A stretch of DNA of 40,441 bases from Bacteroidales bacterium (GTDB lineage: Bacteria > Bacteroidota > Bacteroidia > Bacteroidales > UBA932): NCBI GenBank assembly GCA_017558775.1, contig JAFYTP010000128.1, positions 1 through 40,441 on the forward strand, given 5' to 3'. Shown in pieces: positions 1 to 40,441 of the stretch; the first letter of the stretch is position 1, and every line of letters begins with the position of its first letter. The notes beneath the pieces were generated by a model. The model did no database searches and had not been told where the DNA came from. It worked only from the letters and a program-made list of their open reading frames with translations. A program made the translations under genes and the position numbers.

Positions 1-2323
1 CGTAGGAGAAGTCGCCGAAGGAGTCTTTCCAACCCAGTTCGAATTCCGTACCGTGGTTGTTCACGAGGCCGGCGTTGACGTACACCCGCTCAGCGCCCGT
101 GTTGCCCGGGGCCGTCGTGCTGGTCAGCAGGTCGTGCGTGTTCTTGTTGTACCAGTCCACGGAGAAGGTGAGCCGCTCGTTGAGCATGCGCATGTCCATA
201 CCCAAATCCACCTGGCGGGAAGTCTCCCACTTGATGCTCGGGTTCGGAAGGACCTTGGAAGGACGGATACCCACCAGGAACGTGCCGTCCAGGTTATAAC
301 CGTAGTTCTTGTTGCTTTCCAGCGAGGAAGCGTACTGGTATTCGCCCAGGGCGTTGACATTACCGTTCACACCCCAGGAAGCGCGGAGCTTGAGGAAGGA
401 AAGGGCGAGCGCCTGCTTGATACCCTGCATGAAGGGTTCGTTACTGACGGTCCAACCGGCGGAGACAGACGGGAAGTAGCCCCAGCGGTGATTCTTGTCG
501 AGCTTGGAGGTATCGTAGGCGTCGGCGCGGAAGTTGGCCTGGAAGAAGTACTTGTTGGCATAGGACCAGCCGAGACGGCCGAAGTAGGACATGTTGGCCC
601 GGACTTCCGGCTGACCGCCGAGAGACATCTGCGAGGTGTTGACGGCGTTGTTCAGGTAGCGGAAGTTAGGAACGTCCATCGTGAGCTGGTAGGCGGTACC
701 GCGGAGGTTGTCCGTGTTGGTCTGCTGGTAGGACATACCAGCCATCGCGGTGAGGGAATGCTTGCCGATCGCCTTGGTATAGTTGGCGAAATTTTCCCAC
801 TGATAGTAGAGACGGTCGTTGGTCGAACCGCTGATGGACATCGCCTGGTTGGTCTTCGCGCTGATGTACACCTCGTGGTTGTAGGTGTTGGTGTGGCTGT
901 AGCCACCCTGGAAACCGAAGCGGGAGGTGAAAACCAGTCCAGGGAACGGCATAAAGTTCGCATAGGCGGTACCGCGCGTGCGGAAACTCTGCGTCTCGGT
1001 GTCCTGGCGGTCCAGGATGGCCTGCGGGTGCCAGATATAGCTGGTCTCGTTGAAAACGGAGACTCCGTAAAGGTGGCCGTCAGGATCGCGCGGGAGCGTG
1101 TTGCTGGCGTCCATGTACAGCTGGACGTGTCTGGGAATCGCGTTGTCAGCATAGGTCCACGGCATAGTCGGATCAGCTACGAACATGGCGCCCATAACGG
1201 ACTCGGAAGTCGTGGAGCTCTCGGAAACGGCCCGGCGCACGCTACGGTCGATGGTGGTGTTGACACCGACCGTCAGCCAATCCTTGACCTTGTACTCGGC
1301 GTTGATCTGGCCGACCAGGCGACGGAAGATATCCTTGTCGCCCACGACGATACCATTATTATCCGTATAGGACAGGGAGGAGTAGAACTTGGCCCGGTCG
1401 TTGCCGCCTTCCACGCCGAAGGTGTGGCGCTGCTGGTGACCGGTCTCGAGCATATAGTCCGTCCACTTGGTGTCGGACTTGCCGTCATACTGGAACTGGT
1501 CCTGCGTCGCGGCACCGCCAAGCACCATGTACTCCATGTATTCCTTCGCGTTCATCATCTCCGGCAGATGGGCGACATTCTGGATCGTGTGCTGGAAGTT
1601 GTAGAAGACGCGGCCGCTGCCCTTCTGACCGGACTTGGTCGTGACGAGCACGACACCGTTACCGGCCTCGACGCCGTAGATGGCGGCGGAGGCGGCGTCC
1701 TTCAGGATCTCGATGGAAGCGATGGACTCCGGATCGAGGTAGCTGATGTCATTGACCTTCAGACCATCCACAATCATGAGCGGGGAGGTCTTGGAGTTAG
1801 AGGAGTAACCGCGGATCTGGATCGAAGACGCGGCGCCCGGAGCACCGGAGGAGTTGACGATCTGGACACCGGCGGCCTTACCCTGGAGGGCCTGGGCGAC
1901 ATCGGTCGTGGTGCGGTTTTCCAGGTCGGATTCCTTCACCGAAGCGATGGCGCCGGTAACGTCGCTCTTCTTCTGCACACCGTAACCGATGACGACGGTC
2001 TCCTCGAGGAATTCCGTGTCTTCAGCCAGCACGATGTCGATGACGGAGCGTCCGGCCACCGCGACGTTCTGGGTCGCATAGCCGACACAGGAGTAGATGA
2101 GGGAAGCGTTGGACGGGACGCTGATCGAATAGTTTCCACTCAGGTCCGTCTGGGTTCCGACAGTTTGGTTGCTGCTAAGCATGACGGTGGCTCCGATGAC
2201 GGGCTCGCCACGCGAATCGGTCACTTTTCCCTTGACCGTGACATTCTGTGCGAAAAGGGTCGTCGCAGAAAGAGTCAACATCACTGAAAGGAAAAGACAG
2301 CGAATTGTGTTGAATACTTTCAT
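1..2323 (-). CDS. SusC/RagA-like TonB-dependent outer-membrane receptor (3' end outside window)
   Basis: Outer-membrane importer of the SusC/RagA family, probably for oligosaccharides or peptides handed over by a SusD-type lipoprotein. The 774 visible residues start at ATG 2321-2323 with a signal peptide (MKVFNTIRCLFLSVM... cleaved near LFAQ), then a carboxypeptidase-regulatory domain (NVTVKGKVTDSRGEPVIGA), the SusC signature EETVVIGYGVQKK, a plug domain (IQIRGYSS, DAASAAIYG) and much of the beta-barrel. The frame stays open to base 1, so the C-terminal part of the barrel is missing from the window. Its N-terminus and upstream region closely resemble those of the second susC at 4361-7540, but the barrels differ. 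No SusD partner is visible; one would be expected beyond the left edge. The substrate is unknown. Confidence 0.93.
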   Translation of the reverse strand, partial: MKVFNTIRCLFLSVMLTLSATTLFAQNVTVKGKVTDSRGEPVIGATVMLSSNQTVGTQTDLSGNYSISVPSNASLIYSCVGYATQNVAVAGRSVIDIVLAEDTEFLEETVVIGYGVQKKSDVTGAIASVKESDLENRTTTDVAQALQGKAAGVQIVNSSGAPGAASSIQIRGYSSNSKTSPLMIVDGLKVNDISYLDPESIASIEILKDAASAAIYGVEAGNGVVLVTTKSGQKGSGRVFYNFQHTIQNVAHLPEMMNAKEYMEYMVLGGAATQDQFQYDGKSDTKWTDYMLETGHQQRHTFGVEGGNDRAKFYSSLSYTDNNGIVVGDKDIFRRLVGQINAEYKVKDWLTVGVNTTIDRSVRRAVSESSTTSESVMGAMFVADPTMPWTYADNAIPRHVQLYMDASNTLPRDPDGHLYGVSVFNETSYIWHPQAILDRQDTETQSFRTRGTAYANFMPFPGLVFTSRFGFQGGYSHTNTYNHEVYISAKTNQAMSISGSTNDRLYYQWENFANYTKAIGKHSLTAMAGMSYQQTNTDNLRGTAYQLTMDVPNFRYLNNAVNTSQMSLGGQPEVRANMSYFGRLGWSYANKYFFQANFRADAYDTSKLDKNHRWGYFPSVSAGWTVSNEPFMQGIKQALALSFLKLRASWGVNGNVNALGEYQYASSLESNKNYGYNLDGTFLVGIRPSKVLPNPSIKWETSRQVDLGMDMRMLNERLTFSVDWYNKNTHDLLTSTTAPGNTGAERVYVNAGLVNNHGTEFELGWKDSFGDFSY

Positions 2324-2360
2324 AAAGATTAAAGATTATTAGAAGTGTTAGTCTCTTCGG

Positions 2361-2368
2361 CAAAATTA
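2361..2368 (-). promoter_or_regulatory. -7 box TAATTTTG of the left susC promoter
   Basis: On the minus strand this reads TAATTTTG, matching the Bacteroides consensus TAnnTTTG, 37 bases upstream of the start codon. The normal -33 TTTG is poor here. In its place lies the first unit of a three-fold GTGGA repeat, which suggests an activator-dependent promoter. Confidence 0.6.
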
Positions 2369-2389
2369 CCAATCTTCAAGGTCAGTGTT

Positions 2390-2452
2390 GTGGAGAAAAT
2401 CCTCTATATGGTGGAAATTTTACTAAAGTAGGTGGATTTTCCACCCGATATT
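2390..2452 (-). promoter_or_regulatory. Three 21-bp direct repeats (GTGGA units), likely operator of the left susC
   Basis: Read on the plus strand, GTGGA begins at 2390, 2411 and 2432, exactly 21 bp (two helical turns) apart. Each is followed by an A/T-rich run (GAAAAT, AATTTT, TTTTCC). The proximal unit begins 22 bases from the near edge of the -7 box, so it covers the -33 region. The same array with the same spacing lies upstream of the other susC (7621-7683). Tandem phased direct repeats next to the -33 region fit binding by an AraC-family activator. The obvious candidate is the product of 7639-10581; that link is inferred. Confidence 0.65.
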
Positions 2453-2460
2453 TTTTCCCC

Positions 2461-2494
2461 ATAAAAAGATGGCGTCCGCAGTGTTGCGGACGCC
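2461..2494 (-). terminator. Rho-independent terminator downstream of susD
   Basis: A perfect 10-bp stem (GGCGTCCGCA, 2471-2480, pairing with 2485-2494) with a GTGT loop. On the minus strand it is followed by ATCTTTTTAT. It lies 51 bases past the susD stop codon and separates the susC-susD unit from the left susC, which has its own promoter. Confidence 0.85.
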
Positions 2495-2545
2495 AACAAA
2501 ACAACCCTAATAATACCAACTTATATATGGAGAATCCAAGATGGT

Positions 2546-4348
2546 CTAGTACGGAAGGTCACCGTCGACGAAGAGGTAGTTATCCTGGTCTTCGAAGCCC
2601 TTGTTCTGCGTGAGCATGCCCTCCTGCAGGCCGATCTGCTCCTGCGGGATCATCCAGAAACCGCGGGTGAGCGCATAGCGCTGGGAGAAGGAACGGCCAG
2701 GCAGCTCCTGGTAGGTATTCGGCTTGCCCTTGTACTCGATATAGCCGCCGTCCTGGTTCTTCTGGATGATCTCACCGCACTTCTCGGGATACCAGCGGCG
2801 AAGATCGTTGAAACGCATGCCTTCGAACATGAGCTCATAGCGGCGCTCCTTCTGGAGACGCTCGAAAGTATAGCCGTCATACGGGGCCAGACCGGCACGG
2901 GCGCGGAGCCGGTTCATACCGTCCACGGTCTCCTTCAGTTCATCCAGCATCAGCAGCACGTCGGCGAAGCGGATATAGATCGCGTCGTTCTTGTTGCCGC
3001 TCTTCGGGTTGTTGGAGACAGCGCCGTTCATGGCATGGAAGAAGTTGTTCAGGATACTGGACTTGTTGCCGTCGGAATAGCAACCGACCGCCTGATACTT
3101 CTTGGAATAGAAGAGGGTTCTCTCGATCTCCTTGGAGTCATGTCCCTTGAACTTGGGAAGCTCCACGTAGCCGTCCTTGAACCAGTCATACACCTGGTTC
3201 GCATTGCGGATCGCGATGACGGAGCCATAGAAACGCTTGTCAGTCGGGCCGTAGTCGGGATCCGTGTACCACTCCTTGAGCATGATGGGATTGACGGAAG
3301 CATTACCGTTGGAGCCGGCGGCCCAAGGATAGCTGTCCGCATTCGGACGCTGGGAGGAGTTACGCATGCCGATCCATTCCGGGAGACGGTTGTAGCCGTT
3401 GCCGGTGAGCGAGAAATGGACGCCCCAGACGGTCTCCTTGCTGTGGTTGCCCACCCAGTGCAGGTTCTCGCGGTTGACGTAGGTGTCGAAGTTCGCACCA
3501 TAGATGACACCGCTGGAATACTCGTTGGTGTAAGGCCAGATTTCGCGCGGGTCGTCCTCCAGGTCGAACTTGGAGATGCTGGTGTTGGCGCACTCTTCCA
3601 GATAGGAGATCACCTGCGACTTGGAGATTCCGCCCATGTTGTCCTTCTTGTAGAAACCGGTGTAGAACAGCCAGACACGGCCGAGCAGCGCCTCAGCGGC
3701 ATACTTCGTGGCACGGCCGCAGAGGTTGTTGTCCCGGGAGTAACCGTATCTCGCCGGAATCATCTGGATGGCGGCGACGAGGTCGTCGGCGATGGCCTGG
3801 TAGATCTCATCGACAGAAGCCTTGGGCATATTCTCCACTTTGGTCTCCAGTGTCAGCGGGAAGGTCTCATAGCGCTCGGCGAGCTGCCAGAGATAGAAAG
3901 CCCTCATGAAGTGAGCCTGACCCAGATACCAGGTCTTGTTGTCACCCGTAAAGATATCGTCATCCATGGCGGAGATGGCCTCCATGGCGAAGTTGCAGCG
4001 GTACAGGCCGTTGTAGTAGCTCTTCCAAGGGGAGTTGTCCTCATCCATGGACGGGGCGAGCAGACGGTCCGCGGCCGTGGTCTCCTTGGAGCTCGTGGAG
4101 CCGCCGCCGTAATAGTCGTCACTGGCGATCATGCGCCGGAACAGGTTGATCCGGAAGATACTGCCGGTGTACAGGGAATGCATGGTGGAATATGCCGAGT
4201 TGACCAGCTGTTCTGCGTCCTTCTCGGTCCGGGGGAAAGAGGATGTATCCGCTTTCTGATAGTTCTTCGTATCCAGCAGGCTGTCGATCTTGTCACAGCT
4301 GACAATGGCCAGGATACCGGCAACGAGGATGAATATAATCTTTTTCAT
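2546..4348 (-). CDS. SusD/RagB-like nutrient-binding outer-membrane lipoprotein
   Basis: Surface lipoprotein that captures the substrate and closes over its SusC partner. The 600-residue length fits the family. The N-terminus MKKIIFILVAGILAIVSC is a lipoprotein signal with the lipid-anchored cysteine at position 18. An N-terminal SusD-like region (DTKNYQKADTSSFPRTEKDAEQLVN) precedes a TPR-type helical body (GQAHFMRAFYLWQLAERYE). The C-terminal part has the family's typical RLRARAGLAPYDG and ERRYELMFEGMRFNDLRRW motifs. It starts 12 bases after the stop of susC 4361-7540, so the two are co-transcribed and are partners. A terminator follows it. The ligand cannot be read from the sequence, and no glycoside hydrolase or peptidase gene follows within the window. 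Confidence 0.95.
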   Translation of the reverse strand: MKKIIFILVAGILAIVSCDKIDSLLDTKNYQKADTSSFPRTEKDAEQLVNSAYSTMHSLYTGSIFRINLFRRMIASDDYYGGGSTSSKETTAADRLLAPSMDEDNSPWKSYYNGLYRCNFAMEAISAMDDDIFTGDNKTWYLGQAHFMRAFYLWQLAERYETFPLTLETKVENMPKASVDEIYQAIADDLVAAIQMIPARYGYSRDNNLCGRATKYAAEALLGRVWLFYTGFYKKDNMGGISKSQVISYLEECANTSISKFDLEDDPREIWPYTNEYSSGVIYGANFDTYVNRENLHWVGNHSKETVWGVHFSLTGNGYNRLPEWIGMRNSSQRPNADSYPWAAGSNGNASVNPIMLKEWYTDPDYGPTDKRFYGSVIAIRNANQVYDWFKDGYVELPKFKGHDSKEIERTLFYSKKYQAVGCYSDGNKSSILNNFFHAMNGAVSNNPKSGNKNDAIYIRFADVLLMLDELKETVDGMNRLRARAGLAPYDGYTFERLQKERRYELMFEGMRFNDLRRWYPEKCGEIIQKNQDGGYIEYKGKPNTYQELPGRSFSQRYALTRGFWMIPQEQIGLQEGMLTQNKGFEDQDNYLFVDGDLPY

Positions 4349-4360
4349 GTGTTTTCGGAA

Positions 4361-7300
4361 TTAGAATTTGATGCTGATACCAGCCATATAGACCTTAGGA
4401 GAAGGATAGAAACCGGTATCAATGCCGGAAGACCAGCCGTAACCGGGGGCGCCGGTACCGACTTCCGGATCCATGCCGTCATATCCAGTGAAGGTGAAGA
4501 GGTTCTGTCCGGTCACGAAGAGACGGAATGTCTGGAACGGGATCTTCTTGAAGAGCTGCTTGAAGTCGTATCCGAAGGTGATGTTACGGATCTTGACGTA
4601 ATCGGCGTCCTGGATGAAGATATCGCTGTTATAGCTGTTGCACTTGAAGTTGTTGTGCGAACCGGAGGAGTAGCGCGGGAACTTGTTGGTGGAACCCTCG
4701 CCGGTCCAGTAGCGGGCGACCAGGTTGTTGGTGAAGCTCTGCAGATCCTGGAGGGCGAACTGGCGGTAGCTCTGCATGACCTGCTGGCCGAAGGCGCCGC
4801 TGCCATTGACACTGAAGTCGAAGCCCTTCCACTGCAGGCTGAGGCTGAAGCCCATGGTCACATCCGGATGAGGATTACCGATCTCGACGCAGTCCTGCTC
4901 GTCATACTTGTCGTCACCGTTCTGGTTGATCCAGATGACGTCACCCGGCTGTGCGTTCTCATAACCGTTCATGAAGAGATAGTTATTGGCGTGGTACTCG
5001 TCGATCTGGGCCTGGTTCTGGAAGATACCCTCGCTGGCGATACCCAGGAAGTAACCGATCGGCTTACCCGGCTCGGCGCGGAAACCGTCTTCCTTCGCCA
5101 CGTTCTCGGAGATGATCTTCTTCTCACCGTGGATCATACCATCGGCATTGTTGATATAGAGGACGGTGTTCTTGTTGTAGGAACCGTTGAGGCCGAGGCT
5201 GTAGCGGAGGTCGCCGATGTGGTCGTTCCAGGTGAAGCTGAGCTCGACACCGCTGTTACGCACGGCACCACCGTTGATGGAGGCGGCGCTGGCGCCCAGG
5301 ATACCCATGGAAGGAGGGGTGACCAGCCAGTCCTTGGTATCTTTCCGATACCAGTCGAAGATGACGCCCAGGCGGCTGCGGAAATAACGGGAATCGAAAC
5401 CGAGGGCCAGCTGCTCGGAAGTCTCCCAAGAAAGCTGGTCATTGGGAATCTTGTCGGGATAGGCGGCCGTGACCGGATTCGTCTGCTCATAGGAGAAGTC
5501 ATACTGACCGCTCAGGGAAATCGTGCCGGTATACTGGAAATTGTCGATGCGGCAGTTACCGTTCTGTCCCCAGCTTCCACGGATCTTGAAGAAGCTGAGC
5601 CAATCCTCGGCGAACTCCATCCAAGGCTCGGAAGAGATCACCCAACCGGCGGAAACAGACGGGAAAACACCCCAACGGTGACCCTTCGCAAAGTTGCAGG
5701 AACCGTCGGAACGGACGATGGCCGTCAGCAGGTACTTGTCCATGTAGCTGTAGTTCAAACGGCCGAAGAAGGAAACCAGGTTGTTGTAGGGGATCGTGTT
5801 GCCACCGCCCATGCTCGCGTGCTCGTCGCTCGTCAGGGCGCCTTCAACAGAACCGAGGTTGGCGGATTCCCAAGTACCGAACTTGGTGGAGGAACGGGTA
5901 CCATTGACACTCATGCCCCAGTCGGTCGCCTCGATGGAAGTACCGGCCAGTGCTTCGAAGGTATGGACCTTGGCCAGGGTCTTCCGGTAGTTGGCGGTCA
6001 GTTCCCAGGTCCAGTTGGTGGAAACGCTGGCGCTCTGGCTCACGCTGTCATAGTCCTTGAAATCGGAGGCCGTCAGCTGATACACCGGCGTATAGGAACG
6101 GGAGAAGTTGCTGTTGGCGCGGAAACCGAAGGCCGTGCGGAGCTTGAGCTCGCGGATGGGGTTCACCTCCAGGTAGACATTGCCCTGGACGCGGACGCCC
6201 TTGCCTTCGCTTTCTTTCATGTCATTCTGCTGCAGCAGGTTGACTTCGTTATCTCTGGCATCCCAGTGGTCGCGCACCTGCTTGTCATAGGTATAGATGG
6301 AACCATCCAGGTCGTAGGCGGGGAGGAGCGGGGTCTTGGTCAGGAGGTTGGAAACATCACTGCCACGGCCGCTGGTGCTCATGCCACGGGAACCCGTGAC
6401 GGAAACAATCACGTTCTCACCGAGCTTGATGACGTCGCGGTTGCCCTTCTTCAGGACGGTGAAATCCGTATTGGCACGGACGGTGGTACGGTCATAGTAG
6501 GTAGGCTTGGGCATACCCAGGGTACCTTCGGAATAGGACTTGGTGAAGCTGAAGGAATAACGGACGCCGTCGTTGCCGCCGGTCACGCCCAGCACCATAT
6601 TATTATTAGGCGCGTTCTTGTTGATGCTCTCGAGGAACCAGTCCGTACCGTTCCACTTGCCTTCCCGGATCCACTGCATCTGGACGGGCATCGTTTCCTC
6701 GATATTGTCGTATTCATGCAATCCGGCCTGGGCGACCAGGTCCAGATACTCCTGAGCGGTGACGCCATGGACACCGTTGGTGTTAGGCTGCTGGAAACCC
6801 GTGTACGCGTCAAAGGTGACGGTCGCTTTCTTTTCGCCGATCTTACCCTGGCGGGTGGTCACAAGGACAACGCCGTTCGCCGCGCGGGCACCGTAGATGG
6901 CCGCGGAGGCTGCATCCTTGAGGATGTCGATGGATTCGATGTCGGCGGGGTTCAGGACATCCAGGTTGCCGCCGGCCACACCGTCGATGACGATGAGCGG
7001 TCCGGCGGAACCGGTGGTACCGATACCGCGGACGGTGATGTTGTAACCGGCACCCGGCACACCGCTCTCCTGGACGATGTTCACGCCCGGAACGGAGCTG
7101 TAAAGGGCACCCAGCGCATTGGTCGTGCTCTGCTTCTGGATATCGTCACCGGAAATGTTGATCGTGGCACCCGTCAGGAGTTTCTTCTTCTGGGTACCGT
7201 AACCGACGACGACGGTCTCCTCGAGGAATTCCGTGTCCTCCTCAAACACAACGTTGATGGACGTACGTCCGTCCACCGCGACCGTCTGGGTCGCGTAACC

Positions 7301-7540
7301 GACGCAGGAGAAAATGAGGGAGGACTTGGAAGGAACGGTGATTGTGTACGTTCCATCCACATCAGTAAGCGCTCCGACGGTCTGGTTGCCGTCAAGCATG
7401 ACTGTTGCTCCGAGGACAGGCTCGCCACGCGAATCTGTCACTTTTCCCTTCACCGTGACATTCTGGGCGAACGCGGTCGCAGCAGAAAGGGTCACCATCA
7501 CTGAAAGAAAAAGACAGCGAAAAGTGTTGAAAACTTTCAT
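4361..7540 (-). CDS. SusC/RagA-like TonB-dependent outer-membrane receptor
   Basis: TonB-dependent importer paired with the downstream SusD lipoprotein. It is complete at 1059 residues. A signal peptide ends near residue 25 (ATAFAQ). A carboxypeptidase-regulatory domain follows at about 27-105 (VTVKGKVTDSRGEPVLGA), then the SusC signature FLEETVVVGYGTQKKK, a plug domain (VPGVNIVQESG, YNITVRGIGTTGS, DAASAAIYGARAANG) and a long beta-barrel ending in ...MAGISIKF with a C-terminal phenylalanine, as outer-membrane barrels require. The first ~50 residues and the 5' DNA resemble the left susC closely. Transcription starts from the repeat-controlled promoter at 7592-7683, divergent from the AraC-type regulator gene. 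The substrate is unknown. Confidence 0.97.
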   Translation of the reverse strand: MKVFNTFRCLFLSVMVTLSAATAFAQNVTVKGKVTDSRGEPVLGATVMLDGNQTVGALTDVDGTYTITVPSKSSLIFSCVGYATQTVAVDGRTSINVVFEEDTEFLEETVVVGYGTQKKKLLTGATINISGDDIQKQSTTNALGALYSSVPGVNIVQESGVPGAGYNITVRGIGTTGSAGPLIVIDGVAGGNLDVLNPADIESIDILKDAASAAIYGARAANGVVLVTTRQGKIGEKKATVTFDAYTGFQQPNTNGVHGVTAQEYLDLVAQAGLHEYDNIEETMPVQMQWIREGKWNGTDWFLESINKNAPNNNMVLGVTGGNDGVRYSFSFTKSYSEGTLGMPKPTYYDRTTVRANTDFTVLKKGNRDVIKLGENVIVSVTGSRGMSTSGRGSDVSNLLTKTPLLPAYDLDGSIYTYDKQVRDHWDARDNEVNLLQQNDMKESEGKGVRVQGNVYLEVNPIRELKLRTAFGFRANSNFSRSYTPVYQLTASDFKDYDSVSQSASVSTNWTWELTANYRKTLAKVHTFEALAGTSIEATDWGMSVNGTRSSTKFGTWESANLGSVEGALTSDEHASMGGGNTIPYNNLVSFFGRLNYSYMDKYLLTAIVRSDGSCNFAKGHRWGVFPSVSAGWVISSEPWMEFAEDWLSFFKIRGSWGQNGNCRIDNFQYTGTISLSGQYDFSYEQTNPVTAAYPDKIPNDQLSWETSEQLALGFDSRYFRSRLGVIFDWYRKDTKDWLVTPPSMGILGASAASINGGAVRNSGVELSFTWNDHIGDLRYSLGLNGSYNKNTVLYINNADGMIHGEKKIISENVAKEDGFRAEPGKPIGYFLGIASEGIFQNQAQIDEYHANNYLFMNGYENAQPGDVIWINQNGDDKYDEQDCVEIGNPHPDVTMGFSLSLQWKGFDFSVNGSGAFGQQVMQSYRQFALQDLQSFTNNLVARYWTGEGSTNKFPRYSSGSHNNFKCNSYNSDIFIQDADYVKIRNITFGYDFKQLFKKIPFQTFRLFVTGQNLFTFTGYDGMDPEVGTGAPGYGWSSGIDTGFYPSPKVYMAGISIKF

Positions 7541-7591
7541 AAAGATTTAAGATTATTAGAAGTGCTGAATAGTTTATGTTGCTAGTTTTCG

Positions 7592-7599
7592 CAAAAATA
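7592..7599 (-). promoter_or_regulatory. -7 box TATTTTTG of the susC-susD promoter
   Basis: The minus strand reads TATTTTTG (TAnnTTTG consensus), 51 bases upstream of the susC start. It aligns with the -7 box of the left susC promoter, and the flanking AATCTT is also conserved at the same offset. There is no good -33 TTTG. The first operator repeat begins 22 bases upstream, as in the sister promoter. Confidence 0.6.
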
Positions 7600-7620
7600 T
7601 TAATCTTTGCATATTGTATT

Positions 7621-7683
7621 GTGGACAAAATATAGGATATGGTGGACAAATCATTAAAGAAGGTGGATTTTCTGCTGGCGATT
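7621..7683 (-). promoter_or_regulatory. Three 21-bp direct repeats (GTGGA units), likely operator of susC-susD
   Basis: On the plus strand GTGGA begins at 7621, 7642 and 7663, again 21 bp apart, with GACAAA or GATTTT following. The distance to the -7 box matches the array at 2390-2452. The second and third units lie inside the first 15 codons of the divergent regulator gene (ATG at 7639). Bound protein could therefore also block or tune transcription of the regulator itself. The binding protein is inferred, not shown. Confidence 0.65.
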
Positions 7684-10581
7684 TTTCTCTGCTTGTTATT
7701 AGCCCCCCAAAAGCTTCATGCTCAGGCGGATGCAGAGGACTATCTGGTGATTAACAGGCTGTCCCGGGAGAACGGTCTTCCGGACCAGGACGTCAACGGT
7801 CTGTACTTCGACAGCAAGGGATACGCCTGGATCAGCACCTTCGGAGGCGGCCTGGTCCGCTACGACGGCGATTCTTTCATCCGATTTTCGCAAAAGACGG
7901 ATCCGTTGTTCATCAGCGACTTTGTCGACCAGTGCTGCGAGGACGGCTTCGGAAGACTGTGGATCCCCTGCGCGGGCGGCATGAACATCCTGGACCTGAA
8001 GACGCTGACCTTGATCGATGAATTCCCCGGTCTGTCCAGCACCAAGCGCCATTCGCTCCTGTCCCCCGGATCCGTGAGCCGAGATACCAAAGGATGCATG
8101 TGGTTCACCTCCAATGACTATCTGTTCCGGGTAGCCTTTGCCGACGACGGCAACAAGGTCATTATCGACTCCCTGCAATGCAAAGTCTCGAACTCCAACC
8201 TGATGTCCAAGGTCTGTGATGTCGATAATGACGGCTCCGCGTGGATTGCCATCAACGGACGCTTCTTCAAGGTCCGGCATATCGAGGGCCGCGGACTGTG
8301 CATGTCCGAAATCCTGCCCGGCATCGATATCGGCGAAGACAATAAGGCAACCGCCTATCTGCGCTCCGGAAATGAAGTGTGGATCGGCACCCTGAAGGGT
8401 TTGTACCAGGTGAACATCGCCTCCGGCAATTATGTCTGCCATCTGCACTCCGAATCGGACAGCCACACCCTCCCGAACGACGAAATCACCAGCCTGTGCT
8501 TCTCTCCGGAAGGTGAGGCGGTGGTCGGCACCCTGGGCGGCGTCAGCATCTACAATTCAACCTATCATTCCTTCGACACCTACGGATCCCGTCCCAATGC
8601 TTACGGGAATACGCTTCTCCCGGGAGACATGGTGCGGTGCGTCGTCACCAGGGATCGGCAGATCTGGGTGGGACTGGAAGCGGAAGGACTCTCCATCATC
8701 CAACGGAAGCCCCTCCAGATCATCAATCTGTCCCAAATAGAGAGCACGACCACCCCTATCCCCTCCACGCCCGTCAGGGCCATGTTCATCGACAGCAAGG
8801 ATATCCTCTGGCTGGCGACGACCGAATACGGTTTGTGCCGGCAGGTCGGGAATCTGGTGTTCAAGAACTACAACTCGAACAACTCCGCGCTCGAGGACAA
8901 TTCGATCACGGCGTTCTGCGAGGACAAGCACGGCAGAATCTGGTTCGGCTCCGTGAACGGGCACCTGAATTATGTCAATCAGTCCGGCCCCGACGTCATT
9001 CACATCCCGGAAGGGAGCAAGTCGGAAATGGCCAAGAGTATCGATGTCATCCTGGGAATCCTCTATGACAGCATCAACGACTATATCTGGATTTCAGCCC
9101 GCAGCGGACTGTTCATCTATGACCTGGGCAATGCTTCCTTCTCCCGGTATCCCGGGAAGACAACCTCCTGCATCGGCGCGTGCATCGCGGCGGACAAACT
9201 GTGGGTGAGCAGCATCGAAGGCCTCAGCATCATCGACCTGAAAACCCTGGAGTCCCGGATGCTCACGGAGTTCCCTTACTGCATGGCGATGGTTCCCGAC
9301 GGCGACAACACCATCTGGGCGGGCACTTACGGAAGAGGCGTTCTCCGGATGGAAAACTGCCAGTCGGAGAATCCGGACATCACGGTCTATTCGGAGAACG
9401 ACGGGCTGGTGGACAATCAGGTCCACGGCCTGCTGCTGGACGGTATCTATCTGTGGATCACGACGGAAAACGGCCTCTCCCGCCTGGACACGCAGGTCGG
9501 CGAGATCACCAGCTACGGCCTGAAGGACGGACTTAAGTCGATGGCGTTCTGCGAGAGCAGTACCGCGAAAGGAAGCGACGGAACCGTCTATTTCGGACAG
9601 AAGGAAGGCCTCAGCATCCTCCGCTCCAGCTATGTCCAGAACGAATACGGAAACACGCCCAACGTCGTCATCTCCGGCTACTGGTCCAAGGATCTGTTCC
9701 ACAGTCTATCGCACGCCGACATCATCCACAAGGACGAAAAAGACATCGATTTCACCCTGAAATTCTCAGACCTGTCCTTCGGCAAGAACCCGGACATCCT
9801 CTACGAGAGCAGGATCCTGCCGATGGAAAAGGAATGGTCCCCCATCTTCGAGAATGACACCCACGTCAAGTTCGGCCAGATTCCGGGCGGTAAATACCGG
9901 ATCCAGATCCGCGCCGTGGACAAGAAAGGAAACGTCCTGTCCCAGGACGAAAAGACGTTGGAGGTCCAGCCCGTCCTTTATAAAAGGTGGTGGTTCCGGC
10001 TGATTGCCCTGCTGCTCTTCCTCCTGGTCGCCTACCTGTTCGGGCTGTGGTATACCGCATCCGTCAACCGGCAGCGGAATCTTTTGAAGAAGGAAGTAGA
10101 CCGGCAGACCAAGATCCTGAACGACCAAAAAAGAGAGCTGGAGAAGAAAGCGGAGGAACTCTCGGAGCAGAATGCGCTGCTGCAAAAGCAGAACGAGATG
10201 ATCGCCAGCCACAACACACTGTTATCCAGCACTTTAGCAAACAAGGATTCCGACTTCTCCTCCAAGCTGCTGGAGGCCATCCAGAAGAAGTATAAGGATC
10301 CGGATCTCGACGTCCAAGCGCTGGCCGATGCGATGGGCATGAGCCGCAGCATGCTGAACGACAAGATCCAGAAGGCGCTGGGGCAGTCCATCGCGCAGTT
10401 CATCCGGACCTACCGGCTGAACGTCGCGAAGGAAATGATCTGCAACGGCACCAACAAGGACATGAACATCTCCGAAATCGCCTACGAGGTCGGCTTCAAC
10501 GACCCGAAGTATTTCACGAGATGCTTCACCAAGGAATTCAACGCCACCCCTTCCGACTTGTTCAAGGAAAGCGCTGAATAA
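7639..10581 (+). CDS. Membrane-spanning one-component regulator: periplasmic propeller sensor fused to AraC-type DNA-binding domain
   Basis: Likely senses the locus substrate in the periplasm and activates both susC promoters. The 980 residues comprise a signal peptide (about 1-28), a long series of Reg_prop propeller repeats (for example GLPDQDVNGLYFDSKGYAWIST, DNSITAFCEDKHGRIWFG), a Y_Y_Y domain (about 700-775, ending GGKYRIQIRAVDKKGN), one transmembrane helix (about 785-807, WWFRLIALLLFLLVAYLFG), a charged coiled coil (about 810-860), and a C-terminal AraC helix-turn-helix pair (DVQALADAMGMSRSML, NISEIAYEVGFNDPKYFTRCF). The histidine-kinase and receiver domains of classic hybrid two-component proteins are absent, so signalling is probably through dimer geometry, as in SusR-like regulators. 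The start at 7639 is needed for the signal peptide, although the operator repeats overlap it. Confidence 0.9.
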   Translation: MVDKSLKKVDFLLAIFLCLLLAPQKLHAQADAEDYLVINRLSRENGLPDQDVNGLYFDSKGYAWISTFGGGLVRYDGDSFIRFSQKTDPLFISDFVDQCCEDGFGRLWIPCAGGMNILDLKTLTLIDEFPGLSSTKRHSLLSPGSVSRDTKGCMWFTSNDYLFRVAFADDGNKVIIDSLQCKVSNSNLMSKVCDVDNDGSAWIAINGRFFKVRHIEGRGLCMSEILPGIDIGEDNKATAYLRSGNEVWIGTLKGLYQVNIASGNYVCHLHSESDSHTLPNDEITSLCFSPEGEAVVGTLGGVSIYNSTYHSFDTYGSRPNAYGNTLLPGDMVRCVVTRDRQIWVGLEAEGLSIIQRKPLQIINLSQIESTTTPIPSTPVRAMFIDSKDILWLATTEYGLCRQVGNLVFKNYNSNNSALEDNSITAFCEDKHGRIWFGSVNGHLNYVNQSGPDVIHIPEGSKSEMAKSIDVILGILYDSINDYIWISARSGLFIYDLGNASFSRYPGKTTSCIGACIAADKLWVSSIEGLSIIDLKTLESRMLTEFPYCMAMVPDGDNTIWAGTYGRGVLRMENCQSENPDITVYSENDGLVDNQVHGLLLDGIYLWITTENGLSRLDTQVGEITSYGLKDGLKSMAFCESSTAKGSDGTVYFGQKEGLSILRSSYVQNEYGNTPNVVISGYWSKDLFHSLSHADIIHKDEKDIDFTLKFSDLSFGKNPDILYESRILPMEKEWSPIFENDTHVKFGQIPGGKYRIQIRAVDKKGNVLSQDEKTLEVQPVLYKRWWFRLIALLLFLLVAYLFGLWYTASVNRQRNLLKKEVDRQTKILNDQKRELEKKAEELSEQNALLQKQNEMIASHNTLLSSTLANKDSDFSSKLLEAIQKKYKDPDLDVQALADAMGMSRSMLNDKIQKALGQSIAQFIRTYRLNVAKEMICNGTNKDMNISEIAYEVGFNDPKYFTRCFTKEFNATPSDLFKESAE

Positions 10582-10587
10582 GACGGC

Positions 10588-11748
10588 CTACAGGCTGGCG
10601 ATCAGAATCTTCTTGATATCCTCCTCGTTCAGAGGAACATAGGCATTCTCCAAGCCCTCGTTCACAGCGATATGGTGCGCCATCTCGTCGATGCGGCTGT
10701 CGTCGATACCGACCTCGCGCAGATGCATCGGAATGTCGATGCTCTCGAAGAACTTGTAGGTCTCGTCGATGGCCTTGCGGGCAATCTCCCATGGATCGGA
10801 CGCATCGATGCCGAACACATTGAGACCATATTTCACGAAACGGTGCAGCGTGCGCTCGCTCAGGATGTGCGTCATCCAGCGCGGAGTGATGATGGCGAGT
10901 CCCCAGCCGTGGGTGATGTCGTAGTACGCGCTCAGGGCGTGCTCGATGCCGTGGCAGGGCCAGCCGGAAGGGCTGTTGCCCAGAGAAAGGATGCCGTTGC
11001 AGCCGTAGGTGCAGGCGAGCATCATCTCCGCGCGGGCGGTGTAGTCCTCGGGGTTTTCCAGGCACTTGCGTCCATTGACCATCAGGCTGCGCAGCATGCT
11101 CTCGCAGAAGCCGTCGTTGAGGAGCGTCGTGTCCTCAGCGAAGTACTGCTCCATGGTGTGGTTCATCGCATCGGCGATACCCGCGGCCGTCTGGCCCTTG
11201 CTCACCGTGAAGGTGTAGGTCGGATCCAAGATGGAGGCGACCGGATACAGCAGCGGATCGCCATAGCCGATCTTGTCGTTGGTCTCCGTGCGGGAGATGA
11301 CGCCAAAGGTGTCATATTCGCTGCCGGTGGCCGCGAGAGTGAGGATGTCCACGACGGGCAGCGCCGCCTTCGCTTTCACCTTATAGGAGATCAGATCCCA
11401 CGGATCGCCGTCGTAGCAGGCGCCCGCGGCGATGGCCTTGGAGCAGTCCAGCACGCTGCCGCCGCCCACGGCCAGGATTACGTCCACCTTGTTTTCCTTG
11501 CACAGGCGCACGCCGTCCAGCACGCTGGGATCGTACTTCGGATTGGGCTGGATGCCGCTGAGTTCCACAATATCATAGCCCTTCAGCAGCTCATGGACCT
11601 TCTGGTAAAGACCGATTTTCTTGATGCTTCCGCCGCCGTAGGTGAGGAGGATCTTCTTGCCGAACTGCGCCATTACACTGGGCAGTTTCTCGATGGCGCC
11701 CTTTCCGAAGATTAGGCGCGTCGGGGTCATATAATCAAAGTTCTGCAT
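10588..11748 (-). CDS. Iron-containing alcohol dehydrogenase (YqhD/BdhA type)
   Basis: Cytoplasmic NAD(P)H-dependent reduction of aldehydes to alcohols. It is 386 residues long from the ATG at 11746-11748 (MQNFDYMTPTRLIFGKGAIE), almost exactly the length of YqhD. The frame stays open further upstream, but that extension is low-complexity antisense of the neighbouring gene. The nucleotide-binding motifs YGGGS (37-41) and GGGSVLDCSKA (95-105) are present. The expected metal ligands D193, H197, H266 and H280 are all found (DAMNHTMEQY, CHGIEH, DITHGWG). It is convergent with the regulator gene (6-bp gap) and divergent from the lipoprotein gene at 11851. The physiological substrate is unknown; detoxification of short aldehydes or fermentation is plausible. 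Confidence 0.93.
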   Translation of the reverse strand: MQNFDYMTPTRLIFGKGAIEKLPSVMAQFGKKILLTYGGGSIKKIGLYQKVHELLKGYDIVELSGIQPNPKYDPSVLDGVRLCKENKVDVILAVGGGSVLDCSKAIAAGACYDGDPWDLISYKVKAKAALPVVDILTLAATGSEYDTFGVISRTETNDKIGYGDPLLYPVASILDPTYTFTVSKGQTAAGIADAMNHTMEQYFAEDTTLLNDGFCESMLRSLMVNGRKCLENPEDYTARAEMMLACTYGCNGILSLGNSPSGWPCHGIEHALSAYYDITHGWGLAIITPRWMTHILSERTLHRFVKYGLNVFGIDASDPWEIARKAIDETYKFFESIDIPMHLREVGIDDSRIDEMAHHIAVNEGLENAYVPLNEEDIKKILIASL

Positions 11749-11817
11749 ATTGGATTGGTTATTTCTGCGGGTTAAGCAACAACTGCTGCAAGATACGAAA
11801 AATCCTAATATTTTGCG

Positions 11818-11825
11818 TACCTTTG
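11818..11825 (+). promoter_or_regulatory. -7 box TACCTTTG of the DUF2807 lipoprotein gene
   Basis: Matches TAnnTTTG, 25 bases before the ATG at 11851. The -33 element is not clear. The divergent alcohol dehydrogenase promoter must lie in the same 102-bp gap, where only a poor match (TATCTTGC on the minus strand, 11788-11795) is seen. Confidence 0.55.
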
Positions 11826-11850
11826 AATTCGGAATATAAAACGTAACGAA

Positions 11851-12660
11851 ATGAAGCCCCTTTCCATCCTCTCGCTTTGCCTGGCCGCCGGACTGTTGGC
11901 CGTATCCTGTATCATCATCGGCAACGGCGCCTCCATTGTCGGCCACTGCACCGAAGACGGCATCGACTATACGGAAGTCCGCGACGTCAAACCTTTCCGC
12001 GGGCTGGTGAACAGCCTCCCCTGCAACGTATATTATGAGCGGGCCGACCTGCAGGAAGTCCGCGTGGAAACCACCGAGAAGTTCGCCGACAAAGTCCTGA
12101 CCGAGGTCGAGGACGGAACGCTGTTTCTCAAGCTGAAGGAAGGCTCCTATCCCGAACTGATCCTCCGCATCGTCATCACCACCCCCGACATCGAAAGCAT
12201 CAAGGTCTCCGGTAGCGGCAACCTTATCAATAAAGGCGGCCTTTATTCCGGCAAAGACCTGAACCTGAAGATCTCCGGCAGCGGCGACATCCGCACGGGC
12301 AATATCGACTGCAAGGACTTCACCGCCCATTGCAGCGGCAGCGGCAACCTGAACCTCGACAAGATCGCCTGCACCGGCTTCTCCGGCACGGTCACCGGCA
12401 GCGGCAACATCTCCGCCCAGCTCGTCCTGGTCGATGGCGACGCCTCGGTCCGGGTTTCCGGCAGCGGCCGCGTCCGCCTCGAGGAGGTCGATGTCGACGG
12501 TGACATGGACCTCAGGACCAGCGGATCCGGCGACATCATCGTCAACGGCACCTGCCACGCCGTCACCGCCCATTCCTCCGGCTCCGGCAACATCTCCGGC
12601 AACCTTTCCAACACCGGCGTCAACGCCCGCACCACCGGTTCCGGCCGCGTGCGGCTGTAA
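11851..12660 (+). CDS. Lipoprotein with DUF2807-type beta-solenoid (GIN-domain-like)
   Basis: Predicted lipoprotein of 269 residues: MKPLSILSLCLAAGLLAVSC has a lipobox with cysteine 20. The body contains eight regularly spaced [ST]GSG motifs (GSGNLI, GSGDIR, GSGNLN, GSGNIS, GSGRVR, GSGDII, GSGNIS, GSGRVR) 19-22 residues apart. Each is one turn of a right-handed beta-helix, and the protein ends right after the eighth. This matches the DUF2807 putative auto-transporter adhesin head domain common in Bacteroidota. The N-terminal part contains FRGLVNSLPCNVYYERADLQEVRVE, typical of the family's first strands. The function is unknown; surface adhesion is only a family-level guess. It is monocistronic, with its own promoter and a downstream terminator. 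Confidence 0.85.
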   Translation: MKPLSILSLCLAAGLLAVSCIIIGNGASIVGHCTEDGIDYTEVRDVKPFRGLVNSLPCNVYYERADLQEVRVETTEKFADKVLTEVEDGTLFLKLKEGSYPELILRIVITTPDIESIKVSGSGNLINKGGLYSGKDLNLKISGSGDIRTGNIDCKDFTAHCSGSGNLNLDKIACTGFSGTVTGSGNISAQLVLVDGDASVRVSGSGRVRLEEVDVDGDMDLRTSGSGDIIVNGTCHAVTAHSSGSGNISGNLSNTGVNARTTGSGRVRL

Positions 12661-12681
12661 AAGACAGACTTGAATATACTA

Positions 12682-12714
12682 GAACCCCGAAAGTCATTCC
12701 GGCTTTCGGGGTTC
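12682..12714. terminator. Bidirectional hairpin terminator between convergent genes
   Basis: A perfect 12-bp stem (GAACCCCGAAAG, 12682-12693, pairing with 12703-12714) with a 9-base loop, located between the ends of the DUF2807 gene and the large lipoprotein gene. It has only short T-rich flanks (GAGTTTATAG on the plus side), so efficiency may be modest. Confidence 0.75.
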
Positions 12715-12737
12715 GAGTTTATAGAGGATGGGTTGCT

Positions 12738-15230
12738 TTATTTTCCTTTGCGGACTTCGAATTCAACCGGTTCCCGCATCGGCCTGCCTTCTCTCAAGAG
12801 GCTGCGGTCCTGCAACTTGGCGGCCTTGGCCTTCCGGGCTTTGGGAGCGGCGCTGGCGGTGGCGACGATGGGGGCACCTTGGGAGATGGCCACGTCGTCC
12901 AGGTTCAGCCAGAACATATCCGTGCAGTTGAAGTGGCGGAAGCCGATGTACACGGCCTTGCCGTTATACTTGGAAGGAATCGGGATGATATAACGCTGGA
13001 GATATCCGTCAGCGGAAACGGCGGCAGGTTCTCCGGCGGGATACTCCTGTTCCGCAAGCAGTACCTCGCAAGCGTCCAAGTTATCCGCGGTGGGAGCGGC
13101 GTCCGTGATATAAACGGCATAATGCTCATAAGGCCAGCTCGGATCCTGCGCTCCGACCCAGAAACTCAGATAGTTATTGGAGGTGAGCGTCACGGCCGGT
13201 GTGAAGGCCCAGTTGTCAGGAGTAAGAGGACCTTCACTGTTGTCATACGACGCGCTTGACAGGACACACTCGCCGGAATAAGTATGGTGTCCCGTAAATT
13301 TACTCCAATCGTGACCATCTTCATCGGCATCGATGAATGTCCAGGCGCTGATGTCTCCTTCGAAATCTTCCGTATAGATATAAGTGGTTTCATCCGGGAC
13401 ATAAGGAATCCACGCGGCGGGGATGGCGTCGTAGTCATAGCTTACGCGGCTCTCTTCCTCATACGTGATGAACATGTAATATTTGTAGCCATTTGCCGCA
13501 TTGATATTCAATCGGTTTTCAGCCTCGTCATACTCGGCTTTGAAGATGACGCGCAGCGTTCCGTCCGGATAATTCGGGAAATAGCCGTCGCTGCCTTGCA
13601 GGCAGATGCTGGTGGTGCCGTTGGAATACACTTCCTGTTCGTAGACGACCATACGGCCATTTTCAAACACAGCCTCGACAGGGTTTTCTCCCTGGCCCTT
13701 CAGGCCGCTGATCGAATAGCTGACGCCATTGACTTTCTCTTCGACGACATAGGGGGTGGGGCCGGTAGCCCATTCGCCCAGATAATCCTCGTATTGGGCA
13801 TCGATGCCGGTTTCGGGCTTGCCTTCCGTAATCTCGACATCGTCCAGATTCAGCCAATACTGGTCGTAGCAGTTGAAATGACGGAAGCCGATGAACGCCG
13901 TTTTGCCCTCGAATTCTTCCGGAATCTGTACGACATAACGCTGATAAACACCATCTTCACCCAAATCGACATAGTTGCCGGCAGGGAATTCGGTTTCCGG
14001 AACCAAGGTGACAAAATTGGAGCCCAGGGGAGAGTCTTCCACGATATATACGGCATAATGCTCGTAAGGATAATTAGTATCCACGGCCCTGACCCAGAAA
14101 CTCAGATAGTTGTCGGTCGTGAGTTTCACCGGAGGCGTGAATGCCAAGTTATCCGGCTGGATCGCACCGTAATTATTGATGAAGGACTGGCTGGACAGGG
14201 CATAGGAGCCGGAATTCGGCATCACGGCCTGCGTCTGCCAATTAAGTCCGTCTCCATCCAGGTCGAGGAACGTCCAATCCGTGGCTCCCGTTTCAAAATC
14301 CTCGAGATAAGGCACCGAGACAGGAGCGACGATGGAGCTGGAAAGGTTCACACTGAATTTGGTAAGACCGCCATCGACAAACTTCATCGTAGGACAGGAG
14401 CTGATCTCCTTCTTATAGACGTTCTTGTCGGTGATGACCTCGAAGGCGAGCTGGTCACCCTCCTCGCCCCAATTGCGCTCGGAAAGCACGCGGAACCAGA
14501 CCACGTCGTCGCCGGTAGCCTCCAGATCATCCACCGTGAGGGTGATGGTATTGGAAGCAAGATACGCGAACGCGCTCTTGGAGTCCACAGTGCTGGTCAC
14601 GGGATCGTAAGTGATAGTGCCGGCCACATACGCAGGGGCCACCATCTTGACCTGACGGATCTTTTCACCGGATTTGATGCCCTTGAGCGTCAGACGGACG
14701 ACGGTGCCCAGGCGGCGGAAAGCGAACTCGACATCCTCTCCGTCGGAGACGCGGGTGTCACCCTTATCTACGATCGCGGAGAACAAGATGTCGGAATTCG
14801 AGGAAAGATTGTTGCCTTCCAGAGCCTGGTTTGCCGGCATATAGAGCAGGAAGGCATCATTGTACGTATAAACGGCAGACTGGGGATACACAGCCGAATA
14901 CTGATAGGAAGCGCCTTCTGCCTCCCACTCCAGGGTGGTGCTGAAACCGGCCTTCCCGCCATTGAGGTTGGCAGCGGCGGAAGTGGCTTTACCCGCGACG
15001 GCTCCGTCCACCGATTCAAAGAGGACCACCGCATCGCCTTCCGACCACTTGATTACAGGAACATCGCCGTCTTCGACATAGGTTTTGGTGTTTTCGTCGG
15101 CGGCAAGGACATTAATCGTGACGCCTTTTCCGTTGGCGGTCGCTTTCGTGAGATCGTTTTCTTTTGCGCAGGACGCCAGCGCGGCGGCGACGCCGGCCAG
15201 GCTGAGAAGAGTGATAAAAGAATGTTTCAT
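12738..15230 (-). CDS. Large surface lipoprotein: fimbrillin-like N-terminus plus two choice-of-anchor-J / cleaved-adhesin-like domains
   Basis: Predicted exported lipoprotein of 830 residues (MKHSFITLLSLAGVAAALASC, lipid cysteine 21). Residues about 30-290 resemble the fimbrillin-like domain (ENTKTYVEDGDVPVIKWSEGDAVVLF). Two homologous jelly-roll modules follow, at about 307-468 (EDFETGATDWTFLDLDGDGLNW ... HFNCYDQYWLNLDDVEI) and 622-783 (EDFEGDISAWTFIDADEDGHDW ... HFNCTDMFWLNLDDVAI). Such domains often bind carbohydrate or host surfaces. A separate beta-rich stretch lies between them. The last ~45 residues are unusual: Ala/Lys-rich then Arg-rich (KARKAKAAK, REGRPMREPVEFEVRKGK), with no obvious type-IX sorting domain. 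It lies 12 bases downstream of a 50-residue small protein gene. The ligand is unknown. Confidence 0.85.
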   Translation of the reverse strand: MKHSFITLLSLAGVAAALASCAKENDLTKATANGKGVTINVLAADENTKTYVEDGDVPVIKWSEGDAVVLFESVDGAVAGKATSAAANLNGGKAGFSTTLEWEAEGASYQYSAVYPQSAVYTYNDAFLLYMPANQALEGNNLSSNSDILFSAIVDKGDTRVSDGEDVEFAFRRLGTVVRLTLKGIKSGEKIRQVKMVAPAYVAGTITYDPVTSTVDSKSAFAYLASNTITLTVDDLEATGDDVVWFRVLSERNWGEEGDQLAFEVITDKNVYKKEISSCPTMKFVDGGLTKFSVNLSSSIVAPVSVPYLEDFETGATDWTFLDLDGDGLNWQTQAVMPNSGSYALSSQSFINNYGAIQPDNLAFTPPVKLTTDNYLSFWVRAVDTNYPYEHYAVYIVEDSPLGSNFVTLVPETEFPAGNYVDLGEDGVYQRYVVQIPEEFEGKTAFIGFRHFNCYDQYWLNLDDVEITEGKPETGIDAQYEDYLGEWATGPTPYVVEEKVNGVSYSISGLKGQGENPVEAVFENGRMVVYEQEVYSNGTTSICLQGSDGYFPNYPDGTLRVIFKAEYDEAENRLNINAANGYKYYMFITYEEESRVSYDYDAIPAAWIPYVPDETTYIYTEDFEGDISAWTFIDADEDGHDWSKFTGHHTYSGECVLSSASYDNSEGPLTPDNWAFTPAVTLTSNNYLSFWVGAQDPSWPYEHYAVYITDAAPTADNLDACEVLLAEQEYPAGEPAAVSADGYLQRYIIPIPSKYNGKAVYIGFRHFNCTDMFWLNLDDVAISQGAPIVATASAAPKARKAKAAKLQDRSLLREGRPMREPVEFEVRKGK

Positions 15231-15242
15231 GGCCGGGCCCTC

Positions 15243-15395
15243 CTACATTTCTCCACCATCAAAAATGTCATCGTCGGGGTCGAATTTGGCACCGGGATCT
15301 CCGCTCTCGCCCAGGCTGCCGCCGGACAAGCAGAAGTTTTCTTCGGATAAAATCTCGAAGAGTTCAGCAAAGGGTTGTTCGTAATTTGCTTTCAT
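15243..15395 (-). CDS. Small acidic 50-residue protein with one cysteine, upstream of the adhesin-like lipoprotein
   Basis: Short reading frame read directly from the minus strand: ATG at 15393-15395, TAG at 15243-15245. The product begins MKANYEQPFAELFEILSEE and continues NFCLSGGSLGESGDPGAKFD to the acidic end DPDDDIFDGGEM. It has no signal peptide or membrane segment, one cysteine (C22), a glycine/serine-rich middle and an acidic tail. It lies directly behind a -7 box and 12 bases before the lipoprotein start, so it is almost certainly the first cistron of that transcript. I do not recognise a named family. Short peptides of this general pattern (charged start, E-x-x-C-x-S, acidic end) do, to my recollection, occur beside Bacteroidales surface lipoproteins. 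It could be a leader peptide, a small regulator or a modified-peptide precursor. Confidence 0.6.
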   Translation of the reverse strand: MKANYEQPFAELFEILSEENFCLSGGSLGESGDPGAKFDPDDDIFDGGEM

Positions 15396-15448
15396 AAGCC
15401 ATTTGAGTTATTAAATATTATATAAATGTAATAATAAATTTTAATAAG

Positions 15449-15456
15449 CAAAAGTA
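15449..15456 (-). promoter_or_regulatory. -7 box TACTTTTG of the small-protein/lipoprotein operon
   Basis: The minus strand reads TACTTTTG, matching TAnnTTTG, 53 bases upstream of the small protein's ATG. The leader between them is very A/T-rich (15401-15448). The -33 element is not obvious. Confidence 0.5.
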
Positions 15457-15525
15457 AAATCTACGTTTTTTGGTGTTTCTGCGGCCGTTTTACAGATCTC
15501 CACGACGCCCTCCCGGAACCATGTT

Positions 15526-15555
15526 TTTGTTTTTTCAAAATGTTTCTTAATTTTG
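15526..15555 (+). promoter_or_regulatory. Promoter of the GlsB/YeaQ-like gene (TTTG - 18 bp - TAATTTTG)
   Basis: -33 TTTG at 15526-15529 and -7 box TAATTTTG at 15548-15555, close to the Bacteroides consensus, 28 bases before the ATG at 15584. Confidence 0.65.
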
Positions 15556-15583
15556 CTATTACTAACTAATAACCACAAAAACC

Positions 15584-15844
15584 ATGATGAACATCATTCT
15601 CACTCTGCTCTTCGGCGCCATCGCCGGCTGGTTGGCTGGTTTCTTTGTCTACAAGGACAAGGGCGGTCTCATCTGGAACATCATCATCGGCCTTCTCGGC
15701 GGCCTTGTCGGCGGCTGGCTGCTTGGTAAGATCGGCGCAGGCGGATCCTTCTGGGCACAGTGGTATGGCCAGATCCTCAGCGCCCTCATCGGCGCCGTGG
15801 TCCTTCTGTGGGTCTGGAACCTGATCAAGAAGTTGATCAAGTAA
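15584..15844 (+). CDS. GlsB/YeaQ/YmgE family small membrane protein
   Basis: Integral inner-membrane protein of 86 residues with three hydrophobic glycine-rich helices: ILTLLFGAIAGWLAGFF, WNIIIGLLGGLVGGWLLG and ILSALIGAVVLLWVWNLI. The order and the G-x-x-x-G-rich pattern are typical of the GlsB/YeaQ/YmgE (transglycosylase-associated) family, which is linked to stress responses but has no defined biochemical role. It ends in a lysine-rich KKLIK. It is monocistronic, with a good promoter upstream and a strong terminator 28 bases downstream. Two ATGs are adjacent (MM); the first is used here. Confidence 0.9.
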   Translation: MMNIILTLLFGAIAGWLAGFFVYKDKGGLIWNIIIGLLGGLVGGWLLGKIGAGGSFWAQWYGQILSALIGAVVLLWVWNLIKKLIK

Positions 15845-15871
15845 TCAAGCCTCCGGAACTTGAAACAGAAT

Positions 15872-15911
15872 ATCTCCGTCCCTGTACCGCGCAGGGACGG
15901 AGATGTTTTTT
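15872..15911 (+). terminator. Strong rho-independent terminator after the GlsB/YeaQ-like gene
   Basis: A 13-bp perfect stem (ATCTCCGTCCCTG, 15872-15884, pairing with 15892-15904) with a 7-base loop, followed by GTTTTTT. Confidence 0.9.
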
Positions 15912-15934
15912 ATGCATCTTACCGAAAAAAACGC

Positions 15935-15942
15935 TAACTTTC
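15935..15942 (+). promoter_or_regulatory. Possible -7 box TAACTTTC before the DUF3237-like gene
   Basis: Seven of the eight positions fit TAnnTTTG (last base C), 26 bases before the ATG at 15969 and just downstream of the preceding terminator. No clear -33 TTTG is visible. Confidence 0.35.
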
Positions 15943-15968
15943 CGATGAAATCAGCAATAGACTGCAGT

Positions 15969-16487
15969 ATGAAAAAGATTCTGGCTCTCCTCGTCATCCT
16001 TTCCACCGCCGCATCCGTAGCACGCGCCCAATCCATCGAACCCCCGTATCCCGAAGGCCCGGGCCTGGAATTCGTGTGTGAACTCCGCGTTAACTGCGGC
16101 CCCGCTTACACCGTCGGAAAGACGGCCCACGGCACCCGGATGGTGATTCCCATCCTGGGCGGCACCTTCTCCGGTCCCGGCATGAAGGGCGAAATCCTCG
16201 AGGGCGGCGCGGACTACCAACTGGTGGACCAGGAGCGCGGCCGCAACGAGATCGAGGCTATCTACTCCATCCGCACCGATGACGGTGTCAATATCCACAT
16301 CCGCAACTGCGGCCTCATCACGATGAACCGCGGCGAGAACGGCGCGCCGGGCTTCTACTTCCGCACGGCGCCCAAGTTCGAGGCCCCGCAGGACAGCCCC
16401 TACGACTGGCTTAACAACGCCATCTTCGTGTGCATGCCCGGCCCCGCCACCGACTGCATCTGCCTGCGCGTCTGGAAGGTGCTCTGA
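15969..16487 (+). CDS. Secreted DUF3237-like protein
   Basis: Predicted exported protein of 172 residues. A signal peptide MKKILALLVILSTAASVARAQ follows the ATG at 15969. The open frame extends to 15903, but the upstream residues precede the signal peptide and lie over the terminator, so they are unlikely to be translated. The mature part, FVCELRVNCGPAYTVGKTAHGTRMVIPILGGTFSGPGMKGEIL, followed later by EAIYSIRTDDGVNIHIRNCGLI and YFRTAPKFEAP...YDWLNNAIFV, matches the small beta-barrel DUF3237 family, whose function is unknown. The final stretch CMPGPATDCICLRVWKVL has several cysteines that could form disulfides. Its stop codon abuts the stop codon of the convergent hydE without any gap. Confidence 0.85.
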   Translation: MKKILALLVILSTAASVARAQSIEPPYPEGPGLEFVCELRVNCGPAYTVGKTAHGTRMVIPILGGTFSGPGMKGEILEGGADYQLVDQERGRNEIEAIYSIRTDDGVNIHIRNCGLITMNRGENGAPGFYFRTAPKFEAPQDSPYDWLNNAIFVCMPGPATDCICLRVWKVL

Positions 16488-17534
16488 TTATTTCTTTTGG
16501 AAGTGTTTTGAATCCCCCCATCGGCCGTAGCCGATGACGATCCCCCTATCGACAAGATCCTGTACGTCGCTTGCGTTCAGGGTCTTGCGGTCGTATAGGT
16601 TGTACTTGACCATCTGTTCCTCGGGGGTGATGTTGGGCATAATGACGTTGGCTCCGGAAAGAAGGCCCTTTTCGCGTCCACGGGGGTCCAGAACTTCCAG
16701 GGCAGTAGCGGCGGCGATGTTGATGTCCGGCATCAGCAGGCGCAGCAGCGCAATCATCTTGAGCCCAAGCGCAAACCGCCTTTCGGCGGAAGGATAAGGG
16801 GTTCCTGTCAATGTCAACGGCGTCTCAGGATGCGGGTTGTACGGCCCCATCCCCACCATCGGCGCGTCAAACTTCTTATAGAACAGAAGGTCGTCCGCCA
16901 AATCCTCCGGCGTCTGGAACGGCATCCCAATCATTGCACCCGTACCCGCCTGATAACCAATCTCTTTCAGATCATACAACGCCCGAACCCGGCGGTCGTA
17001 AGCGTGCAGGGAATCATTCGGGTGAATCTTGTGATACAGGTCGGGATTGGAAGACTCGATGCGCAGCAAGTAGCGGTGCGCCCCGGCATCGAACCACTCT
17101 TCATAGACCTCCCGGGACTGCTCGCCCAAAGAAAGGGTAACGCCCAGAGACGGAGCATCTCCCGTGTCGATGGCCTTGATCTCCTTCAGCAGCCGGGTGA
17201 TTTTGCGGACAAACGCCGCATCTGTGCGCTCGCCCCCCTGGATAACCACGGAGCCGAACCGGCGCCGAGTCGCTATCCGCGCCGTCGCCAGCACCTCCTC
17301 CTCGGAGAGTTCATACCGTTGGCTCCGGATGTCCCGCCGGATCCCGCAATAAAGGCAATTCTTGACGCAAATGTTGGATATCTCGATGAGCCCACGCAGA
17401 TAGACTTCCGGGCCGATGGTATCGACCTTGACGCGATACGCCTCCTCGCGGAGCGCCGCCTCAAAAGCAGCATCCTCGCAGGCAATGGCCGCCGCCAGCC
17501 CTTCCCGGTCCAGTGTGAGTTCAGACAGTTTCAT
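16488..17534 (-). CDS. hydE: [FeFe]-hydrogenase maturase HydE (radical SAM)
   Basis: Radical S-adenosylmethionine enzyme needed, with HydF and HydG, to build the H-cluster of [FeFe] hydrogenases. The 348-residue length is typical. The 4Fe-4S motif C-x3-C-x2-C is at C56, C60 and C63 (CVKNCLYCGIRRD). The HydE-like features VVIQGGERTD, YLLRIESSNPDLYHKIHP and MIGMPFQTPEDLADDL follow. The ATG at 17532-17534 gives MKLSELTLDREGL. The upstream -7 box TATCTTTG lies at 17546-17553. No hydF, hydG or hydrogenase structural gene is in this window, so the gene is physically separate from its partners. PylB- or methylornithine-synthase-type relatives are possible, but the sequence reads as HydE. Confidence 0.9.
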   Translation of the reverse strand: MKLSELTLDREGLAAAIACEDAAFEAALREEAYRVKVDTIGPEVYLRGLIEISNICVKNCLYCGIRRDIRSQRYELSEEEVLATARIATRRRFGSVVIQGGERTDAAFVRKITRLLKEIKAIDTGDAPSLGVTLSLGEQSREVYEEWFDAGAHRYLLRIESSNPDLYHKIHPNDSLHAYDRRVRALYDLKEIGYQAGTGAMIGMPFQTPEDLADDLLFYKKFDAPMVGMGPYNPHPETPLTLTGTPYPSAERRFALGLKMIALLRLLMPDINIAAATALEVLDPRGREKGLLSGANVIMPNITPEEQMVKYNLYDRKTLNASDVQDLVDRGIVIGYGRWGDSKHFQKK

Positions 17535-17545
17535 ATCGACAAGAA

Positions 17546-17553
17546 CAAAGATA
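17546..17553 (-). promoter_or_regulatory. -7 box TATCTTTG of hydE
   Basis: The minus strand reads TATCTTTG, 11 bases upstream of the hydE ATG, so the leader is very short. Just upstream are three near-copies of AATAAAGG (17556-17580), which occupy the place where a -33 element would be. Confidence 0.6.
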
Positions 17554-17598
17554 ACCCTTTATTTCCTTTATTCCTTTATTGTTTTTTTTATAAGAATT

Positions 17599-17629
17599 AT
17601 TGTTTTTCGATAAAATTTCACTATCTTTG
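17599..17629 (+). promoter_or_regulatory. Promoter of the acyltransferase-sppA operon (ATTG - 19 bp - TATCTTTG)
   Basis: -33-like ATTG ending at 17602 and -7 box TATCTTTG at 17622-17629, with a 19-bp spacer. Only four bases separate the box from the ATG at 17634, which predicts transcription starting at or next to the start codon. Confidence 0.7.
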
Positions 17630-17633
17630 CGGT

Positions 17634-18671
17634 ATGAACGTGCAAACAAAGGCAAATCGACAATACTACCTGGACAACCTGAAGGTCTTTCTGACCGTGC
17701 TGGTGATATTTCACCATGCGGGGCAGGCGTATGGGACCGGGGGCGGATGGGCTTATACGCCCAGCAATCCGGCGGAGTTCATGCCGTGGATCTGGCATTT
17801 CTTTTCGACCAACGCCAGCTTCTTCATGGGGTTGTATTTCCTGATTTCGGGGTATTTCGTGCCGAGGAGTTATGATAAGCATGGCGGAAAGGATTTTGTC
17901 AAGAAGAAACTGGTCCGGCTCGGTATTCCGTTGGTAGTGATGGGCGGCTTGCTTTCGCTGCTGGCCGGCAAGTTCGAGACCGGGCACATGTGGTTCGTGG
18001 AAAGCCTGTTGGTGTTCTGTCTCATTTATGCGCTGATCCGCCAGTTCGTGCCCGCGCTGAAGAGCTGCCGCGTGCAACAGCTGCCGCTATGGAGCCTGCT
18101 GGCCATCGGTCTGGTCATGGGTGTCGGCAGTTATTTCATCCGGCAGGTGAGCCCGCAGGACCATTGGATCTGGCCGTTCGGGATTATTCCTATGGCGATT
18201 GAACCGGCTCATTATCTGCAATATGTGATGATGTTCATCATCGGCGTGCTGGCGGGTCGATGCGGGTGGATCGAGAAGATGAGCAACCGCATGGGTGCTT
18301 CGGCACTCACCATTGGCCTCCTTTTTGCCATTGGCAATTACGTCCGCGGCGACGGGGCCTGGAACGGCTTCGTGTGGCGGTGGTTCGGCATTTACGAGTC
18401 GCTGATGTGTGTATTCATTTCCTTCGGGTTGCTGTGGCTGTTCCGCGAGTTCGCGAATTGGAGCGGCCGGTTCTGGCGCTGGAGCGCCGCGCAGTCGTAC
18501 GGCGCCTATGTGTTCCATATGCTGCTGATGCTGGTGTTGCAGAACCTGACGGACGGCCTCTGGATGGGGGCGTTCGGCAAGTTCCTCTTCATCGGCGTCG
18601 TCAGCACCATCATTTCGTTTGTATTCACCTGGCTCGTCCGGATGATTCCGGGCGTCAAGAAAGTTCTGTAG
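17634..18671 (+). CDS. Acyltransferase-3 family membrane protein
   Basis: Polytopic inner-membrane protein of 345 residues, probably transferring an acyl (often acetyl) group to a surface glycan or lipid. The N-terminus RQYYLDNLKVFLTVLVIFHHAGQAYG carries the family's catalytic-region histidine pair (FHH). About ten hydrophobic helices follow (ASFFMGLYFLISGYFVPRSY, HMWFVESLLVFCLIYALIR, WIWPFGIIPMAIEPAHYLQYVMMFIIGVLAG). The open frame extends far upstream to 16830, but only the ATG at 17634 fits the family and lies directly behind the promoter. It is one base upstream of sppA and clearly co-transcribed with it. The acceptor is unknown. Confidence 0.9.
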   Translation: MNVQTKANRQYYLDNLKVFLTVLVIFHHAGQAYGTGGGWAYTPSNPAEFMPWIWHFFSTNASFFMGLYFLISGYFVPRSYDKHGGKDFVKKKLVRLGIPLVVMGGLLSLLAGKFETGHMWFVESLLVFCLIYALIRQFVPALKSCRVQQLPLWSLLAIGLVMGVGSYFIRQVSPQDHWIWPFGIIPMAIEPAHYLQYVMMFIIGVLAGRCGWIEKMSNRMGASALTIGLLFAIGNYVRGDGAWNGFVWRWFGIYESLMCVFISFGLLWLFREFANWSGRFWRWSAAQSYGAYVFHMLLMLVLQNLTDGLWMGAFGKFLFIGVVSTIISFVFTWLVRMIPGVKKVL

Positions 18672-18672
18672 C

Positions 18673-20316
18673 ATGAAAAAATATCTGATCGCACTCCTCC
18701 TTCCCCTGCTGGCGGCGCCCTTGTCCGCGCAGGATTTCTTGAAAGGAAAGATTCTGTATTTCGATGAAGGTAAGGGAATTGCCGAACGAGGCGGTACTGA
18801 CATCGACTTCTCCCTGACAGGAGGACTGTCCTCCTCTTCCTCCATTTCCCTGTTGAATGTGGAAAGGGCCTTGGAAAAGGCCGCCGAAGACGATGACATC
18901 GCCATGGTCTTCCTCCGTCCGGACAAGATTTCCGCCGGCATGGCGGCCAAGGAAGAACTGCGCCGCAGCCTGGAACGGTTCAGCCAGTCGGGCAAGCCGG
19001 TCGTCTGCTACGGCATCACTTTCGAAAACGGGTCCTACTACCTGGGTTCCGTGGGAGACCGCGTGTTCATGCATCCCGATTCCGATGGGACCCTGACCGG
19101 CCTCGCCTCGCAATCGATGTACTATAAGGACCTGCTGGACAGCCTCGGCATCCAGGTCGAGCTGATTCGCCACGGCAGCTACAAATCGGCCGGAGAGCCG
19201 TATATCCGCAGCGAGATGAGCGCCGAGAACCGGGAACAGAACCTGGCCCTCCTCCGCTCCATCTGGGAGCCGATGGTGGAAGACATGGCCGCCTCCCGGG
19301 GCGTCAGCGCCGATTCGCTCCGGTACTGGACCGACCATCTGACCTTGGGTAGCTCGCAGGACTGGCTGGACAAGGGTCTCGTGGACGGCCTGAAATACCG
19401 CGACGAGATGGAAAACTACCTCTGCCACCTGTTCGGGAAGAACGACCCCGACCAGCTGAAGAAAGTGTCGATGTCCGACTACATCAAGGACCTCAAGAAC
19501 AAGGGTTCCCAAAAGATCGCCATCCTGTACGCCGAAGGTGACATCGTCCGTTCCGGCAGCGGCATCGCGGGAGAGCGGTTCTCCCGGGAAATCGCGAAGG
19601 TCAGGGCGGATTCCACCGTCAAGGCGGTCGTTTTCCGGGTCAATTCCCCCGGCGGCGAAGTGGTTGCCGCCGATATGATCCGCCGGGAAATCGAACTGCT
19701 GAAGAAAGATAAGCCCGTCATCGCCAGTTACGGCGCGTATGCCGCTTCCGGAGGCTACCTGATCTCCGCCGGCGCGGACCGGATCATCGCGGACAACGCG
19801 TCCATCACCGGATCGATCGGTGTCTTCGGGATGTCAATCGGCTATGGCGAAGCGCTGAGGAAGAAGTTGCACATCAACACGTTCACGGTCGGGACAAACG
19901 ACCACAGCGACATGGGCACTGGCCTCCGGACGCTCCAAGGCGAAGAGCTCGTCTGGCATCAAAAGACCGTCGACAGAATCTATGACGACTTCGTTTCCAC
20001 CGTGTCCGAAGGCCGCGGCATGGACAAGGATGCTGTCGACGCCATCGCGCAGGGCCGGGTCTGGTCCGGTAAGGACGCCCTGGCCATCGGACTGGTCGAT
20101 GAGCGGGGAACCCTGCTGGACGCCGTCCATTGCGCCGCCGAGGCCGCCGGCCTGAAGAAGTACCGCATCGTGGCCTATCCCGCCAAGAAGAAACTCCTGG
20201 AGAACCTGATGTCCAAGGATGAGAAAAAGGACACGCCGCTCCTCCGGGTGACCGAACTCCTTCCCCAGGGCTTCTCGACCACAGCCCGGATGTCCACCAT
20301 CAACATCGACCTGTAA
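18673..20316 (+). CDS. sppA: Signal peptide peptidase SppA, 67K type
   Basis: Membrane-bound serine protease that degrades cleaved signal peptides. It has 547 residues with an N-terminal signal/anchor (MKKYLIALLLPLLAAPLSAQ) and two tandem S49 domains, as in the long form of SppA. The catalytic lysine is K171 in HGSYKSAGEPYIRSEM and the nucleophilic serine is S359 in YGAYAASGGYLISAGAD. The motifs FRVNSPGGEVVAADMI and ITGSIGVFGM flank the active site. It is preceded by the acyltransferase (1-base gap) and followed by a beta-barrel gene whose ATG overlaps its stop codon (TAATG). Confidence 0.95.
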   Translation: MKKYLIALLLPLLAAPLSAQDFLKGKILYFDEGKGIAERGGTDIDFSLTGGLSSSSSISLLNVERALEKAAEDDDIAMVFLRPDKISAGMAAKEELRRSLERFSQSGKPVVCYGITFENGSYYLGSVGDRVFMHPDSDGTLTGLASQSMYYKDLLDSLGIQVELIRHGSYKSAGEPYIRSEMSAENREQNLALLRSIWEPMVEDMAASRGVSADSLRYWTDHLTLGSSQDWLDKGLVDGLKYRDEMENYLCHLFGKNDPDQLKKVSMSDYIKDLKNKGSQKIAILYAEGDIVRSGSGIAGERFSREIAKVRADSTVKAVVFRVNSPGGEVVAADMIRREIELLKKDKPVIASYGAYAASGGYLISAGADRIIADNASITGSIGVFGMSIGYGEALRKKLHINTFTVGTNDHSDMGTGLRTLQGEELVWHQKTVDRIYDDFVSTVSEGRGMDKDAVDAIAQGRVWSGKDALAIGLVDERGTLLDAVHCAAEAAGLKKYRIVAYPAKKKLLENLMSKDEKKDTPLLRVTELLPQGFSTTARMSTINIDL

Positions 20317-21056
20317 TGAGCATGAAATACGCACTGATTCTTTTCGTCGGCCTGTCGATGGCCGCGTCCGGGGCTTTCGCCCAGGAAAAACCCGCCCGGG
20401 ACCGCCTGGCGGAGATCGAACAAATGACCGTCAACCCCTCCAGACACCATAAACCGGCCGGAGAATTCGATAAAATCGGCATCAACCTGATTCCGGATAT
20501 CGGCTACGGAGAATATTTCATCTCTTCCGACGACTTCAAGTCCAAAGGGTCCGTCGGCGTTTACGCCCACCTGCTGGAAGGGTTCGTCCGTCCCGTCTCC
20601 TGGTTCAGCCTGCACGTAGGCGGAGGCCTCGGCTGGAACCGGTACCAGAGCGCCCAGTCCGTTTTCTCGCTGGACGAGGCCAACCATATCCGGATCAGGC
20701 CGATGTCGGAGGAAGAACTGGCGACCGGAAACAGCCGGTCCTCCATTGTCGGACCGACGGTCCTGATTCCCGCTACCCTGCAATTCCATTTCGGGGACGT
20801 CTCGCTGCGCGTGGGCGCGGAGGCCATCCACGCCTTCCGCACCAAGGTCCGCACCGATTTCTACGAGGGGGATGTCCGCAAGATAACCATAACTCCAGGA
20901 GCCGTCACCGTCCCCTGGAGCTACGATTTCTTCGCGTCTGTTTCTTATGACGGGCTTGGCATCTTCGTCAAGTACCAGCCTGCCGCGTTCCGCCAGTTTC
21001 CTCAGCCGGGGCCCACGCTTTCCTGCCTGGCCCTCGGCATCAGAATGGGGATCTAA
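20316..21056 (+). CDS. Predicted secreted or outer-membrane beta-barrel protein of unknown function
   Basis: 246 residues with a signal peptide (MKYALILFVGLSMAASGAFAQ). I do not recognise a family. After a charged N-terminal region (ARDRLAEIEQMTVNPSRHH) the protein shows alternating amphipathic strands (INLIPDIGYGEYFISS, SVGVYAHLLEGFVRPVSWFSLHVGGGLGWN, LQFHFGDVSLRVGAEAIHAF, YDFFASVSYDGLGIFVKY) and ends with LALGIRMGI, consistent with a small outer-membrane barrel. The first ATG at 20316 overlaps the sppA stop codon (translational coupling). A second ATG two codons later (20322) may be the real start. The stop lies 6 bases from the stop of the convergent macroglobulin gene. Confidence 0.75.
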   Translation: MSMKYALILFVGLSMAASGAFAQEKPARDRLAEIEQMTVNPSRHHKPAGEFDKIGINLIPDIGYGEYFISSDDFKSKGSVGVYAHLLEGFVRPVSWFSLHVGGGLGWNRYQSAQSVFSLDEANHIRIRPMSEEELATGNSRSSIVGPTVLIPATLQFHFGDVSLRVGAEAIHAFRTKVRTDFYEGDVRKITITPGAVTVPWSYDFFASVSYDGLGIFVKYQPAAFRQFPQPGPTLSCLALGIRMGI

Positions 21057-21062
21057 GCCCGG

Positions 21063-24000
21063 CTATTCCGAGCGCAACGGGCCCTGGAAGGCCGCGTTGG
21101 CTCGGTAGCCGGGGGCATAGAGGGATTCGACCGTGACCACGGGAGCCGTGAAGGTGCCAGCCTGAGTCACGAACAGTTCTTCTTCCCAAACCGTCGTATT
21201 TTCCGGACACACGTCGATCCACCAGATGGTGCGGTCGGCGCGGACGTCCCGGTAGTACTCCGGGAACCGGGTCCATAGCCCGTCAACCCGGTACGCCACG
21301 ACACCGCTCTTCCTGTCATTGTTGTCCGACGGACCCGAACGCTGTTCGACCGGCTGGAGGGAAGCCTCGCGGAAGGCGTCGAGCCGGACAAAGGAGCGGT
21401 TCTCCGTACTCGTGATCACATAGCGGGCGACGATCCGGTCGCCCACGTTGAGCGTAGTCCCAGGCTGGATTTCGGCCATCGTGTCATATTTCTTCTTGAA
21501 GAACTTCCGTTCCACCCGCATCTGGTTTCCAACCGACTTGATGTCCTCGAACGGAACGGCCTTCGTGGCCGTCAAGGTGACAATCTGCCGGTCCAGCAGG
21601 CTGTCCGAACCGTTCAGGACGGACTGCAAGGCCTCCACATAGGCAGGGTCGCCGGTCCAGGACTGGGTCTCGTTCTGGAGGACCAGCCAAAGTTTCACGC
21701 CGTCGGAAATCGGGCCTTCCAGCAGGTTGGAGACCAGGGTATGGGCATACACTTCGGAGGCCAGGATGCCCCGGAACGGCAGCACCGCGTTCGGATAATA
21801 CAGGGCGCTGGACGGATGCCGGACCGCATACTGCCGGATGGTTTCCAGGTCATTCGTGATGGTTTTCCGGAAACGGGACGCCGTCAGGATCACCTCTCCC
21901 CAGGCCTGGCCCAGGGCGATGCCCTCTTCCGAGGCCAGCAGGTTCTGGAGCGTCCGGACCCGGCGGGCCCGGTCCAGCACCCAGCCATTGGCATAATCAT
22001 AGCGTCCCGGTGAGAGATACTTCCGGGCGAACCAGCGGAAATCCTTGAGCCGATACCGGCGGACGGCTTTCTCCTCCACCCCGGTCAGGTCGAAGGGGAC
22101 GGAGGCCCACATCGCGCGGATATCCATGTACTGCTCGTCCGACAGACCGCCGCACCACCTCGGGAACCAGTTCCCGAACTGGCTGATGTCCAGATAATGG
22201 ACGGTGGCGTCCATGTCGGGGATCGCGATGCCCTTATCCCGCAGGGTGGCGAAACGCTCCAGCACGGTGGCCGTCACGACCGGCGAGGAATCCATCCCGT
22301 CCACCCAGGCAAAGCCGCCGTCCTCGTTGCGAAGCTCCATCAGCGGTTTCAGGGTGCCGGTCGTATCCTGGCCCAGCAGCGCCCGCGCAAAGTAATTGGC
22401 CGAGAGGGACAGGGCGTCCGGATCTTCCGGAGCCGTCCATTCCGAGAGCCCCGCTTCCACCACTTCGCGAAGCGTCCGGACCGTCACTTCCGCCTGATCG
22501 CCGGGGATGTTGACAAACTTCCGCCGGAGCGAATCAGCAGCTTCCGGCCCGGCCAGGGCCGAATGGGATTCCGTCAATATCTGGGCGGCCGGGTAAACCG
22601 GGACGTTGAGCCGAAGGGCGTCGCTGAAGTTGTCCGCTTGGAAGACCATCCGGAGGTTCAGCTCCTTCCCGTCCGCGAAAGGCGCCGCCACCGAGTAAAC
22701 GGCCGCGGCGGTTCCGCCGGCCGGGACGGTCAGGTCCGCATACTGCACGGACTGTTCCTCTCCGCCCTGCTCCACCTGCAGATACAGGCGTCCGGTAATC
22801 GGCGTGTCGGAAACGCTGGAAACCGTGGCGGAAAGCTCGTATTCGTCCTTGTCGTACAGATACCGGGGCTGGTTCACGGAGATCCGCACCGGGATCGTGA
22901 CCACGAAATCCCGCCGCAGGACAGCATTCCGCATCCTGGTGTCATGGGCAAAGACATTGACGTGGTAAGAGGATAGCTTGTCGGAGGTCTTGAAGGTGAC
23001 ATCGACCTTCCCCGTCTCGTCCGGATATAGGAACGGCTCGAAGGCCAGGGCCTCGGAGAAGATTTCCCGGTAGGCCTCGCCCGCGAAATCGGGCATCTGC
23101 ACATTGTCATCGGCAGAACCCGGAGAGCGATAACCATAGATCGCCGGTGTGTATTCGGGCTCGGATTCCCGTTTCGAGGTCAAACCCCGGACTTTGATGC
23201 CGCGGATCGCGCCGGTCAGGGTGGCTTTCTTTTGGACGCCGTAGCCGATGACCACCGTCTCTTCCAGGTATTGGACATCCTCTTCAAGGAAAACCTGTAT
23301 TCCCGAATCACCCCGGACAGTAGCCTCCTTGTAGCCGATACAATAGACATTCAGCCAGGTCCCCACCGGAACCTTCATGGAGAAACAACCGTCGACATCG
23401 GTAACCACGCCATTTACCGTCCCTTCTTGGACAACGGATGCTCCGATGATAGGTTCTCCCGCCATATCGGTTACAATTCCATACACGGGCCCTTCCCCTT
23501 TGACTGGAACCGGGACTACTTTTCCGCTTGCACGTTTGATCGACTCCCCGGAAACGGATCCGTTCCTGGAGGAGCTCCAGGCGTTCCTGAAAACAGGCTG
23601 GAGGAGCGTCACCCTCTCCCAATCGTTCGGGTTCATCACGTCCAGGCTCTTGTCAAACACGGCCACGGCCGCTTCCGCGCCCGGATCCATTTGCAGCGTC
23701 AGGGTGCAGGGTGCACCCGGCATCGTCTGGTCCACAAAACGGGAGAAGGAAAGCGGAAGGTCCATTTCGTGCCGGACCCGGTGATAGACCGCCTCATGGG
23801 TGACCTTTTCCGCATCCCGGAAATAGAACACCTCCAGCCGGACGGCGTCCGGATAGGAGCCCTTGTAGGTGAAACCGAGATCCATCATCGACCCGGCCCC
23901 GCCCCGGTTCCCTTCCAGATGCACCAGCCGCGATTCCAGGATCGATCCGTCCGGCGCGAACAGCGTGGCCACCGCCCAAAGCGGTCCGTCGCCGGCTCCA

Positions 24001-26360
24001 AGCCGGGCCTGGATCCTTTCTCCGTATTCGACTTCCGTCTCACCGGCCAGAAAAACGCTCCGGACCGGGGCGTCCAGCACGGACGTGATTTTCAGGACGG
24101 GCAATTCCAGCCGGCCACGGGGTTCCCCGTCGTCGATCTTTCCCATCAGGGTGTACAGACCGTCCGGACAGTCCGAGAGGTCCAGTTCGAGGTGCTCTTC
24201 CGAGGTTCCCTCCCGAATCACCTTTCCGTACTCGTCCACCAGCCGGTAAGCGACAGGCAGTTTGACGGGCTGGCTCCCGTTTTTGACCGTCCAGGCAAAG
24301 CGCGCGGTGTTTTCCGTCAATAACGTTTTCTCGGTTTTACCGGGCCGGAGGGAAACCTCCCCCTCGGCCGCGTTTTCCAACGTCACACTCAAGGAAAGAC
24401 TGGGGTCTACCTTGAAGTCGTGCACAACCTTGCGGGATTCCCCCGTAGCGTCCACCGCCTCGAGCGTCAGCCGGTGATCCCCTCTATCCGACAACCGGAG
24501 CGGGATCCGGAAGGAGCCGTCTTTGCCGATGGCAACCGGACCTTTCCATTTCTCTATGCCGTATCTGGTAACGGTTCCTTTCAAGGAAATACCGTCCACC
24601 GGATGGCCGGAGTAGCTGGCCACTTTCCCGGTAATCGTAAAAAGCGAGTCCGGATAATAGGGCTCCTCCTGCGGGTCGAAAGTGATTTCATACGTCGGAA
24701 GGACGAAATCATCGACCCGGAACTCGGCATGGGTGACATTGCTCTTCCCGTAAAAGACATAGATTCCGTAGAGACCGTTCCGCTCGCCCACGGGGATGGG
24801 CCATTCCCAGGCCACGGCGCCGAAAGCGTTGGTTTTCAAGTTGATGTCGGTCATCACCTTGCCCTCGGCACTGAAGATATGGATCCGGACGTCCTCCCCC
24901 TTGCCCACGGTGTTCGCGCTTTTGTTCAGGTCGCCCTTGAACAGGACGGCTTTGCCTTTCAGCGTGTCACCGGGCCGGTAGGCGCCCCGGTCCAGGAAGA
25001 CACGTCCATGGAGATTAGCCGGAGGAATCTCGACATACTTGCTCGGCTTATAAACGGAAATGGTCGCACTCCGGCGTTCTCCGACCCGCGCCTCCAGATC
25101 GCAATACTTCTTATTGCCGATCATCTTCTGGAAATCCGCCGGAAGCGGCGTGAATCCGTTCAAGGAAATCTCCCGTTCGATGGTTTTCTTTCCGCGCCGG
25201 AGACGGATGGTTGCGGACGGAAGCGGCTCTCCCGTCATGTAATCGGCCACATAGACGGCAAATTCATCCCCTTGCTGCCTGACTGCTATCGAAAGAGTAT
25301 GCTTCTCGTAAGAAGGCCTGCTAAAAAGATTTGCCGATTGGATACGGTAGGAGCCGTCCGGAAGCACCGGGATGGGCGCTTTCACCGTGTCCATTACATA
25401 GAACCGCCCGTCCTTGTTCCGGAAAGAGACTCTCTGCCGATGCTCGTCCGAAACGAATTCCAAGGCCCCCTTTCCGAAATTCCGGCCTGTCAAGACGATG
25501 GAATCGTTCTTGAAGGCAACCCAAAGCTGGGATTGTCGGAGGCCCTGCCGGATATGGTCCACGGACAGGTCCACCCGCTGATGGACACCTTTTTCGGCCT
25601 TGACGGCCTTCGTGAAAGCCTCGGCATCGTCATACAGGGCCTTGGCATCGGCCTCCGAAGGCATCTTTTCTCGCTGGAAGTGGTACCAACGATCCTTCAG
25701 CATCTCATTCTCCGGCAGGAAACGGAACGGATCGCCGGCATACTGCTTGGCAAGCGCCTCCATCGCGGAAAAACGGTCCTTCGCCTCCTTGGCCCTCAGG
25801 AACTCCAGATAAGGGCGGGCCGGATACCGGTCGCCAATCTTTTCCGTCAGCAGCCGGGTTTCCTCAGAGTCGGGGAACAGGGATGAAACCCGAAGCAGGC
25901 GGTCCCACAGGATCCATTCGAAATCATCGGTGATATCATCCGTTTTCCCGGTCTGCAGGAAAGGGATCTGGCGGTCCTGCAAGATGGGATGATACCCGGC
26001 CGACAGTTCCTCCTGATGGGCCTTTGCGTATTCCCAGTCCTTGTAGAGCCATTGGTAGGTCAGCAGCGGCATCCCAAAGGATTCGATGACTTCCCGCAGG
26101 GCCGTGCTCAGGGAGTCTGCCGACTTCCAGTTCATCCGGCGATACACCTGCTCCTCTTTCCGGCAAGCCTCCAACAAATCGTCCGGAAGCCTGCGCTCCA
26201 GGGCCAGCGCCCGGATCTCGTGCAGTTTCGCAATCTGGTCGCGAGGGCGGTCCTTGCGGGCCAGCCGTTCATATTGACGCCATTCCTTCGTCAGTTCCCG
26301 GGCCGGCAGGGCCGAAACGGAAAAGAGCAGGAGCAGCAGGAGAAGGAGTATCTTTTTCAT
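21063..26360 (-). CDS. Alpha-2-macroglobulin-like giant protein with an internal SusC-type carboxypeptidase-regulatory module
   Basis: About 1765 residues, exported (MKKILLLLLLLLFSVSALPA). The ATG at 26358-26360 is preferred; the frame continues two codons to a TTG that would leave the signal peptide unchanged. Residues ~20-430 are helical and tetratricopeptide-like. An MG2-type macroglobulin domain starts near 445 (HGRVFLDRGAYRPGDTLKGK), with MG3-like strands after it (VDDFVLPTYEITFDP). At ~955-1045 there is a carboxypeptidase-regulatory fold followed by LEETVVIGYGVQKK, the signature of SusC receptors. The A2M domain follows (about 1090-1140) and then an alpha-toroid-like region (about 1290-1600). 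No CxEQ thioester motif is seen, so covalent trapping of proteases is unlikely. Its role could be envelope defence against proteases or assembly of surface proteins. A palindromic element and a -7 box lie directly upstream. Confidence 0.88.
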   Translation of the reverse strand: MKKILLLLLLLLFSVSALPARELTKEWRQYERLARKDRPRDQIAKLHEIRALALERRLPDDLLEACRKEEQVYRRMNWKSADSLSTALREVIESFGMPLLTYQWLYKDWEYAKAHQEELSAGYHPILQDRQIPFLQTGKTDDITDDFEWILWDRLLRVSSLFPDSEETRLLTEKIGDRYPARPYLEFLRAKEAKDRFSAMEALAKQYAGDPFRFLPENEMLKDRWYHFQREKMPSEADAKALYDDAEAFTKAVKAEKGVHQRVDLSVDHIRQGLRQSQLWVAFKNDSIVLTGRNFGKGALEFVSDEHRQRVSFRNKDGRFYVMDTVKAPIPVLPDGSYRIQSANLFSRPSYEKHTLSIAVRQQGDEFAVYVADYMTGEPLPSATIRLRRGKKTIEREISLNGFTPLPADFQKMIGNKKYCDLEARVGERRSATISVYKPSKYVEIPPANLHGRVFLDRGAYRPGDTLKGKAVLFKGDLNKSANTVGKGEDVRIHIFSAEGKVMTDINLKTNAFGAVAWEWPIPVGERNGLYGIYVFYGKSNVTHAEFRVDDFVLPTYEITFDPQEEPYYPDSLFTITGKVASYSGHPVDGISLKGTVTRYGIEKWKGPVAIGKDGSFRIPLRLSDRGDHRLTLEAVDATGESRKVVHDFKVDPSLSLSVTLENAAEGEVSLRPGKTEKTLLTENTARFAWTVKNGSQPVKLPVAYRLVDEYGKVIREGTSEEHLELDLSDCPDGLYTLMGKIDDGEPRGRLELPVLKITSVLDAPVRSVFLAGETEVEYGERIQARLGAGDGPLWAVATLFAPDGSILESRLVHLEGNRGGAGSMMDLGFTYKGSYPDAVRLEVFYFRDAEKVTHEAVYHRVRHEMDLPLSFSRFVDQTMPGAPCTLTLQMDPGAEAAVAVFDKSLDVMNPNDWERVTLLQPVFRNAWSSSRNGSVSGESIKRASGKVVPVPVKGEGPVYGIVTDMAGEPIIGASVVQEGTVNGVVTDVDGCFSMKVPVGTWLNVYCIGYKEATVRGDSGIQVFLEEDVQYLEETVVIGYGVQKKATLTGAIRGIKVRGLTSKRESEPEYTPAIYGYRSPGSADDNVQMPDFAGEAYREIFSEALAFEPFLYPDETGKVDVTFKTSDKLSSYHVNVFAHDTRMRNAVLRRDFVVTIPVRISVNQPRYLYDKDEYELSATVSSVSDTPITGRLYLQVEQGGEEQSVQYADLTVPAGGTAAAVYSVAAPFADGKELNLRMVFQADNFSDALRLNVPVYPAAQILTESHSALAGPEAADSLRRKFVNIPGDQAEVTVRTLREVVEAGLSEWTAPEDPDALSLSANYFARALLGQDTTGTLKPLMELRNEDGGFAWVDGMDSSPVVTATVLERFATLRDKGIAIPDMDATVHYLDISQFGNWFPRWCGGLSDEQYMDIRAMWASVPFDLTGVEEKAVRRYRLKDFRWFARKYLSPGRYDYANGWVLDRARRVRTLQNLLASEEGIALGQAWGEVILTASRFRKTITNDLETIRQYAVRHPSSALYYPNAVLPFRGILASEVYAHTLVSNLLEGPISDGVKLWLVLQNETQSWTGDPAYVEALQSVLNGSDSLLDRQIVTLTATKAVPFEDIKSVGNQMRVERKFFKKKYDTMAEIQPGTTLNVGDRIVARYVITSTENRSFVRLDAFREASLQPVEQRSGPSDNNDRKSGVVAYRVDGLWTRFPEYYRDVRADRTIWWIDVCPENTTVWEEELFVTQAGTFTAPVVTVESLYAPGYRANAAFQGPLRSE

Positions 26361-26363
26361 ACA

Positions 26364-26371
26364 CAAATATA
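26364..26371 (-). promoter_or_regulatory. -7 box TATATTTG of the macroglobulin-like gene
   Basis: The minus strand reads TATATTTG, only three bases before the ATG at 26360, so the transcript should have essentially no leader. The -33 region is taken up by the palindrome at 26388-26406. Confidence 0.55.
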
Positions 26372-26387
26372 AGCAATTATCACCAAA

Positions 26388-26406
26388 CTACTAATAGGAT
26401 TAGGAG
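26388..26406 (-). promoter_or_regulatory. Palindromic 19-bp element, probable operator (copy 1)
   Basis: Read toward the gene: CTCCTAATCCTATTAGTAG. It is an imperfect inverted repeat and differs in only two positions from the perfect palindrome upstream of the beta-barrel gene at 32719. Both copies have the same orientation and lie 16-17 bases upstream of a -7 box, in the -33 position. This points to a shared transcription factor or alternative sigma-type recognition. Confidence 0.55.
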
Positions 26407-26457
26407 CGTTCCCTTGAATATATAATCCGCCGATCTCCGTAATCTTGCAGATTTTGG

Positions 26458-26465
26458 TAACTTTG
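26458..26465 (+). promoter_or_regulatory. -7 box TAACTTTG of the YfcC-like carrier gene
   Basis: Matches TAnnTTTG, seven bases before the ATG at 26473, predicting a leaderless or nearly leaderless mRNA. There is no good -33 TTTG at the usual distance. Confidence 0.55.
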
Positions 26466-26472
26466 TATCGCT

Positions 26473-27795
26473 ATGCGCAAGTTCAAGGTCCCGAATACGT
26501 ATGTAATCATCGCGTGCATCCTGGTGGTGTGCGCAATCCTTACGTGGTTCGTGCCGGGCGGGCAATATGTGAAGGGAGAAGACGGAACCTTAAACTATGA
26601 ACAAGTGGACTCCGTGCCGCAGACATGGCAAATCCTGCCGGCCATCTATCACGGGTTCGTGAAGCAGGCGGGCATCATCATCTTCATCCTGGTGGTGGGC
26701 GGCGCCTTCTGGCTGCTCAACTCCACGGGAGCCGTAACAGCGGGAATCGGGCGGTTCATCGCCCGGGTGGGGAAACGGGACAAACTGGTCCTGGCGGCCA
26801 TCACGGTGCTGTTTTCGCTGGCCGGAGCTGTGTTCGGCATGAGTGAGGAGACCATTCCCTTCGTGGGGATCGTGGTGCCGTTGGTTGTGTCGATGGGATA
26901 CGACGCCTTCATGGGAATGCTGATCGTGTATGTGGCGTCCAACATCGGCTTTTCCAGCGCCTTTCTGAATCCGTTCACCGTGGGAATCGCGCAGGGGATG
27001 GCGGATTTGCCGCTCTTTTCCGGAATGGGCTACCGCATCTTCTGCTGGACGTTCCTGACCATCCTGCTCACCATCTTCGTGGTGGTTTATGCCCATAAGA
27101 CCCGCAAGGCATCGACAGAAACTTTTGCGGTAGAAGACACTCCCCTCACGCATCGACAGGGATGGATTCTAGGCGTTTTGCTATTGACAGTCATCTTTTT
27201 GATCGTGGGCGTGACCTGCTGGGACTGGTATCTGCCGGAGATCACCGGCCTGTTCCTCGGGATGGGGATCGTTTGCGGCATCATTGCCGGGTTCAACGCG
27301 AACAGGATTGCCGAGGCGCTGCTTGCGGGCGCCAAGGACATCCTGTCCGCCGCCCTCGTGGTGGGCTTCGCCTCCGGCATCATCGTCCTGCTCCAGGACG
27401 GAAAGGTCGTGGACAGCATCCTGCACTCGATGCAGGAAGGGCTTGATGGAACGGGTCGCACGGGGTCGTTGACGGCGATGTACGGCATCCAGGCGCTCAT
27501 CAACTTCGTGATTCCGAGCGCCACGGCCAAGGCGGCCATCACCATTCCGATCATGGCGCCTTTCTCCGACATGGTGGGCGTTTCGCGTCAGGCGATGGTC
27601 CTGGCGTTCCAGTTCGGTGACGGGTTCACGAATATGCTCACGCCTACTTCGGGCGTGCTGATCGCCGCCCTCGCGATGGCGCGCATCCCGTACACGGAAT
27701 GGGTGAAATGGATCTGGAAAATGGTCGTCGTCCTGCTCGTGCTCGGCCTCCTGCTGCTCCTGCCCACCGTCCTGTGGCCGATCGCGGGCTTCTGA
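26473..27795 (+). CDS. YfcC/DcuC-like membrane carrier (C4-dicarboxylate or amino-acid transporter family)
   Basis: Polytopic inner-membrane transporter of 440 residues with about twelve hydrophobic helices. The N-terminus RKFKVPNTYVIIACILVVCAILTWFVPGGQY is characteristic of the YfcC family (relatives of anaerobic C4-dicarboxylate and arginine/ornithine carriers). Conserved stretches include GAVFGMSEETIPFVGIVVPLV, NPFTVGIAQGMADLPLFSGMGYR and NFVIPSATAKAAITIPIMAPFSD, with FGDGFTNMLTPTSGVL near the C-terminus. The substrate is unknown. Its position next to the proline genes is convergent, not operonic, and gives little information. The stop codon abuts the stop codon of proA. Confidence 0.88.
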   Translation: MRKFKVPNTYVIIACILVVCAILTWFVPGGQYVKGEDGTLNYEQVDSVPQTWQILPAIYHGFVKQAGIIIFILVVGGAFWLLNSTGAVTAGIGRFIARVGKRDKLVLAAITVLFSLAGAVFGMSEETIPFVGIVVPLVVSMGYDAFMGMLIVYVASNIGFSSAFLNPFTVGIAQGMADLPLFSGMGYRIFCWTFLTILLTIFVVVYAHKTRKASTETFAVEDTPLTHRQGWILGVLLLTVIFLIVGVTCWDWYLPEITGLFLGMGIVCGIIAGFNANRIAEALLAGAKDILSAALVVGFASGIIVLLQDGKVVDSILHSMQEGLDGTGRTGSLTAMYGIQALINFVIPSATAKAAITIPIMAPFSDMVGVSRQAMVLAFQFGDGFTNMLTPTSGVLIAALAMARIPYTEWVKWIWKMVVVLLVLGLLLLLPTVLWPIAGF

Positions 27796-29043
27796 TTACG
27801 GTCGGGTCTGGCCGTTACCGTCAATAAGCCATTTATAACTGGTCAGTTCCTCGAGGCCCATCGGGCCGCGAGCGCCCAGTTTCTGGGTGCTGATGCCGAT
27901 TTCGGCGCCGAGGCCGAACTGCGCACCGTCCGTGAAGCTCGTCGGAGCATTGACATACACGCAGGCCGCGTCCACGCTCGTCTGGAAACGGCGGGCGGCC
28001 GCCGCGTTCTCGGTGACGATGGACTCGCTGTGGCCGGAGCCGTATTTCCGGATATGGGCCAGGGCCTCCTCGAGGCTGTCGACGGTCTTTATCGCCATCT
28101 TGTAGTCCATATATTCCGTGCCGAAGGCATCGGGGCCGGCGGAGAACAGCTTGTCGGCCGGATACTGCCCATCCAGGGCGCTGTATGCACGGTCATCGGC
28201 ATACAAGGTCACGCGTCCGGCCATCTCCGCCACCAGCGCGGGGAGGTCGGCGAGGCGGGAGGAATGGATGACCAGGCAGTCCAGGGCGTTGCACACGCTG
28301 ACCCGGCGGGTTTTGGCGTTGGTGACGATGCGGACGCCCTTCGCCAGGTCGCCATCGGCATCAAAATAGGTGTTGACGACACCAGCGCCGGTTTCGATGC
28401 AGGGGACCTTCGCGTTTTCGCGGACAAAGTCGATGAGGCGACGGCCGCCGCGGGGGATGATCAGGTCGACAAGGCCGTTGGCCTCCAGCAGTTCCTTCGT
28501 CGCTTCGTGCGTGGCCGGGAGCAGGTTGACCGCATTCTCCGGCAGGCCGGCTTCCGACAGGACCTGCTTGATCAGGGCGACGGCGGCTTGATTGGAATGG
28601 TCCGCGTCGCGGCCGCCTTTGAGGATGCAGGCGTTGCCGCTCTTGAAGCAAAGCGAGAATACGTCGAAAGTGACGTTGGGCCGGGCCTCGTAAATGACGC
28701 CGATCACGCCGAAGGGAACGGCGATTTTCCTAAGTCTCAAACCGTTGGGGAGGGTACGGTCCGCCAGCGTCCGGTCCAGCGGGGTGGGCAGGGAAGCCAC
28801 CTTCCGCATATCGGAAGCGATGCCTTCCAGACGCTCATTCGTGAGCATCAGACGGTCATACAGGGGGTTCTCCGGGGACATGGCCGCCAAATCGACGGCG
28901 TTGGCCTCCAGCAGCGGGACGGCCTGCTCCACCAGCCGGTCGGCCAGCTTGAGCAGCAGCCCGTTGCGGGTGGCATCACTCAAATCAAGGATGGCCCGCG
29001 AAGCTTCGCGGGTCGCTTCGAACAAATCTGTCAATGTGCTCAT
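27796..29043 (-). CDS. proA: Gamma-glutamyl phosphate reductase (glutamate-5-semialdehyde dehydrogenase), ProA
   Basis: Second step of proline synthesis: NADPH-dependent reduction of gamma-glutamyl phosphate to glutamate-5-semialdehyde. The 415-residue length is typical. It carries the family motif [32 protein letters not shown] and the catalytic cysteine C251 in [13 protein letters not shown]. Other conserved parts are [26 protein letters not shown] and the C-terminal [29 protein letters not shown]. It follows the proC-proB fusion by 10 bases, so one transcript encodes the whole pathway from glutamate to proline. Confidence 0.97.
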
Positions 29044-29053
29044 AACCCGAGAA

Positions 29054-30625
29054 TTAATCCTGATGAATGGCGGCGGGGACGAACTCCGTATGCGGCGTCC
29101 GGGCGGGATTGTTCAGCACCTCCGGAAGGATGTTTTCGCGGCTTCCATTGGCAATGATTACGCGGATGCCCTGCTCGGAGAGCTGGGAGGCCACATGGTA
29201 CTTGGAAAGCATGCCGCCGCGGCCGATGCTGCTCTTCTTGGCGCTGATCCGGTTCTTGAGATCCTCGCCCGGCAGGATGCGGGGGATAATCTTGGAGGCG
29301 GGGTCGTCCGGGGAGCCGTCATAGACGCCATCGACATTGGTCAGGATGACGAGAGCTTCGGCCTCCACCATCCCGGCGACGAGACCGGACAATTCGTCGT
29401 TATCGGTGAACATCAGTTCGGTAATGCTGACGGTGTCGTTCTCGTTGACGACCGGCAGGACATTGCCCTGGAGCATCACTTCCATGCAGCTCTTCTGGTT
29501 GCTGTATTCCTGGCCTTCCTCGAAGTTCTTCTTCATCGTCAGGACCTGGCCCACGGTGATTTCATAGGCCTGGAACAGCTTGTAATACAGGTCCATCAGG
29601 CGGACCTGGCCGATGGCGGAGTACAGCTGGCGCTGCTGGACGTCGTTCAGCTTGCGGTCCTCGCTGATAACCGCGCGGCCGCAGGCCACGGCGCCGCTGG
29701 TGACGAGGATCACCTCATACCCCTGCCTGCGCAGCGTCACAATCTGGTCCACGATGGAGGAAACCCGAGTCGTATCGAGTTCGCCATTCGGACGCGTCAG
29801 GACCGTGCTGCCCACTTTCACCACGATACGGTGCTTGCGGGGCGTCTTGACAACGGTGAGGCCCTTGATGACGGCGTCGCTGAAACCGGCGTTTTCCATC
29901 GCGTTCAAGCCCCTGACGGTCAGGCCGTTCGGGGTGCACACGCGGTCGATTTCATGTTCGGGCTGGAAGCCCTTGGCCTCCACCAGGTTCACGGCGCCGC
30001 GGACAGTCTGGCAGACCGCACCGCCGACTTCCTCCCGGCTGAAGCCGAGACGGAGGCCGCCCTCGATCGACGCGCTGACATAGCGCATCGCATAGGCGAT
30101 ACCGCAGGAGGCGAGGGAAGTACCGGCCAGCATGCGGTCCACGCCGACGACCAGGCTCAGGCCGGTCTTGTCGAACAGGTCCTTCAGCAGGGCAGTCTGT
30201 TCTTCCGTGGCCGTAACCGGGGAAATGAAAGACATGCTTTCGCCGATCTCGATGGCCGTGTTAGGGATGACGTAGGCGATACCCGGCAGGGCGCCGTCCC
30301 GCTCCAGCCAAGCCGAGAGCTGTCCGGTGACGATGACGGGAGAGACACAGACCACCAGCTGGCGGGCGTAATCCAGGGCTGGCGCGGTCTGCGTCAGGAC
30401 TTCTTCCATCTGCCAGGGCTTGACAGCGTAGAAAACGACATCGGCATCCGCCACCGCGGACACATTGTCCGTCGAGGTACGGATACCGAATTCCTTGAAT
30501 CTCTCCAGGCTGGTTGTGTGGCGGGCGGTTACCGTGATGTTTTCCGGCGCGACGGCCCCGCTGACAGCGAGTCCAATCGCCATGGATCCTCCGATGTTGC
30601 CCGCACCGATGATCGTGATTTTCAT
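29054..30625 (-). CDS. proC-proB: Fusion of pyrroline-5-carboxylate reductase (ProC) and glutamate 5-kinase (ProB)
   Basis: Bifunctional cytoplasmic enzyme of 523 residues combining the last and the first step of proline synthesis. Residues 1-~262 are ProC: a Rossmann start [16 protein letters not shown], then [27 protein letters not shown], the [20 protein letters not shown] helix and [22 protein letters not shown]. The ProC C-terminal helix is shortened and runs straight into ProB at about 264 ([21 protein letters not shown]). ProB has [78 protein letters not shown] and [15 protein letters not shown]. It ends without a PUA domain. The junction is clean, without a stop or frameshift. Feedback inhibition by proline may differ, because both activities share one chain. 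Confidence 0.93.
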
Positions 30626-30647
30626 GACACTACGTAACTAACTCCCA

Positions 30648-30679
30648 CAAAGCTAGTTTTTTTCCGTGTCAATTCCAAA
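30648..30679 (-). promoter_or_regulatory. Promoter of the proCB-proA operon (TTTG - 20 bp - TAGCTTTG)
   Basis: The minus strand has TTTG (30676-30679) and TAGCTTTG (30648-30655) separated by 20 bp, an excellent match to the Bacteroides consensus, 22 bases before the ATG of the fusion gene. It makes the operon independent of the upstream metY. Confidence 0.75.
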
Positions 30680-30703
30680 CATCACGGTCAGAAAGCGTCT
30701 CCC

Positions 30704-31990
30704 CTAGATTTTCGCGAAGGCTTGTTCCAGGTCTGCGATAAGGTCGTCAACATGCTCCGTTCCGATGGACAGGCGGATGGTGCTTTGATAGATGCCCTGG
30801 TCGGTTAGTTCTGCTTCAGTAAGCTGGGAGTGCGTCGTGGTGGCGGGGTGGATGACCAGCGATTTCACGTCGGCCACGTTCGCCAGCAGCGAGAAGATTT
30901 CAAGGGAGTCGATGAATTTGAACGCTTCCGCCTGGCCGCCCTTGATCTCGAACGTGAAGATGGAACCGCCGCCGTTCGGGAAGTAACGCTGGTACAGCCG
31001 GTGATCAGGATGGCTGGCGAGCGCGGGGTGGTTCACCTTGGCCACCTTCGGGTGCTTGGACAGGTAGTTCACAATCTTCAGCGCGTTCTCGACATGGCGT
31101 TCCACGCGCAGGGAAAGCGTCTCCAGGCCCTGCAGGAAGATGAAACAGCTCACCGGGGAAAGCGTCGCGCCGATGTCGCGGAGAAGGGTGGCCCGGGCGC
31201 GGACGATGTAGGCGGCGGGGCCGACGGCATCGGCAAAGACGATCCCGTGATAGCTGGCCTCAGGCTCGGTGAACTGCGGGAACTTGCCGGAAGCCTTCCA
31301 GTCGAACTTGCCGGAGTCCACGATGACACCGCCGATGGTGGTTCCGTGACCGCCGATGAACTTGGTGGCGGAGTGCACCACGATGTCGGCGCCGTACTCG
31401 ATCGGCCGGAGCAGGAAAGGCGTGGCGAAGGTATTGTCGATGATGAGCGGAATCTTGTGCGCATGGGCGATGGCCGCGACCGCTTCAATGTCGATGAGGT
31501 TGGAATTCGGGTTGCCGAACGACTCGATGAACACGGCCTTGGTCTCGGGACGGATGGCGTTCTCGAAGTTGGCCAGGTCGGACGGGTCCACGAAGGTGGT
31601 CGTGATGCCGTAGAGCACCAGCGTGTGCTGGAGCAGGTCATAGGTGCCGCCGTAGATGGTCTTGGCCGCTACGATATGGTCTCCCGCACGGGCGATGTTC
31701 AGGATGGAATACGTGATTGCCGCGGCGCCGGAGGCGACGGCAAGGGCACCCACGCCCCCTTCGAGGGCGGCGACGCGCCGTTCGAGGACGTCCTGCGTCG
31801 TGTTGGTCAGGCGGCTGTAGATATTACCCGGATCAGCCAGTCCAAAACGCGCCGCCGCGTGCGCGGAATTATGAAAGACGTAAGATGAAGTCTGATAAAT
31901 AGGCACGGCACGCGCGTCGGATGCGGGATCGGCCTGTTCCTGGCCCACGTGGAGCTGCAGGGTTTCGAAGTGGAGTTTCTTGGTGCTCAT
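30704..31990 (-). CDS. metY: O-acetylhomoserine sulfhydrylase (MetY-type)
   Basis: PLP-dependent enzyme that makes homocysteine from O-acetylhomoserine and sulfide (direct sulfhydrylation in methionine synthesis). The 428-residue length is typical of MetY and longer than MetB/MetC. The start [39 protein letters not shown] is characteristic. The PLP lysine is K210 in [18 protein letters not shown], and [22 protein letters not shown] lies in the cofactor phosphate-binding region. It is divergent from the Lrp-type regulator gene; shared regulation is plausible. MetB-like activity cannot be excluded from sequence alone. Confidence 0.94.
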
Positions 31991-32021
31991 ATCTGTTTGT
32001 TTTTCTATTGTTTTCTGCTTG

Positions 32022-32029
32022 CAAAGTTA
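32022..32029 (-). promoter_or_regulatory. -7 box TAACTTTG of metY
   Basis: The minus strand reads TAACTTTG, matching TAnnTTTG, 31 bases before the metY ATG. A weak -33 candidate (CTTG on the minus strand) lies about 20 bp further upstream. Confidence 0.55.
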
Positions 32030-32056
32030 TAGCTCGCAGATTTATCAAACAAGAAT

Positions 32057-32088
32057 ATTGGAAAATTAAGAGGAATCCTCTATATTTG
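32057..32088 (+). promoter_or_regulatory. Promoter of the Lrp/AsnC regulator gene (ATTG - 20 bp - TATATTTG)
   Basis: ATTG at 32057-32060 and TATATTTG at 32081-32088 with a 20-bp spacer. This leaves a 68-base leader before the ATG at 32157. It is back-to-back with the metY promoter in a 166-bp intergenic region, so the regulator could control both. Confidence 0.65.
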
Positions 32089-32156
32089 CAGAAACCAACA
32101 GACGAAAATTGTTTTTGGGGCGGATTTGGGCCGTCCCGGCAGAAGAATCCTCGCCC

Positions 32157-32627
32157 ATGGAAACGCATCAATTGGACAAGACCGACCTCCAGCTCTTGAA
32201 AATCCTCCAAGAGAACGGCCGCATCAGCATCAAGGAACTCGCGCAGCGGGTCCATCTTTCCCCCACGCCGGTCTTCGACCGGGTCCGTCGGCTGGAGTCC
32301 TCCGGCGTCATCGAGCGCTACACCACCGTGCTGAACGCCGCCAAGCTGGGCCAGGGGTTCCTCGTCTTCTGCAGCGTGAAGCTCCGCCGGATGGGCAAGG
32401 ATATCGCCCATGACTTCGTGGAGCGCGTCAAGGACATCCCCGAAGTGGCGGAATGCTACAACATCTCCGGCGAATTCGACTACCTGCTGAAAATATACGC
32501 GCCCGACATGCAGTACTACAACGAATTCTGCATCAATGTCCTGGGCACAATCGAAAGTCTCGGATCCATCCAGAGCTCCTTCGTGATGAATCCGGTCAAG
32601 ACCTCCGTCGGGCTTCCCCTCCGATAA
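32157..32627 (+). CDS. Lrp/AsnC family transcriptional regulator
   Basis: DNA-binding regulator of amino-acid metabolism, 156 residues, the usual Lrp length. The start is taken as the ATG at 32157 (METHQLDKTDLQLLKILQENGRI). An upstream in-frame start at 32109 would add a non-homologous extension. The N-terminal helix-turn-helix (SIKELAQRVHLSPTPVFDRVRRLESSGVIERY) is followed by an RAM ligand-binding domain (VFCSVKLRRM ... IPEVAECYNISGEFDYLLKIYAPDMQYYNEF). It is divergent from metY, so control of metY by an amino acid such as methionine or leucine is an inference. Confidence 0.93.
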   Translation: METHQLDKTDLQLLKILQENGRISIKELAQRVHLSPTPVFDRVRRLESSGVIERYTTVLNAAKLGQGFLVFCSVKLRRMGKDIAHDFVERVKDIPEVAECYNISGEFDYLLKIYAPDMQYYNEFCINVLGTIESLGSIQSSFVMNPVKTSVGLPLR

Positions 32628-32651
32628 ACTAATTGCACAAAAAACGCAAAT

Positions 32652-32674
32652 ATCTCCTAATCCGATTAGGAGAT
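32652..32674 (+). promoter_or_regulatory. Perfect 23-bp palindrome, probable operator (copy 2)
   Basis: ATCTCCTAATC and GATTAGGAGAT are perfect inverted arms around a single C (32663). The inner 19 bp match the element before the macroglobulin gene at 17 positions. It lies in the -33 region of the downstream promoter (-7 box at 32690) and 24 bases after the Lrp-type gene. It could also act as a weak terminator of that gene, but the one-base centre, the lack of a T-run and the second copy favour a protein-binding site. Confidence 0.6.
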
Positions 32675-32689
32675 GTGGATTATTTTGCT

Positions 32690-32697
32690 TAGATTTG
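32690..32697 (+). promoter_or_regulatory. -7 box TAGATTTG of the beta-barrel gene
   Basis: Matches TAnnTTTG, 21 bases before the ATG at 32719. The -33 position is occupied by the palindrome rather than a TTTG. Confidence 0.55.
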
Positions 32698-32718
32698 TGT
32701 AGTTAGTAAGTAGCCTAA

Positions 32719-35601
32719 ATGAAGAAGTTTATATTCCTCATCGTTTCCGTGTGCTTGTGCGTGAGCGCGAAAGCACAGGTGTTCATCCTGAACGACAACA
32801 TTTTCCAGGGCCGGATGAGCGAAATCCGGACAACTGTCCTGGATTCGCTGACCAACGAGCCGGTGGCGTTCGCCTCGGTGTACGTGATTCCCTCGAAAGA
32901 TACGACCATCACCAATTTCACCCTGACCGATGCCAAAGGCGAGGCGAAGCTGGACGAAGTTCCTTACGGCAACTATGTCTTCCATGTGGAGATGATGGGC
33001 TACAAGCCCTATGTCAAGGAGCGCTACTTCCGGGACGAGGTCGTGGAGATGGGCACCATCCGGCTGCAGGTGGACGAGCAGTTCCTGCAGGCGGCCACCG
33101 TCACGGATGTGGGCAACCCCATCGTGATGAAGAAAGACACCATCGAGTTCAACGCCTCCTCCTTCCGCGTGGGGGCCAATGCGATGCTCAAGGACCTGCT
33201 GAAGCGGATGCCCGGCATGGAAATCACCGAGGACGGAAAGGTCAAGTTCAACGGCGAGGAGATCGACAAGCTCACTGTGGGCGGCCGGACCTTCTTCTTC
33301 AACGACCAGTCCACCGCCTTGAACAACCTGCCGGCGGCCGTGGTGGACAAAATCCGCGTCATCGACCGGGAATCTGAAGCCACCCGTGCCTCCGGCCTCC
33401 AGGACGGCACCCGGGAGAAGGTGCTGGACGTCGCCCTCAAGAAGGAATACGAGAAAGGCTGGTTCGGCAACGTGGGCCTGAAGGGCGGCACGACGGTCGG
33501 GGACAAGAATCCCGAAGAGCTCCGGGATGACCGCGGCCTCCTGTACAACGGCAACGTCCTGGTATCGGCCTATAACGAAAAAGACCAGCTGACGGTTATC
33601 GCCAATACCCAGAACATCGACGACTCCGGTATGATTTTCCAGGTCAGTCGCGGCGATGGCGAAATAACCTCCTCCCTGGACCAGGGGCTTTCCTCCGCCG
33701 CCCAATTCGCCGTCAATCTCAATACCGCCCGCATCAAGGACGTGGAGACCACGGTGGGGGCCAATGCCAAATACACGGACTCGGTCTCCGGTACCCGTGC
33801 GGAGCGAACCACCTATCTGGACGGCGGCAACCTGACCTCCTCTTCGGAAAACAAGGGGCGGCAGTTCGAGAATGGCGCGTCGGGCAACATGGAATTTCAG
33901 AAAGAAAAGGGAAAAGTCTGGTTCCATGTCCGCTCCGAGGCCCATTACGACCGGACAGACTCTTTCACCGAGAACTCCACCACGACTTCCCGGGAAGGTG
34001 TCTTCGTCAACAGTTCCGACAACACGACACGCGATCTGTCCGTGAGCAAAGATGTCTATTGGGACAACGATATCACCTTCCGCGACCTGTGGGGTAAGGA
34101 AAAGCGGAATCTCGAACTGGAGGCCTATGTCTCTTATGCGACGACAGGCGGAAACACCGACCAGTCATCCGTCCTGAAGCTCTCCGACGGAATGGATTCC
34201 CGGACGATGCGGTACGACAACGACAACAACTCCCTCTGGTTGGACGGAATGGTTAAATATACGGAACCCTTGAGCGAAAAATGGCTGCTTTCCGCCACCG
34301 CGGACCTGTCCTGGAACCATAGAAATTCCGTTCGCGACGCTTTCGACGCGGCTGGCCGTAACGACTATTATTCCTCCGTCAACCGTTCCGCCCTTTTGGA
34401 ACAGGATTATGGCCTGACCGCCCAGTACACGTTCGGAACGGGCAGTTGGATTACCTTCGGCGGCCGGGTGGTCGGGGTCCAGAACGAAACCTTCTCCAAG
34501 AGTTTCGGCGTGGAAAATGTCAACGGCAAGGACGAATGGAACTGGTATGTGATGCCGAGGATCCGCTTCCAGCACAACAGGGGGGATGATCGATTCACGC
34601 TCAACGTTTCCGGTTACACTCAACGTCCCAACCTCACCCGGATGCAGCCGGTGCTGAACATCAACAATCCGTCCCGCCTGAGCTTGGGAAACATTTATCT
34701 GAGACACTATTCCGAGACCTACTTGAGCGCAAGCTGGACGCGGAACAATCGGGAAAAATTCACCAATTTGACGCTCAACTCCTATACGGATATTTACAAG
34801 TCGTCCATCACTCAGGCCCAGTGGTATGACGCGAACGGAATCCTGTACGCCATCCCCGTCAACTCCCGGAAACCGCGCCTGGAAACCAGGATGTATGCGA
34901 ATTACACCACACCGCTGGACGCGAAGAAAATCTGGTCCCTGACCCTCTACGGTTCAGCGTATTATACCTATGCCGTCAGTTATCTGGCCAAGACCGTACT
35001 CCCCGGACTTGACAAGGACACGTTCGATTACGCCGGATTCATGGCGGACTTCTGGGGGAATGCGGAAGGAGACCGCTTCTTCGGCGGCAAAAGCGGCTTC
35101 GAGGAAAGCCGTATGCGCACTTTCAACCCCAACGCCAGCATCAGCGTCAAGTTCAATCAGGAACGGATCTCTTTCACCTCCGGAGTCTCCGGCTCGGCCC
35201 AGATCGCCCGCTATTCACTGGACCCCAACGCCAATCTGAATACGCTGAACATCGGATTCCGGGGAGACGCCTCCTACACGACCAAGCACGAGTTTGAACT
35301 CAACACCGACCTGGCCTATGTCATCTACAAAGGATATGCGCCGGGTTACGGCCAGCCCGAGTGGCAGTGGAACGCCGAAATCAACAAGAACATCGGCGCC
35401 TTCAACCTGAGCGTCTCCATCCACGATATCCTGAACCAGACCCGCAGCCTCACGCACACCGTCAACGCCAACTACGAGGAGGATTCCTACCGGCTCGTCA
35501 TGGGCCGCTATGTCCTCTTCGGCGTCAAGTGGAACTTCGGCAAGATGAACGCCACCCACAGCCAGCGCGCGCAGCAGGTGGCCTGGGACATGATATACTA
35601 G
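32719..35601 (+). CDS. Outer-membrane beta-barrel protein, TonB-receptor-like with carboxypeptidase-regulatory domain
   Basis: 960 residues. A signal peptide (MKKFIFLIVSVCLCVSAKAQ) is followed at about 38-115 by a carboxypeptidase-regulatory domain (TTVLDSLTNEPVAFASVYV ... VEMMGYKPYVKERYF), a plug-like region (KDTIEFNASSFRVGANAMLKDLLKRMPGMEITEDGKVKFNGEEIDKLTVGG) and a long barrel of the outer-membrane-protein beta-barrel family, distinct from SusC (no EETVV-GYG motif). No SusD lies beside it, so it is probably a stand-alone receptor or an envelope protein. The chain ends ...RAQQVAWDMIY. Upstream lie the palindromic element and a -7 box. A secreted peptidase gene follows after 29 bases, which hints at peptide uptake. 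Confidence 0.9.
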   Translation: MKKFIFLIVSVCLCVSAKAQVFILNDNIFQGRMSEIRTTVLDSLTNEPVAFASVYVIPSKDTTITNFTLTDAKGEAKLDEVPYGNYVFHVEMMGYKPYVKERYFRDEVVEMGTIRLQVDEQFLQAATVTDVGNPIVMKKDTIEFNASSFRVGANAMLKDLLKRMPGMEITEDGKVKFNGEEIDKLTVGGRTFFFNDQSTALNNLPAAVVDKIRVIDRESEATRASGLQDGTREKVLDVALKKEYEKGWFGNVGLKGGTTVGDKNPEELRDDRGLLYNGNVLVSAYNEKDQLTVIANTQNIDDSGMIFQVSRGDGEITSSLDQGLSSAAQFAVNLNTARIKDVETTVGANAKYTDSVSGTRAERTTYLDGGNLTSSSENKGRQFENGASGNMEFQKEKGKVWFHVRSEAHYDRTDSFTENSTTTSREGVFVNSSDNTTRDLSVSKDVYWDNDITFRDLWGKEKRNLELEAYVSYATTGGNTDQSSVLKLSDGMDSRTMRYDNDNNSLWLDGMVKYTEPLSEKWLLSATADLSWNHRNSVRDAFDAAGRNDYYSSVNRSALLEQDYGLTAQYTFGTGSWITFGGRVVGVQNETFSKSFGVENVNGKDEWNWYVMPRIRFQHNRGDDRFTLNVSGYTQRPNLTRMQPVLNINNPSRLSLGNIYLRHYSETYLSASWTRNNREKFTNLTLNSYTDIYKSSITQAQWYDANGILYAIPVNSRKPRLETRMYANYTTPLDAKKIWSLTLYGSAYYTYAVSYLAKTVLPGLDKDTFDYAGFMADFWGNAEGDRFFGGKSGFEESRMRTFNPNASISVKFNQERISFTSGVSGSAQIARYSLDPNANLNTLNIGFRGDASYTTKHEFELNTDLAYVIYKGYAPGYGQPEWQWNAEINKNIGAFNLSVSIHDILNQTRSLTHTVNANYEEDSYRLVMGRYVLFGVKWNFGKMNATHSQRAQQVAWDMIY

Positions 35602-35617
35602 AAGCCGGAGAAAGTGC

Positions 35618-35625
35618 TATCTTTG
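35618..35625 (+). promoter_or_regulatory. -7 box TATCTTTG of the M28 peptidase gene
   Basis: Matches TAnnTTTG in the short gap after the beta-barrel gene, five bases before the ATG at 35631, predicting a leaderless transcript in addition to any read-through. Confidence 0.5.
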
Positions 35626-35630
35626 TAAGT

Positions 35631-36884
35631 ATGAAAAAGCACTTTCTGATTCTTCTCCTGGCGCTGGCCGCCGTGCAGCTGCCGGCGCAGGACCTGGCGC
35701 ATTACAAGCGGGTTGTCAAGGAGCTCAGCTCTTCCAAATACCAGGGCCGCGGCTACGCCAGAGGCGGCGCCAACAAAGCCGGCAAGTTCCTGGCAAAACA
35801 GTATAAGAAGGCCGGTGTCGATGAAGTCACGCTGCAGCCCTTCACCATTGACATCAACACCTTCAATGGCAAGATGGAAATGTGGGCCGACGGGAAGAAG
35901 CTCACCGCAGGCGTGGATTTCTCGATGCGGGAGTACTCGCCGGGCGTGCATGGGGAATTCCCTGTGTATCATGTCGATACCCTGAACTACAATGCCGATA
36001 AGATGTTTGAGGACCTGGCCAAACCAGAGTATGCGAATGCCCTTGTCTGCTGCGACTTCTGGTTTGCCTATCGGCACAAGGAGTTCTCCAAATTGCAGAA
36101 AGCGGGAGAGTGCACCAATGCCGGACTCCTCCAGATCTGGACCTCCCCCATCAAGTTCTACAAGGCCTATGGCCACCGCGTGGCGGACAAGCCCATCGTG
36201 TGGGTGACGCCCGAGGCCATTGAGGGCGTGAAGTCCGTCCGCCTCAACGTGGACAACGAGTTCCTGAAGGATTACGGGCTCTTCAACGTGATTGCGAAGG
36301 TGGAAGGCGCGAGGCACGACAGCTGCTATGTCTTCACCGCCCATTACGACCACCTGGGCAACCTGGGGCGCAAAATCTTCTATGCCGGGGCCAATGACAA
36401 CGCCTCCGGAACCGCCACCCTCGTGACGCTGGCCGCCCATTACGCCAAGAATCGGCCCCCGTACGACATGTACTTCCTCTCCTTCTCCGGTGAGGATGCG
36501 AACCTGCGGGGCTCGGAGTTCTTTGCCAACAACCCCATCGTGCCGCTGGAGCAGATCAAGTACCTGTTCAACATCGACATGATCGGCGACAACAATCCCG
36601 TGCAGTACTGCGAGTGCAGCGACGAGGGGATGCGGGGCTTCGCGCTCTTTGAGCAAATCAATGGCGAGAAGCAGTATTTCAAGGCGCTGAACCGCGGAGC
36701 GCTGGCCGCCAACAGCGACCATTATCCCTTCGCCACCCGCCACGTCCCGTGCATTTTCCTCGAAAACGAGGAGGGCGACGCTTTCCAGTATTACCACACC
36801 ATTTACGACAACTGGAAGCACGCCGTCTTCGACAGTTACGAGCCGGTTTTCAAGCTGGTGACCGAATTTATCGAACGCTACTAA
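35631..36884 (+). CDS. Secreted M28-family metallopeptidase
   Basis: Exported zinc peptidase (aminopeptidase type) of 417 residues. The signal peptide MKKHFLILLLALAAVQLPAQ starts at 35631; the frame is open further upstream but overlaps the preceding gene. The M28 zinc site is visible: H238 in TAHYDHLG, D256 in GANDNASGTA, the acidic pair E288-D289 in SGEDANLRGSEFF, an aspartate in FNIDMIGD, and a histidine in NSDHYPFA. In most relatives the acidic pair is Glu-Glu, so the zinc-ligand position carries Asp here. It probably trims peptides in the periplasm or outside. It may be co-transcribed with the beta-barrel gene, but a -7 box directly before it suggests an own promoter. Confidence 0.92.
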   Translation: MKKHFLILLLALAAVQLPAQDLAHYKRVVKELSSSKYQGRGYARGGANKAGKFLAKQYKKAGVDEVTLQPFTIDINTFNGKMEMWADGKKLTAGVDFSMREYSPGVHGEFPVYHVDTLNYNADKMFEDLAKPEYANALVCCDFWFAYRHKEFSKLQKAGECTNAGLLQIWTSPIKFYKAYGHRVADKPIVWVTPEAIEGVKSVRLNVDNEFLKDYGLFNVIAKVEGARHDSCYVFTAHYDHLGNLGRKIFYAGANDNASGTATLVTLAAHYAKNRPPYDMYFLSFSGEDANLRGSEFFANNPIVPLEQIKYLFNIDMIGDNNPVQYCECSDEGMRGFALFEQINGEKQYFKALNRGALAANSDHYPFATRHVPCIFLENEEGDAFQYYHTIYDNWKHAVFDSYEPVFKLVTEFIERY

Positions 36885-36899
36885 TCCATTTTTGACGGA

Positions 36900-36946
36900 T
36901 TTTGTGTATCTTCGTGCGTTTTTTGTGTATTAACGCTTCGAAGATA
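36900..36946 (+). repeat. Direct and inverted repeats before glmS
   Basis: TTTTGTGTAT occurs at 36900-36909 and again at 36921-36930, 21 bp apart. TATCTTCG (36907-36914) is the exact inverse of CGAAGATA (36939-36946), whose last base is the A of the glmS ATG. The inverted pair could fold over the start codon in mRNA, or the direct repeats could be a binding site. No standard -33/-7 pair is clear here. Confidence 0.35.
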
Positions 36947-38790
36947 TGTGTGGTATTGTCGGCTATGTCGGTGGACGGCAGGCCTATCCCATTTTGATCA
37001 AGGGCCTCACCCGACTCGAGTACAGGGGCTATGACAGCGCCGGCGTGGCGCTCATCGGCAACGGGGGCGACCTCGTCATTTACAAGACCAAGGGCAAGGT
37101 GCGCGACTTGGAGAAACTGGCTTCGGCCCAGGATGTTTCCGGCACCATCGGCATTGCCCATACCCGCTGGGCCACCCACGGCGAGCCGAGCGACGTCAAT
37201 TCCCACCCGCATTATTCCGAGAACCACCGGCTGGCGCTGATCCACAACGGCATCATCGAGAATTACCAGGCCGTCAAGACCGAGCTGGAGCGGCATGGAT
37301 ACCATTTCCAGAGCCAGACCGACACCGAGGTCGTCATCCAGCTGATCCAGTTCATGATGGACACCCAGGGGGCGAGCTTCGAGGAGGCCGTCCCGCTGGC
37401 TTTGAACCATATCGTCGGGGCCTATGCCTTCGTGATCATGGACAAGACGCAGCCTGACAAGCTCATCGCCGCCCGCAAGGGCAGTCCGCTGGTTATCGGC
37501 GTGGGCGAGGACGAATTTTTCCTGGGTTCCGACGCCTCCCCGATCATCGAATATACCCACAAGGTAGTCTATCTGGACGACGAGCAAATCGCTTATATCC
37601 AGCGCGGTAAGGACCTCCGTATCACGGACCTGAAGAGCGTCGAGCAGACGCCGCAGATTCGCGAGCTGGAAATGAGCCTGAGTGAAATCGAGAAGGGCGG
37701 TTTCCCGCATTTCATGCTCAAGGAAATCTTCGAGCAGCCGCGGACGCTGCGTGCGTCGATGAAGGGCCGCCTGCACCCGGAACTGGGCGAGGTCAAGCTT
37801 TCCGGCGTCATCGACAATTGCGAACGCCTATTGAGCGCCAAGCGCATCATTATCTGCGCTTGCGGCACCTCCTGGCACGCCGGACTCATCGGCAAATACC
37901 TGCTGGAGGAGCTGACGCGCAAGCCCGTCGAGGTCGAATATGCCTCCGAGTTCCGCTATCGCAAGCCGGTTATCTATCCGTCGGATGTGGTCATCGCCAT
38001 TTCGCAGTCCGGTGAGACGGCCGATACTTTGGCGGCGGTCAAGCTGGCCCGGGAAGCGGGGGCTTTCCTGTTCGGCATCTGCAACGTGGTCGGCTCTTCC
38101 ATCGCCCGCGCCACCGATACCGGCTGCTATACGCACATCGGCCCAGAAATCGGCGTGGCATCGACCAAGGCCTTCACAGCGCAAGTCACGACGCTTTTCC
38201 TGCTTGCGATGAGCCTGGCAGAGCAGTTGGGGACCGTTTCAGACGAGCGCAGGGCGCAGCTGGTCAACGAGTTGCAACGCATTCCCGATAAGATCGCCAA
38301 GATCCTGGAGCACGACGCACAGATTTCCGAGCTGGCGAAGATCTTCACATATACTCACAATTTCCTGTACCTGGGCCGCGGATACAACTATCCTGTGGCG
38401 CTGGAAGGCGCCCTGAAACTCAAGGAGATTTCCTATATCCACGCGGAAGGGTATCCGGCTGCCGAGATGAAACACGGGCCCATCGCCCTTATTGACGAGG
38501 AAATGCCGGTGGTGGTCATCGCCCCGCGCCGGGGTCACTATGACAAGATCCTGAGTAATATCCAGGAGGTCAAGGCGCGCAAGGGCCGGATCATCAGCGT
38601 CATCACCGAGGGGGACACGGACGTGAAAGCCCTGTCCGACTGGTATTTCGAGATTCCGGACACGGAAGAGTGCTTCGAGCCCATCCTCTCCATCATCCCT
38701 CTGCAGCTGCTGGCCTACCACATCGCCATCGCCAAAGGCCGCGACGTGGACCAGCCCCGCAACCTCGCCAAGAGCGTCACGGTCGAGTAA
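36946..38790 (+). CDS. glmS: Glutamine-fructose-6-phosphate aminotransferase (isomerizing), GlmS
   Basis: Makes glucosamine-6-phosphate from fructose-6-phosphate and glutamine, the entry to peptidoglycan and lipopolysaccharide amino sugars. The 614-residue length is typical. The N-terminal glutaminase begins MCGIVGYVGGRQA; cysteine 2 becomes the nucleophile after removal of Met. HTRWATHGEPSDVNSHPH and HNGIIENY complete that site. Two SIS sugar-isomerase domains follow (CGTSWHAGLIGKYLLEEL, ISQSGETADTLAA, VASTKAFTAQVTTLFLLAM). The C-terminus DQPRNLAKSVTVE is the conserved GlmS tail. Its stop codon abuts the stop of the convergent metallo-beta-lactamase gene. No ribozyme is visible upstream. Confidence 0.98.
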   Translation: MCGIVGYVGGRQAYPILIKGLTRLEYRGYDSAGVALIGNGGDLVIYKTKGKVRDLEKLASAQDVSGTIGIAHTRWATHGEPSDVNSHPHYSENHRLALIHNGIIENYQAVKTELERHGYHFQSQTDTEVVIQLIQFMMDTQGASFEEAVPLALNHIVGAYAFVIMDKTQPDKLIAARKGSPLVIGVGEDEFFLGSDASPIIEYTHKVVYLDDEQIAYIQRGKDLRITDLKSVEQTPQIRELEMSLSEIEKGGFPHFMLKEIFEQPRTLRASMKGRLHPELGEVKLSGVIDNCERLLSAKRIIICACGTSWHAGLIGKYLLEELTRKPVEVEYASEFRYRKPVIYPSDVVIAISQSGETADTLAAVKLAREAGAFLFGICNVVGSSIARATDTGCYTHIGPEIGVASTKAFTAQVTTLFLLAMSLAEQLGTVSDERRAQLVNELQRIPDKIAKILEHDAQISELAKIFTYTHNFLYLGRGYNYPVALEGALKLKEISYIHAEGYPAAEMKHGPIALIDEEMPVVVIAPRRGHYDKILSNIQEVKARKGRIISVITEGDTDVKALSDWYFEIPDTEECFEPILSIIPLQLLAYHIAIAKGRDVDQPRNLAKSVTVE

Positions 38791-40441
38791 CTACTTCAGG
38801 GCTTCGGGATCGTTGTACCGGATATAGACGCCGTTCTCGTAAATGTAGCTGTTGAGGTCGCTCTCCGCGTCTTCCAACACGCCCTTCCGCTTGCCGGAAA
38901 GGAGTTCCTGTGACATCCTCTTTTCGTCCAGGAGGCGCTGGAGCGTCTCCGGATTGTCGCCGTGGTAATGTCCCGGATAGAGCTTCTCGATGCCATTAGC
39001 CTGCATATACTCAATCGTGCGGTCCAGGGTGTTGATCAACGTCCGGAAGGAGTTGGTGAACAGCAGCAGGTTGGTCGATCCGAAGGCGTCGCCGCTGAAG
39101 CCGTAATGGCGCTCTTTGTCGAAGAAAGTGACGGAGCCCGAGGTGTGGCCCGGGGTGTGGAGAACCTCAATCTGACGACCGCCCAGGTCGATGATGTCGC
39201 CGTCGGAAAGGAGGTTGACCTTGACGTGGCACTTGCGGGCTCCCTCCTCGATCATGGGCAAATCAGCAAAATGGATAGAAACCTCCGGGAAGCCGACGGG
39301 GTCGCTGGCGTCAAGATAGAATTCTTCCCCCAAGTAGACGATGGCGCCGCCGACGTGATCGCCATGGCCGTGCGTAAGCGCGACGGTAACCGGCTTGTCG
39401 GTGAGTTTGGCGACGGTCTTGGCCAAATCGGGCATCCAGGCGCCCGCGTCAATCAGCAAAGCGCGGTCATCTCCTTCAAGCAGATAGACCGACTCGTTAT
39501 ACACCCGGTTTCCGTTGCCTTCCAAGGTCCGGTCGTCGATGCGGCGGAATACCACATCATTGTCGCGATACACGAAAGACTCTGGGTACTGGGCATTGTG
39601 TTTTTCCAGCTGTTCGGCGCTCCAAGTCACGATAGCCTGGCCGTGACGGAAGTAGGTGTCCAGCCCGGGACGGCCCAGATTCGAGGGTTCCATTGCGGCG
39701 GTGCCGGCTTCCATTTCATCCAGCAACGCTTTCATATCCCGGAGATACTCCATTCCCAGTTCCTGTCCCTCCGGAAGCTTCAGCCAGTCTTTCTGCCAAT
39801 AATGACCGCCATAAATCTTCAGACGGTCCGGATCGACCCCCAACGCTTCGAGCGTCTCTATCAGGGATGGCACGGAGGTGACATATTGGTTGAAGCCGTC
39901 CTCGTTGAAAATCCAGACACCGTGACCGGATCCAACGGCGTCGCCCGTGAACAAGAGGTTCTGCTCCTTGAGCAGATAGGTCACCGACCCTTGCGTATGG
40001 CCGGGAACGGGAATGACCTCCACGGTCATCCCGCCAAGGGAGAAAGTCAATCCTTCGTCGCGGAACAGGCCCGACCATTCAATGAAGTGGGCATTCGCCT
40101 CAGGATAACGTTCTTTGAACCAGGCGAAATCGCCCTCCGGCAGCGCGAAACGCACCTCGGGATCATCGACAAATGCAGGCAGCATACCCGTGTGGTCACC
40201 GTGCTCGTGGGTGAAGGCGATGGTCAGCGGCTTGCCTTTCGTGCGCTCGGCCACCAGGGAACGGAGCGACTCCGCCGCGTTATCGGCCCAATCGATGGGG
40301 TTGGACAGGTCGATCATCAGCGCTTCCTTCTTTCCGACCAGCAGGTAGATATCCGAGCAGTTGTTGAAATGAGTCAGCTTCCCGTCGGCATCGAAAGCCT
40401 CGCCGGCGGGGTTGGAGCTGTTGTAGTCCTGGATATGGTAG
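38791..40441 (-). CDS. Tandem metallo-beta-lactamase-fold hydrolase (5' end outside window)
   Basis: The frame is open through the right edge, giving 549 visible residues; an internal ATG at 40317 is not the true start, because the residues before it (FNNCSDIYLLVGKKEALMID) already form the first strands of the fold. Two complete metallo-beta-lactamase domains are present. The first has THEHGDHTGM, PVPGHTQGSVTY, FTGDAVGSG and GGHYW. The second has THGHGDHVGG, HTPGHTSGSVTF, FSGDAFGST and PGHYHGDN. Both therefore keep a full set of zinc ligands. Substrates of such proteins range from thioesters and lactones to alkyl sulfates; none can be assigned. A signal peptide, if any, lies outside the window. 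Confidence 0.88.
   Translation of the reverse strand, partial: YHIQDYNSSNPAGEAFDADGKLTHFNNCSDIYLLVGKKEALMIDLSNPIDWADNAAESLRSLVAERTKGKPLTIAFTHEHGDHTGMLPAFVDDPEVRFALPEGDFAWFKERYPEANAHFIEWSGLFRDEGLTFSLGGMTVEVIPVPGHTQGSVTYLLKEQNLLFTGDAVGSGHGVWIFNEDGFNQYVTSVPSLIETLEALGVDPDRLKIYGGHYWQKDWLKLPEGQELGMEYLRDMKALLDEMEAGTAAMEPSNLGRPGLDTYFRHGQAIVTWSAEQLEKHNAQYPESFVYRDNDVVFRRIDDRTLEGNGNRVYNESVYLLEGDDRALLIDAGAWMPDLAKTVAKLTDKPVTVALTHGHGDHVGGAIVYLGEEFYLDASDPVGFPEVSIHFADLPMIEEGARKCHVKVNLLSDGDIIDLGGRQIEVLHTPGHTSGSVTFFDKERHYGFSGDAFGSTNLLLFTNSFRTLINTLDRTIEYMQANGIEKLYPGHYHGDNPETLQRLLDEKRMSQELLSGKRKGVLEDAESDLNSYIYENGVYIRYNDPEALK

Follow-up and report, generated by a model that had tools for sequence, protein, structure and literature searches.

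Two susC promoters in the 40,441-nucleotide stretch of Bacteroidales DNA that we analyzed (the window) each carry three GTGGA units at 21-bp steps. Judging from sequence comparisons, each array very probably serves as a set of AraC-type half-sites bound by the product of the gene at positions 7639 to 10581, a membrane-spanning one-component sensor that would activate both susC operons.

Two GTGGA arrays at susC promoters

The units start at 2390, 2411 and 2432 in array S1 (2390 to 2436, plus strand) and at 7621, 7642 and 7663 in array S2 (7621 to 7667, plus strand); every coordinate in the initial annotation was re-read and is right. S1, an orphan copy, is the putative operator of the susC1 promoter. 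S2 is likewise a putative operator, and its units 2 and 3 fall within the coding region of the regulator, at codons 2-3 and 9-10, which the initial annotation had missed. At both sites, exactly 21 bases separate unit 1 from a -7 box that reads TAnnTTTG on the susC strand, namely, TAATTTTG for susC1 (2361 to 2368, minus strand; CAAAATTA on the plus strand) and TATTTTTG for susC2 (7592 to 7599, minus strand; CAAAAATA on the plus strand). A putative -7 element of the regulator gene, AATCTTTG, is located 2 bp from the susC2 box on the other strand (7602 to 7609, plus); its CTTTG is found in 14 of the 16 rows listed. The S2 promoter faces susC2 (4361 to 7540, minus strand), coding for a TonB-dependent receptor, and susD2 (SusD_RagB; 2546 to 4348, minus strand).

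The equal distance from box to array and the equal offset of AATCTT thus stand as first described, as does the likeness of the inner flanks (TTACTAAAGTAG and TCATTAAAGAAG). The arrays had also been called identical, which holds for the 15 unit bases and not for the other 32 positions, of which 20 agree. As the promoters and first susC codons look homologous too, S1 and S2 appear to be copies of one ancestor rather than independent events, and conservation at other loci is therefore better evidence.

The arrays are rare in their own assembly (2.63 Mb, 87.7% complete). Base composition predicts 0.007 exact GTGGA triples on both strands, against three found and none for the reversed pattern. The three are S1, S2 and one on contig C111, which we rejected as it lies in GC-rich letters and is absent from the scan requiring the box. 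That scan, for array plus box with up to three mismatches, returned S1 and S2 and no third copy (reversed control, 0). The same two sites alone came from a scan for the box and two units with at most one mismatch, for which the reversed control gave one match. We also surveyed repeat lags at susC promoters of this genome, covering 29 of 52 PF13715 matches (30 loci were taken, one of them without a usable frame). No lag was prominent: 11/14 was reached by 3/29 promoters at lag 21 and by 3/29 at lag 15, with reading frames that are wrong for several loci (e.g., L061, L083, L086 and L087).

A propeller sensor with an AraC-type output and no kinase

The regulator (980 residues; 7639 to 10581, plus strand, ATG at 7639) combines a Reg_prop propeller, a weak Y_Y_Y domain and a C-terminal AraC-type helix-turn-helix (HTH) domain. 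Its sensor part matches Reg_prop with an E value of 2.7e-25 and structure 4a2l with an E value of 1.2e-36, and Y_Y_Y scores 23.6 bits, below the cut-off of 26.6. HTH_18 is found at residues 895 to 976 (E 8.6e-20), with matches to 12aw, an HTCS protein, and 2k9s, AraC. Across the aligned regulators, 15 close and 3 distant, the second HTH (ISEIAYEVGFNDPKYF) hardly varies. This two-HTH DNA-binding domain is a feature shared with the AraC/XylS family. Searches for a histidine kinase domain and for a CheY-like receiver domain gave no match at E 0.001, and Y_Y_Y and the HTH domain are only approximately 118 residues apart. From the sequence we also read a signal peptide, a single apparent membrane helix and a stretch resembling a coiled coil. 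The initial annotation had proposed the neighboring membrane-spanning AraC protein as the candidate that recognizes the arrays; conservation supports that choice, with the correction that the protein is a one-component regulator without a kinase.

Conservation of the array beside related regulators

Absence of the array beside orthologous regulators had been named as the outcome that would speak against this reading. The array was present in all 14 loci found via the regulator protein, whose regulators are 64 to 76% identical to that of the window, at the equivalent place beside a divergent susC gene; these loci are mutually related and include near-copies (L010 and L019). Seven of the arrays are exact, five have one mismatch and two have two, in a scan that retained only arrays with zero mismatches or with the box at 29 bases, so that weaker arrays there would stay hidden. 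Over 15 rows, column conservation is 96% in the units, versus 70% in the rest of the array (ATG excluded). Unit 1, which lies outside the gene, is exact in 12 of the 15 rows; it is badly degraded in L009 (GGAGA) and L012 (GCAGA), both of which still face susC, and the box is one base further away in L015 to L018. Three units in register are thus not always kept.

Two more loci, L115 and L118, were discovered by array search and then shown to adjoin homologous regulators; being array-found, they were not counted as tests of the array. In L115 the ATG has moved and the array has not. Three other matches, L116, L117 and L120, have the letters and coordinates of L019, L011 and L010 and were counted once. 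Among six distant homologs, five have GTGGA at the equal distance and GTnnA 21 bp on, i.e., two units with unit 3 missing, and their start codon is elsewhere; the sixth (L108) has no array. For two distant homologs the neighboring genes were scanned; in both cases the facing gene codes for an arabinofuranosidase and is not susC.

The idea that one sensor serves two susC units fits three genomes, this one and two relatives, each of which has one regulator of the clade and two arrays. In the window's own genome, 23/23 regulator candidates were scored; one belongs to this clade, and the next best is 27% identical over part of its length. The DNA-binding domains of the A and B regulators are 76 to 94% identical to that of the window, which makes a shared specificity plausible.

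Could something else bind the arrays, for instance a different AraC-type or HTCS regulator, or a system with an alternative sigma factor? We consider this improbable. The genome has further propeller or AraC-type proteins, and L134, a near-array with a box at another susC gene, has no homolog of the window's regulator within 17.5 kb. However, the array accompanies every one of the 14 protein-found regulators, and most distant homologs keep core and spacing even though the two that were scanned have no susC gene facing them.

The susC promoters and the mode of control

The initial annotation had suggested that the activator replaces a weak -33 element. In agreement, no TTG is found 18 to 22 bases from the susC box in the 15 regulator-susC promoters or in S1 (0/16), which fits an absent -33 element and suits activation. 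Just as doubtful as control by another factor is the opposite sign of control, with the regulator repressing susC at the array until the ligand frees it. Unit 1 occupies the -33 position, so that a bound protein could block the polymerase, and one study reports an HTCS bound at loci whose expression falls when that HTCS is active (PMC3404733). Yet, according to a review, HTCS regulators act predominantly by activation (PMC10766802), as the 0/16 count would also have it.

We give a slightly lower chance still to S1 being the decaying relic of a duplicated promoter, with susC1 outside the regulator's control. The regulator start is altered in S1, and so is the site of the regulator -7-like element (2371 to 2378, plus strand; AATCTTCA versus AATCTTTG). 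In contrast, the susC1 box and all three units are intact, and a terminator-like hairpin of 11 pairs (2470 to 2495, minus strand; -23.3 kcal/mol, z -4.15) separates the susC1 promoter from susD2. We used the terminator result alone from that analysis, whose Escherichia coli sigma-70 promoter scan is unsuited to Bacteroidota. The gene susC1, for a TonB-dependent receptor (2 to 2323, minus strand), is truncated where the contig stops; contig C95, probably the adjoining one, starts with the missing susC1 tail, susD1 and a GH43 gene, all with open frames.

Orphan arrays keep the units

Three orphan arrays (S1 at 2390, L034 and L136) have kept their units although no regulator gene follows, which argues that the units are DNA signals. 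In S1, a decayed copy of the regulator start (2408 to 2431, plus strand) reads MVEILLK and then a stop at codon 8. Retention of its unit bases relative to the other positions is significant against S2 (15/15 versus 20/32, Fisher p 0.004) and against its best match (p 0.007), values that are flattered because S1 was noticed for its exact units. L136, which we reached by tracing a gene rather than the array, retains GTGGA exactly in all three units, with unit 3 at 23 bp, although its frame is shifted and stops at codon 8; the genome scans missed it because they require the 21-bp register. In L034, located before a GH43 gene, 13/15 unit bases are kept; in a comparison with its nearest relative, L014, the units show no better retention than the other positions (13/15 versus 23/32, p 0.23).

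That units 2 and 3 are simply conserved N-terminal codons (MVD...VDF), with unit 1 a chance match and S1 alike as a recent copy, is very unlikely: these units are in frame with the regulator in 15/15 rows, S1 looks homologous to S2 and L034 shows no significant excess, but S1 and L136 retain every unit despite their stops and the drift or shifted frame around them, L115 and five distant homologs keep the box distance despite a different start, and unit 1 lies outside the gene.

A proposed switch and its relation to known systems

In the activation model that we favor, the periplasmic propeller would bind an oligosaccharide, probably one with arabinose or xylose, and the signal would pass without a phosphorelay through the single membrane helix to the DNA-binding domain. 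Binding may well be multimeric, as the initial annotation supposed: the cytoplasmic domains would sit side by side on one DNA face at intervals of two helical turns, the nearest half-site taking the place of the -33 element, and would bring RNA polymerase to the TAnnTTTG box. The outputs would be susC2-susD2 from S2 and susC1-susD1-GH43 from S1. Because the array covers the regulator's own 5′ end, autorepression may occur as well: an occupied array would hinder both initiation at the regulator promoter and elongation, capping the regulator level, a step to which we give about even odds.

E. coli AraC acts at araI1-araI2, direct-repeat half-sites two turns apart by the promoter, and its divergent gene represses itself. 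This AraC is soluble and cytoplasmic, and it forms a loop with a distant site. The present system would share the half-site spacing next to a promoter and the divergent regulator gene, with putative autorepression, and differs in its membrane-bound regulator. Operators of the HTCS type are known mainly through comparative prediction. The one described here is unusually well defined for an operator found without experiment, given its 5-base core, its fixed geometry, its presence at 14/14 loci and orphans free of coding constraint.

The layout is that expected for an AraC-type regulator, as the initial annotation had it, and corresponds to the published pattern: operators of the kinase-bearing HTCS regulators are predicted direct repeats spaced 21 bp apart on average (PMC3878776), and intact membrane-bound HTCS bind DNA (PMC3404733). 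Bacteroides HTCS also share the periplasmic propeller sensor, AraC-type output and control of susC-susD (PMC3878776); unlike them, the present regulator has neither histidine kinase nor receiver, and its array has three units rather than two and overlaps the regulator's own start codons. The third unit, the kinase-free regulator and the overlap are new relative to that pattern. Among the titles listed in searches of open-licence papers, none describes a kinase-free propeller-AraC regulator or three AraC half-sites. SusR-like one-component regulators (PMC3878776) similarly have a membrane-spanning sensor without phosphorelay and activate sus operons, as we propose here. However, the SusR DNA-binding domain is unlike other known families, in contrast with the clear HTH_18 here, and its operator repeats are 67 or 77 bp apart rather than 21.

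We lend equal credence to a broader proposal and to its negation: these regulators may form a distinct Bacteroidales class, membrane-bound one-component AraC activators that amount to HTCS without the phosphorelay, with a fixed operator of two or three GTGGA half-sites over their own start codons. One array would both activate the divergent operon and cap the regulator, and the array of a lost duplicate would be taken over by the surviving paralog, decayed starts in orphan operators recording the regulon fusion. The finding shows a route by which one sensor can come to run two uptake operons, and a regulator that lacks the kinase is a compact system in which to study propeller-sensor signaling through the membrane.

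Several other matches were rejected. In the wider array search, these were L113, L114 and L121, with no susC or regulator match, and L122 to L130, judged repetitive by their letters; the reversed control gave two among the listed matches of that search and two in the search of 11 genomes. The latter also returned L035, L039, L040, L041 and L042, which have three mismatches and lack a susC or regulator start, although the terminal part of a distant regulator overlaps L042.

Phased GTGGA arrays at two susC promoters

Re-reading of the window placed all six GTGGA units exactly where the initial annotation had them, at 2390, 2411 and 2432 before susC1 (array S1) and at 7621, 7642 and 7663 between the divergent susC2 and regulator genes (array S2). 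At both sites, 21 bases separate the array from a box (CAAAATTA, 2361-2368, for susC1; CAAAAATA, 7592-7599, for susC2) that reads TAnnTTTG on the susC strand, as is typical of the -7 element in Bacteroidota. The window's assembly (128 contigs with a total of 2.63 Mb; 87.7% complete) contains three exact triples, namely S1, S2 and one at a GC-rich place on contig C111, against 0.007 expected from base composition. The suggested genome scan for the triple upstream of a box, run with up to three mismatches, returned S1 and S2 only, and a reversed-pattern control with the box gave no match in the assembly at the same tolerance. By sequence comparison, the promoters and first susC codons of the two sites look homologous, indicating that S1 and S2 are copies, not two independent events.

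susC2 (4361-7540, minus strand), with susD2 (2546-4348, minus), diverges from the regulator gene (7639-10581, plus; 980 residues), whose codons 2-3 and 9-10 are units 2 and 3 of S2. susC1 (2-2323, minus) is cut by the contig end; the last part of the gene starts contig C95 of the same assembly (46 overlapping residues, 100% identical) and is followed there by susD1 and then a GH43 gene, with open frames throughout. A terminator-like hairpin (2470-2495) lies between susD2 and the susC1 promoter, so that susC1 probably requires its own promoter. The third S1 unit is itself within a perfect hairpin (GGTGGATTTTCCACC, 2431-2445) with a T-rich stretch behind it. On the plus strand this resembles a terminator and may stop antisense transcription towards susD2. 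Two genes lie next to the regulator. The product of the first (10588-12573) resembles iron-containing alcohol dehydrogenases and has a long unassigned N-terminus; that of the second (12738-15230) matches Cleaved_Adhesin twice. Neither has a match at 16 related loci within the available flanks.

A propeller-AraC regulator lacking kinase and receiver domains

A domain search assigned Reg_prop repeats, an HTH_18 domain at residues 895-976 and a weak, below-cut-off Y_Y_Y domain to the regulator, and found no kinase or receiver domain at E 0.001. A membrane helix and a signal peptide are predicted from its sequence. Its solved relatives are sensors (4a2l, 3v9f) and a protein (12aw) of hybrid two-component systems (HTCS), and AraC (2k9s) for the DNA-binding domain. 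The 21-bp direct repeat is known from HTCS. Judged by the kinase and receiver domains that define that class, the regulator is not an HTCS. Nor is it SusR-like, since those one-component regulators differ in operator spacing and DNA-binding domain. In its action it would correspond to an HTCS output half. New here are a third unit, an array that overlaps the start codons of the regulator, and orphan arrays in which the regulator start has decayed; no title describing them was found in the open-licence literature searched.

Conservation of the array beside related regulators

A protein search with the regulator identified 14 loci whose regulators are 64-76% identical to it. All are from records titled Bacteroidales or Bacteroidia, several of them of rumen origin; the loci are mutually related and include near-copies. 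The DNA-binding domains of these regulators are 76-94% identical to that of the window regulator, with almost no variation in the second HTH among the aligned regulators. Absence of the array beside orthologous regulators, named by the initial annotation as a refutation, is not seen: the array is present in 14/14 loci, each time with its start 18 bases ahead of the regulator's ATG. The match is exact in seven loci, with one mismatch in five and two in two (L009 and L012, all in unit 1). The box distance is the same in 10 of the 14 and one base longer in L015-L018. With the window included and the ATG excluded, conservation reaches 96% in unit columns versus 70% in other array columns. A TTG at a distance of 18-22 bases from the box is present neither in these 15 susC promoters nor in S1; the normal -33 is therefore missing, in keeping with the earlier idea of an activator that replaces a weak -33.

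Searching 398 family genomes for the array (up to two mismatches) gave matches in 15, many of them repetitive or unrelated, and two further regulators beside a susC: L118 (68% identical over the part available; exact array) and L115 (49% identical; GTGTA, GTGGA, GTGGA; box with one mismatch). Found via the array itself, both illustrate the pattern and are no test of it. A near-array (GTGGA, GTGGA, GGGGA, box CAAAAGTA; L134:8199-8274, genome G303) at a susC-type gene has no regulator homolog within 17.5 kb; this may be a chance match, or the gene may be controlled by an AraC-type protein that is unlinked or different.

Orphan arrays: DNA signal or conserved codons

Three orphan arrays (S1, L136 and L034) bear on whether the array is a DNA signal or merely regulator codons. 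At S1 the former regulator frame encodes MVEILLK before a stop, and the regulator's -7-like AATCTTTG has changed to AATCTTCA; despite this decay the box and all three units are perfect. S1 and S2, described earlier as identical, are so in their units (15/15 bases) but not elsewhere (20/32; p 0.004, to be read knowing that this exactness is also why S1 was noticed). L136 (genome G218), reached by following the gene and not the array, has three exact GTGGA at a susC2-type promoter; there the old frame meets a stop at codon 8, and the spacing of unit 3 has become 23 bp. L034 (genome G206) keeps 13/15 unit bases ahead of a GH43 gene 91% identical to that of the L010 operon; on both sides its flanks can be aligned to the L014 divergent promoter (score 64, against at most 19 in 100 shuffles), with units not significantly better kept than the rest in this comparison (p 0.23). 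L115 has its ATG 9 bases ahead of unit 2, where the usual distance is 3, and the array-to-box distance is unchanged. Codons 9-11 are GTG GAT TTT in 15/15 regulators, although past codon 15 their shares among synonymous codons are 0.32, 0.21 and 0.12; because gene starts are often AT-rich, this constancy alone is weak evidence.

One regulator, probably for two operons

The regulator faces a susC1-type gene in 9 of the 14 loci (A-type) and a susC2-type gene in five, plus L118 (B-type). One susC1-type gene (L010:5856-8892) is in two frames, split near 8015, by frameshift or assembly error. Three genomes have both locus types, each locus with its own regulator. The window has a single regulator of this clade (23/23 candidates of its genome scored), which groups with A regulators in an unrooted tree (branch support 100/100) and yet faces the B-type susC2, while the A-type susC1 has the orphan array. 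Arrays outnumber clade regulators 2 to 1 in the window, G206 and G218 (98% complete), in agreement with the earlier proposal of one regulator with two susC units; G206 has no susC more than 50% identical to susC1. The ratio is 2 to 2 in G202, G203 and G207, and 1 to 1 in G199, G200, G201, G204, G205, G208 and G209, in scans that miss out-of-register arrays such as L136. In G218 (L135, G218:C2:310000-322000, and L136) the regulator lies between susC1-type and susC2-type operons; its two partners are thus those found in the window, but arranged differently. Our reading of these sequences is that a duplicated regulator would have been lost, its operator being kept and taken over.

Proposed mechanism

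From the place where a -33 element would be, the array extends outward from the promoter, its units lying along one face of the DNA. In published work, HTCS operators consist of two directly repeated sites, on average 21 bp apart, which has been read as binding by a dimer across two helical turns (PMC3878776), and intact membrane-spanning HTCS are reported to bind DNA in cells (PMC3404733). Together with the array geometry, this suggests that the regulator would activate both susC promoters from the arrays. Array occupancy might also hold down the regulator's own expression, as just 2 bp separate the divergent -7 elements and the regulator's 5' end lies under the array; we consider this autorepression about evenly balanced, and less certain than activation.

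Distant homologs and a likely inducer

Six distant kinase-free homologs (31-35% identical) were found by protein. Five (L104-L107 and L109) have a box, 21 bases, GTGGA and, at a 21-bp step, GTnnA, in an array that overlaps or borders the start of the regulator's own gene and lacks a third unit; L108 has no array. L104-L107 also carry a perfect TAnnTTTG oriented towards the regulator, at 2 bp from the divergent box. The three-unit phasing of the initial annotation holds at S1, S2 and most loci, but unit 1 is poor in L009 and L012 and the third is out of register in L136; with the two-unit arrays of the five homologs, this makes a need for exactly three units doubtful. L104 and L109 each face an alpha-L-arabinofuranosidase gene and have GH43 after them, L109 also with a GH127 gene, and the L010 locus has GH43 and esterase genes. 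These neighbors point to arabinose- or xylose-containing glycans as the probable inducer.
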